From Anaerosalibacter bizertensis (GTDB lineage: Bacteria; Bacillota; Clostridia; Tissierellales; Sporanaerobacteraceae), in NCBI RefSeq assembly GCF_009696605.1, contig NZ_VULR01000001.1:186001-250000 (forward strand): 64,000 nt of DNA. The letters are read 5' to 3'. The notes beneath the pieces were generated by a model that made no database searches, had not been told where the DNA came from, and was given only the letters and a program-made list of their open reading frames with translations. This document shows positions 1 through 64,000 of the stretch, one piece after another. Within the stretch, counting starts at the first letter, position 1, and every line of letters begins with the position of its first letter. A program made the translations under genes and the position numbers.

Positions 1-295
1 AAGCTAAATCCCCATCTCCTTGATAGGTAAATACAAATTTATCTGGATGAACCCTTTTTATTCCCGTAGCTACTGCAGGTGCCCTTCCATGAGCTGCCTC
101 ATGCATATCGCAATTAAAATATTTATATGCTAGAACAGAACATCCTACAGGTGCAACCCCTATAGTATCATCAAGAACTCCTAACTCTTCCAAAGATTCA
201 GCAACTAATCTATGAACTATACCATGGGTACATCCTGGACAATAGTGGGTTTGTTCATCTGTTAACCCTCTAGTCTTCTCAAATACTACAGCCAT
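1..295 (-). CDS. vorA: 2-oxoacid:ferredoxin oxidoreductase, TPP-binding subunit (partial)
   Basis: This is the N-terminal 98 residues of the thiamine-pyrophosphate subunit of a 2-oxoacid:ferredoxin oxidoreductase; the rest lies beyond the left edge. The protein shows the conserved CPGCTHG motif near residue 21, a GVAPVGC stretch, the HEAAHGRAP segment and the start of the GDGD motif that binds Mg-TPP. A ribosome binding site AGGTG precedes the ATG. It overlaps the end of the upstream vorB by 17 bases, so the subunits are translationally coupled. By family the complex oxidatively decarboxylates branched-chain 2-oxo acids to acyl-CoA and reduces ferredoxin. The exact substrate (2-oxoisovalerate, pyruvate or 2-oxoglutarate) is inferred from the neighbouring ptb and buk genes. 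Confidence 0.88.
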
Positions 296-1355
296 TACTT
301 TTCACCTCCATAGATTCTTTTACCTTTTCAGCTATTTCATTAGGTGTAGGAACCATCCCACCCGTTCTTCCATAAAAGTAAACCGGAAATCTGCCATTTA
401 CTGCAATTTTTACGTCGTCTACCATTTGGCCAGTATTCATTTCTATAGTCAATACACCCTTGCACTTATCATTTATTTTATTGAATTCATCATATGGGAA
501 AGGCCATAAAGATATTGGTCTTATAAGTCCTACTTTATATCCTTCTTTTTCTAATTGAGAAATTGCAGTTTTAGCTATTCTAGAAGTTGTTCCATAAGCT
601 GCAACTACTATATCTGCATCTTCAATGTTGTAAGATTCAACTTTTACTTCATTTTCTTTAATAGCTTTATATTTTTTTTGAAGTCTCTCATTATGCTCTT
701 CTAACTCTTCTGCTGCTAAATAAAGAGAGTTAATAATATTAGGTTTTCTCTTTCCTTTTGTCCCTGTTGTAGCCCAATCTTTTTCTGGTAGTTCTCTCTT
801 TTTAGGCTTCTTAAATTCAACAGGCTCCATCATTTGTCCAATCATTCCATCTCCAAGAATCATTACTGGATTCCTATACTGATCTGCTATATCAAATCCT
901 TCTATTATTAAATCTACTAGTTCTTGTACATTTGCTGGAGCAAGAACTACTAATCTGTAATCTCCATTTCCCCCTCCTCTTGTTGCTTGGAAATAATCTG
1001 TTTGAGAAGGTTGAATACTTCCTAGGCCTGGACCACCTCTCATTATATTTACTATTAAACATGGTAGCTCAGCACCTGCTATATAAGAAATACCTTCTTG
1101 CTTTAATGAAATACCAGGGCTTGATGAGGAAGTCATTACTCTTGCACCTGCTCCTGCTGCTCCATATACCATATTTATAGCAGCAATTTCACTTTCTGCT
1201 TGTAAAAATACCCCGTTAATCTTAGGCATTTCTCTTGCCATATATTCAGGGAGTTCACTTTGAGGAGTTATCGGGTACCCAAAAAAGTACTTACAGCCAG
1301 CTTCAATTGCAGCAGCTCCAATAGCCTCATTTCCCTTCATGAGAATTTTAGCCAT
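279..1355 (-). CDS. vorB: 2-oxoacid:ferredoxin oxidoreductase, alpha-type subunit VorB
   Basis: A 358-residue subunit of the VorB/KorA type. The N-terminal half carries the pyrimidine-binding domain ([13 protein letters not shown], then [10 protein letters not shown]) and the central segment MRGGPGLGS with [10 protein letters not shown] typical of this family. The C-terminal domain contains [13 protein letters not shown] and [11 protein letters not shown]. It works as a heteromer with the 4Fe-4S subunit just upstream and the TPP subunit just downstream, in the cytoplasm. It starts 20 bases after the ferredoxin-like gene behind a good AAGGAGG site. The neighbouring acyl-phosphate genes favour branched-chain 2-oxo acids as substrate, which is an inference; the family alone cannot exclude 2-oxoglutarate. 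Confidence 0.9.
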
Positions 1356-1375
1356 GTTATAAACCCTCCTTATTT

Positions 1376-1603
1376 TTATTCAGTAATCCTTTCAACTGTA
1401 ATAACTACATCTGGACACATAGTTGCACAATTTGTACAACCAATACATTTGTCCATTTCTTTTACTGTTGCTGGATGATATCCTTTTTCATTTATTTTTT
1501 CTTTATCTAAGGATATGATTTTCATTGGACATACAGATACGCATAGTCCACATCCTTTGCAAAGGTTTTCCTGAAATGTAACCCTTCCTTTAACTTTAGG
1601 CAT
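1376..1603 (-). CDS. vorC: 2-oxoacid:ferredoxin oxidoreductase, 4Fe-4S delta subunit
   Basis: A 75-residue ferredoxin-like subunit with two classical 4Fe-4S motifs: CKGCGLCVSVCP around residues 15-26 and CIGCTNCATMCP around residues 53-64. It relays electrons from the TPP site of the oxidoreductase to ferredoxin. It is the first gene of the vorCBA set, 26 bases after the P-loop gene and 20 bases before vorB, with AGGAGGGG before the ATG. Length and cluster pattern are normal for the KorD/VorC/PorD family. Confidence 0.9.
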   Translation of the reverse strand: MPKVKGRVTFQENLCKGCGLCVSVCPMKIISLDKEKINEKGYHPATVKEMDKCIGCTNCATMCPDVVITVERITE

Positions 1604-1629
1604 ATTGACCCCTCCTTACTCATAATTAA

Positions 1630-2304
1630 TTAAAGCATCCAATCTTCCCTCATATATAAATTAATTGGGAAAATTTCTCCTTCCAAATTATTTGGAAGTT
1701 TTTCTGCTACACTTTCTAGTGCAACTATATATTTAATAGGTATTTCTAACTTTTGTGAAAGTTCTTTTGCCAATTTCTGACCTTTTAATACGTCATCTAC
1801 AGTAGTACTTTTAAGCATATGTGTATTGTTTATGATTCCTGTTACCTTTTTTCTTGAAGCACCTTCTATAGCATTTAAATACCCTATTGCCTTATCTAGA
1901 GTATTGGTTTCAGGTCTATTGGCATTTAGAACATAAAACATATCATAGCTTCCTTCTTTTAAAATATCATTATATCTTCCTAAAACCCTAGCTCCTACAG
2001 GATCTCCCCCTATATCTAGAATTGTATCATATTTTTCATTTTGTAGTGGGGCATAAGCTTCTGCAGATATAGCTGGTATATCTACTGCAGAAGCTTTTAT
2101 TGAACTTGAAATTACTTTCACATTGGATTTTTCCAACACCTTTTCTTTTTCTCTACTTCTAAAATATAAATTTACTATATCTAAATCTACAAGTGCCACT
2201 TTTTTTCCTTGCTGAGCTATTTTTAAAGCATAATTAACACTAAATTCTGTTTTACCACTACCATAATGACCAACAATAATTCTTATCCTTTTATCTCTAT
2301 ACAT
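1630..2304 (-). CDS. P-loop ATP-binding protein of the MinD/CobQ-like type
   Basis: A 224-residue soluble protein that begins with a Walker A-like GHYGSGKTE at about residues 12-20, followed by VALVDLDIVN, a deviant-Walker A/SIMIBI layout. DTILDIGGDPVGAR near residue 95 resembles the Walker B region of this class. The function is not recognised. Its location between buk and vorC, within the same tight operon (18 bases after buk), suggests a role connected with the 2-oxoacid oxidoreductase or its Fe-S or cofactor loading, but that is only guilt by association. A generic name such as ATP-binding protein is the safe call. Confidence 0.6.
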   Translation of the reverse strand: MYRDKRIRIIVGHYGSGKTEFSVNYALKIAQQGKKVALVDLDIVNLYFRSREKEKVLEKSNVKVISSSIKASAVDIPAISAEAYAPLQNEKYDTILDIGGDPVGARVLGRYNDILKEGSYDMFYVLNANRPETNTLDKAIGYLNAIEGASRKKVTGIINNTHMLKSTTVDDVLKGQKLAKELSQKLEIPIKYIVALESVAEKLPNNLEGEIFPINLYMREDWML

Positions 2305-2322
2305 ATTCCCACCTTATCCTAT

Positions 2323-3396
2323 TTAGTATTCTTTTGCTTTCTCTTCTCCTCTTAAAACCCTTAAACCACCTTCTGCTAAAGCCATTAACTCATCTTCTCC
2401 AGGATAAATATATACATTAGATATAAATTTAACCATTTCTTCTATCCATTTAGTAAACTCTTTATCATAAGCTATTCCACCTGTAAGTATTATGCCATCT
2501 ACTTCACCTTTAAGTACAGCAGCACAGCTACCTATTTCTTTAGCTATTTGATAAGCCATAGCATTGTAAACAAGTTCTGCCTCTTTATTACCTTCTTTTA
2601 TCATTTCTCCAACTTCTCTTGCATCATTAGTATTTAAATAAGATACTAGTCCACCATTTCCTTTTATTTTCTTTTTCATTTCATCTTCTGAATATTTACC
2701 TGAATAACAAAGTTTCACTAGATCCCCAACTGGAAGTCCCCCAGACCTTTCTGGTGAAAAAGGTCCTTCTCCATCAAGAGCATTATTTACATCTATAATC
2801 TTTCCTTTTCTATGAGCTCCTACAGATATACCTCCACCTAAATGTGCAACTATTAAATTTATGTCTTCATAATTTTTGTTTTTAGACTTAGAATGTCTTC
2901 TTGCAACAGCCTTTTGATTTAATGCATGTACAATACTTCTTCTCTCTATTTCAGGCATACCTGATATTCTAGCTATATCCTCCATCTCGTCTACAACTAC
3001 TGGATCTACTATATAAGCAGGTTTGTCTATCATTTTAGCTATTTCATTAGCTATTATTCCACCTAAATTCGAAGCATGTTCTCCTTGAACACCAATTTTT
3101 AAATCTTTTAACATTTTCTCATTAACTTTATAAGTACCACCTTCTATAGGATTTAACAATCCTCCTCTACCTACTATTGCATTTAGAGATTCTAATTCTA
3201 TATTATTTTTATTCAAAATCTCAAGTATTATATCTTTTCTAAATTTATATTGATCATACACTTTATCATATTTAGATAATTCTTCTGTAGAATGTCTAAG
3301 TGTTTCCTCAAATATAGCTTTTTCATCATCAAATACAGCAATCTTTGTAGATGTACTACCTGGATTTATTACTAATATCCTATACTTCTCTTCCAT
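2323..3396 (-). CDS. buk: Butyrate/branched-chain acyl kinase (copy 1)
   Basis: A 357-residue acyl kinase of the ASKHA fold. The N-terminal phosphate-1 loop reads INPGSTSTK (about residues 10-18), the central region [13 protein letters not shown] binds phosphate, and [12 protein letters not shown] and ILTGGIAYD complete the family signature. It converts acyl phosphate and ADP to a carboxylic acid and ATP. Length matches butyrate kinases. It follows ptb by 32 bases and is preceded by GGAGACTTAAA before the ATG. A second copy lies on the other side of ptb. Given the vor genes downstream, isobutyryl, isovaleryl or 2-methylbutyryl phosphate are likely substrates as well as butyryl phosphate; this is inferred. 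Confidence 0.93.
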
Positions 3397-3428
3397 TTTA
3401 AGTCTCCTCTCTAATTTTTGTCTGTTTT

Positions 3429-4352
3429 TTAGAGGCCATAAGTATGACCTGACTTAGATGCCATAAGTACGCCTAATACAATAGAACGTAGCTTAGCTTC
3501 TGCTGTATCAGCTCTAGAAGTTAATACTATTGGAGCTGATGTTCCAACTATTAACCCTGCACTTTCAGCTTTTGCAAAGAAAGTTAAAGATTTATAAAGC
3601 ACATTACCTGTTTCTATATTAGGCACAATTAATACATCGGCATCTCCTGCAACAGGTCCATCTATACCTTTATGTTTTGCTGCTTCTTTAGATATAGCAT
3701 TATCTAAGGCTAATGGCCCCTCAATAATACAACCTGTAATATCACCTCTTTTATTCATATCTTCTAATTCTCTTGCATGAATTGTAGCTTCCATATTTGG
3801 GGTAACCTTTTCCCTTGCACAGATTACAGCTACTTTTGGTTTTTCCATTTCTAGACTATGAGCAAAAGACACTGCGTTTTCAATTATTTGTCTCTTCTGA
3901 TTTAAATCCGGATGGATATTCATAGCTGCATCTGTAACAATAATCAACTTTTCATATGTAGAGACACTAAACACAGCTAAATGGCTTATTAAATTTCCTG
4001 TTCTAAGGCCTATTTCCTTATCTAGTACTTGCTTCATTATAACTGCAGTATCTATTAAACCTTTCATCAAAACATGGGCTTTTTTTGAACTAACTAAACT
4101 TACAGCTTTTCTACAAGCTTCAACTGTATCCTTTTCATCTATAATTTCAAATTGAGAAAGATCCATTTTTATATCTTTTGCTATCTTTTCAATTTTATTT
4201 TTATCTCCAACAAGAATAGAATCTGCAACACCTAGATCTTTAGCTGCTTTTACAGAAGTAAGTACCTCTCTATCTTCAGCAACTGCTACAGCAATTTTTT
4301 TTGGTTCCCTCTCCTTAGCCAAATCTAATAACTCCTGGAAATTCTTAACCAT
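3429..4352 (-). CDS. ptb: Phosphate butyryltransferase family enzyme
   Basis: A 307-residue member of the Pta/Ptb family that exchanges CoA for phosphate on short-chain acyl-CoA, giving the acyl phosphate used by the flanking kinases. Seen: the N-terminal [11 protein letters not shown], the central [25 protein letters not shown], and the C-terminal [14 protein letters not shown] typical of the family. Its ATG shares one base with the TAA stop of the upstream kinase (TAATG), a sign of coupled translation. Length fits phosphotransbutyrylase rather than the longer two-domain phosphotransacetylase. Substrate range is inferred from context. Confidence 0.92.
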
Positions 4353-5437
4353 TATAAATCCACCTCATTTTCATATATTTTTTCTTTTTCCTCCTTATTA
4401 AGCACTCTAAGTACCCCTTTATTTAAGGCATCCATTTCATCTTCTCCAGGATATATTACTACATCTGCAATAAATTCTACCATTCCAATTATAAAATCTG
4501 TTAAATACTTTGAATAAGCTAGTCCACCTGTTAAAATTATATTGTCCACATTTCCCTCCAAAACTGTTGCTACAGATCCAATTTCTTTGCCTATTTGATA
4601 TGCCATAGCGCTATAAATAAGGTCTGCTTTTTTATTGCCTTGGGCTATCATTGCCTCTATTTCTCTAGCATCCATAGTCCCCAAATAACCTGACAATCCA
4701 CCTTTTCCTTTTAATTTTATTTTCATTTCTTCATGAGTATATTTTCCTGAATAGCAAAGTTTCACTATATCCCCAACTGGAAGGCTTCCTGTCCTATCAG
4801 GAGAAAAAGGTCCCATTTCACTAGCATTATTAACATCTATCATTTTTCCTTTTTTAACAGGAGCTATAGATATACCCCCTCCTAAATGGGCAACTATTAA
4901 ATTTAATTCACTTAAATCTTTATTTAATTCTTTTGCTCTTCGATAGGAAACTGCTTTAATATTTAATGCATGGATTAGTGACCTTCTTTTTATTTCTTTA
5001 AGACCTGAAATCCTAGCTATATCCTCAAATTCATCTACAGCTACTGGATCCACTATATAAGATTTGATTCCTTCTTTGTCTGCAATACCTTTTGCTAATA
5101 TGCCACCTAGATTTGAAGCATGTTCACCTTGAATACCAATTTTTAAATCCTCTATCATTTTTTCTGTTACAATATAAGTGCCTCCTGGTATAGACCTTAG
5201 AAGCCCTCCTCTACCAACTACTGCAACTAAAGAAGAAGTGGAGATTTCTTCCTTAGCTAACCAGTCATAAATTAATTTCAACCTATAATCATATTGCTCA
5301 TATACTCTTTCATATTTTTCTAGGTCTTTCAGTTGGTGCGTAATTTTATTGGATTTAATCTCTTTCTCAGCTTCATATATTGCTACCTTGGTAGATGTAG
5401 AGCCTGGGTTAATGACTAATACATACTTTCTAGTCAT
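4352..5437 (-). CDS. buk: Butyrate/branched-chain acyl kinase (copy 2)
   Basis: A second acyl kinase of 361 residues, clearly paralogous to the copy at 2323 (same INPGSTSTK loop, [21 protein letters not shown] and ILTGGLAYS motifs) but diverged through the N-terminal third. It makes a carboxylate and ATP from acyl phosphate. It sits 4 bases after ybbR and overlaps the ptb start by one base, so it leads the kinase-ptb-kinase set. AAAAGGAGTGAAGGC precedes the ATG. Two kinases around one ptb suggests different acyl specificities, for example straight versus branched; this is inferred. Confidence 0.92.
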   Translation of the reverse strand: MTRKYVLVINPGSTSTKVAIYEAEKEIKSNKITHQLKDLEKYERVYEQYDYRLKLIYDWLAKEEISTSSLVAVVGRGGLLRSIPGGTYIVTEKMIEDLKIGIQGEHASNLGGILAKGIADKEGIKSYIVDPVAVDEFEDIARISGLKEIKRRSLIHALNIKAVSYRRAKELNKDLSELNLIVAHLGGGISIAPVKKGKMIDVNNASEMGPFSPDRTGSLPVGDIVKLCYSGKYTHEEMKIKLKGKGGLSGYLGTMDAREIEAMIAQGNKKADLIYSAMAYQIGKEIGSVATVLEGNVDNIILTGGLAYSKYLTDFIIGMVEFIADVVIYPGEDEMDALNKGVLRVLNKEEKEKIYENEVDL

Positions 5438-5441
5438 GCCT

Positions 5442-6722
5442 TCACTCCTTTTCTTCCCTTTTTAATGAAACTTTTACTTTAGCAGGAATAATATCTGATA
5501 CTTTTATTTCTCTAATATCTTTTATGATTAATTTTACTTCATGAACTCCCTCATCTAATCCCTTTAAATCAATTTCTGGCGATAAAACTTCTTTTCCTGT
5601 TGAATTTAAATGATCTTTGGGACCATTTAGAACAACTGTTATACTATTAGTAGAATTACTTGTATCAATGACTAGTTCATCTCCTAAATTTCTAACATTT
5701 ATTTCAGAAAAACTATAGTCAAATTTTTTATTTATGTTTTCACTAACATTTCCATTTTCTACATCAGAATCTTCAACATCTTTTCCATTTTCAATACTAT
5801 TCGATTTTAAACTTACAACTATCTTTTGATTTGGATCAACTAATTCTATACCTTCAGGTAACAATAATTCAGTCTCTACGGACCCACTTCCTACAAGTTT
5901 ATATACACTAATCGGTTTTGTTTTTATAGATGATAAACTGTTTAAAATAGCATCATTACCCTTTACATCCACAGCCTTAGGCGAAACAGTCAATGTAGGA
6001 TTTTCATATTCAGTTGGAATACTTCCATCTAATTGAATATCAATAGGAATTTTCCTGCTCCTATACATAGGAATAAAGACATCCACAACATTAGGCTCTT
6101 TCTCCACCCTTCCTACATCATTTCCATCATCATCTAAAAGCTTAATAGGTACTGTAGCATTTATATCCTTAGTTTTACCTGTTATATCCACTACAGCCAC
6201 AACTTCCCTGACTGAATTTACCCAACTTTTAGGTCCTTTTAATATTACAGATTGAGGTTTTATTTCTCCATCTCCTAAACTATACCCTGGTTCAAGTTTA
6301 CCTATAGTTTTTAACACAACTGGCTTTTCTTTAGATACAATCCTCTCGAATCTAAAAGAAATCTCTTTTGGGGTATAATCAACAATATCAACTTTACTTG
6401 GTACATCTATATATATAGGTACTTTCTTAGTACCCTCAGAATATCCACTTAAATCTACTTTTGCTATTATATCAGTATCTCTAAGTTTTAAAACTTCACT
6501 TCTCCTACCTTCAACCTTTACATTTATTTTTACCTCTTTTGGAGACATGAGTTCAATGCCTGAACGTTCTAAATCTTCCATATTAGAAAATACAACATCA
6601 ATATTTCTAAATTCCTTAGTTATTTTAGGATTAACTTCGCTCATTACATAGCTCCATAATATAATAGCAATTACTAGAGAAAAGATTTTTATAGTGAGAT
6701 TACTTTTCTTCTCCTTGCTCAT
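5442..6722 (-). CDS. ybbR: YbbR-domain protein, partner of CdaA
   Basis: A 426-residue membrane-anchored protein. A single N-terminal transmembrane helix (about residues 11-28, IKIFSLVIAIILWSYVMSE) is followed by several YbbR repeats with the recurring pattern of short beta strands and segments such as VILKGPKSWVNSV and TVVLNGPKDHLNST. Members of this family are extracytoplasmic regulators of the c-di-AMP cyclase CdaA (called CdaR). It overlaps cdaA by 23 bases and has GGAGG seven bases before the ATG. A low-complexity segment rich in Ser, Val, Asp and Asn near residues 310-330 separates two repeats. The usual next gene, glmM, is absent; an acyl kinase follows instead. Confidence 0.88.
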   Translation of the reverse strand: MSKEKKSNLTIKIFSLVIAIILWSYVMSEVNPKITKEFRNIDVVFSNMEDLERSGIELMSPKEVKINVKVEGRRSEVLKLRDTDIIAKVDLSGYSEGTKKVPIYIDVPSKVDIVDYTPKEISFRFERIVSKEKPVVLKTIGKLEPGYSLGDGEIKPQSVILKGPKSWVNSVREVVAVVDITGKTKDINATVPIKLLDDDGNDVGRVEKEPNVVDVFIPMYRSRKIPIDIQLDGSIPTEYENPTLTVSPKAVDVKGNDAILNSLSSIKTKPISVYKLVGSGSVETELLLPEGIELVDPNQKIVVSLKSNSIENGKDVEDSDVENGNVSENINKKFDYSFSEINVRNLGDELVIDTSNSTNSITVVLNGPKDHLNSTGKEVLSPEIDLKGLDEGVHEVKLIIKDIREIKVSDIIPAKVKVSLKREEKE

Positions 6723-7536
6723 CTTTACGCCTCCACTTTACAAAAAAACTTTGTCGTTGAATTTTGGGTTTATACATATCAATAAGTATTTGTTTCAATG
6801 TTTTTGTATCCAAATACCTTGCTAGACTTCCATTTTCCGCTATTGATATTGCGCCTGTTTCTTCTGAAACTACAATAGCTAAACAATCTGACTTTTCTGA
6901 TATACCTAGCGCTGCTCTATGTCTGGTACCTAATTCTTTACTTAAAGATGTGTTATCTGTTAAAGGTAAAAAACAACCTGCTGCTTTGACAATATCCTCT
7001 TTTATTACTACTGCACCATCATGAAGAGGAGTATTAGGTATAAAAACATTTATAAGTAGACCACTTGAAATTTTACCATCTATTCTAGTTCCAGTTTCTA
7101 CAACTTCACTTAGGCCAGTTTCTCTCTCCATAACTATCAATGCTCCAATTTTTTGTCTCGACAGCGAAGCTACTGCGTCCACTATTTCATCCACTACTTC
7201 ATTTAAGCTCTCATCTTTTATTTCTGCAAAAGATTTAGTAAAAAATCTGCTTCTACCAATGTATTCTAATCCTCTTCTTAATTCAGGTTGAAAAACAATA
7301 AGAATAGCTAAAACTCCAACAGTCATAGTTTTTTCCAATATCCAATACACAGTAAATAACTCTAACCACTCACTTATCTTAGTAGCGACAAATAAAACTA
7401 TAATTCCTTTAGTAAGTTGCTCTGCTCGTGTTTCCCTTATAAGCATAAATAATTTATAAAAAGCAAAGGCTACTATAAGTATGTCTATAATATCCCTAAT
7501 TCTTACATTTAGAAAAAGTTCTTTTAAATATTGCAA
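6700..7536 (-). CDS. cdaA: Diadenylate cyclase CdaA (c-di-AMP synthase)
   Basis: A membrane diadenylate cyclase that joins two ATP into cyclic di-AMP, a second messenger for potassium, turgor and wall control. Three hydrophobic helices occupy the first 90 or so residues, followed by a DAC domain with the catalytic DGA (in LHDGAVVI) and RHR (in GTRHRAALG) motifs. The reading frame is open to a GTG at 7548, but that codon overlaps the ribosome binding site AAGGGTG; the TTG at 7536, nine bases after it, is the better start and gives 278 residues, the normal length. Cotranscribed with ybbR, which it overlaps. Confidence 0.9.
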   Translation of the reverse strand: MQYLKELFLNVRIRDIIDILIVAFAFYKLFMLIRETRAEQLTKGIIVLFVATKISEWLELFTVYWILEKTMTVGVLAILIVFQPELRRGLEYIGRSRFFTKSFAEIKDESLNEVVDEIVDAVASLSRQKIGALIVMERETGLSEVVETGTRIDGKISSGLLINVFIPNTPLHDGAVVIKEDIVKAAGCFLPLTDNTSLSKELGTRHRAALGISEKSDCLAIVVSEETGAISIAENGSLARYLDTKTLKQILIDMYKPKIQRQSFFVKWRRKDEQGEEK

Positions 7537-7692
7537 GGTTTCACACACCCTTATATACTATATTCACATAATATTCTATAATTCTATTATATAATAAATT
7601 ATTGTAAATTTAAATCTATATCAATAAAAAGACTTATTAATAACAAAAGTTAACAAATAAATTACTTTTTGTTAATAAAAATAAGCCAGAAA

Positions 7693-8871
7693 TTATTGCT
7701 GCTGGCCCATTTTATTCATAGTATTTTTATAAGATTCTTTCATTTTAAGTAAGGTTTCTTGATTAAATACTTCTGTATCTATAAAATCTTCAACTGGAAG
7801 TATTTCATATTTAGGCTTCCCACTTTCAATATACTTATTTACCCAGGTAGGAATATATTCCACATTCTTTATAATAGTTTTGTTATTAGAAAAATCTTTT
7901 TCTACTTCTATATTTACCATAACTCCATCTTCTGTATATTTATTATTTATACTTTCTCTTCTCTGATTCGACAGGAAATTTCCCAGGGAATAAATTATAA
8001 ACTTATCTTCTCCATTAGATTGTATTATTTCAGACTTTTGAATCACATGAGGATGACTCCCAAATACTATATCTACTCCCCACTCTGTCATTTTTTTCCC
8101 TAATTCTATTTGTTCTTCATTAGGTTCCATTTCATATTCATTTCCCCAATGAATAAACATAATAACTAGATCTGCTCCTTTTTCTTTTATTTTATATATA
8201 TCATTTTTTATTTTATCTTCATCTATTATATTTACCATATACTTTAATTCTTCATCTGTCAAAGTATGTTCCATACCATTACATCCATAGGTATAGGATA
8301 GTATTCCAATATCTATATCATTTACTTTTTCAATAAGTATATGCTGCTCTGGTTCCTTATATGTGCCAACATTTTTAAGGTCATATTTTTTTATTGTATC
8401 TATAGTTTTTAAAAGCCCATCTTTTCCTTGATCTAAAGTATGGTTATTTGCTGTAGACAGTATATCAAATCCTGAATCTTTTAATGCTTCTATAGACTCT
8501 TCTGGAGAGTTGAAATTTGGATATCCTTGAAACCCTCTTTCTTCACCTGCAGTAGTAGTTTCAAAATTTGCTAAAGCCAAGTCTGCAGAATCTACATATT
8601 TTTTTATATATTTAAAATTTTCTTTGAAATCATAAGTACCTGTTGTTTCATCATAAGCTCCTCTAATCTGAGGTGAATGAAACATTACATCTCCTGCTGC
8701 CAATATAGTAGCAGTAGCATTTGGTTTAGTTTCTACTAACTTAGATTTAGTAGATTCATTAACATCTTCAGAGTCTTTAGGCTTGGCTTTTAATTTAACA
8801 CAAGATGTTAATAAAATGGAAGTACAAATTAAAGTTGTAAAAAATATGATTCTGAGGGTCTTCTTTTCCAT
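7693..8871 (-). CDS. CapA-family lipoprotein (metallophosphatase fold)
   Basis: A 392-residue protein with a lipoprotein signal peptide: positively charged start, hydrophobic core, and lipobox LTSC with the modified cysteine at residue 24. After a linker rich in Lys, Glu and Ser, the PGA_cap/CapA domain runs from about residue 54: AAGDVMFH, FETTTAGEE, STANNHTLDQG, IHWGNEYE and GSHPHVIQ. These are metal-binding signatures of the calcineurin-like CapA fold. It is therefore anchored outside the membrane. Family members take part in poly-gamma-glutamate or capsule synthesis, but no capB or capC is nearby, so the substrate is open. It stands alone, between cdaA and a prsW-like gene. Confidence 0.82.
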   Translation of the reverse strand: MEKKTLRIIFFTTLICTSILLTSCVKLKAKPKDSEDVNESTKSKLVETKPNATATILAAGDVMFHSPQIRGAYDETTGTYDFKENFKYIKKYVDSADLALANFETTTAGEERGFQGYPNFNSPEESIEALKDSGFDILSTANNHTLDQGKDGLLKTIDTIKKYDLKNVGTYKEPEQHILIEKVNDIDIGILSYTYGCNGMEHTLTDEELKYMVNIIDEDKIKNDIYKIKEKGADLVIMFIHWGNEYEMEPNEEQIELGKKMTEWGVDIVFGSHPHVIQKSEIIQSNGEDKFIIYSLGNFLSNQRRESINNKYTEDGVMVNIEVEKDFSNNKTIIKNVEYIPTWVNKYIESGKPKYEILPVEDFIDTEVFNQETLLKMKESYKNTMNKMGQQQ

Positions 8872-8939
8872 GTTCTCTCTCCTTTTTTATATGGGATAAC
8901 TATATATTACTTCTATATAATAATTTTTTCAATGATTTT

Positions 8940-9647
8940 TTACTTTCTTTTCTCCCTAGTTCCTATAAATCTTGATCTAGAATCATATAAGTATTTACTT
9001 AATTTCCTCTCATTTAACCACCATAAATATATTACATATGGAACAAATATAATTGTTAACTGTGGTATATTGGCCATTAGTATAAAGTCAAATATTCCAT
9101 GAAATATTATTGGCATATATAGTGAACGTCTATAAGCTCTTCTTTTTCTTTCCTCTATAGTACTAAATTTAGCTAAAGATAAATAATATCCCATTGTAAC
9201 TGCGAATACTCCATGAGCTGGAACAGATAGTATACCTCTATAAAGGCCAATATAAGGGTTATTGCTGTATCTATATACTACATATATAACATTTTCTATT
9301 GTAGCAAATCCCATAGAGGCAAATACAGCATAAACTATACCATCTAATTTCTCATTAAAATACTTTGATTTATAAGCAACTTTTAAAACAACCAATCTTT
9401 TAAAATATTCCTCTGTAAATCCTGCTACTATAAAAGCTGTATAAAAAGCTCCAAGTATACCAGGAAAAACGTTAAATACACTTAATAATTCTTCTACAAA
9501 TATAGTAGGTATTACAGACAATGCTCCAAGAATATAAGTAATTAATAACAATTTTAGTGGTTCTCTATCGTATCTATCACTTAAATAAAGACCTACTGTT
9601 ATAACTAATGCTGGTGTTATTGCAATTATAAATAATCTAGTTGACAA
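8940..9647 (-). CDS. PrsW-type intramembrane metalloprotease
   Basis: A 235-residue polytopic membrane protein with seven or so hydrophobic helices. FTEEYFKRLVVL near residue 77 carries the EExxxKR-type motif, and later histidines in VPAHGVFAV and FHGIFDFIL match the CPBP/PrsW glutamic-type protease layout. In Bacillus PrsW performs site-1 cleavage of the anti-sigma factor RsiW. The start is a TTG six bases after GGGGGTG; no ATG fits. It is monocistronic. No anti-sigma factor gene is adjacent, so the target is unknown. Confidence 0.78.
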   Translation of the reverse strand: MSTRLFIIAITPALVITVGLYLSDRYDREPLKLLLITYILGALSVIPTIFVEELLSVFNVFPGILGAFYTAFIVAGFTEEYFKRLVVLKVAYKSKYFNEKLDGIVYAVFASMGFATIENVIYVVYRYSNNPYIGLYRGILSVPAHGVFAVTMGYYLSLAKFSTIEERKRRAYRRSLYMPIIFHGIFDFILMANIPQLTIIFVPYVIYLWWLNERKLSKYLYDSRSRFIGTREKRK

Positions 9648-9752
9648 AATAGCACCCCCAAATTATTTTAATTTATTCTATACATTAATATTATTATTGC
9701 CTATGTTTCTGATTTTATAGCCTTTATAATAGGTATTAAATAGGTATTAAAT

Positions 9753-9794
9753 AAGAAATAACCTCTAAGATTTAAATCTTAGAGGTTATTTCTT
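9753..9794 (-). terminator. Intrinsic terminator of the ptsHI operon
   Basis: A perfect 42-base inverted repeat (AAGAAATAACCTCTAAGATTT and its complement) spans the last codons and stop of ptsI. On the minus strand it ends in the T-rich ATTTCTTATTT. Half of the stem encodes the last residues of Enzyme I. Confidence 0.75.
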
Positions 9795-11484
9795 TATCTA
9801 TATATTTTTCAACTTCTTGGGGGGAGCCCAAGGTTAAAATTTTTTCAACCTTCTCTTCCATTTCGGTTTTAGAAATATTTTTTATAATCCATCTTGCCAT
9901 TAGCATCGAAGAAGCACTCATACTAAATTCGTCTAATCCCATTCCTAAAAGAATTGGAATTAATTTTTCATCTCCTGCAGCTTCACCACACATTCCTACC
10001 CATATGCCTTCCTTATGACCATTCTCTATAGTCATCTTAATAAGTCTTAATACAGCTGGATGATATTGACTATATAAATAAGAAATATCTTGATTTCCTC
10101 TGTCTACTGCAAGGGTATATTGAATTAAATCATTAGTACCAATGCTAAAGAAGTCTACTTCTTTAGCAAAAATATCTGATTGAATCGCTGTTGAAGGTAT
10201 TTCTACCATTATTCCAACTTCTATGTCTTCATTAAATTTAACATTTTCAGATCTTAACTCAGATTTCACTTCTTCTAAAATATCTTTTGCTTTTCTTAAT
10301 TCATCTATATTAGAAATCATAGGAAACATTATTTTTACATTTCCATATGCACTTGATCTCAAAATAGATCTTAATTGAGTTTTAAATATATCTGTTCTAT
10401 CTAAACAAAGTCTAATGGCTCTATATCCTAAAAATGGATTCATCTCTTCTGGAAGATTTAGATAAGGTAAATCTTTGTCTCCTCCTACATCTAAAGTTCT
10501 GATAACTAGAGGTTTTCCATCTAATTTCTCTGCTACAACCTTATATGCTTCAAATTGTTCTTCTTCTGTTGGTAATTTATCTCTATCCATATATAAGAAT
10601 TCACTTCTATATAAACCAACACCTTCACCATCATGCTCTAAAACCTTATCTATATCTTTTGGAGTGCCTATATTAGCTGCTATTTCAACTTTTACCCCGT
10701 CTTTAGATATACTTTTTTCACCTTTTAAATTATTTAACTCTTCTTTAAATTTTTCATAAGAATTTTTCTTTTCTTTATATTTATTAATTTCTTCTTCTGA
10801 AGGATTAAGAATTACTAATCCCTCATTTCCATCCATGATTATAATATCTTCATTTCCTACTTTTTTAGTTATATCCTTTACTCCAACAATTGCAGGCAAT
10901 TCTAATGTTCTTGCCATAATAGAAGTATGAGATGTTCTTCCACCAAATTCAGTTATAAATCCTAAAACCTTATCTTTTCTCATTTGAGCTGTATCTGATG
11001 GGGTTAAATCGTCAGATACTATAATATATTCGTCTTCTAAACTTGATAGTTCTACATCTTTTATACCTAGTAGATTTTTTAAAAGTCTAATTGATATATC
11101 TTTTACATCGGCTGCTCTTTCTTTTAAATATTCATTGTCAAGGCTTTCTAAAATTTTGACATACTCATCTGTTGCTTTTTTTACTGCCCATTCTGCATTA
11201 ATTTTTTCTTCTTTAATATTATTCTTAATTCTTCCTATAAATTCTGGATCCTCTAACATTAATCTATGAGCATTAAAAATTTCTGCTTCTTTTTGTCCAA
11301 ATTCCTTTAAAGTATGTTCATATAGAGATTCTATCTCTTTTATACTTTTACCAATATTTTTATCTAATCTATCCAATTCAATTTCAGCATTGTCTATATC
11401 CTTCTTTTTAATGTCTATATTAACTTCTTTCTTTAAAAAAACTTTACCAATAGATATCCCTGGAGAAACTCCTATGCCTTTCAT
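9772..11484 (-). CDS. ptsI: PTS Enzyme I (phosphoenolpyruvate-protein phosphotransferase)
   Basis: A 570-residue full-length Enzyme I. It takes phosphate from phosphoenolpyruvate and passes it to HPr. Seen: the phosphohistidine region GGRTSHTSIMAR with the active histidine near residue 186, the PEP-binding barrel with GLYRSEFLY and RTLDVGGDK, and the C-terminal IGTNDLIQY and MCGEAAG with the catalytic cysteine. It starts 12 bases after ptsH behind AGGAGG and ends inside its own terminator stem. The operon also contains a lone IIB and a PRD regulator but no permease. Confidence 0.97.
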   Translation of the reverse strand: MKGIGVSPGISIGKVFLKKEVNIDIKKKDIDNAEIELDRLDKNIGKSIKEIESLYEHTLKEFGQKEAEIFNAHRLMLEDPEFIGRIKNNIKEEKINAEWAVKKATDEYVKILESLDNEYLKERAADVKDISIRLLKNLLGIKDVELSSLEDEYIIVSDDLTPSDTAQMRKDKVLGFITEFGGRTSHTSIMARTLELPAIVGVKDITKKVGNEDIIIMDGNEGLVILNPSEEEINKYKEKKNSYEKFKEELNNLKGEKSISKDGVKVEIAANIGTPKDIDKVLEHDGEGVGLYRSEFLYMDRDKLPTEEEQFEAYKVVAEKLDGKPLVIRTLDVGGDKDLPYLNLPEEMNPFLGYRAIRLCLDRTDIFKTQLRSILRSSAYGNVKIMFPMISNIDELRKAKDILEEVKSELRSENVKFNEDIEVGIMVEIPSTAIQSDIFAKEVDFFSIGTNDLIQYTLAVDRGNQDISYLYSQYHPAVLRLIKMTIENGHKEGIWVGMCGEAAGDEKLIPILLGMGLDEFSMSASSMLMARWIIKNISKTEMEEKVEKILTLGSPQEVEKYIDKEITSKI

Positions 11485-11496
11485 ATTAACAGCCTC

Positions 11497-11760
11497 CTAT
11501 TCTCCAAACTTATTATTCACCAATTCAACTAAACCCTTCACTGCTTCTTCTGAATCTTCTCCAATTGCTTCAATTTTTATTGAATCTCCCATACCAGCAC
11601 CCATACTAAGTATTCCCATTATACTCTTAGCATTATATTCTTTTCCATCCTTAATCACTTTTATTTCTGAACTATATTTTGATGCTTCTTTTACAAATAA
11701 ACTAGCTGGTCTAGCATGTAAACCTGTTTCATTTTTTAAAGTAACACTTTCACTGTACAT
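11497..11760 (-). CDS. ptsH: HPr phosphocarrier protein
   Basis: An 87-residue HPr that carries phosphate from Enzyme I to sugar-specific EIIA domains. The open frame extends to an ATG at 11766, but that is only one or two bases from AGGAGG; the ATG at 11760 has normal seven-base spacing and puts the phosphorylated histidine exactly at position 15 (TGLHARPAS) and the regulatory serine at 46 (AKSIMGI), as in Bacillus HPr. Ser46 is the site used by HPr kinase in catabolite control. It lies 19 bases after the IIB gene. Confidence 0.97.
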   Translation of the reverse strand: MYSESVTLKNETGLHARPASLFVKEASKYSSEIKVIKDGKEYNAKSIMGILSMGAGMGDSIKIEAIGEDSEEAVKGLVELVNNKFGE

Positions 11761-11785
11761 TTTCATTCCTCCTAAACATATGTTT

Positions 11786-12079
11786 TTATTTTATATTTTT
11801 TATTATGTTTAAAGAATTCTGTATTATATCTTTACAACTTACATAAATAACTGGCAAGCCTTCAAATCTTTCCTTCCCATCAATAGGTCCATCATTAGTT
11901 AATATAACTGCTTTAGCTTTTTTGATATCAGAACTAGTTATCTCATTTTCTATAAATATTCCCTGAGTCTCTACCTTTATATTTACATTAGCTTGTTTTG
12001 CCGCCTGTTCTAATGCTTCCTTAGCTAAATTTGTACAAACAATACCTAGTGGACAAGAAGTAACAGCCAGAATATTCAT
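11786..12079 (-). CDS. Lone PTS fructose-type IIB protein
   Basis: A 97-residue stand-alone IIB domain of the fructose type. The phosphoacceptor cysteine is residue 9 in TSCPLGI, the equivalent of TACPTGIAH in fructose IIB domains; the later segments TQGIFIENEIT and AKAVILTNDG match the family. Ordinary IIB units transfer phosphate to a sugar held by a IIC permease, but no IIC or free IIA is in this operon. It begins one base after the stop of the PRD regulator gene and is followed by ptsH. A regulatory role, or service to a permease elsewhere, is inferred. Confidence 0.85.
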   Translation of the reverse strand: MNILAVTSCPLGIVCTNLAKEALEQAAKQANVNIKVETQGIFIENEITSSDIKKAKAVILTNDGPIDGKERFEGLPVIYVSCKDIIQNSLNIIKNIK

Positions 12080-12080
12080 A

Positions 12081-14045
12081 CTATTTTCTTCCTTTCGTCA
12101 ATAATCTATATATTTCTTCACTATTATTATTTTTCCTAATCTTATTTAATATTTCTTTATTATCTAATAATCTATAAAAATCAGAGAAAGTTTTTTTAAC
12201 TACATCTCTAGAGTCGAAATTTAGCCCTAATAAAAAGACAATATCTACATTGTTCCCTGACCAATCAATTGGTTTTCCCAATGTAGCAAAAGCTATAACT
12301 GGTCTTTTTACATAACGTTGATTAGCATGGGGAATAGCTACACCATTCCCTATAGCTGTAGAAGTAAGTTTTTCTCTTTCAAATACTTCTGTCACAAAGC
12401 CTGCTTCTACATAATTTTGTTTCATCATTTGATAGCTTAAAAATTCTATTACAGATTCTTTTGTTTCTAGTTTCAAATTTAAAAATATTAAATCTGGTTT
12501 AAATAAAACTTGAGAATTATCTTCCATTAGCCCTATATCTAACTTCTTTGTATTTTCAATATTTATAACCCATTTTTTTATCTCTAATATATCTTTTTCT
12601 TCTAAAAAAGGGCTTATTTGAACCACTGGCTTTAAATAATAATCAAGAGGTATTGTAGAAATAACTATATCAAAAGTTTTTGTTTCTATATTTTCAATTT
12701 CATGTTTTGAAACTATATCCACAATTTCAAGACTTGGTAAAGCTTTTTCTAGTCTTATAGATACTAACTGTGATGTACCAACACCACTACTACATACTAC
12801 TACAGCTTTAGTGTTAGACTTTTGTCTCTCCATTGCAGCTCCAATATGAATTGCAATATATCCTATTTCATCTTCATTTACTTTAAATCCATAATATTTC
12901 TCAAATAAAACGCTACTTGCCCAGCTTGCTCCAAAAATACTAGGATAATTTTCTTTTATTTCATCAATAAGTGGATTTTTTATAGTAAGACCGTACTTTA
13001 ATCTATTGATAGTTGGTTTTAAATGCAATGCCAATCCTACTAGCGCTTTTTTGTCTTTGGTTAAATCTATAGATAATATATTTCCTATTAGTTCTATTAT
13101 CTCCTTGGACAAATTAACTATCTCTTTATCCATACTATCCAATATTTTCAAACTACTGTCTAAACTATAAGACTGTTGTAATTTAGATCCTAATATATGA
13201 ATTGCTATATAAGAAATTTCATCTTCAGGTATTAAAACTTTAAAGTTTTCTTCCAATTTAGATGCTAATAACTTTGCAATATAATATTCCTTTTGTGATT
13301 TAATGTCAGAAAAATCATCCTCTGTAAGCTTAATAACTTTACTTTGTTTTATTCTTTCTATTGAAATTGCTGAGTGAAAAATTAAATTGGAAATAGATTC
13401 ATCAGACAATTTGATTTCCATCTTTTTCTCAGCCTCTTTTACAATTTCAGATACAATATACAGATTCTCTTTAGAAAACATTTTCATATGGCTTCCACAT
13501 TCATTATGCAAATCATCAATATTTAAACCTTGGAAAAAATCTCCTGCTAATCTTCTAAAATCCTTTTCTTTTCCTACTAACTCAACTCCATAGTTTTGTT
13601 TTCTAAGAATAGCTAATTTATAATCTTTTACTTTTTTTTCAACCTCATCTAAATCTTTAAATACAGTTATTCTACTTACATATAACTCTCTTGAAATCTC
13701 TTCCATTGTAATTGGTTGTTGCACTTTTAAAAGTTTCTTCAAAATATAATTTTGTCTTTCTTCTGGTAAAAAAGGTTGAATATAAGAACTCGTTATCCTT
13801 AAACTATCTCTAAATTCCTTTTCTTTACCTTCATTTAGGTCTATCCATACTCCTACTCTAGGCCTTCTTATAATTCTTCCATATCCTTCTCTTTGAATAA
13901 TTTCATCTATTTTATCTAAATCGTTTCTAATAGTCCTATTAGAAACCTTTAAATCTTTCTCCATATCACTTATAGTTATAGGATAGGTGTTACTTAATAG
14001 TATCTTTAAAATTTCAATCCATCTATCTTTCAATATATCATTCAT
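12081..14045 (-). CDS. PRD-containing BglG/MtlR-type transcriptional regulator
   Basis: A 654-residue regulator. Domains in order: two helix-turn-helix segments in the first 150 residues (YPITISDMEKDLKVSNRTI and later QPITMEEISRELYVSRITV), two PTS-regulation domains with paired histidines (for example AIHILG and LHLKP, then AIHIGAAME), a IIB-like domain with VVCSSGVGTS, and a C-terminal fructose-type IIA with the phosphohistidine in GVAIPHANQ. Such proteins are DNA-binding activators switched by phosphorylation. The start at 14045 is set by GGGGTG seven bases upstream; the frame is open for 19 more codons. It leads the operon with IIB, ptsH and ptsI and probably controls it. Confidence 0.9.
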   Translation of the reverse strand: MNDILKDRWIEILKILLSNTYPITISDMEKDLKVSNRTIRNDLDKIDEIIQREGYGRIIRRPRVGVWIDLNEGKEKEFRDSLRITSSYIQPFLPEERQNYILKKLLKVQQPITMEEISRELYVSRITVFKDLDEVEKKVKDYKLAILRKQNYGVELVGKEKDFRRLAGDFFQGLNIDDLHNECGSHMKMFSKENLYIVSEIVKEAEKKMEIKLSDESISNLIFHSAISIERIKQSKVIKLTEDDFSDIKSQKEYYIAKLLASKLEENFKVLIPEDEISYIAIHILGSKLQQSYSLDSSLKILDSMDKEIVNLSKEIIELIGNILSIDLTKDKKALVGLALHLKPTINRLKYGLTIKNPLIDEIKENYPSIFGASWASSVLFEKYYGFKVNEDEIGYIAIHIGAAMERQKSNTKAVVVCSSGVGTSQLVSIRLEKALPSLEIVDIVSKHEIENIETKTFDIVISTIPLDYYLKPVVQISPFLEEKDILEIKKWVINIENTKKLDIGLMEDNSQVLFKPDLIFLNLKLETKESVIEFLSYQMMKQNYVEAGFVTEVFEREKLTSTAIGNGVAIPHANQRYVKRPVIAFATLGKPIDWSGNNVDIVFLLGLNFDSRDVVKKTFSDFYRLLDNKEILNKIRKNNNSEEIYRLLTKGRK

Positions 14046-14285
14046 TTTAATAACACCCCAAATATATGATTTGGTAATCTGGCAATTAGTATACATATTC
14101 ATTATCTTTAATAGTATAATATCATAGAATATGCATATTTACTATATATTAAAGGTACTATTTGGTTACAGATTAATGTGGCAATTCTTTATATATGCAT
14201 CTTTTTAGTATCTATTATCTATTATTTTATACTCTCTATAATTTATCCATATATATTTTATAAACAAAATACCTAAAAATAAAAA

Positions 14286-14326
14286 AATGTCTCTAGATAA
14301 GGAAATTTTTATCCAGAGACATTTTT
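14286..14326 (-). terminator. Intrinsic terminator after the DUF5317-like gene
   Basis: An inverted repeat AATGTCTCTRGATA/TATCCAGAGACATT with a short loop lies directly after the TAG stop at 14327; the minus strand continues with a T run (positions 14281-14286). Confidence 0.75.
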
Positions 14327-14941
14327 CTACAATTTACATGTTCCATAAGTAAAATCTAGTATATTATCTTTTCTTTTCCTTGATAACATTTCTTTTTGTA
14401 TTATAAAAAATACTCCTAATGCAACAAAAATATCTCCAACACTAATAACTTTAGGTAAAGGATAAGGATTTGGTATAGGTATAATATCTGTTAAAAAATA
14501 AACCCTTATAGCTTCTGTAGATATTTTATGTGTTAATATCTTTCCATTTTTAAGCATGTCCATTTGTTTTAGTAATGATGAATATTTAAGGCCTTCTAGG
14601 GAAACTGGCATTTTCCCACCATTAAGTATAATAGCAATAAAATTAAATAAAGAACCTATGAAAACAAATAGAATACCTTTATTTTTTAAATTTAATATAA
14701 GTCCAATTATAAGCAAAATATAGACTATAATGTGAATATAATAAAAATATTCCCTTATTAAAACAGATAATCTTCCATAAGTTAGTTTTTCAATATATAT
14801 ACTAGAATACTCTAATAAAAAACCTATAACAAATAAATACCAACCTTTTATTTTTAGATTACCTATACTTTTTATTTTTCCTCCTCTAATCTTTCCTACA
14901 ATTATTGATAAAACCAAAGATTCAATTAACATACTTAGCAC
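14327..14941 (-). CDS. DUF5317-like membrane protein
   Basis: A 204-residue membrane protein with five or six hydrophobic helices. A loop with NGGKMPVS near residue 108 and a following GKILTHK segment resemble the conserved NGxxMPV and histidine region of the DUF5317 family. Function is unknown. It is a single gene between the PTS operon and the CoA-disulfide-reductase-like gene, with its own terminator. Family assignment rests on motif memory only. Confidence 0.55.
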   Translation of the reverse strand: MLSMLIESLVLSIIVGKIRGGKIKSIGNLKIKGWYLFVIGFLLEYSSIYIEKLTYGRLSVLIREYFYYIHIIVYILLIIGLILNLKNKGILFVFIGSLFNFIAIILNGGKMPVSLEGLKYSSLLKQMDMLKNGKILTHKISTEAIRVYFLTDIIPIPNPYPLPKVISVGDIFVALGVFFIIQKEMLSRKRKDNILDFTYGTCKL

Positions 14942-15089
14942 TCCTTTAAATTATATTGGCTAATTATTTAATATTCTACTTTAAATACCTTTTTCCTCCT
15001 ATTTTTTGTTATTTTTAATTAATTATTGTATTTTAAAGAAAATAAAATTATTTATTATAAACAACAACTTAAAATATTGATTTAAAAAT

Positions 15090-15122
15090 AAAAAATCAGA
15101 GGATCTAACTCCTCTGATTTTT
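15090..15122 (-). terminator. Intrinsic terminator after the FAD/rhodanese/TusA gene
   Basis: Stem AAAAATCAGAGG pairs with CCTCTGATTTTT around an eight-base loop, four bases past the stop of the gene at 15127, with a T/A-rich tail on both strands. Confidence 0.8.
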
Positions 15123-15126
15123 AAGA

Positions 15127-17112
15127 TTATTTATTTAAACCTTTTTTCACAGTAACTAAAAAGCCTTTATCGACTCGTTCACCTTTTACAAAAGTATTTC
15201 TTGTATTACTACACCAAGTTTTCATTCTTTCGCTAAAGTTAGGATCACTTGATAATATTTCTAGTATATCTCCATCATCTATTTTTTCTATAGCTTCATT
15301 AATTTCTTTAGATGGAGTTGGACAAGTCAATTCACTTATATTGATTTTAAGAGTTTTTCTACTATCATCTTCGTTTCCAATAACTTTTATTTCTCCATGA
15401 TCTGTATATTCTATATTTTCAGATTGAATTCTCCCTCCACAATCATTTTCATCTTTACAAAATAGATTACCATAGGTCATAAATCCACCAGCAAAATTTT
15501 TAGCTTTAAATCCATTTTGTACTAATATTCTAGAAGCTATATATCCTCTAATGCCTATTCCACAATAAGGTACTATTAACTTATCTTTGTCTAATTCATC
15601 AAGCCTATCCCTTAAATCGTTCAATGGTATATTTATAGAACCTTCTACATAACCCATTTCTCTTTCTTCTGGATCAGTCACATCTAAAATGATAGAATTT
15701 TCTCTATCTAAATCGTCTAATTCATTCCAAAAGATAGTGTCTACATCTTTATTTAAGATATTTTCAGCTACATATCCTGCCATGTTTACTGGATCTTTTG
15801 CTGAAGAATATGGTGGTGCATAAGCAAGTTCTAGTTCTTTCAAATCATAGATAGTTCCTCCAAATCTAATAGCTGTAGCTATTACATCTATCCTCTTATC
15901 CACCCCATCATAGCCTACTGATTGAGCTCCTAAAATTTTTCCTTCTAAATCAAAGATTAATTTAATAGTTATAGGTAATGCTTCTGGATAGTAGCCAGCA
16001 TGAGATTTAGCATGTATGAAAGATATAAGATAATCTTTTCCATATTCTTTACCTAGCTTGTTTAATGTCTTTTCATTGTTTCCAGTACTAGCAACAGTCA
16101 TATCAAATACTTTAGCAACACTAGTTCCCTGAGTTCCTTTGTATTCTTCTTTTCTTCCAACTATATTATTAGCCACAATTCTTCCTTGTTTATTGGCTGG
16201 CCCAGCTAGCGGTACCATAGTTTTAGTTTTATTTACAAAATCTATAACCTCGATAGCATCTCCAATAGCAAAAATGTTTTTATCAGAAGTTCTTAAGTTT
16301 TTATCAACTACTATTCCACCTCTTTGATTCACTTCAAGACCTGCATCTTTTGCTAATTCTCCATTAGGACGTATACCTATAGAAAGAATAACTAAATCTG
16401 TTTCTATAGTTTTTCCACTTTGTAAAGTAATAGTAGTTTTACCATCTTTGTAATCAAAGGTTTGTACACCATCACCTAAGTAAAGATTTCCACCTTTAGA
16501 TTTAATATGTTCATGGATTATTTCAGCCATTTCAAAATCTAAAGGTGCCATTACTTGATCAAGCATTTCAACTATTGATACTTCAATACCTAATTCATGT
16601 AAATTTTCAGCCATTTCAAGACCAATAAATCCTCCACCAACTACAACTGCTTTTTTAGGACAGTTTTCTTTTATAAATCCATATATAGCATCTGTATCTG
16701 GTATATTCCATAAACTAAATATATTTGGAGAATCAATACCTGGTATTGGTGGTCTAAGCGGTGTTGAACCAGGAGACAATACTAAATAATCATATGACTC
16801 TTCATATATTTTTCCTGTAGATAAATCTTTAACTTCTATTTTCTTTTCATCTTTAAGTATTTTTGTCACTTCATTTTTTATTCTTACATCAATATTAAAC
16901 CTTTTTTCCATTGACTCTGGAGTTTGAACTAATAAAGCATCTCTTTCTTCTATAGTTCCTCCTATATAATAAGGTAAACCACAATTAGCAAAGGATATAT
17001 ATTCGCCTCTTTCAAATAAAATTATTTCTAAATTCTCATCTAATCTTCTAAGTCTTGCAACAGTTGTAGCTCCACCAGCTACTCCTCCAACCACTAAAAC
17101 TTTCTTTGACAT
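15127..17112 (-). CDS. CoA-disulfide-reductase-like flavoprotein fused to rhodanese and TusA domains
   Basis: A 661-residue three-part protein. Residues 1-440 are a pyridine nucleotide-disulfide oxidoreductase: FAD motif VGGVAGGATTVARLR, active cysteine in FANCGLPY near residue 44, NAD(P)H motif VVGGGFIGLEMAE and GDAIEV. Residues 460-555 are a rhodanese domain with the persulfide cysteine in PYCGIGIRG. The last 75 residues are a TusA-like domain with ELTCPTPS and a second cysteine in WCSN. Relatives reduce CoA disulfide, CoA persulfide or polysulfide and pass sulfane sulfur on. An ArsR-type repressor gene lies 141 bases upstream on the same strand, with an inverted repeat between. A role in sulfane-sulfur handling is inferred. 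Confidence 0.85.
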   Translation of the reverse strand: MSKKVLVVGGVAGGATTVARLRRLDENLEIILFERGEYISFANCGLPYYIGGTIEERDALLVQTPESMEKRFNIDVRIKNEVTKILKDEKKIEVKDLSTGKIYEESYDYLVLSPGSTPLRPPIPGIDSPNIFSLWNIPDTDAIYGFIKENCPKKAVVVGGGFIGLEMAENLHELGIEVSIVEMLDQVMAPLDFEMAEIIHEHIKSKGGNLYLGDGVQTFDYKDGKTTITLQSGKTIETDLVILSIGIRPNGELAKDAGLEVNQRGGIVVDKNLRTSDKNIFAIGDAIEVIDFVNKTKTMVPLAGPANKQGRIVANNIVGRKEEYKGTQGTSVAKVFDMTVASTGNNEKTLNKLGKEYGKDYLISFIHAKSHAGYYPEALPITIKLIFDLEGKILGAQSVGYDGVDKRIDVIATAIRFGGTIYDLKELELAYAPPYSSAKDPVNMAGYVAENILNKDVDTIFWNELDDLDRENSIILDVTDPEEREMGYVEGSINIPLNDLRDRLDELDKDKLIVPYCGIGIRGYIASRILVQNGFKAKNFAGGFMTYGNLFCKDENDCGGRIQSENIEYTDHGEIKVIGNEDDSRKTLKINISELTCPTPSKEINEAIEKIDDGDILEILSSDPNFSERMKTWCSNTRNTFVKGERVDKGFLVTVKKGLNK

Positions 17113-17144
17113 TTAAAATTCCCCCTTGAAATATTGTAAAATCC

Positions 17145-17168
17145 ATATATTGCAATAATACAATATAT
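17145..17168. promoter_or_regulatory. Candidate ArsR-type operator
   Basis: An inverted repeat ATATATTG-N8-CAATATAT lies 33 bases upstream of the flavoprotein start and downstream of the repressor gene. Size and AT-rich arms fit ArsR/SmtB operators. Binding by the neighbouring repressor is inferred. Confidence 0.5.
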
Positions 17169-17253
17169 TGTTTAAAAATTTAATAATGTATCCAGCCTAG
17201 CATTGGAATACGTTTTCAATTAAATTATCGTTAATTAAATGACGATTTAAACC

Positions 17254-17529
17254 TTAAAAAATTGATTTTAAAATTTTTTCTACATCTTTATTTATAAGTT
17301 TATAATATATTTCTATTCCTTCTCTTCTTCCTTCAATTATCCCTGCAGCTTTCAATCTAGATAGATGTTGAGAAACTGTAGATTGAGGTGCCTCAAGACA
17401 ATTTTGCATCTCTGTTACATTTTTTTCTCCTTCTTTTAAGAGTCTTCTCACAATGCAAAGTCTTACAGGATGGGATATAGCCTTTAAAACATCTGCTTTT
17501 TCCTCTAGTATTTTTTTATCAATATCCAA
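17254..17529 (-). CDS. ArsR-family transcriptional repressor, possible thiol or persulfide sensor
   Basis: A 91-residue winged-helix repressor. The recognition helix is QSTVSQHLSRLKAAG, preceded by the family's AISHPVRLCIVRRL start. It lacks the CxC metal site of arsenic and zinc sensors; the only cysteines are residues 25 and 44, so sensing through a thiol or persulfide is possible. The TTG start follows AGAAGGTG by six bases. Its location just upstream of the FAD/rhodanese/TusA gene makes it that gene's likely regulator. Confidence 0.82.
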   Translation of the reverse strand: MDIDKKILEEKADVLKAISHPVRLCIVRRLLKEGEKNVTEMQNCLEAPQSTVSQHLSRLKAAGIIEGRREGIEIYYKLINKDVEKILKSIF

Positions 17530-17688
17530 TATTTACACCTTCTTTATATCCTTATATTCATATAATATAATATATAAATATAAAAGTCAATATTATCTTT
17601 TAAATTTTTTTTGTTATTATATTCCTTGTATTTAATTAAATATAAAGTTAAAAATATAATATAAGTTAAAAAATAAGGAGGAATTTCA

Positions 17689-17886
17689 ATGGACAAAATC
17701 GATCCTAATGCAAGAGTTGGACTTGAAGAATTTAAAGCTGAAATAAGTAAAGAATTAGGACTTGATACCACTTTAGATAAATCTGTTGATAATACTAAAA
17801 ATATATTCTATGCAGGTAAAGTTGGAGGACTTATGACCAGAAAATTAGTTGAAATGGGAGAAGAAAATTTAATAAACAAAGATTAG
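17689..17886 (+). CDS. Small acid-soluble spore protein, alpha/beta type (copy 1)
   Basis: A 65-residue alpha/beta-type SASP. These proteins coat and protect DNA in the spore and are digested by the GPR protease at germination. Seen: FKAEISKELGLD, the GPR-site-like region, and AGKVGGLMTRKLVEMGEEN, the second DNA-binding helix. The N-terminus is shorter than in the copy at 25263. AAGGAGG precedes the ATG by seven bases. Expression in the forespore is expected, but I could not fix a convincing sigma-G promoter. It converges with cotJC. Confidence 0.88.
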   Translation: MDKIDPNARVGLEEFKAEISKELGLDTTLDKSVDNTKNIFYAGKVGGLMTRKLVEMGEENLINKD

Positions 17887-17908
17887 CCCCAAAGTTTTGG
17901 GGCTAATA
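17883..17908. terminator. Bidirectional terminator between SASP and cotJC
   Basis: TTAGCCCCAAA pairs with TTTGGGGCTAA around a 2-base loop. The TAG stops of the converging SASP and cotJC genes are both inside the stem, and the arms are followed by A/T runs. Confidence 0.75.
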
Positions 17909-18475
17909 AAATTTCCTACTATCTAAATCTTCTTGTACTATCATCAATGCTTCTCCAAATCTTTGAAAATGTACTATTTCCCTTTCTCTTAAAAATCTTA
18001 ATGTATCTATAACACCAGGATCATCGCTTATCCGGATTAAGTACTCATAAGTAGCTCTCGCTTTCTGCTCCGCTGCCATATCTTCATGTAAATCTGCTAT
18101 TGGATCTCCTTTAGATTGTATATAACTAGCTGTCCATGGTGCTCCAGCTGCATTGTGTGGAAATGGGCTTTTTCCATGATTCACATAGTGAGCTTCAAAA
18201 GGTGTACCTTTAATCTCTTCCTCAGAAGCATCCTTCACTAATTTCCAAGCTAGAGTCCCTATTATTTCCCAATGAGCTAATTCTTCTGTACCTATATCTG
18301 TTAAAAGCCCTTTAGCTCTATCAGTAGGCATAGTCCATCTTTGTGTTAAATATCTAATTCCAGCTGATAGCTCTCCATCTGCTCCTCCAAACTGTTCTAA
18401 AAGCATAGCTGCTAAAGTCGGATTACATGTATCTACTTTTACAGGATATTGAAGTTTTTTTTCATAAATCCACAT
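17903..18475 (-). CDS. cotJC: Spore coat protein CotJC (manganese-catalase-like)
   Basis: A 190-residue member of the manganese catalase family found in spore coats. The four-helix bundle carries paired glutamate and histidine ligands in LLTDIGTEELAHWEI, HEDMAAEQKARATYE and LREREIVHFQRF. It probably removes peroxide or serves as a structural coat protein. It follows cotJB by 12 bases as last gene of cotJABC and ends inside a shared terminator. Confidence 0.93.
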   Translation of the reverse strand: MWIYEKKLQYPVKVDTCNPTLAAMLLEQFGGADGELSAGIRYLTQRWTMPTDRAKGLLTDIGTEELAHWEIIGTLAWKLVKDASEEEIKGTPFEAHYVNHGKSPFPHNAAGAPWTASYIQSKGDPIADLHEDMAAEQKARATYEYLIRISDDPGVIDTLRFLREREIVHFQRFGEALMIVQEDLDSRKFY

Positions 18476-18487
18476 ATACTAACCTCC

Positions 18488-18748
18488 TCAACATAATCTA
18501 TAGTCAAATTCCCAAGGCCAAGGTCCATTAATATAAGCCCATGGATATTGACTCATATTATGGTTTTGCAATGGCCCATATTTAGCTTCATATAAAGATA
18601 CTATTTCACTATATTTTTGAGCATAATTATTATGAAGTCTTAGTGCTCTCTCATCATTTGGATGAGTATCTAAATAAAGTGATGTCTCATCTAATACAAA
18701 GCTTATTTCCATAATTTCTTTCAATAAACAAACTTGCTCTCTATCCAT
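18488..18748 (-). CDS. cotJB: Spore coat protein CotJB
   Basis: An 86-residue spore coat protein. The motif LLKEIMEISFVLDETSLYLDTHP with a later aromatic, proline-rich C-terminus (YPWAYINGPWPWEFD) is characteristic of CotJB. The open frame extends ten codons further, but GGAGGTG seven bases before the ATG at 18748 fixes the start. It lies 13 bases after cotJA. Its function in the coat is unknown beyond being needed with CotJC. Confidence 0.9.
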   Translation of the reverse strand: MDREQVCLLKEIMEISFVLDETSLYLDTHPNDERALRLHNNYAQKYSEIVSLYEAKYGPLQNHNMSQYPWAYINGPWPWEFDYRLC

Positions 18749-18761
18749 AAAAACACCTCCA

Positions 18762-18917
18762 TTAATATCTTTTTTCATATTTATATGGCATATATAATTC
18801 TGGGAAAAGAGTGCCCTTTTTTAATGCCTCTTTTGAATTGTATACATTGTTCATAATTTGAAAAGGCACATAGGCTCTAGCCAACTGAAATTCTCTTCTT
18901 TTTGATTCAATTCTCAT
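18762..18917 (-). CDS. cotJA: Spore coat protein CotJA
   Basis: A 51-residue protein at the head of cotJABC. The segment LARAYVPFQIMNNVYNSKEALKKGTLFPELYMPY is the family core: LARAYVPFQ and the GTLFPELY block are conserved in CotJA. AGGAGGG before the ATG at 18917 sets the start; an upstream in-frame ATG lacks a site. Expressed in the mother cell in other spore formers. Confidence 0.85.
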   Translation of the reverse strand: MRIESKRREFQLARAYVPFQIMNNVYNSKEALKKGTLFPELYMPYKYEKRY

Positions 18918-19075
18918 TTTCAACCCTCCTAATTTTATTTGCAATAATATATTACGCTTTAAAGCTAAAAAAGTTCCTGTAACTTTCTAAATTCTAAAGA
19001 ACCTTTTTTCTGCTGTCTCATATAATAACTTTAGAATAGCATGGATAAGTGAAGTCTTTTTAAGGAGGTAATTTT

Positions 19076-19321
19076 ATGGAAAATCTCAATAATATAATTT
19101 CACTTGCAGAGTTACCTGTACAGAAGTCTGGAAAAGTAATTAATATACTATGTGGTGGAAATAAAAGAAGAAGGTTTTTAGATCTAGGTATTACACAAAA
19201 TACTATTATAAAAAATGAAAGAGTTAGCCCATCAGGTAATCCCATTGCTTATAACATAAGAGGGACCATTATTGCACTAAGGACTAGTGAAGCAGAGAAA
19301 ATTTTAATAAATATATTATAG
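19076..19321 (+). CDS. feoA: FeoA-family ferrous iron transport protein
   Basis: An 81-residue SH3-like FeoA protein. Seen: LAELPVQKSGKVINI at the start, RRRFLDLGITQNT in the middle and a C-terminal GTIIALRTSEAEKI. FeoA is a small cytoplasmic partner of FeoB. It precedes feoB by 15 bases and is divergent from cotJABC. AAGGAGGTAATTTT precedes the ATG. No iron-regulator box was recognised in the 158-base divergent gap. Confidence 0.9.
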   Translation: MENLNNIISLAELPVQKSGKVINILCGGNKRRRFLDLGITQNTIIKNERVSPSGNPIAYNIRGTIIALRTSEAEKILINIL

Positions 19322-19336
19322 ATTGGAGGTTTTTTT

Positions 19337-21463
19337 ATGGGACTCACCCATGAATCTAGTGGATTAACACTAGTTAAAGATGAATATATTATAGAAAAAG
19401 AGATGTACAATACTGTTATAGCTTTAGCTGGAAATCCTAATACTGGGAAAAGTACACTATTCAATTATCTTACTGGTTTAAAACAACATACAGGAAACTG
19501 GCCTGGAAAAACTGTTTCCAATGCCAAAGGTACTTTTAACTATGAAAATGAAAGTTTTTTATTAGTAGATTTGCCAGGAACCTATTCAATATTTGCTAAT
19601 TCTCAAGAAGAAGAAATTGCAAGAAATTTTATCTGTTTTGGAGAACCAGAAATAACAGTAGTAGTTGTAGATTCTACTTCCCTTGAACGAAATTTAAACT
19701 TAGTCCTTCAGATAACGGAAATAACTGATAATGTAGTGGTTTCTCTAAATTTAATAGATGAAGCTAATAGAAAAGGTATAAAGATTGATATTGAAAAATT
19801 AGAAAATGAATTAGGGGTGCCCATAGTACCTATAGTAGCAAGGGATGGTATAGGAGTTGAAAAACTTTTAAATACTATTTACAATATTAGCAATTCAAAT
19901 TATAAAATTGATCCTAATAAAGTAAAATATAGCCCTGAAATAGAAAACACAATCACAAAAATAGAAAATATACTTTCTATTTATATGGATAAAAGTCATA
20001 ATCTAAGATGGATTGCTCTTAGATTAATAGATGGAGATAAAAATATAAAAAATGAATTAGGAAACTTTCTAATAGAAAATGGATTCACTAGTGAACCTCT
20101 AGAAGAAATTGAAAATATCATTAAAGAAAATAAAAATATAGGGGATGAAATTGTAACTACTATATATGAAAATGCAGAACAAATAGCAGATGAAGTAGTT
20201 TCAATAGAAGATAATAGAAAAATAGATTGGGATAAAAAATTAGATGATATACTTACAAATAAAATAACAGGATATCCTATTATGCTCATACTACTGGGTT
20301 TAATATTTTGGATAACCATAGTAGGTGCTAACTATCCTTCTGAGCTTTTAGCAAAAATTTTGTTTGGTTTTGAAAACAAATTATCTTATTTATTTTTAAA
20401 ACTAAATCCACCTGATTGGCTATATGGAATATTGATTTTAGGAGTATACAGAACACTTGCTTGGGTAATATCTGTTATGTTGCCACCAATGGCTATATTC
20501 TTCCCACTATTTACACTACTTGAAGATTTAGGATATCTACCAAGAGTAGCTTTTAATCTTGATAATTCATTTAGAAAAGCTGGAACTCACGGAAAGCAAG
20601 CTTTAACTATGAGTATGGGTTTTGGATGTAATGCTGCAGGAATTATGGCCTGTCGTATAATAGATTCACCTAGAGAAAGACTTATTGCAATAATAACTAA
20701 TAATTTTGTCCCCTGTAATGGTCGCTTTCCAATAATAATAGCAATGTCAACTATATTTATTGGAGGATTAGTAAATGAAAAATATAGTTCAATTATAGCG
20801 GCTATATCTGTAGTTTTTGTAGTACTTATTGGAATATTTGTGACATTGACAGTATCTAGATTTCTATCTAAAACTTTTTTAAAAGGAGTCCCCTCATCTT
20901 TTACATTAGAGTTACCTCCTTATAGAAAACCACAAATAGGTAAAATACTTATAAGAAGTCTTATAGATAGGACTCTCTTTGTCCTCAGTAGGGCTATAAT
21001 GGTAGCTATACCTGCTGGAGCTATAACCTGGATATTTGCAAATATAACTATAAATGGAGCAAGCATTCTAAATATATCAGCAAATTTTTTAGATCCTTTT
21101 GCAAAATTATTAGGACTAGATGGCTATATACTGATGGCATTTATATTAGGTCTTCCTGCAAATGAAATAGTGCTTCCTATATTAACAATGAGTTATATGT
21201 CAAAAGGAGCAATGCTTGAATTTGAGAGTATAGAAACGTTGAAGAATTTATTATCAAACAATGGCTGGACTTTTATAACTGGTCTTAACTTCATGCTTTT
21301 TTCCTTATTGCATTTTCCTTGTGGAACTACTCTTTTAACTATAAAAAAAGAAACCGGAGGAAGAAAATGGTCTATATTTACTTTTTTCCTAACTACTATT
21401 GTTGCAATACTAGTCACTTTTATAGTTAATATAATTGGTAGACTTGTATATTATCTAATATAA
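19337..21463 (+). CDS. feoB: Ferrous iron transporter FeoB
   Basis: A 708-residue FeoB with an N-terminal G domain (G1 GNPNTGKST at residues 32-40, G3 DLPGTYS) and a C-terminal membrane domain. The latter has the Gate-type repeats with conserved cysteines in GFGCNAAGIMACR and NFVPCNGRFP. It imports Fe2+ across the cytoplasmic membrane. The start gives about 28 residues ahead of the G domain, slightly longer than usual. It ends at a bidirectional terminator facing the symporter gene. Confidence 0.95.
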   Translation: MGLTHESSGLTLVKDEYIIEKEMYNTVIALAGNPNTGKSTLFNYLTGLKQHTGNWPGKTVSNAKGTFNYENESFLLVDLPGTYSIFANSQEEEIARNFICFGEPEITVVVVDSTSLERNLNLVLQITEITDNVVVSLNLIDEANRKGIKIDIEKLENELGVPIVPIVARDGIGVEKLLNTIYNISNSNYKIDPNKVKYSPEIENTITKIENILSIYMDKSHNLRWIALRLIDGDKNIKNELGNFLIENGFTSEPLEEIENIIKENKNIGDEIVTTIYENAEQIADEVVSIEDNRKIDWDKKLDDILTNKITGYPIMLILLGLIFWITIVGANYPSELLAKILFGFENKLSYLFLKLNPPDWLYGILILGVYRTLAWVISVMLPPMAIFFPLFTLLEDLGYLPRVAFNLDNSFRKAGTHGKQALTMSMGFGCNAAGIMACRIIDSPRERLIAIITNNFVPCNGRFPIIIAMSTIFIGGLVNEKYSSIIAAISVVFVVLIGIFVTLTVSRFLSKTFLKGVPSSFTLELPPYRKPQIGKILIRSLIDRTLFVLSRAIMVAIPAGAITWIFANITINGASILNISANFLDPFAKLLGLDGYILMAFILGLPANEIVLPILTMSYMSKGAMLEFESIETLKNLLSNNGWTFITGLNFMLFSLLHFPCGTTLLTIKKETGGRKWSIFTFFLTTIVAILVTFIVNIIGRLVYYLI

Positions 21464-21500
21464 TAAAAAGCCTGGCAAAAAAACACCAGGCTTTTTTATT
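21462..21500. terminator. Bidirectional terminator between feoB and the symporter gene
   Basis: AATAAAAAGCCTGG pairs with CCAGGCTTTTTTATT; T runs follow on both strands. It overlaps the stop codons of the converging genes. Confidence 0.9.
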
Positions 21501-22749
21501 ATTCATTAGCTGTTAGTTTTTTGGACATCCAATCCTTACCTTCAATTATTCTTGTAACCATCATTGAAGCTAAAGAGTCACCAGTTACATTAATCATAGT
21601 TGCAGGTGGATCAACTAAATATCCTATAGTAGCTATAATAGGGAATGCCTCTGCTGGGAATCCATATAGATTTACAATAAGCATTTCTCCAATAAGGCCT
21701 CCACCTGGAACTCCAGACATAACCACTCCACTTAATACAGATATAATTATAGCAGTAGCATAAGTTCCTATACCTTTAAAAGGCATATCAAATATTCCAA
21801 ACATGAAAGAAATTTTAAGTATAGCACTTAAACACGATCCATCCATATGAGCTGTAGCTCCTATGGGGATAACTATATCCCTTACATCTTTAGGTACACC
21901 TATTTTCTTTGCCGCTTCTAAATTTACAGGTAATGAAGCAACACTACTTTGAGTAGCTATAGAAGTTATAGCTACTGGAAATATATTTTTAAAATAAGTT
22001 TTAACTCCATTCATCCCTCCTGCAAAGTATGAATAAAAGAAGAAAGCCACAAAGAAATAAATAATACAAATTGGATAATATACCACCATGGCTCTAGCAT
22101 ATGAACCTAAAAGTTCTGGACCAAATGTTCCGATTAAAGCTGCAAAATAAGCGCCTAGGCCAATAGGAGCATAGTACATAATAATTGAAACCATCTTTAG
22201 AAAAACTTCCGATAATATATTCAATCCTTCTGCAATTTTTTTACCTTTTTCACCTATTAATCCTACACATAATCCAAAGAATATAGAAAAAATAATCAAC
22301 GGTAGCATGTTCTTTCTTGAAATTAATTCTGTAAAATCAGTAACAGTTATAGCCGAAACTATTTGTTCAGAAGTTTTCAGTGGCTCAATCTCCTCTGCTT
22401 CTGGCATTTCAATATGAACCCCTTTAGCTGGAGGAAATATATTTACAGTTGCTATCATTATTATGGAAGCTATAAGACCGGTAATTACAAATACTAGTAG
22501 CATACTTCCTAATATTTTCCCAAGCCTCCTCATATCTGCCATACTAGATACTGCGCTAGTAATTGTTACAAAAACCAATGGTACTACTATAGTAAACATA
22601 GCATTTAAAAAAATATCCCCAAAAGGCTTGAAAATAGAAGCTTTTTCTCCCATAATCAAACCTATTATACAACCCAATATTATAGACGAAAGGAGTATAA
22701 TTGGAAATCTATAATATTGCCAAAAACTTTTTTTCTTATCATTTACCAT
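21499..22749 (-). CDS. Dicarboxylate/amino acid:cation symporter (DAACS family)
   Basis: A 416-residue carrier of the GltP/DctA family with about eight transmembrane helices and two re-entrant hairpins. Seen: NAMFTIVVPLVFVTI near the start, the serine-rich hairpin TSIATQSSVASLP, IPIGATAHMDGSC and the C-terminal VDPPATMINVTGDSL. It takes up an acidic amino acid or C4-dicarboxylate with Na+ or H+. It is the third gene of a probable lysA-dapF-symporter unit, 30 bases after dapF. Substrate cannot be decided from sequence. Confidence 0.88.
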   Translation of the reverse strand: MVNDKKKSFWQYYRFPIILLSSIILGCIIGLIMGEKASIFKPFGDIFLNAMFTIVVPLVFVTITSAVSSMADMRRLGKILGSMLLVFVITGLIASIIMIATVNIFPPAKGVHIEMPEAEEIEPLKTSEQIVSAITVTDFTELISRKNMLPLIIFSIFFGLCVGLIGEKGKKIAEGLNILSEVFLKMVSIIMYYAPIGLGAYFAALIGTFGPELLGSYARAMVVYYPICIIYFFVAFFFYSYFAGGMNGVKTYFKNIFPVAITSIATQSSVASLPVNLEAAKKIGVPKDVRDIVIPIGATAHMDGSCLSAILKISFMFGIFDMPFKGIGTYATAIIISVLSGVVMSGVPGGGLIGEMLIVNLYGFPAEAFPIIATIGYLVDPPATMINVTGDSLASMMVTRIIEGKDWMSKKLTANE

Positions 22750-22779
22750 TATACTTCACCTCTTTATATTTATTATTTT

Positions 22780-23616
22780 CTATAGGTCAAGCATTGTTCC
22801 AGTACAAATAGTAGTAGCCCCTCCCTTCATATATATATTATAATTATTTTTTAATTCAACTTGGAGATGTCCCCCTTCAGTTTTTACATTCACTACACTG
22901 TCTAGCTTTCCTAATTTTTTGCCCAACACTACACTAGCACAAGAGCCTGTGCCACATCCTAAAGTTCTTCCAGCTCCTCTTTCCCAAGTATATATATTTA
23001 TATTATTTCTATCTAATATTTCCACAAAATTTACATTAGTTTTTTCAGGAAAGATAGAATGACTTTCCAGCTTCTCTCCTAAACCATTTATATCCACATG
23101 TTTTATATCATCAACAAATATAACTGTATGAGGCACCCCTACTAATACAGAAGAAAACATGATATTTATTCCATCTATAACTATACTTTCTAATAAAACT
23201 TCGTCACTATTTATATTAACAGGTATCATATTACTTTCAAATATAGGTACTCCCATATTAACTTTTATCATTTCCACTATATCATCATCATTAGTTTCCA
23301 ACCATATAGTCTTTATACCTGCTAATGTCTCAACGGTAAAACTCTTTTTATTTAATATTTTATTTTCATATACATATTTAGAAAAACATCTTATACCATT
23401 TCCACACATTTCTCCTCTAGAGCCATCAGAATTATAATAAATCATTTTAATATCAGCTACATCAGACTTCTCACATACCATTATACCATCAGCGCCAATT
23501 CCAAAATGTCTATCACAAGATTTTTTAGCTAAATTACTATAATTATTTACAGTATAATCAAAGCCATTATACAATATAAAATCATTACCAGCCGCCACCA
23601 TCTTAGTAAACTTCAT
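22780..23616 (-). CDS. dapF: Diaminopimelate epimerase
   Basis: A 278-residue DapF that converts LL- to meso-diaminopimelate for lysine and peptidoglycan. Both catalytic cysteines are present: MCGNGIRCF and GCGTGSC. The N-terminal AAGNDFILY also matches. The start at 23616 follows GGGTGAT; a longer frame from 23628 lacks a site. It follows lysA by 24 bases. Meso-DAP is also the cortex precursor in this spore former. Confidence 0.95.
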   Translation of the reverse strand: MKFTKMVAAGNDFILYNGFDYTVNNYSNLAKKSCDRHFGIGADGIMVCEKSDVADIKMIYYNSDGSRGEMCGNGIRCFSKYVYENKILNKKSFTVETLAGIKTIWLETNDDDIVEMIKVNMGVPIFESNMIPVNINSDEVLLESIVIDGINIMFSSVLVGVPHTVIFVDDIKHVDINGLGEKLESHSIFPEKTNVNFVEILDRNNINIYTWERGAGRTLGCGTGSCASVVLGKKLGKLDSVVNVKTEGGHLQVELKNNYNIYMKGGATTICTGTMLDL

Positions 23617-23640
23617 AATATCACCCATTTATCAAATTTT

Positions 23641-24903
23641 TTAGATCTCATTTTTTATTATATCATCATAAGTTTCTCTCTTCACTATTAATCTATCTTT
23701 TCCATTGGAAACCATCACTACAGCTGGTCTCGGTATTCTATTATAATTACTTGCCATAGAGTAGTTATAAGCACCAGTAGAAAGTACTGCCAATATATCT
23801 CCCGACTCTATATATGGTACTTTTAAATCCCAAATAAGTATATCTCCAGATTCACAACACTTACCTGCAACTGTAACAATATTTTTAGGCTCCTCATCCA
23901 TCTTATTAGCAACTAAGGCTTCGTATTTAGCATTATAAAGGCTTGGTCTTGGATTATCAGGCATACCTCCATCTATTCCTACATAAGTTCTAATTCCTGG
24001 TATATTTTTTATTGAACCAATTGTATAAAGAGTGATTCCTGCCTCACCTACTATCCATCTACCTGGCTCTATAATTACCTTTGGTCTTTCTAAATTATAT
24101 TTCTCACATTCTTTTTCCAATTCTTCCATTATAGCATCTGTAAAATACCTTAATGGTTTTCTATGTTCATTTCCATTATAATGAATACCATAACCACCAC
24201 CAGTGTTTAATTCTTTAGTTATAAACCCAATATCATTTTTCACTTCATTCATTAAAGATGCAATAATCTTAATCGCTTTTACATGGGTTTCATTTTCCTG
24301 AAGCTGAGAACCAATATGAAAATGAAACCCTTTAAGCTCAACATATTCCAATTCCATAGCTTTTAATATTGCCTTATGAATTATATTTTCATTCAATGGT
24401 ATTCCAAATTTAGAATCTATTTGTCCAGTTCTTATATACTTATGTGTATGACTATCTACACCTGGAGTTATTCTAAATAATATATTGGCTTTTTTCTTGT
24501 ATTTTTTAGCTACTTTTCCTAACAAATCTAGTTCATAAAAATTATCAACTACTATTCTGCCGACATTATGCTTTACTGCCATTTCTATTTCATTTAAGGT
24601 TTTATTATTCCCATGAAAAACTATTTTTTCCATAGGAAAATCTACTTTTATTGCAGTATAAAGTTCTCCTCCAGAAACAACATCCATTCCCAATCCTTCT
24701 CTTTTTATAATTCTTGCCATTTCTTTTGTTAAAAAAGCTTTACTTGCATAGACTGCCATCGTATTTTTATGTCTTTCCGTAAAATCCCTCTTAATCTCAT
24801 TACATCTCTCTACTATAATATCTTCTGAAACTACATAAAGTGGTGTTCCATATTTTTCAGCAAGTTTAACAGTATCTGTATTAGAAAATAAAAAATTAGC
24901 CAT
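23641..24903 (-). CDS. lysA: Diaminopimelate decarboxylase
   Basis: A 420-residue PLP enzyme that decarboxylates meso-diaminopimelate to lysine. The PLP lysine is in VYASKAFLTK near residue 47, and the ligands HFHIGSQL, GGGYGIHY and EPGRWIVGEAG and CCESGD are all seen. The ATG at 24903 has AAAGGA ten bases upstream; an in-frame TTG at 24912 directly abuts that site. First gene of the lysA-dapF unit. I saw no T-box or lysine riboswitch in the 359 bases upstream. Confidence 0.95.
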   Translation of the reverse strand: MANFLFSNTDTVKLAEKYGTPLYVVSEDIIVERCNEIKRDFTERHKNTMAVYASKAFLTKEMARIIKREGLGMDVVSGGELYTAIKVDFPMEKIVFHGNNKTLNEIEMAVKHNVGRIVVDNFYELDLLGKVAKKYKKKANILFRITPGVDSHTHKYIRTGQIDSKFGIPLNENIIHKAILKAMELEYVELKGFHFHIGSQLQENETHVKAIKIIASLMNEVKNDIGFITKELNTGGGYGIHYNGNEHRKPLRYFTDAIMEELEKECEKYNLERPKVIIEPGRWIVGEAGITLYTIGSIKNIPGIRTYVGIDGGMPDNPRPSLYNAKYEALVANKMDEEPKNIVTVAGKCCESGDILIWDLKVPYIESGDILAVLSTGAYNYSMASNYNRIPRPAVVMVSNGKDRLIVKRETYDDIIKNEI

Positions 24904-25262
24904 ATATATCAAATCCTTTCTTAATTTTAAAATTAGTTATACTGATTAATAAAGCAATATTAATGCCATTCTATACAGTAAGGAATATAAGCTTATAACC
25001 ATATGCTTAAGATATTTTTTCCGTTTTATCGAACTATTTTAAGTTTTTATTTGAGAAACACCAATTTAGGGCTTTTCATAATTACGAACTTATTTCCGGT
25101 TTTCTTAACTAGAATTATGTGTTTAAAATGATTTTTTTGGATTTTCTTGAAGAATAATATAGTTAATGAAAAAAATACATGTTTATTAGTTCTTTTTCTA
25201 CACATAATACTAATACACCAATTTAATATATAAATTATAATTTTAGAAAGGAGTTGAACAAA
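24904..25262. other. Non-coding gap between lysA and SASP
   Basis: A 359-base AT-rich divergent intergenic region. I see no ORF, terminator or riboswitch fold. It must contain the lysA promoter and the SASP promoter; only the sigma-G-like candidate at 25186-25209 is proposed. Confidence 0.5.
25186..25209 (+). promoter_or_regulatory. Candidate sigma-G promoter for SASP copy 2
   Basis: A perfect CATAATA (CATWMTA-type -10) at 25203-25209 has a weak -35 match (GTTTA) ending 17 bases upstream. Placed about 40 bases before the ribosome binding site of a forespore gene. The -35 has one mismatch, so support is modest. Confidence 0.35.
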
Positions 25263-25493
25263 TTGGCTAATAATAATAATACTGGAAGTAACAGAATATT
25301 AGTTCCTGAAGCACGTCAAGCACTAGATCAAATGAAAACAGAAATTGCATCTGAACTAGGAATGTCAAACTATGAAACAATGGATAAAGGTAATTTACCA
25401 TCTAGACAAAATGGTTATGTTGGTGGAAATATGACTAAAAGATTGGTGGAAATGGCTCAAAAAAATATGAGTGGTGGAACAACTACTAGATAA
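25263..25493 (+). CDS. Small acid-soluble spore protein, alpha/beta type (copy 2)
   Basis: A 76-residue SASP starting MANNNNTGSNRILVPEARQA, the usual N-terminus. KTEIASELG is the GPR protease site and GGNMTKRLVEMAQKNM the second conserved helix. The start is the TTG at 25263, ten bases after AAGGAG; another in-frame TTG at 25254 sits directly on that site. It protects spore DNA and supplies amino acids at germination. It is diverged from the SASP at 17689. Confidence 0.93.
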   Translation: MANNNNTGSNRILVPEARQALDQMKTEIASELGMSNYETMDKGNLPSRQNGYVGGNMTKRLVEMAQKNMSGGTTTR

Positions 25494-25500
25494 ATATATA

Positions 25501-25534
25501 AAAAAGATAGGTCCAAAAGGGCCTATCTTTTTTA
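25501..25534. terminator. Bidirectional terminator between SASP and ferritin
   Basis: AAAAAAGATAGG pairs with CCTATCTTTTTT around a 10-base loop, with T runs on both strands, between converging genes. Confidence 0.9.
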
Positions 25535-25538
25535 TATT

Positions 25539-26054
25539 TTATTGTTCAGAATCTGCAGGTGCTGTAAATACCCTTTGGCCTAATTCTTTATCTAACATAT
25601 ATATTGCATGACTATCTTCATTGATTTTTTCAAGTTGTGCAATTATATCTTTCATACTATTTTCTTCTTCTATTTGTTCATCTACAAACCATCTTAAGAA
25701 ACTAATAGTAGCATGTTCTTTTTCCTCTGTTGCAATATCCATTAGATGATATATTCTCTTTGTCACAAATTTTTCATGTTCAAGAGCTGCTTTAAAAACA
25801 TCTAAAACTGACTTATAATCATCTTCTGGCTCTTCCAATCCTAATATTTTAATCTTTCCATCCATTTCATCTACAAAATTAAAAAATTTCATAGCGTGGA
25901 ACTTCTCTTCTTCAGCTTGTGCTATAAAAAAGTTTGCAAATCCAGGTAAATCTTCACCAAGACAATATCCAGCCATAGCTAGATAATAATGAGATGAATA
26001 CAACTCATACTTAATTTGTTTGTTTAATTCTTCAACTAATCTTTCTGATAACAT
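25539..26054 (-). CDS. ftnA: Non-haem ferritin
   Basis: A 171-residue bacterial ferritin that oxidises Fe2+ and stores iron in a 24-mer. Ferroxidase ligands are seen in EELNKQIKYELYSSHYY (helix A), QAEEEKFHAMKFF (helix B) and ATEEKEHATISFLRWFVDEQIEEE (helices C and D). Length and layout are those of FtnA. It is a single gene, near feoAB in the wider region, and converges on the second SASP. Confidence 0.95.
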   Translation of the reverse strand: MLSERLVEELNKQIKYELYSSHYYLAMAGYCLGEDLPGFANFFIAQAEEEKFHAMKFFNFVDEMDGKIKILGLEEPEDDYKSVLDVFKAALEHEKFVTKRIYHLMDIATEEKEHATISFLRWFVDEQIEEENSMKDIIAQLEKINEDSHAIYMLDKELGQRVFTAPADSEQ

Positions 26055-26171
26055 AAAAACGCCTCCTTAAAAATCATTAGCATATTTAATATACCCATAA
26101 AAAAGCACTTTAACCTAATAAATATATCTTGATATTATTATAGCATCTTTGCTAATATCAAGTACATGAAT

Positions 26172-26214
26172 AAAAAAGAAAACTTCTGTTTAAAATAAAC
26201 AAAAGTTTTCTTCG
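26172..26214 (-). terminator. Intrinsic terminator after the 48-residue ORF
   Basis: On the minus strand, GAAGAAAACTT pairs with AAGTTTTCTT, followed by TTTTTTATT. It lies 26 bases past the stop of the small gene at 26240. Confidence 0.75.
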
Positions 26215-26239
26215 AATTTTTTAAAAAATATTTAAAAGA

Positions 26240-26386
26240 CTAATTGTAACGTCTCATTTCTTTAATTTTACACCCTTTACTTTTCATTTTCGCTCTCCAG
26301 AATAATTCGTGTAAAATAGATTTAAATACTAGCTCATCTCTATAAAGAAGATAGCCACGTTGAATTTCATATCTCTTACATATCAT
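26240..26386 (-). CDS. Small basic protein of 48 residues, unknown function
   Basis: A 48-residue open frame with an excellent ribosome binding site (AGGAGATGG, five bases before the ATG) and its own downstream terminator. The protein starts MICKRYEIQRGYLLYRDEL and ends GCKIKEMRRYN; it is strongly basic with two cysteines (residues 3 and 39) and no signal peptide or membrane helix. I do not recognise the family. It fills what would otherwise be a 422-base gap between ferritin and the L,D-transpeptidase. Confidence 0.6.
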   Translation of the reverse strand: MICKRYEIQRGYLLYRDELVFKSILHELFWRAKMKSKGCKIKEMRRYN

Positions 26387-26476
26387 ATAAACCATCTCCT
26401 GAAAGTAATAATAATAAGTCCGACCACAATATTATAGAAAAAAGTTCTCTCTTTGTAAAGGGGTTTATATAAATAT

Positions 26477-27202
26477 TTAATCCATAAGTACTATTCCAAG
26501 TTTTTCATAAATATTAGGCCCTATATTATCAGTTATAGACATATTATTATCCTTTAAAAAATTTATCAATGCAGACTTCATTCCATTACCATATACTCCA
26601 TCTATTGATCCTTCATAGTATCCTTTCTGCTTAAGTCTTTTTTGAACTTCTCTTACATCAGCACCTCTATCCCCTGGTTTTATTGTTCTAAATCCATAAC
26701 TAAAGGGACCATATTCACCAGAAACTAAAGTAACAATAGTTTCATGTTTTACCATTGAATAAAGTTCCTCTATATCTTGATTTCTCATTCTGATACATCC
26801 AGCTGAAGCATTATAACCTATAGAATCTGGTTTATTAGTGCCATGAATTCCATACTTTCCCCAAGGGACATTTAACCCCATCCATCTAGAGCCAAATCCT
26901 CCTCCCCATGCAGCTTTTTCAACTATTTTAAAAGTACCTAAAGGCGTAGGAGAACCAGGCTTTCCTGTAGCTACTACATATTTTTTTATAATTTCATTTG
27001 TATCCATATCTATTAAGTATAAAATTTTTCTATCTACTTCAATGAGTATAGATAGATTTGATTCTTTATTAGTTGAATATACATCTTCATAGTTATTGTT
27101 TTTATTTTTCTCAACCAAGGACAAATGTATTTGATTTCCAACAACGATTACTATAATCATAAGAAAAAAGCTTAAAATCACTACCTTAATCCGCCTAAGC
27201 AC
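26477..27202 (-). CDS. L,D-transpeptidase (YkuD) with peptidoglycan-binding domain
   Basis: A 241-residue exported enzyme. An N-terminal membrane anchor (residues 5-24) precedes a YkuD domain with HGTNKP at residue 120 and the catalytic cysteine at 136 in SAGCIRM. The last 65 residues form a PG_binding_1 repeat (GADVREVQKRLKQKGYY, GVYGNGMKSAL). It makes 3-3 cross-links in peptidoglycan outside the cell. The start is a GTG preceded by GGGGGG. It stands alone. Confidence 0.9.
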   Translation of the reverse strand: MLRRIKVVILSFFLMIIVIVVGNQIHLSLVEKNKNNNYEDVYSTNKESNLSILIEVDRKILYLIDMDTNEIIKKYVVATGKPGSPTPLGTFKIVEKAAWGGGFGSRWMGLNVPWGKYGIHGTNKPDSIGYNASAGCIRMRNQDIEELYSMVKHETIVTLVSGEYGPFSYGFRTIKPGDRGADVREVQKRLKQKGYYEGSIDGVYGNGMKSALINFLKDNNMSITDNIGPNIYEKLGIVLMD

Positions 27203-27381
27203 TATATATTCCCCCCTATATAGTCATTATATGCAATAGGGGTTTTCATTAAGACTATAAATAATTAGGCACTAATTCAAATCAATTTATCTTCCTTTAA
27301 TTTCCTACCTTACTACCAATAATAACTATTGTCTTTTTAAGCCATTCATCTTTGGTTTAATATATACCACCTCTATAAAAC

Positions 27382-28566
27382 CTATTTTTCTACTGTCAAA
27401 AAACTCTCTGAAAAAACTCTTATTCCTATAGCTCCTAAAGGAGCTGTTATTAAAATAGATAGTACCGCTACTGCTAAAATCACATCTCCAGATGCTACAC
27501 CTAAAGATAAAGGGACTCCTCCTATAGCAGCTTGAACAGTTGCCTTAGGTATATAGGATATTATACAAAACAGTCTTTCCTTCCAATTTAAATCAATTCC
27601 TAGAAGAGATATTATGACTCCAATACTTCTTCCTATAAGACCAATTAGTATAAGAATAATACCTTTTATTCCAGAATCAAGTGCAACTGAAATATTAACT
27701 TGTGCGCCAACTAAAACAAAAAGAAATACTTGTGCAAAAACCCATATTTTATCAAACTTTATAGCTAATCTCTTACCTACCTCAGGTCTTTTTTCTAATA
27801 TAATAAAACCTATTGTCATGACTCCTAATAGGGAAGCTATTGAAATTTTACTTTTCAATAAATTTTCTAATTCAGTAAATAAAATTGAAAAACCAAGTAT
27901 TAATAAAACCTTTTTAGTATCACGTATATGATATTTATTGAAAATATTTAATAACATATAACCAATAATTATACCACCTACAATACCTAATAATATAGAT
28001 ATTGGAATTCCTAATAATTGAATACCAATATTTATATTATTACCATTATATAGACCTAAAAAAGCACTAAATATAGTAATAGCAAAAACATCGTCAATAG
28101 AAGCTCCAGCCATTATCAATGTTGGAATACCTTTATCCGTGCCTATCTTATTCTTATTTAAATCCAGCATTGAAGGAACTACAACAGCAGGAGAAACTGC
28201 CGCAAGAACAAATCCTAATATTCCACCTTCTATAAAAGAAAAATCAAAAATTTTTATTGAGGCAAAAGCAATAAAAAATCCTTCTATTACTCCTGGTATA
28301 AAACTCATTTTTATAGCTGAAGTTCCAACTTTCTTTAAATCATTTTTATTAATTCCAAACCCTGCCCTTAATAAAATAATAATCAAAGCAATTTTTCTTA
28401 AATCTGATGATATATTAATCATTTCAGGTCTAATCCAATTAAGACCATAAGGCCCTATTATTATACCTAAAATTAACATTCCTAATAAACCTGGCATTCT
28501 CATATTTTCAAAAAATCTATTTGCTGGCAACCCTAATAATAATATAATTGCTAAGCTTTTAGCCAT
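27382..28566 (-). CDS. Cation/proton antiporter (CPA family) under fluoride riboswitch
   Basis: A 394-residue membrane protein with about twelve helices, of the monovalent cation:proton antiporter superfamily. The transport-site acidic pair is in AGASIDDVFAI, the unwound region in AAVSPAVVVP. GGGAGTGG before the ATG at 28566 sets the start; 13 further codons are open upstream. A fluoride riboswitch ends 38 bases upstream, so expression should rise with fluoride. Antiporters are among the gene families known behind these riboswitches. Whether it moves Na+, K+ or fluoride-linked ions is unknown. Confidence 0.85.
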   Translation of the reverse strand: MAKSLAIILLLGLPANRFFENMRMPGLLGMLILGIIIGPYGLNWIRPEMINISSDLRKIALIIILLRAGFGINKNDLKKVGTSAIKMSFIPGVIEGFFIAFASIKIFDFSFIEGGILGFVLAAVSPAVVVPSMLDLNKNKIGTDKGIPTLIMAGASIDDVFAITIFSAFLGLYNGNNINIGIQLLGIPISILLGIVGGIIIGYMLLNIFNKYHIRDTKKVLLILGFSILFTELENLLKSKISIASLLGVMTIGFIILEKRPEVGKRLAIKFDKIWVFAQVFLFVLVGAQVNISVALDSGIKGIILILIGLIGRSIGVIISLLGIDLNWKERLFCIISYIPKATVQAAIGGVPLSLGVASGDVILAVAVLSILITAPLGAIGIRVFSESFLTVEK

Positions 28567-28603
28567 AAAACCACTCCCTAATATAATTAATTTTTTACAA
28601 AAC

Positions 28604-28682
28604 AAAAACTCCTATAGATAATAAATATTACCCATAGGAGTCATTAGCATTACGCAGTTATGGTGAACTCCATCACCTTTAA
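28604..28682 (-). promoter_or_regulatory. Fluoride riboswitch (crcB motif) with terminator
   Basis: Read on the minus strand: GGTGATGGAGTTCACC, ATAACTGC, a short loop, then GCTAATGACTCC. This matches the crcB-motif consensus (GGNGAUGG, UUCNCC, GC, GCUNAUGAC). Overlapping it, ACTCCTATRG pairs with CTATAGGAGT and is followed by TTTTTGTTTT, an intrinsic terminator. The ACTCC segment belongs to both structures, so fluoride binding should prevent termination and turn on the antiporter gene. Confidence 0.85.
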
Positions 28683-28745
28683 TATTAAATTATATACTAA
28701 TATTAATTTATCATTATTCTTCATGAAAATCAAATAACTATATAT

Positions 28746-28973
28746 TTACAAATGTTTTTTTATTTCTTCTACTTTTGGTACTCTTCCTGAAAACTTAACT
28801 TCTTCATCTACTACAAGGGCAGGTGTACTCATAACACCATATTCTACTATTTTCTTTATGTCTTCGACTTTCTCTATTGAAGCATCTACTCCTAGTTCTG
28901 CTACTGCTCTCTTTGTGTTTTCTTCTAATTTATTACATTTCCTACACCCAGTACCTAAAATTTTAATTTTCAT
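28746..28973 (-). CDS. Small redox-active disulfide protein (thioredoxin family)
   Basis: A 75-residue thioredoxin-fold protein of the MTH895/TM0996 type. The active site is CRKC at residues 10-13 in GTGCRKCNKL; cis-proline in MSTPALVV. Such proteins often travel with COG0701 permeases and arsenic-type genes. It follows the permease gene by 18 bases and is the last gene of the arsR-permease-thioredoxin unit. It may reduce disulfides of, or relay thiols for, the operon's permease (inferred). Confidence 0.88.
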   Translation of the reverse strand: MKIKILGTGCRKCNKLEENTKRAVAELGVDASIEKVEDIKKIVEYGVMSTPALVVDEEVKFSGRVPKVEEIKKHL

Positions 28974-28991
28974 AATAGAATCCTCCTTAAT

Positions 28992-29996
28992 TTATATAAA
29001 TATAAAAGATAAAGCATTAAATAAATAGCCTATAATTATTATCCCTATTGTTACAATAGTTATAAATGTTGCCAATAATTTTGGCTTTATAACTTTACTT
29101 AGCATAATCATAGAAGGCAAAGAAAGGGTAGTTACTCCCATCATAAAAGATAAAACTGTTCCAATACCAACACCTTTAGCAACTAAAGCTTCTGCTATTG
29201 GAATAGTGCCGAATATATCAGCATAAATAGGTATTCCAATAATAGTAGCTATTAAAACAGAAAATGGATTATTTTGTCCCAATACTTTCTCTATAATTGT
29301 CTGTGGAATCCAATTGTGTATTGCAGCTCCAATACCTACACCTATTAAAATATATGGCCATACTCTGCCTACTATATCCCTCACTTGACTCCTAGCAAAA
29401 TAAACCCTATCTTTACGAGTCATTTCACCAGACTCATTATTTACATCTTCTACTCCCCATACATAATCTTCAACATACTCTTCCATATGAAGTTTATCAA
29501 TTAAGCTTCCTCCTATAACTGCCAAAACAACACCTACAACTACATAGGATATTGCTATCTTTGCACCAAAAAAAGACATTAATAGCATAAGAGAAGCTAA
29601 ATCTACCATAGGAGAAGATATTAAAAATGAAAATGTTGATCCTAAAGGTAATCCTGCTGATGTAAATCCTATAAAAATTGGTATACTTGAACAACTACAA
29701 AATGGAGTTATGGTACCTAATAATGCTCCAAGTATATTCCCTTTTATTCCTTTAAAACGTCCAATAATTTTCTTAGTTCTCTCCGGTGGAAAATAGCTTT
29801 GTATATAAGATATAATGTATATTAAAACTGATAACAATATAAAAATCTTTATAGTATCATATATAAAAAAGTGTACACTTCCTCCTACTTTACTTTCTAT
29901 AGATAATCCAAATACTTTTTCCACTAATAATTCTACTAAATCCCACAACCACTTCATTTTCAATAACTGATCATTTAGCCAATTAAAAATTCCCAT
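28992..29996 (-). CDS. COG0701/ArsP-like permease
   Basis: A 334-residue permease with about eight to ten helices. The core GTITPFCSCSSIPIFIGF with three cysteines, and LISSPMVDLASL, are diagnostic of the DUF318/COG0701 family that includes ArsP, an exporter of methylated arsenicals. The ATG at 29996 follows GGCGGTG; GTG and TTG codons just upstream are alternatives. It sits between an ArsR repressor carrying a metal-type CVC site and a small thioredoxin, consistent with metalloid export. The actual substrate is not decided by sequence. Confidence 0.82.
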   Translation of the reverse strand: MGIFNWLNDQLLKMKWLWDLVELLVEKVFGLSIESKVGGSVHFFIYDTIKIFILLSVLIYIISYIQSYFPPERTKKIIGRFKGIKGNILGALLGTITPFCSCSSIPIFIGFTSAGLPLGSTFSFLISSPMVDLASLMLLMSFFGAKIAISYVVVGVVLAVIGGSLIDKLHMEEYVEDYVWGVEDVNNESGEMTRKDRVYFARSQVRDIVGRVWPYILIGVGIGAAIHNWIPQTIIEKVLGQNNPFSVLIATIIGIPIYADIFGTIPIAEALVAKGVGIGTVLSFMMGVTTLSLPSMIMLSKVIKPKLLATFITIVTIGIIIIGYLFNALSFIFI

Positions 29997-30047
29997 CAAA
30001 TTCACCGCCTATCATTTCTAGTTATACATTGTTAGTTTTTTAAATAA

Positions 30048-30395
30048 TTATTTACACATATTAGCTAACTCAATATATTTTTCTGCAGATTTACTTTTTT
30101 CTATATCTGATTTTAAAATTGGATATTCTTCCACATTTCCAACTATGTTCTTGAGTATATTTTCAAATAATTTATCTTTCATATTTAATGAATAAAAAAT
30201 ATATTGCTCTTTTCTTTCATCTTTTACTAAGCCTGAATCTCTGAGCCTTCCAAGGTGTTTAGATATATTAGGTTGAGATATACCTGTTATTCCACATAAT
30301 TGGCAAACACATAGTTCTCTGTGGTATAAAAGCACCATTATTCTAAGTCTTGTTTCATCTGAAAGCAATTTAAAGTAATTTGTTAATTCATCCAT
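30048..30395 (-). CDS. arsR: ArsR-family metalloregulator
   Basis: A 115-residue winged-helix repressor with the alpha-3 metal site RELCVCQLCG (three cysteines) before the recognition helix ISQPNISKHLGRL. A further cysteine closes the C-terminus (MCK). ArsR and CadC-type proteins of this pattern sense As(III), Sb(III), Cd or Pb. It leads the operon with the permease and thioredoxin. A good sigma-A promoter and a palindromic operator lie upstream, so it probably represses itself. Confidence 0.92.
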   Translation of the reverse strand: MDELTNYFKLLSDETRLRIMVLLYHRELCVCQLCGITGISQPNISKHLGRLRDSGLVKDERKEQYIFYSLNMKDKLFENILKNIVGNVEEYPILKSDIEKSKSAEKYIELANMCK

Positions 30396-30420
30396 ATTAA
30401 CACTCCTTATTATTATATGT

Positions 30421-30436
30421 CCATATAGTTATATGG
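30421..30436. promoter_or_regulatory. ArsR operator palindrome
   Basis: CCATATA-GT-TATATGG is a perfect inverted repeat directly downstream of the arsR promoter and 26 bases before the arsR start. Position and type fit an ArsR autorepression operator. Confidence 0.7.
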
Positions 30437-30447
30437 TTATATGTATT

Positions 30448-30476
30448 ATAATACTTTTATTCTTATTATTTGTCAA
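30448..30476 (-). promoter_or_regulatory. Sigma-A promoter of arsR
   Basis: On the minus strand TTGACA (30471-30476), 17-base spacer, TATTAT (30448-30453). The operator at 30421-30436 lies at the transcription start. Confidence 0.75.
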
Positions 30477-30583
30477 TAGTTTAATACTACTAAATAATCT
30501 ATAAAGGTTTTTTATAATAAATATAGAAATATATAATATATTATAACTTAGATCAAATATTATATTTAAGGGGGATATTTTGT

Positions 30584-31090
30584 ATGTTCAAAGAAGTTAA
30601 TTTTAATGATTATTCTAAAGAAGCTCTTGAGCAGATAAATAATGGAGCTTTCCTTACTGTAAAAAGTGGTGATGAAGTAAATACTATGACTATAGGATGG
30701 GGAAATATTGGAGTCATATGGAGTATGCCTATATTTACTGTGGCTGTTAGATATTCTAGACATACTTATAATCTACTAGAAAACTCTGATGAGTTTACAG
30801 TAAGTATACCTATTAAAATAGATATGAAAAAAGAATTAGCCTTTTGTGGAACTAAGTCTGGAAGGGATGTTAATAAATTTAAAGAATGTAATCTAAAGTT
30901 AAAAGATGGTATAAAAGTAGGCACACCTATAATTGAAAATTGTGAACTCCACTATGAATGTAAAATAGTATATAAACAAGCTATGGAACCTGGAACTTTA
31001 GATGATAACATTAAGGAAAAATACTATACAAACAACGACTACCATATATTATACTATGGAAAAATAGTTAATTGTTATATAAAAGAATAA
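30584..31090 (+). CDS. Flavin reductase domain protein
   Basis: A 168-residue FMN-binding split-barrel protein of the flavin reductase-like family: GAFLTVKSGDEVNTMTIGWG at the start, VAVRYSRHTYNLLENSDEF, and FCGTKSGRDVNKF. Such proteins bind FMN and reduce flavin or pass electrons to a partner. AGGGGGAT precedes the ATG. It is divergent from the arsR operon and has its own terminator. Partner unknown. Confidence 0.85.
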   Translation: MFKEVNFNDYSKEALEQINNGAFLTVKSGDEVNTMTIGWGNIGVIWSMPIFTVAVRYSRHTYNLLENSDEFTVSIPIKIDMKKELAFCGTKSGRDVNKFKECNLKLKDGIKVGTPIIENCELHYECKIVYKQAMEPGTLDDNIKEKYYTNNDYHILYYGKIVNCYIKE

Positions 31091-31118
31091 AGTATAGGGA
31101 TGATTCTTTTTATTTTAT

Positions 31119-31144
31119 AAAAAGCTGCTTTAAAGCAGCTTTTT
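31119..31144 (+). terminator. Terminator after the flavin reductase gene
   Basis: A perfect 26-base palindrome AAAAAGCTGCTTT/AAAGCAGCTTTTT; it can serve both strands. Confidence 0.85.
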
Positions 31145-31200
31145 CTTTAACTGTTCTACTTTTTATTATCTAATTTTTCTACATATCCATCATCAAACAA

Positions 31201-31308
31201 TTATAAGTTATCTCCAAAATTAAATGTTTTTCTAATCATTTTAAAATAGTTTGGATCATCTGAGCAATCTGAATGACCAGCAGAGTTAGACCAAATATTA
31301 TTTGTCAT
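31201..31308 (-). CDS. Possible 35-residue ORF after the AlkD-like gene
   Basis: A 35-residue frame beginning MTNNIWSNSAGHSDCSDDP and ending TFNFGDNL, with AGGAAGGTGC just before the ATG. It begins 11 bases after the AlkD-like gene, on the same strand. It has no close match I recognise and may be a true small peptide or the remnant of a longer gene. Evidence is only the start site and codon usage similar to neighbours. Confidence 0.35.
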   Translation of the reverse strand: MTNNIWSNSAGHSDCSDDPNYFKMIRKTFNFGDNL

Positions 31309-31318
31309 AAGCACCTTC

Positions 31319-32014
31319 CTAAACTATTTTATTAACAATTTTCATACCTTCACGTTCACTTAATGGTGATAATTTTGTATTTTCAATAAATTCTTTAACT
31401 ATTTTAGGATTAGTTTTTGAATATTCTCTTAGTGCCCAACCAATAGCTTTTTGTATAAAAAATTCATCTTTATCTTTTAAAATTTCTATTATATTAAATA
31501 ATAACCCTATATCAGTTCTGTCTTTATATCCTAATTGGAATAATATCGTAGTTCTTTGCAGCCAAATATTATTTGATTTTATCCATTTTTTAATATATTT
31601 ATCTCTCTCTCCAGGAAATTGTTTGAAATATTCTCCTACTAATTTCTTAGAAATTATATCTACTGTATCCCACCAAGATTTATCTATTATCATGTACTCA
31701 AATAGATTAATAATCTCTCTTGAGAAATCTTTATTGTATTTCTCCAAAAGATCACACGCAAAGTATTGGTATTCTCTTTCTGGCAATTCCCATAATTTTT
31801 TAACTACTATTTCTATTTGGTCATATTTTGGTCTATTATCTTTCTTCAAAAATACTCTACTTATTTTTCTTCTTTGAGGGGCTTTAATGCCTAAAAACTG
31901 AAAGTTGTTTTTCATATACTTTTCCATTTGTTCTATATTATCTTTATTGGAATTTTCTTTCAATACCCCTGTTATTTCATCTATATATTGATTTATGTCA
32001 CTATATTTTACCAT
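31319..32014 (-). CDS. DNA alkylation repair protein, AlkD-like
   Basis: A 231-residue HEAT-like repeat protein of the AlkC/AlkD family: MKNNFQFLGIKAPQRR near residue 30, REYQYFACDLLEKYNKDF, DKSWWDTVDIISKKLVGEY and AIGWALREYSKTNP. AlkD-type enzymes excise alkylated purines (3-methyladenine, 7-methylguanine). The conserved tryptophan and aspartate in SWWDTVD line the DNA site. GGGGGGG precedes the ATG. It is downstream of ogt by 23 bases. Confidence 0.92.
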   Translation of the reverse strand: MVKYSDINQYIDEITGVLKENSNKDNIEQMEKYMKNNFQFLGIKAPQRRKISRVFLKKDNRPKYDQIEIVVKKLWELPEREYQYFACDLLEKYNKDFSREIINLFEYMIIDKSWWDTVDIISKKLVGEYFKQFPGERDKYIKKWIKSNNIWLQRTTILFQLGYKDRTDIGLLFNIIEILKDKDEFFIQKAIGWALREYSKTNPKIVKEFIENTKLSPLSEREGMKIVNKIV

Positions 32015-32037
32015 AATTCCCCCCCTACATATCTAAA

Positions 32038-32526
32038 TTAAATCTCCACTCCCTCTAGTTCAAGTAAAAATTGCTTTACGGATGTTTTATTCCCTGCATA
32101 TCCCATTAATTCTCCACTTTTACCTACGACTCTGTGACAAGGTATTATTATTGGAAGTAAATTCGCCCTATTTGCTTGTCCTACTGCCCTTACAGCTTTA
32201 GGGTTTCCAATAGCTTCTGCTATTTGTGAATAACTTCTAACTTCACCATAAGGAATATTCCTTAAAGCTTCCCATACTTTTTTTCTAAACTCAGTACCTT
32301 CTATAGACAGTGACACTTGAAATTCTTTTCTCTCTTTGTTAAAATACTCATCCAATTCTCTTATTACATTATTACATAATCTTCTATCTTGTTTTATATT
32401 GTTGTATTTATTCCTATATTCCAACCATTCATTTTCAAAAAGTATTATTCTTCTAACCCCTATTTCATCCACTACTATATATATTGTCCCTAATGGAGAA
32501 TCATAAGTATCATAGACAATTTTCAT
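32038..32526 (-). CDS. ogt: Methylated-DNA-[protein]-cysteine S-methyltransferase
   Basis: A 162-residue suicide methyltransferase that removes methyl groups from O6-methylguanine. The acceptor cysteine is in IIPCHRVVG, preceded by the recognition-helix region YSQIAEAIGNPKAVRAVGQAN with the arginine finger. Length is normal for Ogt without the Ada domain. It stands with the AlkD-like gene on one side and a NUDIX gene on the other, all on the minus strand. Confidence 0.95.
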   Translation of the reverse strand: MKIVYDTYDSPLGTIYIVVDEIGVRRIILFENEWLEYRNKYNNIKQDRRLCNNVIRELDEYFNKERKEFQVSLSIEGTEFRKKVWEALRNIPYGEVRSYSQIAEAIGNPKAVRAVGQANRANLLPIIIPCHRVVGKSGELMGYAGNKTSVKQFLLELEGVEI

Positions 32527-32585
32527 ACTGAATCATCCTTTCCTCATATTACATAAAAATAAACAAGAATATAGAGTACTACAAA

Positions 32586-33026
32586 TTATACTGATAATAA
32601 ATGCTTGAAATTTTTATCTAAATGCTGAAATAATTTTGGTGTAATGTCCTTGTATGTTAAATTAGATGGCAACGTTTCAAAACATCTTACTTTTTCCATT
32701 TCGCTTTCTGGCAAATCACCTAATTTTTTTATATCTGCATAGAAAACCATTCCATTAGCTTCAGATCCATTAACGTCAGAAGTTTTATCTGCAGCCCAAT
32801 AATCAAATATAGGTTTTATGTCAAATGAAACAGCTCCTGTCTCTTCAAATAATTCTCTTTTAGCAGCATCCAATGGAGTTTCTCCTAATTCAATATGTCC
32901 ACCAGCAGTTTCCCATGTATCTCTTTCTTTATGTTTGCACAAAATCCATTTGCCATGATACTTTGCTATAATCACTACATATTTATAAGTTTTTAAACGG
33001 TTTAAATCATAAACCTCACAAATCAT
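32586..33026 (-). CDS. NUDIX hydrolase
   Basis: A 146-residue NUDIX hydrolase with the full box GX5EX7REUXEEXGU, seen as GGHIELGETPLDAAKRELFEETG (only key residues matter). NUDIX enzymes cleave nucleoside diphosphates linked to another group; the exact substrate is unknown. GGGGGGAT three bases before the ATG at 33026 sets the start, with six open codons above. It lies upstream of ogt, so a damaged-nucleotide sanitation role is possible but inferred. Confidence 0.9.
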   Translation of the reverse strand: MICEVYDLNRLKTYKYVVIIAKYHGKWILCKHKERDTWETAGGHIELGETPLDAAKRELFEETGAVSFDIKPIFDYWAADKTSDVNGSEANGMVFYADIKKLGDLPESEMEKVRCFETLPSNLTYKDITPKLFQHLDKNFKHLLSV

Positions 33027-33087
33027 AAAATCCCCCCTATTCATTTGTTATTATACATAATATATCATATAAAACAGCATATTTTTC

Positions 33088-33681
33088 CTATTTAAATACA
33101 ATTTTTACATTTTCAAATCCTAAATTTTTAAGAAAAGATGTCAATATTTCTTTTGTATTTTTTTCTGCCTCCGTTAATATTCCTTTTTTTATTACTTCTT
33201 TCTCCATATTTTCCTTTTCTTTTACTAGAACATCGTATAAATCTTTTAATTTAAGTTGATTAAAAACAGATTCTTTTTCATCATATACATAAGAATCTTC
33301 TTCATTTATTACATTATCCAACACTTTAGGTTTGTCCAATTTTATCTCAACATTCTTCAGATCTTTTACATCTATTTCGGCACTTTTTAAATCCACTCCT
33401 GCCTTTATATATCCACTATATTTAATAAGAAATCCTTTATTAGTAAAAGGCATGTTTAACCCATTAAATTTCTTTTTATCCTTGTATGCTACAACATTTG
33501 TATAATTATATTTTACCGTAGATAGATCTAATAATTTAGATATTTCTTCTTCTATAGTGTCTGACAACATATCGGTTTCCTTCTTAATTGAAAATCTAAT
33601 ATAAAAAAATAATGCTATGACAATGGCTAATATTATTAAAAAAATAGTTATATATGGTTTCTTTTTTGTTTTGCTTCTCAT
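33088..33681 (-). CDS. DUF4230 membrane-anchored protein
   Basis: A 197-residue protein with an N-terminal helix (residues 11-30, ITIFLIILAIVIALFFYIRF) and an extracytoplasmic domain of the DUF4230 type: STVKYNYTNVVAYK, GFLIKYSGYIKAGVDLK, and a helical C-terminus. Function unknown. TAAGGAGCG precedes the ATG. It is the last minus gene before a plus-strand Crp/Fnr regulator, with a 229-base gap that shows no clear structure. Confidence 0.75.
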   Translation of the reverse strand: MRSKTKKKPYITIFLIILAIVIALFFYIRFSIKKETDMLSDTIEEEISKLLDLSTVKYNYTNVVAYKDKKKFNGLNMPFTNKGFLIKYSGYIKAGVDLKSAEIDVKDLKNVEIKLDKPKVLDNVINEEDSYVYDEKESVFNQLKLKDLYDVLVKEKENMEKEVIKKGILTEAEKNTKEILTSFLKNLGFENVKIVFK

Positions 33682-33910
33682 AAAATCGCTCCTTAATTTA
33701 TATATTCATAGCCTAATTTTATTAAAATTTACATACATTTTCAACTACTTATATAGATATAATATTTTATAATATGCCAAATTATCCTTTTTGCACTTAT
33801 ATATTTCCCTAAAAAACGTCATATTTATTTCCCAGGCTATAATTGATTTGTTGATTAATATATAATAAAATATGATAAAATAAGCAGTATATATTCACTG
33901 GGGGTATTCA

Positions 33911-34591
33911 ATGAACAAAATTGTAGATGTATTGAGTAAATGCGTATTATTTAAAGATATGACTAATAATGAAATAAAAAAAATATTAGAAAGTATTGAT
34001 TATAAAATATCTAGCTTTAAAAAAGGTGAAATAATTGCTATAGAAGAAGAAGAGTGTGTAAATTTAGGTATTATATTAGATGGGTTAGTAGAAATTCAAA
34101 AAACATTTCCTTCCGGCAATATAGTTACATTAAATAGATTTAAATCGGGAAATATTTTTGGCGAAGCCATAGTTTTTTCAAAGAAACATGTATATCCAGC
34201 AACTATTATGTCCATAGATAACAGTAAAATAATGTTTATCCATAAAAACGACATTATAAATATTTGCAGTATTAATAACAAATTTCTAGGTAATTTTATG
34301 ACAATTCTTTCTGACAGAATCCTCATGCTAAATTCTAAAATAAAAATTTTGTCATATGAAACCATAAGGAAAAAAATAGCAAACTTTCTTTTAGATGAAT
34401 ATAAAAAACAAAATAATAATTTTCTTGAATTTTCTTATGGAAGAAAAAAAATGGCCGAAGTTTTAAATGTACCAAGGCCATCATTATCTAGAGAATTGGC
34501 GAAAATGCGAGATGAGGGAATAATAGATTTCGATAAAAATGTGATTAAAATAGTTGATATAAAACTGTTAGAAGGGTGTTTAATAAACTAG
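33911..34591 (+). CDS. Crp/Fnr-family transcriptional regulator
   Basis: A 226-residue regulator with a cyclic-nucleotide-binding-like domain (residues 15-140, including GLVEIQKTFPSGNIVTLNRFKSGNIFGEA) and a C-terminal HTH_Crp (GRKKMAEVLNVPRPSLSRELAKM). It lacks the N-terminal cysteine cluster of FNR, so its signal is not oxygen through an Fe-S cluster of that kind. GGGGG precedes the ATG. It converges on the DUF421 gene with a 4-base overlap of the stops. Target genes unknown. Confidence 0.9.
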   Translation: MNKIVDVLSKCVLFKDMTNNEIKKILESIDYKISSFKKGEIIAIEEEECVNLGIILDGLVEIQKTFPSGNIVTLNRFKSGNIFGEAIVFSKKHVYPATIMSIDNSKIMFIHKNDIINICSINNKFLGNFMTILSDRILMLNSKIKILSYETIRKKIANFLLDEYKKQNNNFLEFSYGRKKMAEVLNVPRPSLSRELAKMRDEGIIDFDKNVIKIVDIKLLEGCLIN

Positions 34592-35250
34592 GATTTTTTG
34601 TCTATGTAAAGAGAACCGTCTTCTTGTATTTCTCCATAGAGAACTTCTTCTATGGAATTTATTCCTTGATTTTTTAGTTCTTTATAAATCCAGGTTTTAT
34701 CGATATTTAATTCCTTTAAATTTCTATAAATTAAATTTCCATCAATTATAATTTCAATAGGCATATAAAGACGGTTTTGAGTTTTTTGGTTTTCTTGTTT
34801 TTTTAATATACTTAATTCACCATTAGATTCCAATATAGCATAATCAACTTCTGTTATTGAAAAAATATCTTTACTTCTAAGGAGCATACTTAAATCATCT
34901 AAATTTATTTTAGTAGATTTAAGAGCCTCTTCTACTATTTTTCCATTTTTTATAACCATAATTGGTTCACCCTCCAACAATACCCGAACCCTAGATGATT
35001 TTAACGATATTAAAGTCACAAATATAGTAAGTAATATCCACCAAATCAATTTAATCATCTCATTCAAATATTGAGAACTTGTATTAATAATAGTATTAGC
35101 TGCAAGAGAGCCTATAGTTACACCTGTTATATAGTTAAAAAATGTTAATTCACTTAATTGTTTTTTTCCAAGCATTCTTGTTAATATTAAAAGAGTGATA
35201 AAGGTTAATGTTGTTTTTAATATAATCTTTGAAAATTCAATAACAATCAT
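34588..35250 (-). CDS. DUF421/YetF-type membrane protein
   Basis: A 220-residue protein with three N-terminal helices and a cytoplasmic alpha/beta domain, the YetF/YcaP (DUF421) layout: LTRMLGKKQLSELTFFNYITGVTIGSLAAN and GEPIMVIKNGKIVEEALKSTKINLDDLSMLLR. Family members are widespread in Firmicutes and of uncertain function, some expressed at sporulation. It follows the hydrogenase-like gene by 15 bases, so it is probably cotranscribed. Confidence 0.88.
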   Translation of the reverse strand: MIVIEFSKIILKTTLTFITLLILTRMLGKKQLSELTFFNYITGVTIGSLAANTIINTSSQYLNEMIKLIWWILLTIFVTLISLKSSRVRVLLEGEPIMVIKNGKIVEEALKSTKINLDDLSMLLRSKDIFSITEVDYAILESNGELSILKKQENQKTQNRLYMPIEIIIDGNLIYRNLKELNIDKTWIYKELKNQGINSIEEVLYGEIQEDGSLYIDKKS

Positions 35251-35265
35251 TGATATCCTCCTACC

Positions 35266-36615
35266 CTAAAGTTTCCTCTCAAAGATTTTTACTTTTCTTT
35301 TATCTTCAAAATCTTCAATATTATCTATACCTATATTTCTCAAGAATTTTTTCATTATTTTATTGTTTACTGAAATATTAACTTTAGAATCATCCCCATA
35401 TTTTTCTATATGTTCCTTGCCTTTTTCTTTTGAAATAATAGTCTTAGGTCCACCTACACAGCCACCATCACAACCCATTCCTTCTAAAAATGCTGCACTA
35501 GTTTCTCCTTTTAAAGCAGATTGAAGCATAGCTTTACATTCTTTTATGCCACTAGCCTGTTCCGATGTAAATAATTCTATTTTATCTGGATACATTTCCT
35601 TCACTGCATCTTCTACAGCTGAAGATACTCCTCCAATTCTCCCATATATCCTACCTCCCCTAGATGAGTATTGGGTCGATAGTTCTTCATGAAATTTATT
35701 TGGCTCTATATCAAATACTTCGAATATATCTTTAAGTTCAGTAAAAGTAAGTACATGATCTATTGCATCTTTTATATCATCTGATTTTGCTTCTCCCTTC
35801 TTAGCTACACAAGGTCCTATAAATACTACCTTACATTCTGGATCGATTTCTTTTATAATTTTTCCTGCTGCAATCATAGGAGAAACAGACGGAGAAGTAT
35901 ATTTAACTAATTCTTTAAATCTTCCTTTTATCATACCAACCCATATAGGACAACAACAAGAGGAGAGTAAAAAATCTTTTTCTTTATTAATATGCCTGTT
36001 AAATTCTACTGCTTCTTTTATAGTTAAAATATCAGCAAAAAAAGCTACTTCTACCATATCTTCAAATCCTATATATTTCAAAGCTGCTCTTAATTGGCCC
36101 ATAGACACATTCTCACCAAACTGTCCAGCTATAGAAGGTGCCACTGCAGCAATTACTTTTTTATTCTCTTTCAATATTTCTAAAATAGGGAGAAACTCTA
36201 TTTTGTCTATAAAATTTTTATTTTTGCAAGAATCTACACATATACCACAGTTCACACATAAATCAATACTTATATTAGGAAGCAATGTCTCTTTATCTAC
36301 TATAATTGCATCAAAAGGACAGGCATTTTCACAAATAATTTTATCATCAACTTTTACACAGTTTTTTGTACAAGGTGATGTATTTATAACAACTTTGTTA
36401 GTTTTTTGATAATTTTTAATAGCAAATTTTAAATCTTCTGAAAAGTTATCTGAATAATTTACTTCTACGCCACAGAGTGCAGAAATTACTTTTGAAAGGC
36501 TTTCTTTATCTATATCTTCTCTATTCATTATTTCTTCTATTTTTTCTTCAAATACTTCTTCATAATAAGCTTTAAGTATTTCTTTAAATAATTGCCTATA
36601 CTTTGTTTTTTCCAT
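35266..36615 (-). CDS. [FeFe] hydrogenase-like protein (monomeric, copy 1)
   Basis: A 449-residue protein with an N-terminal 70-residue extension, two 4Fe-4S motifs (CENACPFDA and CVNCGICVDSC) and an H-cluster domain. Motifs: L1 SSCCCPIW, L2 FIGPCVAKKGEAK, L3 EGMGCDGGCVGGPK. These cysteines can bind the H-cluster, but the sequence is of the divergent, monomeric group B-like class rather than a bifurcating enzyme. GGAGGG before the ATG at 36615 sets the start. Next to a DUF421 membrane protein. Function may be hydrogen turnover or sensing. Confidence 0.82.
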   Translation of the reverse strand: MEKTKYRQLFKEILKAYYEEVFEEKIEEIMNREDIDKESLSKVISALCGVEVNYSDNFSEDLKFAIKNYQKTNKVVINTSPCTKNCVKVDDKIICENACPFDAIIVDKETLLPNISIDLCVNCGICVDSCKNKNFIDKIEFLPILEILKENKKVIAAVAPSIAGQFGENVSMGQLRAALKYIGFEDMVEVAFFADILTIKEAVEFNRHINKEKDFLLSSCCCPIWVGMIKGRFKELVKYTSPSVSPMIAAGKIIKEIDPECKVVFIGPCVAKKGEAKSDDIKDAIDHVLTFTELKDIFEVFDIEPNKFHEELSTQYSSRGGRIYGRIGGVSSAVEDAVKEMYPDKIELFTSEQASGIKECKAMLQSALKGETSAAFLEGMGCDGGCVGGPKTIISKEKGKEHIEKYGDDSKVNISVNNKIMKKFLRNIGIDNIEDFEDKRKVKIFERKL

Positions 36616-36792
36616 TTCAATCCCTCCATTAACCTTAAATATAATATTCCCCAAAACTTCCATATATATTTTATCTACTATAGATTAGTTTGATAGTTTT
36701 TTAACTAGTATTGATATTTATTATTTTAATAAAAAACTATAATTTTATATAATTGAATTATGGAATAAATATATAAATAAAGGGGTGTTAGA

Positions 36793-37878
36793 ATGAAAGA
36801 GAATAAAAAAATCTTTATTTATGGTGGGATCATAGGTTTAATAGGTGCTATTTTAATGAAACTGGGAAACCCAGGAAACATGGGTATATGTGTTGCATGC
36901 TTCTATAGGGATATTGCTGGAGCATTAGGCCTTCATAGGGCAGAAGTTGTGCAATACATACGACCTGAAATCATTGGATTTATTTTCGGAGGAGTATTAG
37001 CTGCAGTTTTAGGTGGAGAATTTAAATCTAGAGGTGGCTCATCTCCAATAATAAGATTTGTACTAGCCATATTTTTAATGTTTGGCGCATTAGTATTTTT
37101 AGGCTGTCCTCTTAGAATGATATTGAGACTTGCTAATGGAGATTTAAATGCTATATTTGGTCTTCTTGGATATTTACTAGGTATTTACATTGGAATTCAT
37201 TTCTTAAAAAAAGGTTACTCTCTAGGACGAAGTACAAAGCAAACTAAAATATCCGCTTATATCATTCCAATTTTATCTGTATTTCTACTATTACTTTTAT
37301 TAATAAAGCCATCTTTTATCTTTTTCAGCACAGAAGGACCTGGTTCCATGAGAGCTCCAGTATTTATTGCGCTAGCTTTGGGACTAATTTCAGGTTTCAT
37401 ATTACAAAGATCAAGAATTTGTACTGCTGGTGGTTTTAGAGATGCAATACTTATTAAGGACTATCATTTTCTATGGGGTATACTAGGTATATTTATTTTC
37501 AATTTAATAGGTAATCTAGTCTTAAATTTCGATACTTTTCAAATAAGTTTTGCTAACCAACCAGTAGCCCATACAAATCACCTTTGGAATTTCTTAGGGA
37601 TGGTTCTAACTGGTATATGTTCTATCCTTTTAGGTGGATGTCCACTAAGACAAACAATACTAGCCAGTGAAGGAGATTCAGATGCTGGAATCACTGTATT
37701 AGGTTTAATTGTTGGTGCAGCTTTTGCACACAATTTTCAAATAGCTTCTAGTCCTGAAGGAGTTACTCCAAATGGAAAGTTAGCAGTCATCATAGGACTT
37801 ATTGTAGTAATTTTAATTGGAAATAGTGTAGTTAAAGATGTCCTAAAAGAAAGAAGAAAAAAAGAGGAGGTAATGTAA
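36793..37878 (+). CDS. yedE: YedE-family selenium/sulfur transporter
   Basis: A 361-residue membrane protein with about ten helices in two repeats of the YeeE/YedE type. Repeat markers with cysteine: VFLGCPLRMILR and LLGGCPLRQTIL, and a pore-side RSRICTAGGFRD. Relatives with this layout (selenium metabolism protein YedE) are thought to import selenium or a sulfur species. It leads a three-gene unit with a TusA-like protein and a DUF3343 protein, the next start sits directly after its stop, and AAAGGGGTG precedes its ATG. Confidence 0.85.
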   Translation: MKENKKIFIYGGIIGLIGAILMKLGNPGNMGICVACFYRDIAGALGLHRAEVVQYIRPEIIGFIFGGVLAAVLGGEFKSRGGSSPIIRFVLAIFLMFGALVFLGCPLRMILRLANGDLNAIFGLLGYLLGIYIGIHFLKKGYSLGRSTKQTKISAYIIPILSVFLLLLLLIKPSFIFFSTEGPGSMRAPVFIALALGLISGFILQRSRICTAGGFRDAILIKDYHFLWGILGIFIFNLIGNLVLNFDTFQISFANQPVAHTNHLWNFLGMVLTGICSILLGGCPLRQTILASEGDSDAGITVLGLIVGAAFAHNFQIASSPEGVTPNGKLAVIIGLIVVILIGNSVVKDVLKERRKKEEVM

Positions 37879-38091
37879 ATGGCTAAAACTATAGATGCTA
37901 GAGGAAGATCTTGTCCTGAACCAGTGATAATGACGAAAAATGCCTTAGATGAAAACCCAGAAGAATCTTTCGATATACTTGTAGATGTGGAAGTAGCAGT
38001 TGAAAATGTAACACGTTTTGCAAAAAATAGTGGATATAAGGTTGATGTTGAGGAAGATAAAGGCTATTTCATCCTTCATATTCAGAAATAG
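37879..38091 (+). CDS. TusA-like sulfur/selenium carrier
   Basis: A 70-residue TusA-family protein. The carrier cysteine is in RGRSCPEPVIMTK (CPxP) near residue 12. It is only the N-terminal TusA half of YedF proteins, without the DsrE-like second domain. TusA proteins hold sulfur as a persulfide, and YedF relatives are linked to selenium. It starts immediately after yedE, which carries its ribosome binding site GAGG inside the coding end. A role in passing selenium or sulfur from YedE is inferred. Confidence 0.88.
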   Translation: MAKTIDARGRSCPEPVIMTKNALDENPEESFDILVDVEVAVENVTRFAKNSGYKVDVEEDKGYFILHIQK

Positions 38092-38099
38092 GTGATTCA

Positions 38100-38387
38100 A
38101 TGAATGATTTTTATTGTGTAATTACTTTTCATACAACACAAGAGGCATTAGCTTTTGAAAAATTCTTTAAAGAAATTGGTTTTTCTATAAAATTAATGCC
38201 TGTACCTAGACAGATTAGTTCTAGCTGTGGATTATCTGCTAAAATACCTTGTGAAAAGAAAGAAAAAATACTTGAAATATGCGAAGAAAAAAAATTAGAA
38301 TTTAATGAATTTCATAAAATAGTTAAAAAAGAGAGGAAATCCTGGCTTTTAAACCATATTAAAAAAACTACTCAAAACAATGAGTAG
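38100..38387 (+). CDS. DUF3343 protein (putative Se/S carrier)
   Basis: A 95-residue protein of the DUF3343 family, recognised by FHTTQEALAFEKFFKE and the RQISSSCGLSAKIP region, with the conserved SSCG cysteine near residue 42. These small proteins co-occur with YedE and YedF and are called Se/S carrier-like by association. It begins eight bases after the TusA-like gene. The final codons and TAG are half of a terminator stem. Confidence 0.85.
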   Translation: MNDFYCVITFHTTQEALAFEKFFKEIGFSIKLMPVPRQISSSCGLSAKIPCEKKEKILEICEEKKLEFNEFHKIVKKERKSWLLNHIKKTTQNNE

Positions 38388-38395
38388 TTTTTTTT
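38361..38395 (+). terminator. Terminator after the yedE operon
   Basis: AAAAAAACTACTCA pairs with TGAGTAGTTTTTTTT; the stop of the DUF3343 gene is in the stem. Confidence 0.9.
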
Positions 38396-38456
38396 GCTAA
38401 AAAAGTATATCATTAAATAGGGTATTGAATTGATGTGATTTTAAGGAGGTAGAGTT

Positions 38457-39839
38457 ATGAAGTATGATATTATAATTGTTGGTGCAGGTCCTTGTGGTAT
38501 ATTTACAGCTTTAGAACTAAAAAAAAATAATCCAAATAAAAGTATATTGATTTTAGAAAAAGGCAGTTCTATTTCAAAAAGAATTTGCCCTAAAAGAAAA
38601 ACTGGTAATTGTGTAAACTGCTCTCCTTGCAATATAACTACTGGATTTGCAGGAGCTGGCGCTTATTCTGATGGAAAATTATCTCTTTCACCAGATGTAG
38701 GTGGAAATCTACCTGAATATATTGGATACGAAAAAACCCAAGAACTAATAAATTATGTAGATGAAATTTATTTAAAATTTGGCGCTGATAAAAAAATTTA
38801 TGGCATTGATAATAAGGAACAGATTGATGAAATTAGAAAAAAAGCTATAAGAAGTAATTTAAAACTTGTGGAATGTCCTATCAGACATATGGGTACGGAA
38901 GAAGGATATAATATATACTCAAAAATTGAAACTTATTTAAAGGAAATTGGAGTAGAACTTAAGTTTAGAAATCCTGTAAAAGATATAATATTAAATAATA
39001 ATAGAAAAGTAAAAGGAGTTATAGCTGATAAAGAATATTTGGCAGATAGAGTAATTATTTGTGTTGGTAGAGAAGGCTCTGATTGGCTAAAAAATTTATG
39101 CCATAAACATGATATTGACACAGAAACTGGAGATGTAGATATTGGGGTTAGGGTTGAAACTAGAAATGAAATAATGGAAGAGCTAAATAAAGCTATGTAT
39201 GAAAGCAAACTTATATACTATACTCCTACTTTTGATGACAAAGTAAGAACATTTTGTACAAATCCAGGAGGAGAAGTTTCTACAGAATATTACGATGACA
39301 ATTTAGCTGTTGTAAATGGTCATAGTTATAAATCAGATGATTTAAAAACAAAAAATACTAATTTTGCACTACTTGTAACAAAACATTTTACAAAACCATT
39401 CAATTCACCAATAGAATATGGTATGCATATAGCCAAGCTTGGAAATATGTTATCTGGAAATAAGATACTAGTTCAAAGATATGGAGATTTCAAAAAGGGT
39501 AGAAGAACTAATGAAAAAAGATTATATAGGAATAATATAATTCCAACTTTAAAAGATGCAGTTCCTGGAGATTTAAGTCTCGTTCTTCCCCATAGACTTT
39601 TAAAAGATATAGATGAAATGATAATAGCCCTTGACCATGTAGCCCCAGGCCTTGCTAGTGATGAAACACTACTATATGGAGTTGAAGTCAAATTTTACTC
39701 AAACAAAGTAATTGCTAATGATAATTTTGAAACTAATATCAAAAATCTCTACGTCGGTGGAGATGGAGCAGGAATAACTAGAGGATTAATGCAAGCAAGT
39801 GTTAATGGAGTTTTATTAGGAAGACAATTTAGTAAATAA
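38457..39839 (+). CDS. NAD(P)/FAD-dependent oxidoreductase (COG2509-like)
   Basis: A 460-residue flavoprotein. The FAD-binding motif VGAGPCGIFTALELKK opens the protein; CPKRKTGNCVNCSPC near residue 44-60 is a cysteine-rich insertion typical of this uncharacterised dehydrogenase family; GFAGAGAYSDGKLSLS and the C-terminal YVGGDGAGITRGLMQAS close the FAD site. It may reduce or isomerise an unknown organic substrate. AAGGAGG precedes the ATG. It lies 70 bases after the yedE terminator, so it is a separate unit. Confidence 0.8.
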   Translation: MKYDIIIVGAGPCGIFTALELKKNNPNKSILILEKGSSISKRICPKRKTGNCVNCSPCNITTGFAGAGAYSDGKLSLSPDVGGNLPEYIGYEKTQELINYVDEIYLKFGADKKIYGIDNKEQIDEIRKKAIRSNLKLVECPIRHMGTEEGYNIYSKIETYLKEIGVELKFRNPVKDIILNNNRKVKGVIADKEYLADRVIICVGREGSDWLKNLCHKHDIDTETGDVDIGVRVETRNEIMEELNKAMYESKLIYYTPTFDDKVRTFCTNPGGEVSTEYYDDNLAVVNGHSYKSDDLKTKNTNFALLVTKHFTKPFNSPIEYGMHIAKLGNMLSGNKILVQRYGDFKKGRRTNEKRLYRNNIIPTLKDAVPGDLSLVLPHRLLKDIDEMIIALDHVAPGLASDETLLYGVEVKFYSNKVIANDNFETNIKNLYVGGDGAGITRGLMQASVNGVLLGRQFSK

Positions 39840-39905
39840 GAGATAGTATAAAAAGCCGTAGAATATCAATATTATGATAAGCTTTCTATTATTAGGGATG
39901 CAGAT

Positions 39906-39938
39906 AAAATGAGGCAGAAATAAATCTGCCTCATTTTT
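39906..39938 (-). terminator. Terminator after the transporter gene
   Basis: AAAATGAGGCAGA pairs with TCTGCCTCATTTTT immediately after the TGA stop at 39938. Confidence 0.85.
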
Positions 39939-41335
39939 CATATCATAAATATTGCCACTATTGTTGTGACTATAAGCCCTACAGTTACAGGAATTAAATT
40001 CCTTCTTGCTAGTTCAAATGGATCTACATCACATATGGCTGCTGCAGGAATTAATGCCCAAGGTACTAGAGTTCCACCTCCTACCCATATAGCAGATATT
40101 TGTCCTAAAGCTGTTAATACTGCAGTCCCTCTTCCTATAGCAGTACCAAATAACTTTGCTACTGAACCTGCTAAAGATATTCCTGAAAAACCAGAGCCAT
40201 CTAATCCTGTTATGCCTCCTACTACTGTTAGAGTTATAGATCCAATTGTCGGATTTAAAGGTACTGAATTTGCTAAAGCTACACCTAAATCATTCACTAA
40301 TCCTTGGGAATTAGAAGGTAAAAAATCACCAATTACTTCTACAAAGCCCTCAGAACCTAGATAGAAAAAAGCTGCCACTGGTATTACTGGACCAAATACT
40401 TTAAATCCAAATTGAAGTCCTTCCACCAAATAGGAAGTGATTTCTTCTATAGCTTTGTTTTTATGAGCTTTTATAGATACTATAATTAGTATAAATATTG
40501 CTGTTCCTCCAATTAAAGCAGTAGCATCTCCTCCTTGCAAATTAGCAACAATCATTATTATTATATCTATTAGGAACATTATAGGAATTAATATAGCAAA
40601 TACCTTTCTTGATTTAGAAGACATTATATCTATGTTATCTTTATTCTTTTGTATAGCTTCTTCTCTTTCTTTATCTTCAACTTTTAAATTGCCATTTTTT
40701 AAATCCCTTTTTAAAAAAATATATGCTAATACTGTAGTTGTAACTCCCATTATAAAAACTAATGGGATACTGGCAGATATAACTTCTGAAATAGGAATAC
40801 CTGCTGCATCAGATGTTAATTTTGGTGCTCCCTGAATAACAAAATCACTAGAAAGTGCTATACCATGACCAAATAAATTCATAGCCATGGCTACACCTAT
40901 AGCAGGAAGTCCTACTTCAACTGCAACTGGCAACAATACCACTCCAATTAGTGCTACTGCTGGCGATGGCCAGAAAAACCAAGAAATAATCATCATAAGT
41001 ATTCCTATTATCCAATAAGCTAAACTAGGATTTTTAATAAACTTAGTAAAAGGAGATATCATCATTTGATTAATTCCCGTTTCAGTGAGTACCGTACTCA
41101 TACCTACTATAACAGATATTATCAAAATAGTTCCAATCAGTTCTACTATAGCATATATAAAACTATTGAAAACTCCCATTATAGATTCAGACAAAGACTG
41201 GGTTGCAATAAATCCTAATATGAATATACCTATAATACATACTAGACTAGCATCCCTTTTAGCTATCATAAATCCTAATATTATAAAAATAAACAATAGA
41301 TATATCCAATGTAGTAAATTCAAATCTACCACCAT
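39938..41335 (-). CDS. Multi-pass ion-transporter-like permease, substrate unknown
   Basis: A 465-residue membrane protein with about twelve helices. Features: WFFWPSPAVALIGVVLLPVA, MNLFGHGIALSSDFVIQGAP and a C-terminal GSGFSGISLAGSVAKLFG pair of glycine-rich hairpins, like those of the IT superfamily of carboxylate carriers (DcuC/GntP/CitM types). A charged cytoplasmic loop (about residues 210-245) divides the halves. The substrate is not recognised. AGAGGGGG precedes the ATG; it is a single gene with its own terminator. Confidence 0.65.
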   Translation of the reverse strand: MVVDLNLLHWIYLLFIFIILGFMIAKRDASLVCIIGIFILGFIATQSLSESIMGVFNSFIYAIVELIGTILIISVIVGMSTVLTETGINQMMISPFTKFIKNPSLAYWIIGILMMIISWFFWPSPAVALIGVVLLPVAVEVGLPAIGVAMAMNLFGHGIALSSDFVIQGAPKLTSDAAGIPISEVISASIPLVFIMGVTTTVLAYIFLKRDLKNGNLKVEDKEREEAIQKNKDNIDIMSSKSRKVFAILIPIMFLIDIIIMIVANLQGGDATALIGGTAIFILIIVSIKAHKNKAIEEITSYLVEGLQFGFKVFGPVIPVAAFFYLGSEGFVEVIGDFLPSNSQGLVNDLGVALANSVPLNPTIGSITLTVVGGITGLDGSGFSGISLAGSVAKLFGTAIGRGTAVLTALGQISAIWVGGGTLVPWALIPAAAICDVDPFELARRNLIPVTVGLIVTTIVAIFMI

Positions 41336-41412
41336 ATCTATCCCCCTCTACACTTCACTGATTAATACTACCATCATATGTTATAGGGGAAAGATAGGTT
41401 AATTTATTTTAA

Positions 41413-42033
41413 TTACTTTGTTTGTCTTTCATATATAGTTATTATGATTATGTACATTAAGAAGCCCATTATATAACCTGATAGTACATCTGTAGGCCAA
41501 TGAACGCCTAAATAAATTCTACTGAATCCAATCAGGCCTATCAGTAAAAAATTCAATATCCAAATAAGTAAATCGTTAGTTCTTTTGTCTCTACTCTTTA
41601 GAAAAAGATAGGTCATGGTAGTATAAAAAGACATGGAAACCATTGAATGACCACTAGGAAAACTATATCCACCTTGCTCAATTAAAAAATATTTTAAAGG
41701 TCTTATTCTAACAAATATATTTTTTAAAATAGCATTAACCCCATAGGTTCCTATTGTAGAAAGAAATAAGGGCATTATTCCTTCGTAGTATTTGTTTCTA
41801 ATAAATAGAAATGCTAGAACTACCCCAAATCCAATGAAGAAAAGTGAAGAACCTAAAAATGTAATTCCTTTCATGATAGTAGTTATTGTTGAATTAGTAT
41901 TTGCATGAACACTTTCCATTATTTTTTCATCAAATAGTACTCCGCCCTGACTACCTTTTACAAGTATTGCAATACTTGTAAAAATCACTATAATAATAAC
42001 AGCTGACAGAATCTTTAGTGTGTTTTTTTTCAT
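41413..42033 (-). CDS. PAP2-family phosphatase
   Basis: A 206-residue membrane phosphatase with the three PAP2 motifs: KNIFVRIRP (KX6RP), SFPSGHSM (PSGH) and FSRIYLGVHWPTDVLSG (SRX5HX3D). It dephosphorylates lipid phosphates such as undecaprenyl pyrophosphate or phosphatidic acid at the outer face. TGGAGG before the ATG at 42033 fixes the start; 20 codons are open above. Monocistronic. Confidence 0.92.
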   Translation of the reverse strand: MKKNTLKILSAVIIIVIFTSIAILVKGSQGGVLFDEKIMESVHANTNSTITTIMKGITFLGSSLFFIGFGVVLAFLFIRNKYYEGIMPLFLSTIGTYGVNAILKNIFVRIRPLKYFLIEQGGYSFPSGHSMVSMSFYTTMTYLFLKSRDKRTNDLLIWILNFLLIGLIGFSRIYLGVHWPTDVLSGYIMGFLMYIIIITIYERQTK

Positions 42034-42063
42034 ATATAATCCTCCAATGTTATTTATTCTAAT

Positions 42064-42104
42064 ATAAAAAATCCTTGTAAATATAAAAGGCAAGGATTTT
42101 TTAT
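42064..42104 (-). terminator. Terminator after the gcv operon
   Basis: AAAAAATCCTTG pairs with CAAGGATTTTTT around a 13-base loop, 32 bases past the lpdA stop. Confidence 0.85.
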
Positions 42105-42135
42105 ATTATAAATCACTTGCCTTAATAAATCAAAT

Positions 42136-43566
42136 TTATTTAATTTTTTTCTTTCTTTTTTTTCTCTTTCTTGGCGGTGCCATATGAATGGCTTCACCTG
42201 TTAAACCTAATGTTGCTTCATAAAATGCCTCACTTAGAGTTGGATGAGCATGGATAGTCCTTCCTATGTCTTCAACACTTAGATCATTGGATATCGCTAA
42301 TGCTCCTTCATGGATTAAATCGTTAGCATGAGGACCTATAATATGAACTCCAATTATCTTATTTTCTTCATTTGATAAAACTTTAACCAATCCTTCTCCT
42401 TGTCCTAAAGTAAGGGCCTTTCCATTAGCTCCAAATAAAAATTTACTAACTTTGTATGAAATACCTTTTTCTTTTGCTTCTTCCTCTGTAAGCCCTACAT
42501 CAGCTACTTCTGGTATTGAAAACACACAATTAGGATATATATCTAAATTAATTTTAGGCTCAATTCCCATTATTTTTTCTATTACATATATAGCTTGACT
42601 AGAGGCTACATGAGCTAATTGAATTCCTACATTATTTACATCTCCTGCAGCATATATCCCTTCTATATTAGTTTCAAAATTTTCATTCACACTAATTCCC
42701 TTTTCACTATATTCAATTCCTAATTCATCTAGTCCTAATCCCTCAACTACTGGACCTCTTCCTGAAGCTATCAAAACTTTATCTCCTAATACCTCTATTT
42801 CCTCATCTTTATTTTTATACCTTGCTACTACTTTTAATTTATCTCCTTCTTTAATTATCTCTTTTGCTCTAATATCCATATATACATCTATTCCCTGTTT
42901 CTTCAAAAGAGGGGTTATTCTTTTTGAAATCTCTTTATCCGCATTTTTGAGCATCCTTGATGCTAAAAGTATTACATTGGAACCCAATCCATTGTATATA
43001 CTTGCAAATTCTACCCCAATAACTCCTGCTCCTACTACAATTAACGTTTCTGGAATTTCTTCCATACTAAGCAAATCATCACTAGTAATTACACCTTCCA
43101 TATCTATGCCTTTTGTTTCAGTCATAGTAGGTTTAGATCCTGTAGCAATAAGAATATTATCTACTGAAATTTCTCTTTCATCATTATTTTTTAATTTAAC
43201 TGAAATAGTATTTTTATCTTTAAGTTTAGCTCTTCCAGCAATGTATTCAATATTTTCATAAGAAGATAGAAGTTTTTCTATTCCTTTCACTAGCTGATTT
43301 ACAATACCATTTTTTCTTTCTTGCATCCTTTTTCCGTCCAAATTATAATTATCTACTTTTATACCAAATTCCTCACTATTTTTTAAATCTGTCATTATTT
43401 CCGCATTTCTAAAGTAAGCTTTAGTGGGGATACAGCCTCTATTGAGGCATGTTCCCCCTAAATCTCTATCTTCAATTAAATATATATTTGCTCCTAATTG
43501 AGCTCCCCTAATAGCTGCCACATAACCTGCAGGACCTGCACCTATTATTGCTATGTTCTTTTTCAA
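42136..43566 (-). CDS. lpdA: Dihydrolipoyl dehydrogenase (glycine cleavage L protein)
   Basis: A 476-residue disulfide oxidoreductase that re-oxidises the dihydrolipoyl arm of GcvH with NAD. Seen: GAGPAGYVAA, active cysteines in GGTCLNRGCIPTK, the second Rossmann VVGAGVIGVEFAS and the histidine region IHAHPTLSEAF. The TTG at 43566 has GGTAGGTG seven bases upstream; an ATG at 43587 overlapping gcvPB lacks a site. The C-terminus ends in a lysine/arginine-rich tail (RKRKKRKKKIK), which is unusual. Last gene of the gcv operon. Confidence 0.93.
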   Translation of the reverse strand: MKKNIAIIGAGPAGYVAAIRGAQLGANIYLIEDRDLGGTCLNRGCIPTKAYFRNAEIMTDLKNSEEFGIKVDNYNLDGKRMQERKNGIVNQLVKGIEKLLSSYENIEYIAGRAKLKDKNTISVKLKNNDEREISVDNILIATGSKPTMTETKGIDMEGVITSDDLLSMEEIPETLIVVGAGVIGVEFASIYNGLGSNVILLASRMLKNADKEISKRITPLLKKQGIDVYMDIRAKEIIKEGDKLKVVARYKNKDEEIEVLGDKVLIASGRGPVVEGLGLDELGIEYSEKGISVNENFETNIEGIYAAGDVNNVGIQLAHVASSQAIYVIEKIMGIEPKINLDIYPNCVFSIPEVADVGLTEEEAKEKGISYKVSKFLFGANGKALTLGQGEGLVKVLSNEENKIIGVHIIGPHANDLIHEGALAISNDLSVEDIGRTIHAHPTLSEAFYEATLGLTGEAIHMAPPRKRKKRKKKIK

Positions 43567-43576
43567 GCAAAAACAC

Positions 43577-45031
43577 CTACCCTTCATACTTTAATACCGG
43601 ATTTCTTGCTGCCTTTGTTTCATCTATTCTTCTCACCGGAGTATTATGAGGTGCTTCTTTTAGTATTTCTGGATTTTCTTTAGCTTCTTTTGCTATTTGT
43701 TTTAAAGCTGCCACAAATTCATCGAGTGTTTCTTTGCTTTCTGTTTCTGTTGGTTCAATCATTAGAGCTTCGTTTACGATAAGTGGAAAATAGACTGTTG
43801 GAGGATGGAATCCAAAGTCTAGAAGTCTCTTTGCTATGTCTAATGTTTTAACTTCTAGATTTTCATCCTTTAAGCCACCTAGTACAAATTCATGTTTATA
43901 TATAGTATCTATTGGAAGATAATAATCTTCTTTTAATTGAGACATTAAATAGTTTGAATTTAGAACTGCTACTTCACTAGCCCTCTTAAGTCCATCTTTA
44001 CCCATAGTCAATATATAACTATAAGTTTTAACTAAAACATTAAAGTGCCCATAAAAATCTTTTACTTTTCCTATGGAATTTGGATAATCATAATTTAAGA
44101 AATATCTATCTTCTTCCCTTTCAACAACTGGAACTGGTAAAAATTCTATAAGATCTTTCTTTACTCCTACTGGTCCACTACCTGGTCCGCCACCACCATG
44201 AGGAGTAGAAAAAGTTTTGTGTAAATTTAAATGTACTACATCAAATCCCATATCACCTGGTCTAGTAATGCCCATGATAGCATTTGCATTGGCTCCATCA
44301 TAGTATAATAATCCACCACAGTCATGAACTAAATCTGCAATTTCTTTTATCTCTTTTTCAAACAAACCTAATGTATTTGGATTTGTAAGCATAAGTCCTG
44401 CAATCTCATCACTTAATACTTCCTTTAAGCTTTCAATATCTACAAGTCCTTCTGCAGTAGACTTTACTTCTACTGCATCAAATCCTGCCATAGCTGCACT
44501 AGCTGGATTTGTACCATGAGCTGAGTCAGGAACTATTATTTTAGTCCTTTTAGAATCACCTCGTTTCTCATGATAAGCTTTAATAAGCATTAAACCTGTA
44601 AGTTCTCCATGAGCTCCTGCAGCTGGTTGTAAAGTCATTTTATCCATTCCCGTTATTTCACAAAGAGCTTCATCTAACTCATACATAAGTTTTAATGCAC
44701 CCTGTACTGTTTCTTCTCGTTGATAAGGATGTATATTTACAAATCCGTCTAATCTTGCCATATCTTCATTGATCTTTGGATTATATTTCATAGTACAAGA
44801 ACCTAATGGATAGAAACCTGTGTCTACTCCATAATTTTTGTTTGCTAGATTTGTATAATGTCTAATTATATCTACTTCGCTTACTTCTGGAAAATCTATT
44901 TCTTTTTCATTTAAATATTCTTCAGGAATAAGTTCTTTCAAATCTATTTCTTCCACGTCTATTTCTGGAAGTTTATAGGCAGTCCTTCCTTCTTTTGAAA
45001 GTTCAAATATTAATTTATCATACTCTCTCAT
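43577..45031 (-). CDS. gcvPB: Glycine dehydrogenase (decarboxylating) subunit 2
   Basis: A 484-residue PLP subunit of the split P protein. The PLP lysine is in [20 protein letters not shown], with [17 protein letters not shown] upstream. With GcvPA it decarboxylates glycine and transfers aminomethyl to the lipoyl arm of GcvH. Its ATGA start overlaps the gcvPA stop by four bases and TTGGAGG precedes it. Length is normal. Confidence 0.96.
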
Positions 45032-46374
45032 ATTATCCCCTCCAATACACTTGCTAATGTATCTATCTCTTTTTTAGTCCTCTTTTCTGTCACACAGTAT
45101 AATACTCCATTTTCATATTGGGGATAACTATTTTCTAGAATAAATCCACCTAAAATATTTTCTTTTAATAATTCATCATTTATTTTTTCACCCGATACAT
45201 TACTAGTTATCGCAAACTCTTTAAAGAAAGGTTTGTCAAATAGTGGTTTATACTTTCCTGTAGCTGTAATTTTATCATAAGCATAGTGGGCCTTGGTTAT
45301 ACTTTGAGTTGCTACTTCTCTAAGTCCTTTTTTACCTAAGGTCACCATATACACTACACTTGCCAATACATTTAAACCTTGATTTGTACATATATTTGAT
45401 GTTGCCTTGTCTCTTCTTATGTGCTGTTCTCTAGCCTGAAGTGTAAGAACAAAGGCCCTCTTTCCATCTACATCTGTAGACTGGCCAACGATTCTTCCTG
45501 GCAATTTTCTCATATGTTTTTTCTTAGTTGCTATAAATCCCAAATAAGGTCCTCCATAACTTAGTGGAATACCTAATGATTGTCCTTCTCCTACTACTAT
45601 ATCGGCTCCTAATTCTCCAGGAGATTTCAATATTCCTAAAGATATAGGATCTACACTTACAACAAGCATAGTCTTCTTTACACTATGAGTTATCCCTTCT
45701 ACAGCTTCTATATCTTCAATTATTCCAAAGAAGTTTGGACTTTGAACTATAACTGCTGCAGTATTTTCATTTATCTTTTCTTCTAACTGTTGTAAATTTG
45801 TAGTTCCATCTAATTCATCTATCTCAATTAATTTTAAACCTTGTACATGAGCATAAGTCTCTAATACTCTTCTGGAATCAGGGTGTACAGTTTTAGAAAC
45901 AATTATTTCATCTTTTCTCGTTATATTAGATGCCATAATAGAAGCTTCTCCCAGAGCTGAGCCTCCATCATATAAAGAAGCATTTGACACATCCATACCA
46001 GTTAAATTTGATATGAGTGTCTGATATTCAAAAATATATTGTAAGGTTCCTTGGCTTATTTCTGCTTGATATGGAGTATAAGAAGTATAAAATTCGCTTT
46101 TAGATATGATATGGTCTACTATTGAAGGTATATAGTGGTCATAGGCTCCTGCGCCTAAAAAACATGTAAGATCGTTTATGGTTTTATTTTGTGTAGCAAG
46201 ATTTATAAGATATTTCTTTACTTCTATTTCTGACATAGATTTGTTTAAATTTAATTCTCTATTAAGTTTTACTTCTTCTGGAATATCGTTAAATAGTTCT
46301 TCTATAGAGTTAACCCCTATAGATTCGAGCATTTTTCTTTCATCATCATTGGTATTAGGAATGTATGGATACAT
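45028..46374 (-). CDS. gcvPA: Glycine dehydrogenase (decarboxylating) subunit 1
   Basis: A 448-residue partner of GcvPB. Recognised by the N-terminal [47 protein letters not shown] and [12 protein letters not shown]. It lacks the PLP lysine, as is usual for this subunit. It follows gcvH by 2 bases and overlaps gcvPB. AGGAGGTATAGGT precedes its ATG. Confidence 0.96.
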
Positions 46375-46376
46375 AC

Positions 46377-46760
46377 CTATACCTCCTCTTCTAAGAACTT
46401 TTCATATTCTTCATGATCCATTAATTCATCAAGTTGTGACTTGTCTTCTAATTCTACTAAGATCATCCAGTTTTCATAAGGATCTTCATTTACAAGACTT
46501 GGATCATCTTCTAACTCTTCATTTATCTCCAATACTCTTCCATCAACGGGTATATAGATATCTGCTGCAGCTTTAACAGATTCTACAACTGCAAATGAAT
46601 CTTCCATTTCAAACTCATCATCTATATCTGGCAATTCTACATATACTATATCGCCTAATGAGTCTTGAGCATAATCTGTAACCCCTATATAAGCTTTATC
46701 TCCTTCTACTTTTATCCATTCATGATCCTTTGTGTAAAGTAAACCTTCTAAAACTTTCAT
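46377..46760 (-). CDS. gcvH: Glycine cleavage H protein
   Basis: A 127-residue lipoyl carrier. The lipoylated lysine is in [14 protein letters not shown] near residue 63. It shuttles the aminomethyl group between P, T and L proteins. It follows gcvT by 15 bases behind GGGGAGG. Confidence 0.97.
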
Positions 46761-46775
46761 AATATATACCTCCCC

Positions 46776-47864
46776 TTATCTTTTATAAAATCTTTTATTT
46801 ATTATTTCAGCCTTAACAGGCTTCTTTCTTATAAGTATTTCAATTTCATTTCCAAGTTTTGCTTCACTGGAATCTATTAAAGCCATGCCTATATTTTTCT
46901 TCAATGTAGGTGAAAAATATCCAGTAGTTACATGACCTATTTTATTTCCATTTTTGTAAACTTCATATTCCTCTCTTGGAACCCCTCTTCCTTTTAATTC
47001 AAACCCAACTACTTTTCTTTTTAGGTTTTCATTTTGTTTAACTAGAGCTTCTTTGCCTATAAAATCTTCTTTGTCCAATTTAACAAAAAACTTTTGATCT
47101 CCTTCTAGTGGTGAAATAGTTTCTGATATTTCATGGCCATACAATGGAAGACCAGCTTCAAATCTTAAAGTATCTCTACAGCCTAATCCAGCGGGTGCTA
47201 CTCCATATTTTTCTCCCACTTCTAATATACTATTCCATACTTTTTTTATACCTTCTAGTGAAGTATATATTTCAAATCCATCTTCTCCTGTATAACCTGT
47301 TCTAGAAACTAAACATTTTGTATCTGCTACTAATATGTCTTTTTTAAAGTAAAAAGGCTTTATTTCTGATAAATCTTCTTCTGTTAATTCACTAAGTATT
47401 TTCTCTGCTAATGGCCCTTGAAGTGCAACCTCTCCTATTTTTTCAGAAACGTTTTCAAGTATTATATTATATCCTTCTTTATTATCAATCATCCATTTAA
47501 AATCTTTATCTGTATTAGCTGCATTTGGAACTAACATGTATTCATCTTCATCAATTTTATAAACTAAAAGATCATCAACTACTCCTCCATCTGGATAACA
47601 CATGAAAGTATACATTATCTGTTGTTTTTTTAGTTTTGATAAGTCGTTGGTAAAAATATGTTGTAAGTACTCTAAAGCTTCTTTTCCCTTTACTATAATT
47701 TCCCCCATATGAGTAACATCAAATATACCTGCTTTGCTCCTAACTGCCTCATGCTCTTTCATAATGCCCGCATACTGTACTGGTAGAGCCCAACCTGCAT
47801 AGTCTACCACTTTCCCCCCAAGTTTTATGTGCTCATCATATAAAGGGGTCTTTTTTAATTCCAT
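46776..47864 (-). CDS. gcvT: Aminomethyltransferase (glycine cleavage T protein)
   Basis: A 362-residue folate-dependent T protein that releases ammonia and makes methylene-tetrahydrofolate. Seen: YAGWALPVQYAGI, GIFDVTHMGEI and GYTGEDGFEIY, plus RDTLRFEAGLPLYGHE. The start is the ATG at 47864 with AAAGGAG nine bases upstream; 13 more codons are open above. First gene of gcvT-H-PA-PB-lpdA. The upstream region has a tandem 26-base repeat but no glycine riboswitch. Confidence 0.95.
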   Translation of the reverse strand: MELKKTPLYDEHIKLGGKVVDYAGWALPVQYAGIMKEHEAVRSKAGIFDVTHMGEIIVKGKEALEYLQHIFTNDLSKLKKQQIMYTFMCYPDGGVVDDLLVYKIDEDEYMLVPNAANTDKDFKWMIDNKEGYNIILENVSEKIGEVALQGPLAEKILSELTEEDLSEIKPFYFKKDILVADTKCLVSRTGYTGEDGFEIYTSLEGIKKVWNSILEVGEKYGVAPAGLGCRDTLRFEAGLPLYGHEISETISPLEGDQKFFVKLDKEDFIGKEALVKQNENLKRKVVGFELKGRGVPREEYEVYKNGNKIGHVTTGYFSPTLKKNIGMALIDSSEAKLGNEIEILIRKKPVKAEIINKRFYKR

Positions 47865-47893
47865 ACATTCCAACTCCTTTCTTGTGGATATAT

Positions 47894-47945
47894 ATATATG
47901 CATATTGTATTTTTATTACATATATGCATATTGTGTATTTATTAC
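47894..47945. repeat. Tandem 26-base repeat upstream of gcvT
   Basis: Two adjoining copies (47894-47919 and 47920-47945) differ at only two bases. Each holds the palindrome ATATGCATAT followed by a TATTTATTAC-like tail. They lie 30-81 bases before the gcvT start, where regulatory sites are expected. No known factor was matched. Confidence 0.7.
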
Positions 47946-47977
47946 CCTTTTAATTTAATAATAAACATTTTTTTATA

Positions 47978-48007
47978 AATAGGAAGCTAGTCCTAAATTC
48001 CTATTTA
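47978..48007. other. Stem-loop after the second hydrogenase gene
   Basis: AAATAGGAA pairs with TTCCTATTT around a 12-base loop, three bases past the stop at 48011. It has no clear T run, so a terminator role is doubtful. Confidence 0.45.
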
Positions 48008-48010
48008 TAT

Positions 48011-49477
48011 CTATTTTCTATCTAAATTTATATTCTTTATTTCAAATATATTTATAGAACCATCTTCATTTTTTTCAAAAGCCTTTTTCCCATATTTATC
48101 TAATTCATTTTTATCTTTTGGTGCATGATGTAAACTTGCAGGTCCTGAAATACATCCACCCTCACAAGCCATTCCTTCTATAAAGTTTCCATTTAATCTA
48201 TTTACTTTTGCCATTTTTAAAGCCTTATCGCAGTCCTTTATTCCATTACATTTTACTGGTTTTAATTCAATATCTATTTCTTCTGATTCAATTACATGCT
48301 CAACTGCTTCTGTAACTCCTCCACTTCTAGCAAATATTCTTCCATAATAAGAAGCATTATTTAGTTTTCCATCATTACATTTATTCAGATCTATTTCCAA
48401 AGCATCAAGCATAGCTGCTAATTCTTCAAAAGTTAATACATAGTCTATATCATCTTTCAGTTCATCTTCCATTGCCTCAGCTTTTTTAGATACACAAGGC
48501 CCTATGAAAACTACTCTAGCCTTTGGATCCATTTGTTTTATAAATCTTGATGTGGCTATCATAGGTGAAACAGTATTTGATATTTTATCTTCTAATTGTG
48601 GATAATTTTTCTTTATATAAGATACAAAAGCAGGGCAACATGATGTAGTAACTATATTCTTTTCTTCTATAGTCTCTGCAACCTCTTTAGCCTCATGAAG
48701 TGCAACCATATCTGCACCTAAAGCAACTTCTAATACATCATAAAATCCTAATTTCTTGATTCCACAAATAACTTGTTCAATATCTGCATAGGTAAATTGA
48801 CTAGCTATTGCTGGTGCTATAGTTGCATATACATGAATATCTTTATTTTTCTTAGCCTCTTTCAACAGATCTATAACATCTGTAATATAAGATTTATCCA
48901 TTATAGCTCCAAAAGGACATTGTATAATACAAGCTCCACACTGAATACATTTTTCATTATCTATAACAGCTTTTCTTGTATCATCAAAGGATATAGCTCC
49001 TGCACTACAAGCCCTTCTACAAGGTCTAATAACATCTGCTATAGCATTATAAGGACATGCTTGTTTACATCTTCCACATTCAATGCATTTATCTTGATCT
49101 ATATAAGCCCTTCCACCTACATGATAAATAGCCCCTCTTGGACAAGCTTCTGAACATCTATGTGCAAGACAACCCCTACAAGCTTCCGTTATAAAAAATC
49201 TATTTATTGGACATTTGTCACAAGCTACATCTATAACTTCAATTATATTTTTATTCTCCCTATCCCCCCCCATAGCCAACTTAATTCGGTCCTTTGTTAT
49301 TTCCCTCTCCTTATATATACAACATCTTGTACGTGGTTCTGGTCCTGGATCTACTATGAAAGGAATAGTATCAGCCTTGTCTTCTAAAGTTCCTTCCATG
49401 CTCAATCTAGCCACTTCTCTCAAAACTTCATATTTAATAAGCTGAACATCACTTTCAAATTTCCTAGTATCACTCAT
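48011..49477 (-). CDS. [FeFe] hydrogenase-like protein (monomeric, copy 2)
   Basis: A 488-residue protein. An N-terminal region with CCIYKER and cysteines at CDKCPINRFF and CRGCLAHRCSEACP is followed by 4Fe-4S motifs CIECGRCKQACP, RPCRRACSAG and CIQCGACIIQCP, then the H-cluster domain: L1 TTSCCPAF, L2 FIGPCVSKKAEAME, L3 EGMACEGGCISGP. It is longer in Fe-S content than the copy at 35266. Group B-like, probably ferredoxin-linked hydrogen evolution or sensing. Driven by a strong promoter about 150 bases upstream. Confidence 0.85.
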   Translation of the reverse strand: MSDTRKFESDVQLIKYEVLREVARLSMEGTLEDKADTIPFIVDPGPEPRTRCCIYKEREITKDRIKLAMGGDRENKNIIEVIDVACDKCPINRFFITEACRGCLAHRCSEACPRGAIYHVGGRAYIDQDKCIECGRCKQACPYNAIADVIRPCRRACSAGAISFDDTRKAVIDNEKCIQCGACIIQCPFGAIMDKSYITDVIDLLKEAKKNKDIHVYATIAPAIASQFTYADIEQVICGIKKLGFYDVLEVALGADMVALHEAKEVAETIEEKNIVTTSCCPAFVSYIKKNYPQLEDKISNTVSPMIATSRFIKQMDPKARVVFIGPCVSKKAEAMEDELKDDIDYVLTFEELAAMLDALEIDLNKCNDGKLNNASYYGRIFARSGGVTEAVEHVIESEEIDIELKPVKCNGIKDCDKALKMAKVNRLNGNFIEGMACEGGCISGPASLHHAPKDKNELDKYGKKAFEKNEDGSINIFEIKNINLDRK

Positions 49478-49626
49478 TATACTTAATCACCCCTTATTCT
49501 ATTATTTTTATTGGTTTATTATTTGAATTCTTTTATAAATAGTATTGGAGTTTGATATGATTTGTCATTTTGAAAAGTAGTTTTGTATAAAATTTGAAAT
49601 ATTGATTTTATATTGCCTTTATAATA

Positions 49627-49655
49627 AGTATACAATTATGTTATTTTTTTATCAA
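49627..49655 (-). promoter_or_regulatory. Sigma-A promoter of the second hydrogenase-like gene
   Basis: On the minus strand TTGATA (49650-49655), 17-base spacer, TATACT (49627-49632). Transcription would start near 49620 and give a leader of about 140 bases before 49477; I recognise no riboswitch in it. Confidence 0.7.
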
Positions 49656-49704
49656 TTATAAATTGGTTTTTATTTATTAAATATATTTAATTTATCTTTA
49701 AATC

Positions 49705-50433
49705 TTATTGATCTACGTTTAGATTTTCAATTTCATTGAAATATCTTATTATTCCTGAATATATAGCCCAAGCAATTTTTTCTTGATATTTATCATTTTG
49801 AAGTAACTTCTCTTCATCTGGATTTGATAAAAAACCACATTCTATTAATATAGAAGGTACTTCTACTTCCCTTAGCAAATAAATATTTTCCTTTGATTGT
49901 GGAATTCTTTTATTATTCTCATCTAACACTTTTCTAAGTTCATCTTGAACTATATAAGCTAATTTTTTGCTTTTTTCACAACCTTCTTTGTAAAAAGTTT
50001 GAGCACCATAGTATTTAGATTGAGGAAAACTATTAAGATGTATTGTTAAGAAAATATCACAATTATTTTTATCTATTATCTTTTTTCTATTTCTTAAATC
50101 TTCATTTTTCTTTTCTTTAATTGTTTTAGATTCCTCCGTATAAAGTCCACTATTATCATTTCTAGTTATAACAACTATTCCTCCACTTTGTTCTATTATT
50201 CTTTTCAACTTTAAGCCAATAGCTAAATTTATTTCACTTTCACTTACTCCACTTTTCCCTGAAGCTCCTGAATCTATACCACCATGGCCTGGATCTATTC
50301 CTATTATTTTATTTCCTATTGGTAAATAGGTTGGAATAACTAAACTACTTATTACAAATTTTGATATTATTAATCCAATAAATATAGCCAATATAATGTA
50401 TAGATATTCTTTCCTTATATATATAACTTTCAT
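49705..50433 (-). CDS. cwlD: N-acetylmuramoyl-L-alanine amidase CwlD
   Basis: A 242-residue amidase that helps make muramic-delta-lactam in spore cortex. A hydrophobic N-terminal segment (residues 11-30) precedes the Amidase_3 domain: IGIDPGHGGIDSG with the zinc histidine at residue 50, TIHLNSFPQ with the second histidine, and IECGFLSNPDEE with the catalytic glutamate. GGAGG before the ATG at 50433 sets the start; the much longer open frame runs back into rpsI. It lies just after the ribosomal terminator. Confidence 0.92.
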   Translation of the reverse strand: MKVIYIRKEYLYIILAIFIGLIISKFVISSLVIPTYLPIGNKIIGIDPGHGGIDSGASGKSGVSESEINLAIGLKLKRIIEQSGGIVVITRNDNSGLYTEESKTIKEKKNEDLRNRKKIIDKNNCDIFLTIHLNSFPQSKYYGAQTFYKEGCEKSKKLAYIVQDELRKVLDENNKRIPQSKENIYLLREVEVPSILIECGFLSNPDEEKLLQNDKYQEKIAWAIYSGIIRYFNEIENLNVDQ

Positions 50434-50494
50434 TACAATTCCCTCCTTTACATTCAAAATATATTGGCTTATATTTGTCCATATTACAAAAAAC

Positions 50495-50522
50495 AAAAAA
50501 CACTGGATTTTCCAGTGTTTTT
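50495..50522 (-). terminator. Terminator after rplM-rpsI
   Basis: AAAAACACTGG pairs with CCAGTGTTTTT around a 5-base loop, followed by T-rich sequence on the minus strand. Confidence 0.9.
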
Positions 50523-50536
50523 GTATAATATATTGA

Positions 50537-50929
50537 CTATCTCTTTGAAAATTGTGGTGCTTTCCTAGCTTTCTTAAGACCATATTTCTTTCTTTCTTTC
50601 ATTCTTTGGTCTCTTGTTAAGAAACCTTCTTTCTTTAATACTGGTCTTAGTTCTCCATCAGATTCTAATAAAGCTCTAGCTATGCCATGTCTTATTGCAC
50701 CAGCTTGACCAGTATATCCGCCACCATGTACATTTACAAACACATCATATTTATCTGATGTTTCAGTAACAGTTAGAGGTTCTCTAACAATAACTTTCAA
50801 TGTATCATAATCAAAATATTCATCTAAATCTCTTTTATTAACAACTATTTTTCCAGAGCCAGGAACTAATCTAACCCTAGCAATAGCATTTTTTCTTCTT
50901 CCTGTTCCAAGATATTGTACTTTAGCCAC
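50537..50929 (-). CDS. rpsI: 30S ribosomal protein S9
   Basis: A 130-residue S9. [19 protein letters not shown] at the start, and the C-terminal [17 protein letters not shown] tail that reaches the P site, are diagnostic. The start is a GTG behind AAAGGAGG. It follows rplM by 24 bases, the usual pair. Confidence 0.97.
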
Positions 50930-50953
50930 TTACAATCCTCCTTTCCTCAAAAA

Positions 50954-51382
50954 CTAGAATTCATAAACTTCAGGTTTTTGAGCTTCATGATTATGTTCAG
51001 GTCCACTATATACTTTTAATTTTCTAAACATTTGTCTGCCTAAACTATTCTTTGGAAGCATACCTTTAACTGCCAATTCAATAACCTTTTCAGGTTTTTC
51101 TCTTAGCATTCTATCATAAGATATCTCTCTTAATCCACCTGGATGTCCAGTATGGTATTTGTAACTTTTTTGTTGTAGTTTTTTCCCAGTTAAAACAATC
51201 TTGTCTGCATTTATTACAATTACATAATCACCAGTATCTACATGAGGTGTATATATAGGTTTATTTTTTCCACTAAGTATTTTACTTACTTCAGTTGCTA
51301 ATCTTCCTAATACTTTTCCTTCAGCGTCTATTACATACCATTTTCTTTCAACTTCATTTGGTTTTGCCATGTAGCTTTTCAT
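50954..51382 (-). CDS. rplM: 50S ribosomal protein L13
   Basis: A 142-residue L13, recognised by [30 protein letters not shown] and [16 protein letters not shown]. The ATG at 51382 follows GGAGGGAAATTG; a TTG just upstream is not needed. A strong promoter and a short stem-loop leader lie upstream. Confidence 0.97.
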
Positions 51383-51399
51383 CAATTTCCCTCCTTACT

Positions 51400-51462
51400 A
51401 CAGAGTTGTATAGTATTTATATGATAAAATCCGGGGCTAGTGGATTTTAAATTCAAACACTC
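51400..51462 (-). ncRNA. Candidate L13-type leader
   Basis: Between the promoter and rplM the transcript contains AAAATCC-N9-GGATTTT, a clear stem-loop, just before the ribosome binding site. In Firmicutes a leader before rplM is known to be an autoregulatory element. Match to that family is inferred from position and stem only. Confidence 0.4.
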
Positions 51463-51468
51463 TTATAT

Positions 51469-51497
51469 ATTTTAATACAAGGAGCCTAGTGTGTCAA
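51469..51497 (-). promoter_or_regulatory. Strong sigma-A promoter of rplM
   Basis: On the minus strand a consensus TTGACA (51492-51497), 17-base spacer and TAAAAT (51469-51474). It lies directly after truA and explains separate control of rplM-rpsI. Confidence 0.85.
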
Positions 51498-51511
51498 GAA
51501 TTATAGTCATA

Positions 51512-52246
51512 TTAATAGCAAACTTTTTCTAAATATAATCCTTCAGGTGGTGCAGTATGTCCTGCACTTTTTCTATCCCTTGATTTTAATATATTAATAA
51601 TATCATGTGGGCTTATCTTTCCAATTCCTATATCTACTAGTGTACCTACTATAATTCTTACCATATTATATAAAAAACCATCTCCATAGATTTCAAAAAC
51701 AATAATATTATTGTAGGTGTTTAAAGAAGCATAATAAATGCTCCTAACAGTATCTTCTACATTACTTCCTGAAGCCATAAAAGCTGCAAAATCATGTTTA
51801 CCTATAAAATAATCCTTAGCTTCATTCATCTTTTCAAAATCAAGCTTATACGGCACATAATAGGTGTAATTTCTTAAAAGAGGAGATTTAATAGGAGCAT
51901 TGTATATTAAATATTTATACTTTTTGCCTAAAGCGTCATATCTTGAATGAAAGGACTTTTCTACCTCTTTTGACTCTATTATGGCGATATCTTCTGGAAG
52001 ATATCTATTTATAGCATATTTAAATTTTGTACCTGGAATTGAAGAATCTGTAATAAAGTTAGCTACTTGTCCTTTCCCATGTACTCCACTGTCTGTTCTA
52101 CCAGCACCTATTATTGTGATTTTTTCACCTATAGCATTTGCAATGGCTTTTTCTATTTCCTCTTGAATTGTATTTGCATTAGGCTGCCTTTGCCATCCAG
52201 AATAATTTGTTCCATCATATTCAATTGTCAATTTAATATTTTTCAT
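51512..52246 (-). CDS. truA: tRNA pseudouridine(38-40) synthase TruA
   Basis: A 244-residue pseudouridine synthase. The catalytic aspartate is in GAGRTDSGVHGKGQV near residue 52, and YDGTNYSGWQRQPN and LYNMVRIIVGTLVDIG complete the family. It modifies the anticodon arm of tRNAs. It is the last gene after ecfT, separated by 10 bases. Confidence 0.96.
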   Translation of the reverse strand: MKNIKLTIEYDGTNYSGWQRQPNANTIQEEIEKAIANAIGEKITIIGAGRTDSGVHGKGQVANFITDSSIPGTKFKYAINRYLPEDIAIIESKEVEKSFHSRYDALGKKYKYLIYNAPIKSPLLRNYTYYVPYKLDFEKMNEAKDYFIGKHDFAAFMASGSNVEDTVRSIYYASLNTYNNIIVFEIYGDGFLYNMVRIIVGTLVDIGIGKISPHDIINILKSRDRKSAGHTAPPEGLYLEKVCY

Positions 52247-52256
52247 ATGTATCCCT

Positions 52257-53054
52257 CTATATATATCTAGTAGATATTAAGAAACCAAAAAATATTGTCA
52301 TTATAATCATAGCAATATAATCTATTCTTTCAATTTTAATTTCATTGAGCCTTGTTCTATGTTCTCCACCTCTATAACATCTAGCTTCCATTGCCATAGC
52401 AAGTTCATCTGCTCTTCTAAAAGAGTTTACAAATAAGGGAACTAATAAGGGAACCAAGTTTTTTGCCCTATTTAGTATATTTCCACTTTCAAAATCAGCA
52501 CCACGAGCCATTTGAGCTTTCATTATTTTATCTGTTTCTTCTAATAGCGTAGGAATAAACCTTAAAGCGATAGTCATCATCATAGCCAATTCATGTGCAG
52601 GCAACCCTATAACCTTTAGTGGATTTAATAATTTTTCAATACCATCTGTCAATGATATAGGGGAAGTAGTCAATGTAAGTAATGAAGTCCCCATTATTAA
52701 AAATATTAGCCTAAGAGCCATAAATATAGCTTGGTTTAAACCTTCTCTAGTCACCTCTAGAGGTCCTATATTAAATAACACTACACCTTTAGTCATAAAT
52801 ACATTTATAACAAAAGTAATTATTAAAATGAATCTCAACGGTTTTAAACCCTTAAGCACATATTTAAATGGTACTTCTGAAAGTTTAATTGTAGTTAATA
52901 TAAAACCAAGAATAAATATATATGGATAAAATTTATTTATAAAAAATAAAGAAATTATAAAAACAAATGTAATTAATATCTTTACTCTTGGATCTAGTTT
53001 GTGAACAATTGTATCTCCTGGGAAAAATTGTCCTATAGTTATATCTTTAAGCAT
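52257..53054 (-). CDS. ecfT: ECF transporter transmembrane protein EcfT
   Basis: A 265-residue membrane coupling protein of the energy-coupling factor module, with about five helices and the two Ala-Arg-Gly-type coupling segments ([13 protein letters not shown] and [14 protein letters not shown]). It overlaps ecfA2 by eight bases. It couples ATP hydrolysis to substrate-specific S components elsewhere in the genome. Confidence 0.95.
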
Positions 53055-53910
53055 TGTCTTTTCTCCTTAAATATTTTAATAATTCTACTTTAGCTTCCTC
53101 TATGGTTAAAATATCATCTGACACTGGATTGCCTTTTGACTTGAATTTTCTCATGAAATCAGTTACTTGTGGAATTCCAAGTCCTAACTTTTCTAACTCT
53201 TTTCCATTTTTAAATACTTCTCTAGGAGTTCCTTCCATGGCTATTTGTCCACCGCTCATTACTACAATTTTATTCACTAACTTAGCTATATCTTCCATGC
53301 TATGAGAAACTAATATAATGGTTATTCCTTCTTTTTTATATAGGTTTTGGATTTCTCCTAATATCTCATCCCTACCCTTAGGATCTAATCCTGCTGTAGG
53401 TTCGTCTAATATTAAAACTTTTGGCTCCATAGCTACTACCCCGGCTATAGCCACCCTTCTTTTTTGCCCTCCACTTAATTCAAATGGAGATCTATCTCTC
53501 ATGTTTTCAAAATCTAAACCTACCAATTCCATAGCTTTCTTAACTCTACTGTCAATTTCTCCTTCATCCAATCCTAGATTCCTAGGACCAAAAGCTATAT
53601 CTTTGTACACTGTTTCTTCGAACAATTGATATTCTGGATACTGAAAGACTAGTCCTACCTCTTGTCTTACAGTTCTAAGTTTAGTTTCTTTAGCAGTTAT
53701 ATCTAGTCCATCAATAATAATCTTACCTTTTGTAGGTCTTATAAGGCCATTTAAATGTTGAACAAGAGTAGATTTTCCAGAACCAGTATGCCCTATTAGT
53801 CCTACAAAGTCTCCATTTTCTATCTCCAAATTTATGTTATCTAATGCTTTAGTTTCAAAGGGACTCTCTGGATTGTATACATAACTTAAATTTTCAATTT
53901 TAATTATCAT
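53047..53910 (-). CDS. ecfA2: ECF transporter ATPase EcfA2
   Basis: A 287-residue ABC ATPase. Walker [11 protein letters not shown] near residue 42, signature [13 protein letters not shown], Walker [12 protein letters not shown]. It pairs with EcfA1. It overlaps ecfA1 by four bases and ecfT by eight. Confidence 0.95.
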
Positions 53911-54737
53911 AAGGCCATCACCAATTCTTCAACAGTTAATATATCGCTAGGTATATCTATACCTTCTTTTCTCAATTCATAAGCAAGCTCTGTTACTTGA
54001 GGTACATCTAAACCGATTTCTTTCATTTCTTTAACTTTACTAAATACTTCTCTTGGAGTTCCTTCCATAATAATTTGTCCTTTTTCCATTACTACAATTC
54101 TATCAGCTTCTACTGCTTCTTCCATATAGTGAGTTATATGAACAATAGTTTTATTTTGCTCTTTATTTAACTTTTTTATAGTATCCATAACTTCTTTCCT
54201 ACCTATTGGATCTAACATAGCAGTAGGTTCATCTAATATAATACAATCTGGATTCATAGCAAGAACTCCTGCTATAGCTATACGCTGTTTTTGTCCTCCT
54301 GAGAGTAAATGTGGAGCATGTTTTTTATATTTGCTCATTTCTACGATTTCTAAAGCCTGGTCTACTCTTTGTCGTATTTCTTTAGGATCTATTCCTTGAT
54401 TTTCAGGTCCAAAGGCAACATCTTCCTCTACTATAGTGGCAACTAATTGATTGTCTGGATTTTGAAAAACCATACCTGCACTCTGTCTTATATCCCAAAG
54501 TTTTTCTTCATTCTTAGTGTCCATTCCCTTTACATAAACATTTCCACTAGTAGGCAATAAAAGTGCATTCATAAGTTTAGCCAATGTAGATTTTCCCGAA
54601 CCATTATGCCCCAATACTACTAGAAATTCCCCTCTATTTACTGTTAAGTTTACATCCTTAAGAGCCGTAAAACCTTGTTCATCTATAGTTGAATACTTAT
54701 AAGTAGCATTTTCGATATTTATCATTTCATTCGACAT
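53907..54737 (-). CDS. ecfA1: ECF transporter ATPase EcfA1
   Basis: A 276-residue ABC ATPase. Walker [14 protein letters not shown], signature [13 protein letters not shown], Walker [13 protein letters not shown]. First gene of the ecfA1-ecfA2-ecfT-truA unit, after the terminator of the alpha operon. GAGGGGT precedes the ATG. The substrate depends on S components not in this window. Confidence 0.95.
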
Positions 54738-54829
54738 TATTACCCCTCATTTTTTATATATTTCCATTACTAATAATAACACAAGGAATTTTAAGAATCA
54801 ATGAAATTAAATAAGTTAGATAGTTAAAA

Positions 54830-54855
54830 GGGACTAAGTTATAAAACTTAATCCC
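54830..54855 (-). terminator. Candidate terminator after rplQ
   Basis: GGGATTAAGTT pairs with AACTTAGTCCC (one G-T pair) on the minus strand, followed by TTTT only. It lies 8 bases past the rplQ stop; it may be a weak terminator or attenuator before ecfA1. Confidence 0.6.
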
Positions 54856-54862
54856 CCACTAT

Positions 54863-55204
54863 CTACAATAATTCTATTATCGCCATTTCTGCACCGTCTC
54901 CTCTTCGTGGACCCATCTTTAAAACCCTTGTATATCCACCATTTCTTTCAGAGTATTTTGGTGCAATTTCATCAAACAACTTTGTTACTACATCTTCGTC
55001 ATATATATATGCTAAAACTTGTCTTCTCGCATGTAAATCTCCTCTTTTTGCAAGAGTGATCATTTTTTCAGCCATTCTTTGTGTTTCTTTTGCTCTAGCA
55101 TGTGTAGTTTCAATTCTACCATAAGCTAACAATTTAGTCACTTGATTTCTTAGCATCGCTTTTCTGTGATCTGTAGGGCGACTAAGTTTTCTTAATTGAG
55201 CCAT
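54863..55204 (-). CDS. rplQ: 50S ribosomal protein L17
   Basis: A 113-residue L17: [15 protein letters not shown] near the start and [15 protein letters not shown] near the end. It closes the alpha operon, 25 bases after rpoA. Confidence 0.97.
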
Positions 55205-55229
55205 CCTATTATCCCTCCTTCACTCCTTG

Positions 55230-56177
55230 TTACTCATCGCTTTTTCTAAGGCTTAATTCTAAATCAGCTAATTTATTTTTAACTTCTTCAAGGGATTTCT
55301 TACCCAAATTTCTTACTTTCATCATGTCTTCTTCAGTTCTCTGAGTTAATTCATCTACTGTATTTATTCCTGCTCTCTTCAAGCAATTATAACTTCTTAC
55401 TGAAAGATCTAATTCTTCTACAGTCATTTCTAAAACTTTTTCTTTCTTGTCTTCTTCTTTTTCAACCATTATTTCTACATCATTTACATGTTCAGTCAAA
55501 TCTATAAATAGATTTAAGTGTTCAGTAAGTATTTTTGCACCAAGGGATGTTGCTTCGTCTGCTTTTATAGTTCCATTAGTCCATACTTCCAATATAAGTT
55601 TATCATAGTCTGTTATTTGACCAACCCTTGTATCTTCTACAGTAAAATTAACTTTTTTTACTGGGGTAAATAGTGAGTCTACTGGAAGCATTCCTATTGG
55701 TTGTTCTTCTTTTTTATTTCTCTCAGCAGTTACATAGCCTCTACCTTTTACCATTTCTAATTCCATATAAAGTTCTCCATCTTCATTTACAGTAGCGATA
55801 TGAAGATCTTTATTCAATATCTCTACATCTGGATCAGTTATTATATCTCCAGCAGTAATTTCCATTGGGCCTTTAGCCTCTATTCTCAATATTACTGGCT
55901 CGTCAGAGTACATCTTGGCTGCAATATCTTTGATATTTAATATTATTTCTGGAACATCTTCAAATACTCCTGGAATAGTACTAAACTCATGAAGAACTCC
56001 TTGAATCTTAATTGATGATACAGCTGCACCAGGTAATGAAGAAAGAAGTACCCTTCTAAGGCAGTTGCCTAGGGTAGTTCCATACCCTCTTTCCAATGGT
56101 TCTAAAACAAATTTGCCATAACTATCATCTTCACTCAATTCAACTATTTCTATTTTAGGCTTTTCAATTTCTATCAT
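55230..56177 (-). CDS. rpoA: RNA polymerase alpha subunit
   Basis: A 315-residue alpha subunit. Residues 1-230 form the dimerisation domain ([16 protein letters not shown]), and the last 70 the C-terminal domain ([20 protein letters not shown] and [15 protein letters not shown]) that contacts DNA and activators. ATG at 56177 with GGGGAGGG upstream; a TTG six bases earlier is the alternative. Confidence 0.97.
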
Positions 56178-56246
56178 TAACAATAACCCTCCCCATATTT
56201 AAATATTTCAAGATTCCGAGGGCAACTGATTCTAAATAATAAATCA

Positions 56247-56870
56247 TTATTTGGAATACAACTCAACTATTAAGTGTTCTTGAATTGGTAAATCTATTTC
56301 TTCTCTTGATGGTTCAGATACTATTCTACCCTTTAATTCTTCAGGACTTACTTGAATCCATTTTACAGTAGTACCTCTATGTTCTTCTACCATTTCTTTA
56401 AATCTTGAACTACTTTTACTTTTTCCTTTAACTTCTATTTCATCTCCTACTTTAGTTAAATAGGATGGTATATCAACTTTTTTACCATTTATAGTAAAAT
56501 GTCCATGAGTAACAAGTTGTCTTGCTTCTGCTCTAGATGCAGCGTAACCCATTCTATAAACTACATTATCAAGTCTGGATTCTAATATTTTAAGCAAGTT
56601 TTCACCTGTAATTCCTTTCATCTTATCTGCCATGTTGAAATACTTCAACATTTGTGATTCTTGTATACCATAATATCTACGAACTTTTTGTTTTTCTCTT
56701 AATTGTAGTCCATACTCAGTTAATTTCTTTCTTGATTGTCCATGTTGACCTGGAGCATAATTTCTCTTTGCTACAGGACATTTATCCGTATAACATTTAT
56801 CTCCTTTTAGATAAAGTTTTTGTCCTTCTCTACGACATAATCTGCAAACAGGACCTGTATATCTTGACAT
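56247..56870 (-). CDS. rpsD: 30S ribosomal protein S4
   Basis: A 207-residue S4 that includes the four-cysteine zinc site at the N-terminus (CRLCRRE and CYTDKCPV) and the S4 domain ([25 protein letters not shown]). S4 nucleates 30S assembly. It follows rpsK by 21 bases. Confidence 0.97.
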
Positions 56871-56891
56871 TCTCTATGCACCTCCTATTGA

Positions 56892-57293
56892 TTAAACTCT
56901 TCTACGTTTTGGTGGTCTACAACCATTATGTGGTATTGGTGTTACATCTTTAATTAAATTAACTTCCAATCCTGTTGCTTGAAGAGAACGAATAGCTGCT
57001 TCCCTTCCAGCACCTGGTCCTTTAACGTATACTTCTACAGTTTTAAGACCATGTTCCATAGCTTTCTTTGCTGCTTCTTCGGCAGCTTGTTGTGCTGCAA
57101 AAGGAGTAGATTTTCTTGAACCTCTAAATCCTAATTGTCCAGCACTTGCCCAAGAAAGAACATTTCCTTGAGTGTCTGTAAGTGTTACTACTGTATTATT
57201 AAAAGTAGATTGAATATGAGCTTGACCTCTCTCTATATTCTTACGTTCTTTTTTTCTTCTTACACGAGTCTTAGCACCTTTTTTAGTTGCCAC
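56892..57293 (-). CDS. rpsK: 30S ribosomal protein S11
   Basis: A 133-residue S11: [34 protein letters not shown] and [10 protein letters not shown]. It begins with GTG behind AAAGGAGGG, 18 bases after rpsM. Confidence 0.97.
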
Positions 57294-57311
57294 TTAAAAT
57301 CCCTCCTTTTA

Positions 57312-57677
57312 CTATCTACTCTTCTTACTTGCTACCTTACGTGGACCTTTTCTAGTTCTTGCATTAGTCTTTGTATTTTGTCCTCTAACTGGCAGCCCTC
57401 TTTTATGTCTAATTCCTCTATAACAATTGATTTCTTTAAGTCTCTTAACATTCATTGCTATTTCTCTTCTTAGATCACCTTCAACAGCATATTCATCAAC
57501 AATACTTCTTAACTTAGCTATTTCTGATTCAGTTAAATCTTTAACCCTAGTGTTTCTATCTACGCCTGCTTTTTCTAATATTTCATTAGCTCTTGATCTA
57601 CCTATACCAAATATATAAGTTAAACCAATTTCAACTCTTTTATCCCTTGGTAAGTCAACACCAGCAATTCTAGCCAT
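57312..57677 (-). CDS. rpsM: 30S ribosomal protein S13
   Basis: A 121-residue S13: [20 protein letters not shown] at the start, [14 protein letters not shown] and the basic C-terminal tail. AGGTGTGAACATTA precedes the ATG. Confidence 0.97.
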
Positions 57678-57771
57678 TAATGTTCACACCTCCTAATATA
57701 CTCCTATATAAAATTTCTAACAAGTAGCTGCATTACTATCAATATACTTTCCTTTAATTCTATATCAAAAA

Positions 57772-57885
57772 TTATCCTTGTCTTTGCTTATGTTTTGGAT
57801 TTTGGCAAATAACCATTACTTTTCCTTTTCTTCTTATGATCTTACATTTTTCACACATCTTCTTAACTGATGGTCTTACCTTCAT
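57772..57885 (-). CDS. rpmJ: 50S ribosomal protein L36
   Basis: A 37-residue L36, too short for an automatic track. It reads [21 protein letters not shown] and ends [11 protein letters not shown]. All four zinc ligands of the CxxC-type protein are present (CEKC, C and H), so it is the zinc-binding form. GGAGGGATTG precedes the ATG. Confidence 0.96.
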
Positions 57886-57901
57886 TCCAATCCCTCCTAT
57901 G

Positions 57902-58120
57902 CTACTTTTTTCGCCATGTAATTCTCCCTCTTGTCAAATCATAAGGTGACAGCTCAACAGTAACCTTATCTCCTGGAAGTATCCTTATAAAATTCATTCT
58001 TAGTTTACCAGATATATGAGCAAGTATTTCATGCCCATTTTCTAGTTCTACTTTAAAAATAGCGTTTGGTAGAGCATCTGTTACTGTACCCTCTACCTCT
58101 ATAATATCTTTTTTAGACAT
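57902..58120 (-). CDS. infA: Translation initiation factor IF-1
   Basis: A 72-residue IF-1: [36 protein letters not shown] and [11 protein letters not shown]. The ATG at 58120 follows AGGAGG; the frame opens nine codons earlier. It blocks the A site during initiation. Confidence 0.97.
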
Positions 58121-58155
58121 TAAGTTATCGAACCTCCTGTTCAACAAACCAAAAT

Positions 58156-58437
58156 TTATAATTTTATCTTGAAAGGTTCTAATAATTTCCTTATATAAGC
58201 GTTGTTTATTTTGGTTCCATTTTCAATTTTTTCTTTTAGTTCTGGAACTATTGTATTATAAATAATTAAATGTTTAACTTTCTTCTTCTTTGGATTATCC
58301 AGTTTTCTAATATCTCCATCTACAACATATAGATATTTATCATCAATTATATCCAAAACTAAAAATATATTACCTTTATCTCGACCAGCTCTTGACTTAA
58401 CCACCTGACCAACGGTTATGTCGCTAGTTGAATCCAT
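58156..58437 (-). CDS. KOW-domain RNA-binding protein
   Basis: A 93-residue protein with an N-terminal KOW motif ([21 protein letters not shown]) of the L14e/L27e-like family often found between adk and infA in Clostridia. Function unclear; probably ribosome-associated. It starts 75 bases after adk; the usual map gene is absent from the gap. Confidence 0.9.
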
Positions 58438-58482
58438 TTACTTCACCTCTTTATGGGCTTTTGTAAGCTGTCTTGTCAATCG

Positions 58483-58503
58483 GAGAAAGGCAGAGCCTTT
58501 CTC
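58483..58503. other. Perfect hairpin between adk and the KOW gene
   Basis: GAGAAAGGC-AGA-GCCTTTCTC, a nine-pair perfect stem, with no T run, ten bases past the adk stop. Just downstream (on the minus strand) a TTGACA box lies before the KOW start. Confidence 0.6.
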
Positions 58504-58512
58504 AACATATAA

Positions 58513-59166
<654 letters not shown>

Positions 59167-59172
59167 CTAAAA

Positions 59173-60447
59173 TTATTTTAAAAATCCTTCGTAATGTCTC
59201 ATAAGCATTTGAGCTTCTATTTGCTTTACAGTTTCTAATACAACACCTACAACTATAATTAAAGCTGTTCCACCAAAGTTTACATTTAATTTAAATATAG
59301 ATGATAAAATTATTGGTAGTGAAGCTATAGCAGCTAACGATATTGCTCCAACAAATGTAAGCCTCGAAACAACTTTATTTAAGTATTCCGATGTTGGTCT
59401 TCCAGGTCTAATTCCTGGAATAAATCCACCATATTGTTGTAAGTTTTGTGCATATTCTACTGTATTAAACTGTATTGCAGTATAAAAATAAGTAAAGAAT
59501 ATTATTAGAAGAATATTTAATATAGAATATACCCATGCTCCAACAGCACCACCAGGGGTTAAATACTTAGTTATCCAAGCTGATGGCTCTCCTCTAAACA
59601 TAAGTGCTAATGTTTGAGGAAATGCTAAAAGAGATGTAGCAAAAATAACTGGTATAACTCCTGCCATTGACACTTTGATAGGAATATGTGTACTTTGTCC
59701 TCCATACATTTTTCTTCCAACAACTCTCTTTGCATATTGAACTGGAATCCTTCTTTCTCCTTCTTGCAATAGTATAACTACTCCAATAATAACTATTGCA
59801 AATACAACAAATAATATCAGCCCAATTATACTTATTGATCCTGCTTTATATAAGCCTATCATCTTTTTTATCTCACTAGGTATTCTTGAAATAATACCTA
59901 CAAATATAATTAAGGAAATTCCATTTCCTATTCCTTTGTCAGTAATTTGCTCTCCAAGCCACATTAAAAATGCAGTACCTGCTGTTAAAGTAATAATTAC
60001 TATTGCTACAGGTAAAAAACTCTTTGAAATTAGAGCTCCATTAAAGAAACCTATTGTTATACCTATTGCTTGAATTAAAGCTAGTATAACTGTACCATAA
60101 CGAGTCATTTGTGCTATTTTCTTTCTACCCTCTTCTCCTTCTTTAGCCATTTCTTCAAGACGAGGAATAGCTATTGTTAGAAGTTGTATAATAATAGAAG
60201 CTGTTACATAAGGGTAGATATTTAGTGCAAATATACTAAACTGACTGAAAGATCCTCCGGCCATCATATCTAAAAACTCTAACACTCCACCTTGAGATTT
60301 TTCAAATATTTCTTTTATTACTGCCTTATCCATTCCAGGTACAGGTATACTAGATCCTAATCTAAATACAAGAAGCATAAACAAGGTGAATATGATTTTC
60401 TTCCTAATATCCGGAACTCTCCATGCATTTTTGAGCGTTGAAAGCAT
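59173..60447 (-). CDS. secY: Protein translocase subunit SecY
   Basis: A 424-residue core of the Sec channel with ten helices: FRLGSSIPVPGMD, GGSFSQFSIFALNIYPYVTASI, and IIQLLT, then NFGGTALIIVVGVVLETVKQIEAQ. It starts right after rplO, whose end carries its ribosome binding site. Confidence 0.97.
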   Translation of the reverse strand: MLSTLKNAWRVPDIRKKIIFTLFMLLVFRLGSSIPVPGMDKAVIKEIFEKSQGGVLEFLDMMAGGSFSQFSIFALNIYPYVTASIIIQLLTIAIPRLEEMAKEGEEGRKKIAQMTRYGTVILALIQAIGITIGFFNGALISKSFLPVAIVIITLTAGTAFLMWLGEQITDKGIGNGISLIIFVGIISRIPSEIKKMIGLYKAGSISIIGLILFVVFAIVIIGVVILLQEGERRIPVQYAKRVVGRKMYGGQSTHIPIKVSMAGVIPVIFATSLLAFPQTLALMFRGEPSAWITKYLTPGGAVGAWVYSILNILLIIFFTYFYTAIQFNTVEYAQNLQQYGGFIPGIRPGRPTSEYLNKVVSRLTFVGAISLAAIASLPIILSSIFKLNVNFGGTALIIVVGVVLETVKQIEAQMLMRHYEGFLK

Positions 60448-60891
60448 CTAGATCACCTCTACCTTTCCCCCTGCAGCCTCTATTTTTTTAGCAGCAGATT
60501 TGCTAAACTTATGAGCTTTAACGGTAAGTTTTTTATCTAAATCTCCATCCCCTAGTATTTTAACTCCATCATTTAACTTTTTAATTAATCCTTCCTCTAA
60601 TAATAATTCTGGTGTTATAACAGTATTTTCATCAAATCTATTTAAATCTACAATATTTATAATTGAATATTTTGTTGCAAAAATATTTGTAAAACCTCTC
60701 TTTGGAAGTCTTCTATACAAAGGCATTTGACCACCTTCAAATCCTGGTCTCACGCCACCACCTGAACGAGCTTTTTGTCCTTTATGTCCTTTCCCAGAAG
60801 TTTTTCCTAGACCTGAACCATATCCTCTTCCTACTCTCTTTGGTGATCTGCTTTTTGCACCTTCACTAGGTTTTAGATCATGTAGTTTCAT
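60448..60891 (-). CDS. rplO: 50S ribosomal protein L15
   Basis: A 147-residue L15: [23 protein letters not shown] then [19 protein letters not shown] and [32 protein letters not shown] before the ATG at 60891 sets the start. It abuts secY. Confidence 0.97.
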
Positions 60892-60923
60892 AGGTACACC
60901 TCCTCTTATCTTCAATATCGATA

Positions 60924-61100
60924 CTATTCTACTACCTCAACCATATGTTTTACTTTTTCAATCATACCTCTAATTTGAGGAGTATCTTCTTTTTCTATAA
61001 CTTGACCAACCTTTTTTAGTCCAAGAGCTTCTACTGTTCTTCTTTGAGCTTCTGTTTTACCAATATAGCTCTTAGCCAATTTGATTTTAATTTTAGCCAT
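60924..61100 (-). CDS. rpmD: 50S ribosomal protein L30
   Basis: A 58-residue L30, too short for an automatic track. It reads [19 protein letters not shown] and has [28 protein letters not shown], then [21 protein letters not shown] precedes the ATG. It lies between rpsE and rplO as expected. Confidence 0.96.
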
Positions 61101-61112
61101 ATTTACTCCCCC

Positions 61113-61619
61113 CTAACCTATTATTTCATCTACTGATTTTCCTCTTAATTTTGCTACATCTTCTACTTCTTTAAGTTCTTTTAAACCTTGCATAGTCGCA
61201 TTTACTATGTTTCTAGGGTTACTTGTTCCTAAAGATTTAGTTCTTATGTCTCTAATACCTGCTAACTCACATACAGCACGCACAGGTCCTCCAGCAATAA
61301 CTCCTGTACCTTCTCTTGATGGTTTAAGAAGTACTTTTCCTGCACCAAATTCTCCTAATATTTCATGAGGTATTGTAGTTCCTACAAGGGGAACTCTTAT
61401 TACATGTTTACGTGCATCTTGTATAGCCTTCCTTATAGCTTCCGGTACTTCAAGAGCTTTTGCCATTCCAACTCCTACATGCCCATTTTCATCTCCAACT
61501 ACTACCAATGCACTAAATCTAAAGTTTCTACCACCTTTAACTACTTTAGCTACACGATTTATACTTACAACTCTCTCTTTCAAATCTAATTCACTTGGAT
61601 CTACATATTGACGTTGCAT
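61113..61619 (-). CDS. rpsE: 30S ribosomal protein S5
   Basis: A 168-residue S5: [49 protein letters not shown] and the C-terminal [22 protein letters not shown] precedes the ATG. Confidence 0.97.
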
Positions 61620-61635
61620 TTATTCCCCTCCTTCC

Positions 61636-62004
61636 TTAAAATTTCAATCCTGCTTCTCTTGCTGCGTCAGCAAGTTCTTTAACTCTTCCGTGATAAATAT
61701 ATCCGCCTCTATCAAACACTACTTCTTTAATTCCTTTTTCTTGAGCTCTTTTAGCCACTAACTTACCTACAAGTTTTGCCGCTTCTTTATTACTTGTTTT
61801 ATCTAATTTATCTTTTAATTCCTTATCTAGTGTTGAAGCTGAGACAATTGTATTGCCTACAGTATCGTCTATAACCTGAGCATAGATATGGTCTAGGCTT
61901 CTATAGACATTCAATCTTGGTCTTTCAGGAGTACCAGTTAATTTTTGTCTAGCTCTCATATGCCTTTTTTTTCTTTTTTCATTTCTATTAATTTGTTTAA
62001 GCAA
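61636..62004 (-). CDS. rplR: 50S ribosomal protein L18
   Basis: A 122-residue L18, 5S rRNA binding: [22 protein letters not shown] and [26 protein letters not shown]. The start is a TTG behind GGGAGTG. Confidence 0.97.
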
Positions 62005-62019
62005 CTATATCACTCCCTT

Positions 62020-62559
62020 CTATTTACCAGTCTTACCAACCTTACGTCTAACCATTTCACCTTCATATCTTACACCTTTACCTTTATATGGTTCTGGTTC
62101 TCTGTAAGATCTAATTACAGCAGCATAATTTCCTACTTTTTGTTTGTCTATTCCTTTAATAACTATCTTATTAGGTTGTGGTACTTCTACCACTATACCT
62201 TCTGGATCTTCCATTTCTATAGGATGAGAAAATCCAAGATTTAACACAAGTTTCTTACCTTGTTTTTGTGCACGGTATCCAGTTCCTTGAATTTCTAAAG
62301 TCTTAGAAAACTCTCCCACAACTCCATCTATCATGTTTGCTATAAGTGTCCTTGTTAATCCATGTAAGGATTTATGTTTTTTATTTTCAGTTGGACGACT
62401 AATAGTTATTATATTATCTTCTATTTTTATGCCCATTTCAGGACTTAATTGTTGCTCAATTTTTCCCTTAGGCCCTTTTACTTCAACAAAATTTTTATCA
62501 TCTATTTTAACTTCTACTCCATTTGGAATAGTTATTGGTTTTAATCCTATTCTTGACAT
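62020..62559 (-). CDS. rplF: 50S ribosomal protein L6
   Basis: A 179-residue L6: [31 protein letters not shown], and the C-terminal [30 protein letters not shown] precedes the ATG. Confidence 0.97.
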
Positions 62560-62597
62560 AAGTGCACCTCCTGTCCCTTTAAATTACACATGATATA

Positions 62598-62993
62598 TTA
62601 CCAAACGTAACAAAGAACCTCTCCACCTATTTTTTCTACTCTAGCTTCTTTATCAGTCATAATGCCTTTTGAAGTGGAAAGTATAGCTATACCAAGTCCT
62701 CCTAACACTCTAGGAATCTCATCGTTTTTAACATATACTTTCAAGCCAGGTTTAGATATTTTCTTTATTCCGCTAATAACTTTTTCATTATTATTACCAT
62801 ATTTTAGTTGAACTCTTATAAAACCTTGTTTTCCATCATCAATTACATCAAAACTCTTAATGAAACCTTCATCTAGTAATATTTGAGCTATATCTTTTTT
62901 AATATTTGATGCTGGAATATCTACAGATTCATGTCTTGCATTGTTACCATTTCTAATCCTTGTAAGCATATCCGCAATTGGGTCAGTCATCAT
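62598..62993 (-). CDS. rpsH: 30S ribosomal protein S8
   Basis: A 131-residue S8: [33 protein letters not shown] and the C-terminal [21 protein letters not shown]. Two adjacent ATGs; both are plausible behind AGGAGGTAGC. Confidence 0.96.
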
Positions 62994-63024
62994 AATTTGC
63001 TACCTCCTTTCAACACATTACTTA

Positions 63025-63210
63025 CTACCAGCTAGCTTTTCTAACACCAGGAATTTGTCCTTTATATGCTAATTCTCTAAAACAGATACGGCAAATACCA
63101 TATTTTCTTAAATAAGCATGAGGTCTACCGCAAATTTTACATCTATTATATTCTCTAGTACTAAACTTTTGTTTTCTTTTTTGTTTAGCCACTTTTGATT
63201 TCTTAGCCAA
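63025..63210 (-). CDS. rpsZ: 30S ribosomal protein S14, type Z
   Basis: A 61-residue zinc-binding S14: [25 protein letters not shown] gives the four cysteine ligands. The start is a TTG behind AGGAGGGAG. Zinc-free S14 is not present in this window. Confidence 0.95.
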
Positions 63211-63228
63211 AATATCTCCCTCCTTATT

Positions 63229-63771
63229 CTACTTTTTAAAAGGCATTCCCATAACTTCTAAAAATGTTTTTGCCTCTTCATCAGTTTTAGCAGTAGTAAC
63301 AATTATTATATCAAGCCCTCTTATGGCCTCCACGTTGTCATATTCAATTTCAGGGAAGATCAATTGTTCTTTTATACCAAGAGCATAGTTTCCTCTACCA
63401 TCAAATGATACAGGGCTCACCCCTCTAAAGTCTCTAACTCTTGGTAGTGATATATTCATTAATTTATCTAAAAAATCATAAGCTCTTTCTCCTCTTAATG
63501 TTACTTTTGTACCAACAGGCATTCCCTCACGTACTTTAAAGTTAGCTATAGATTTTTTAGCCTTTGTAACTATAGGCTTTTGTCCAGAAATCAAACCTAA
63601 TTCTTCTACTGCACTTTCCAATAGTTTAGGATTTTCTTTTGCCTCTCCAACTCCCATATTTATAACTATTTTTTCTAGTTTAGGTACTTCCATCACACTG
63701 CTATATTGAAATTTTTCCATTAAAGCCGGAACAACTTCATTAACATATTTTTCTTTTAATCTGGAAGTCAT
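63229..63771 (-). CDS. rplE: 50S ribosomal protein L5
   Basis: A 180-residue L5, 5S rRNA binding: [58 protein letters not shown] precedes the ATG. Confidence 0.97.
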
Positions 63772-63800
63772 ATCTGCTACCTCCTTTCAATTGTCCATTA

Positions 63801-64000
63801 TTAGTCTAATTCTTCTCCACAAACTTTACAAATTCTAACTTTATCTCCGTTTTCTAAAAATTTATATCCAACTCTTACGCCTTTTTTATCTTTATCACAA
63901 TAATACATAACATTTGAAGCATCTATAGGACCTTCTTGATGGATTATACCACCTTCTTGCATTGGGCCTGTAGCTTTTTGATGTTTTGTAAGCATATTAA
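63801..64000 (-). CDS. rplX: 50S ribosomal protein L24 (partial)
   Basis: The C-terminal 66 residues of L24; the start lies beyond the right edge. TKHQKATGPMQEGGIIHQEGPID then CRICKVCGEELD, with two cysteines, as in L24. The in-frame ATG at 63995 is internal (the residues before it read V-N). Confidence 0.93.
   Translation of the reverse strand, partial: NMLTKHQKATGPMQEGGIIHQEGPIDASNVMYYCDKDKKGVRVGYKFLENGDKVRICKVCGEELD

Follow-up and report, generated by a model that had tools for sequence, protein, structure and literature searches.

A fluoride riboswitch upstream of an animal-NHA-like CPA2 antiporter in Anaerosalibacter bizertensis, and the possible role of this Fluc-avoiding subfamily in fluoride defence

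The window analysed here, a stretch of 64,000 nucleotides of Anaerosalibacter bizertensis (contig NZ_VULR01000001.1, positions 186,001 to 250,000), carries on its minus strand a group of arsenic-type genes followed by a fluoride riboswitch and by a gene for a cation/proton antiporter, designated P0001. The elements of the locus are the following:

30395-28746, minus strand: genes for an ArsR repressor, an ArsP_1 permease and an ArsE-like thioredoxin, directly upstream of the riboswitch
28689..28694, minus strand: possible -10 box TATAAT, read from the sequence, just upstream of the aptamer
28686-28628, minus strand: fluoride riboswitch aptamer RF01734 (cmscan 55.6 bits, gathering score 34, E = 1e-12, model positions 1-64 of 64, full length)
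28599..28642, minus strand: intrinsic terminator overlapping the 3' strand of the aptamer (stem 28642-28607, then a T tract; terminator scan and fold)
28571..28579, minus strand: Shine-Dalgarno sequence AGGGAGTGG, read from the sequence, preceding the ATG at 28566
28566-27382, minus strand: P0001, a putatively riboswitch-controlled NHA-type CPA2 antiporter of 394 aa (PF00999, phmmer, AlphaFold2/Foldseek)

The original prediction had read the crcB-motif consensus on the minus strand and proposed a covariance search as a check. This search returned a full-length RF01734 match at 28686-28628, well over threshold (55.6 vs 34 bits), which was the sole Rfam match over threshold in the whole 64-kb window and the only copy of this riboswitch in the genome; the span given earlier, 28604-28682, corresponds to the aptamer minus its four 5' bases, plus the terminator. 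In the predicted fold of the leader (28690-28585) a 16-pair hairpin, GACTCCTATGGGTAATATTTATTATCTATAGGAGTT, is followed by TTTGTTTTG, with a dG of -29.4 kcal/mol and a z of -4.6 with respect to shuffled sequence, none of the shuffles being equally good. The terminator scan and the fold prediction gave the same stem, 28642-28607, in agreement with the overlapping terminator described before. Its 5' arm is the conserved 3' strand of the aptamer (GACUCCUAU; ACUCCU) and, since both structures need the same bases, aptamer and terminator are mutually exclusive. Such competition is the standard ON design of the crcB-motif class (PMC2864571), which the window RNA resembles in sequence, length and overlapping terminator, with no notable difference. 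By its architecture the element can thus be classed as an ON switch, and its response to fluoride would be that of the family. In the absence of fluoride the nascent leader would form the 28642-28607 terminator and transcription would end before the gene, while with fluoride (as the Mg-fluoride complex) the aptamer pseudoknot would be held, leaving the 3' strand ACUCCU unavailable to the terminator, and the gene would be made. A promoter might be located at the TATAAT at 28694-28689; no good -35 box was found for it and the promoter scan does not list the site. The terminator scan found no terminator between the ars genes and the aptamer, so that read-through into the leader is possible.

The three upstream genes constitute a putative metal(loid) operon; the best NCBIfam matches of the ArsP_1 permease were SaoE and SO_0444 Cu/Zn efflux, both under cut-off. 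This operon had been put forward as a meaningful neighbour of the antiporter, and it does end just upstream of the riboswitch (28746), but no homologue of the three genes was found in the 3-kb flanks of the antiporter locus of the nearest relative (L153, antiporter 96% identical), and ars-like genes are near only a few other antiporter loci, in a scattered way. For these reasons the neighbourhood was considered incidental and the link to an arsenic operon was rejected. The YkuD gene downstream of the antiporter is conserved in L153.

The start codon of P0001 lies 41 nt beyond the terminator stem, with AGGGAG 7 nt upstream of the ATG at 28566, and this start, with a good ribosome-binding site, is common to most of its homologues; the ORF with a TTG start (28605) begins at the terminator, and this start is unlikely. 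As had been anticipated, the product is a protein of cation/proton-antiporter type, and neither CrcB nor CLC-F: its single Pfam domain is Na_H_Exchanger (PF00999, 152.6 bits), while the NCBIfam K+/H+ antiporter equivalogs and the CPA2 subfamily model gave matches only far under their cut-offs. Among proteins of solved structure, human NHA2/SLC9B2 is the closest to P0001 (phmmer E 9.9e-42), and it was also the top PDB match in Foldseek (TM-score 0.82) of an AlphaFold2 model with a mean pLDDT of 87.8. Residues E95, D158, D159, R313 and K341 of P0001 align with NHA2 E215, D278, D279, R432 and K460; E95, D158, R313 and K341 are kept in 144/144 homologues, and D159 in 142/144, with D159N in the other two. 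Following the criteria used in CPA phylogeny (DD motif, arginine at position 8 and glutamate on TM3; PMC6181914), P0001 is, on sequence grounds, a member of the animal-NHA-like clade of CPA2, which refines the antiporter family named in the original prediction. The NHA2 and animal-NHA-like members tested carry out electroneutral Na+ or Li+/H+ exchange (PMC8850199, PMC6181914), and P0001 may do the same, its cation site being as such an exchanger requires. For Drosophila Nha1, a member of the clade, transport of H+ together with Cl- has been proposed (PMC9174904), which could be regarded by analogy as a single, indirect precedent for halide transport in the clade.

With respect to NHA2, P0001 has the same fold and ion-site residues, but it is without the N-terminal extension and is predicted to be under fluoride control. 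In addition, NHA2 W457 is replaced by Y338 in the P0001 family (98%), where W275 and G81 are invariant and G38, P39 and P188 near-invariant. In total, 18 family columns differ from NHA2 among the 144 sequences, none of them tied to fluoride, and no fluoride-binding site was recognised in this set.

The genome, 98% complete, gave no match to PF02537 (Fluc/CrcB) or to PF00654 (any CLC, including CLC-F with its GNNLI/GMxLI and GREGT/V motifs), and according to these searches it is without a recognised fluoride exporter. It encodes two PF00999 proteins, P0001 and a distant paralogue without riboswitch and, there being one riboswitch in the genome, P0001 would therefore be the one gene regulated by fluoride. 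Fluc/CrcB and CLC-F belong to families unrelated to P0001, but they share with it the same riboswitch control, and each of them is mostly the sole such transporter of its genome.

The distribution of this arrangement was surveyed in 249 genomes of the order, with riboswitches called by the RF01734 covariance model. A P0001 homologue was present downstream and on the same strand in 113 of the 131 matches, at distances of 38-735 nt (median 53 nt). The remaining ones were inspected one by one: four precede CLC-F genes (GNNLI or GMSLI with GREGT/V), two precede Fluc, that of G111 precedes a GGGtGRT-USP operon, and others are at contig ends or before gene remnants (G210, G104, G088, G050), seven of the remaining matches being under the gathering score. 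The antiporter was found in 127 genomes and Fluc, over cut-off, in 36, with only one genome having both (Fisher p 1.9e-11, genomes taken as independent), and this sole shared genome, G172, owes its place to a fragment at a contig end. Some loci of the order deserve separate mention. In G210 an intact fluoride riboswitch (L074, G210:C1:70632-70690, 54 bits) has only a 31-codon antiporter remnant downstream; sister genomes retain the antiporter gene and G191 has a 66-codon remnant. A degenerate aptamer (L094:434-487; 19.2 bits, under threshold) lies before an otherwise seemingly unlinked antiporter gene in G113, and a fused antiporter of 862 aa in G058 was discarded as artefactual, having been created by a stretch of N.

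The same picture was obtained from 303 genomes sampled across the class, mostly more than 90% complete, where the antiporter was present in 52, Fluc in 64 and both in none, with 11 expected (one-sided p 1.1e-6, genomes taken as independent). Outside the order of A. bizertensis these numbers were 45 and 61 (p about 4e-6), and 39/74 riboswitches lead to the antiporter and 12/74 to Fluc. A cross-phylum set was formed with 50 further genomes chosen for carrying the antiporter, covering Bacillota, Thermodesulfobacteriota, Nitrospirota, Fusobacteriota, Elusimicrobiota and others; Fluc was present in 2 of the 50. Across phyla, RF01734 was located upstream of the antiporter in 54/79 named loci, mostly within 300 nt, and tblastn searches of the flanks of the 79 loci for Fluc, CLC-F and USP found none. 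In a tree of 144 sequences, riboswitch-linked members appear in every main branch of the subfamily, which indicates that the link between riboswitch and antiporter is old. A duplication was seen at L190:2297-4797, with tandem antiporter copies and the second copy's own fluoride riboswitch between the genes.

These results bear on whether the avoidance of Fluc reflects function or only shared ancestry or ecology, in which case lineages that lost Fluc would by coincidence have retained the antiporter, the one not replacing the other in function, and export would be carried out by an unrecognised exporter elsewhere. The Fisher tests treat genomes as independent, which leaves room for such an explanation, and the support within genera is modest: in the four order genera with known sampled size, there was 1 shared genome vs 4.3 expected (P 0.01). 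However, in each of ten genera (g19, g20, g52 and g61 in the order; g97, g136, g142, g146, g167 and g205 in the class) some genomes carry the antiporter and others carry Fluc, so that swaps would have taken place repeatedly, the same avoidance is seen in the class-wide sample and the cross-phylum set, and the one riboswitch of the A. bizertensis genome would control P0001; we consider this explanation improbable. In g61 and g142, Fluc, CLC-F and the antiporter are all present, in different genomes and nearly all behind a riboswitch. The possibility that a co-occurring CLC acts as a hidden exporter was discarded upon reading about 49 CLC proteins: CLC-F motifs were present only in the riboswitch-linked ones (G018, G170, G180 and G186 in the order; G356, G421, G498 and G502 in the class) and in no antiporter genome, most other CLC proteins having GSGIP/GREGP and a few (g61, G091) having GREGA, which were left unclassed. 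Many surveyed genomes had neither antiporter nor Fluc, and therefore fluoride export is not always needed, a point against P0001 as the main fluoride-defence transporter.

Other genes behind fluoride riboswitches offer a comparison, made as a list of cases with no matched statistic. Helper genes without a role in export would be expected to coexist with Fluc, and this is what was observed for the extra riboswitches of Fluc genomes, which precede GGGtGRT (G495), MutS-like (G412) and dynamin-family GTPase genes (G375, G541) and, in G559, a damaged KefB-like CPA2 gene with USP; the antiporter is in this respect unlike an accessory gene. Divergent fluoride riboswitches are found at G541:C57:47563-47834, with a dynamin-family GTPase on one arm and a Fluc pair on the other, and at L184:2454-2786, with a dynamin-family GTPase on one arm and an NHA antiporter on the other. 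The two GTPases are 26% identical across their whole length, and the exchange of arms indicates that the antiporter occupies the position that Fluc has elsewhere. At L186 and L209 a GTPase gene lies between the riboswitch and the antiporter.

To our knowledge, bacteria have two recognised families of fluoride exporters, and the antiporters linked to the riboswitch have been dismissed as aids to pH control. The data presented here lead us to consider, with evenly balanced confidence, that the cell's main fluoride-defence transporter is P0001, an animal-NHA-like CPA2 protein placed under a fluoride ON-riboswitch acting on transcription, and that it fills the role that Fluc or CLC-F has in other bacteria, as suggested by the distribution pattern. 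That the antiporter avoids Fluc points to redundancy and hence to the same task, and in its distribution the subfamily behaves as an alternative fluoride exporter would, and not as an accessory. The original prediction contemplated an ionic response to fluoride, either through pH or Na+ balance or through direct handling; the former stays as one possibility and is the published view, while the near-absence of co-occurrence with Fluc points to the latter. In its direct form, P0001 would most likely export fluoride itself, proton-coupled as in CLC-F, on a modified NHA scaffold. It is conceivable, if somewhat short of probable, that riboswitch-controlled NHA-type CPA2 proteins constitute a third, so far unrecognised, family of microbial fluoride exporters that exists beside Fluc/FEX and CLC-F and takes their place across much of the Clostridia as well as in other anaerobes; a cation/proton-antiporter scaffold would in that case have given rise to an anion exporter.

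Direct export has to be weighed against a fluoride-induced cation/proton antiporter devoted to pH and Na+ homeostasis, which we regard as a rather doubtful but substantial alternative. HF entry would acidify the cytoplasm, and the accumulation of fluoride would scale with the pH gradient; a Na+/H+ exchanger could then restore pH or, working as Na+ out / H+ in, could shrink the gradient, with less fluoride trapped. The conservation of all the NHA2 ion-site residues on an NHA2 fold favours this indirect form and counts against direct fluoride export, and it agrees with the electroneutral Na+/H+ exchange of NHA2 and the animal-NHA-like clade (PMC8850199, PMC6181914) and with the explanation of riboswitch-linked antiporters by pH homeostasis in PMC11139923. 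Nevertheless, a gene with an accessory role would be expected alongside Fluc, as is the case for the other riboswitch genes, and the antiporter is found with it in 0/52 and 1/127 genomes; besides, genomes such as this one would be left without a recognised exporter. We give direct export a narrow lead, at roughly even odds, since there is no reason for a gene with an accessory role to be missing from Fluc genomes, and since this genome and similar ones would otherwise be without exporter. That the riboswitch is there by chance or is decayed, and regulates nothing, is very hard to reconcile with a full-length match far over threshold, an intact competing terminator, an intact gene with its ribosome-binding site and the recurrence of the arrangement in more than 100 relatives; nothing was found in its favour, though G210 shows that orphan copies occur. 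Were the subfamily to perform the task of an exporter, fluoride export would be present in many anaerobes that seemingly lack it (Clostridia, Peptoniphilaceae, Desulfobacterota and others) and, if the subfamily exports fluoride itself, the CPA fold would be capable of handling a halide. Should it consist of true Na+/H+ exchangers, pH control alone could replace fluoride export, which would be likewise surprising.

The pairing itself is ordinary and already published, as the original prediction had pointed out; the riboswitch and gene of the window are confirmed as such a pair, to which the survey adds the distribution pattern. In the passage of PMC11139923 that cites Baker et al. (2012), Na+/H+ antiporters are ranked second to exporters among the genes behind fluoride riboswitches, and their presence there is explained by pH homeostasis. 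As described in that passage, the category has the same pairing as the window, but it lumps unlike proteins, whereas P0001 belongs to the animal-NHA-like, Fluc-avoiding subfamily. Within the open-access literature, a scope outside which Baker et al. (2012) falls, no paper was found separating the NHA-like subfamily or reporting its avoidance of Fluc, nor was any found in that literature treating NHA-type antiporters as fluoride exporters. In C. difficile, an NhaP-type antiporter gene is located behind a CLC gene in one operon (PMC11477304). The KefB-like type differs from the Fluc-avoiding NHA-like subfamily, the damaged copy of G559 being in a Fluc genome. Genes of this type lie behind tandem fluoride aptamers at G470:C11:68817-68968 (L304) and G559:C42:372-540 (L297), with the aptamers 28 and 44 nt apart, respectively; the KefB-like gene is intact in G470 and internally damaged in G559, where it is followed by USP.
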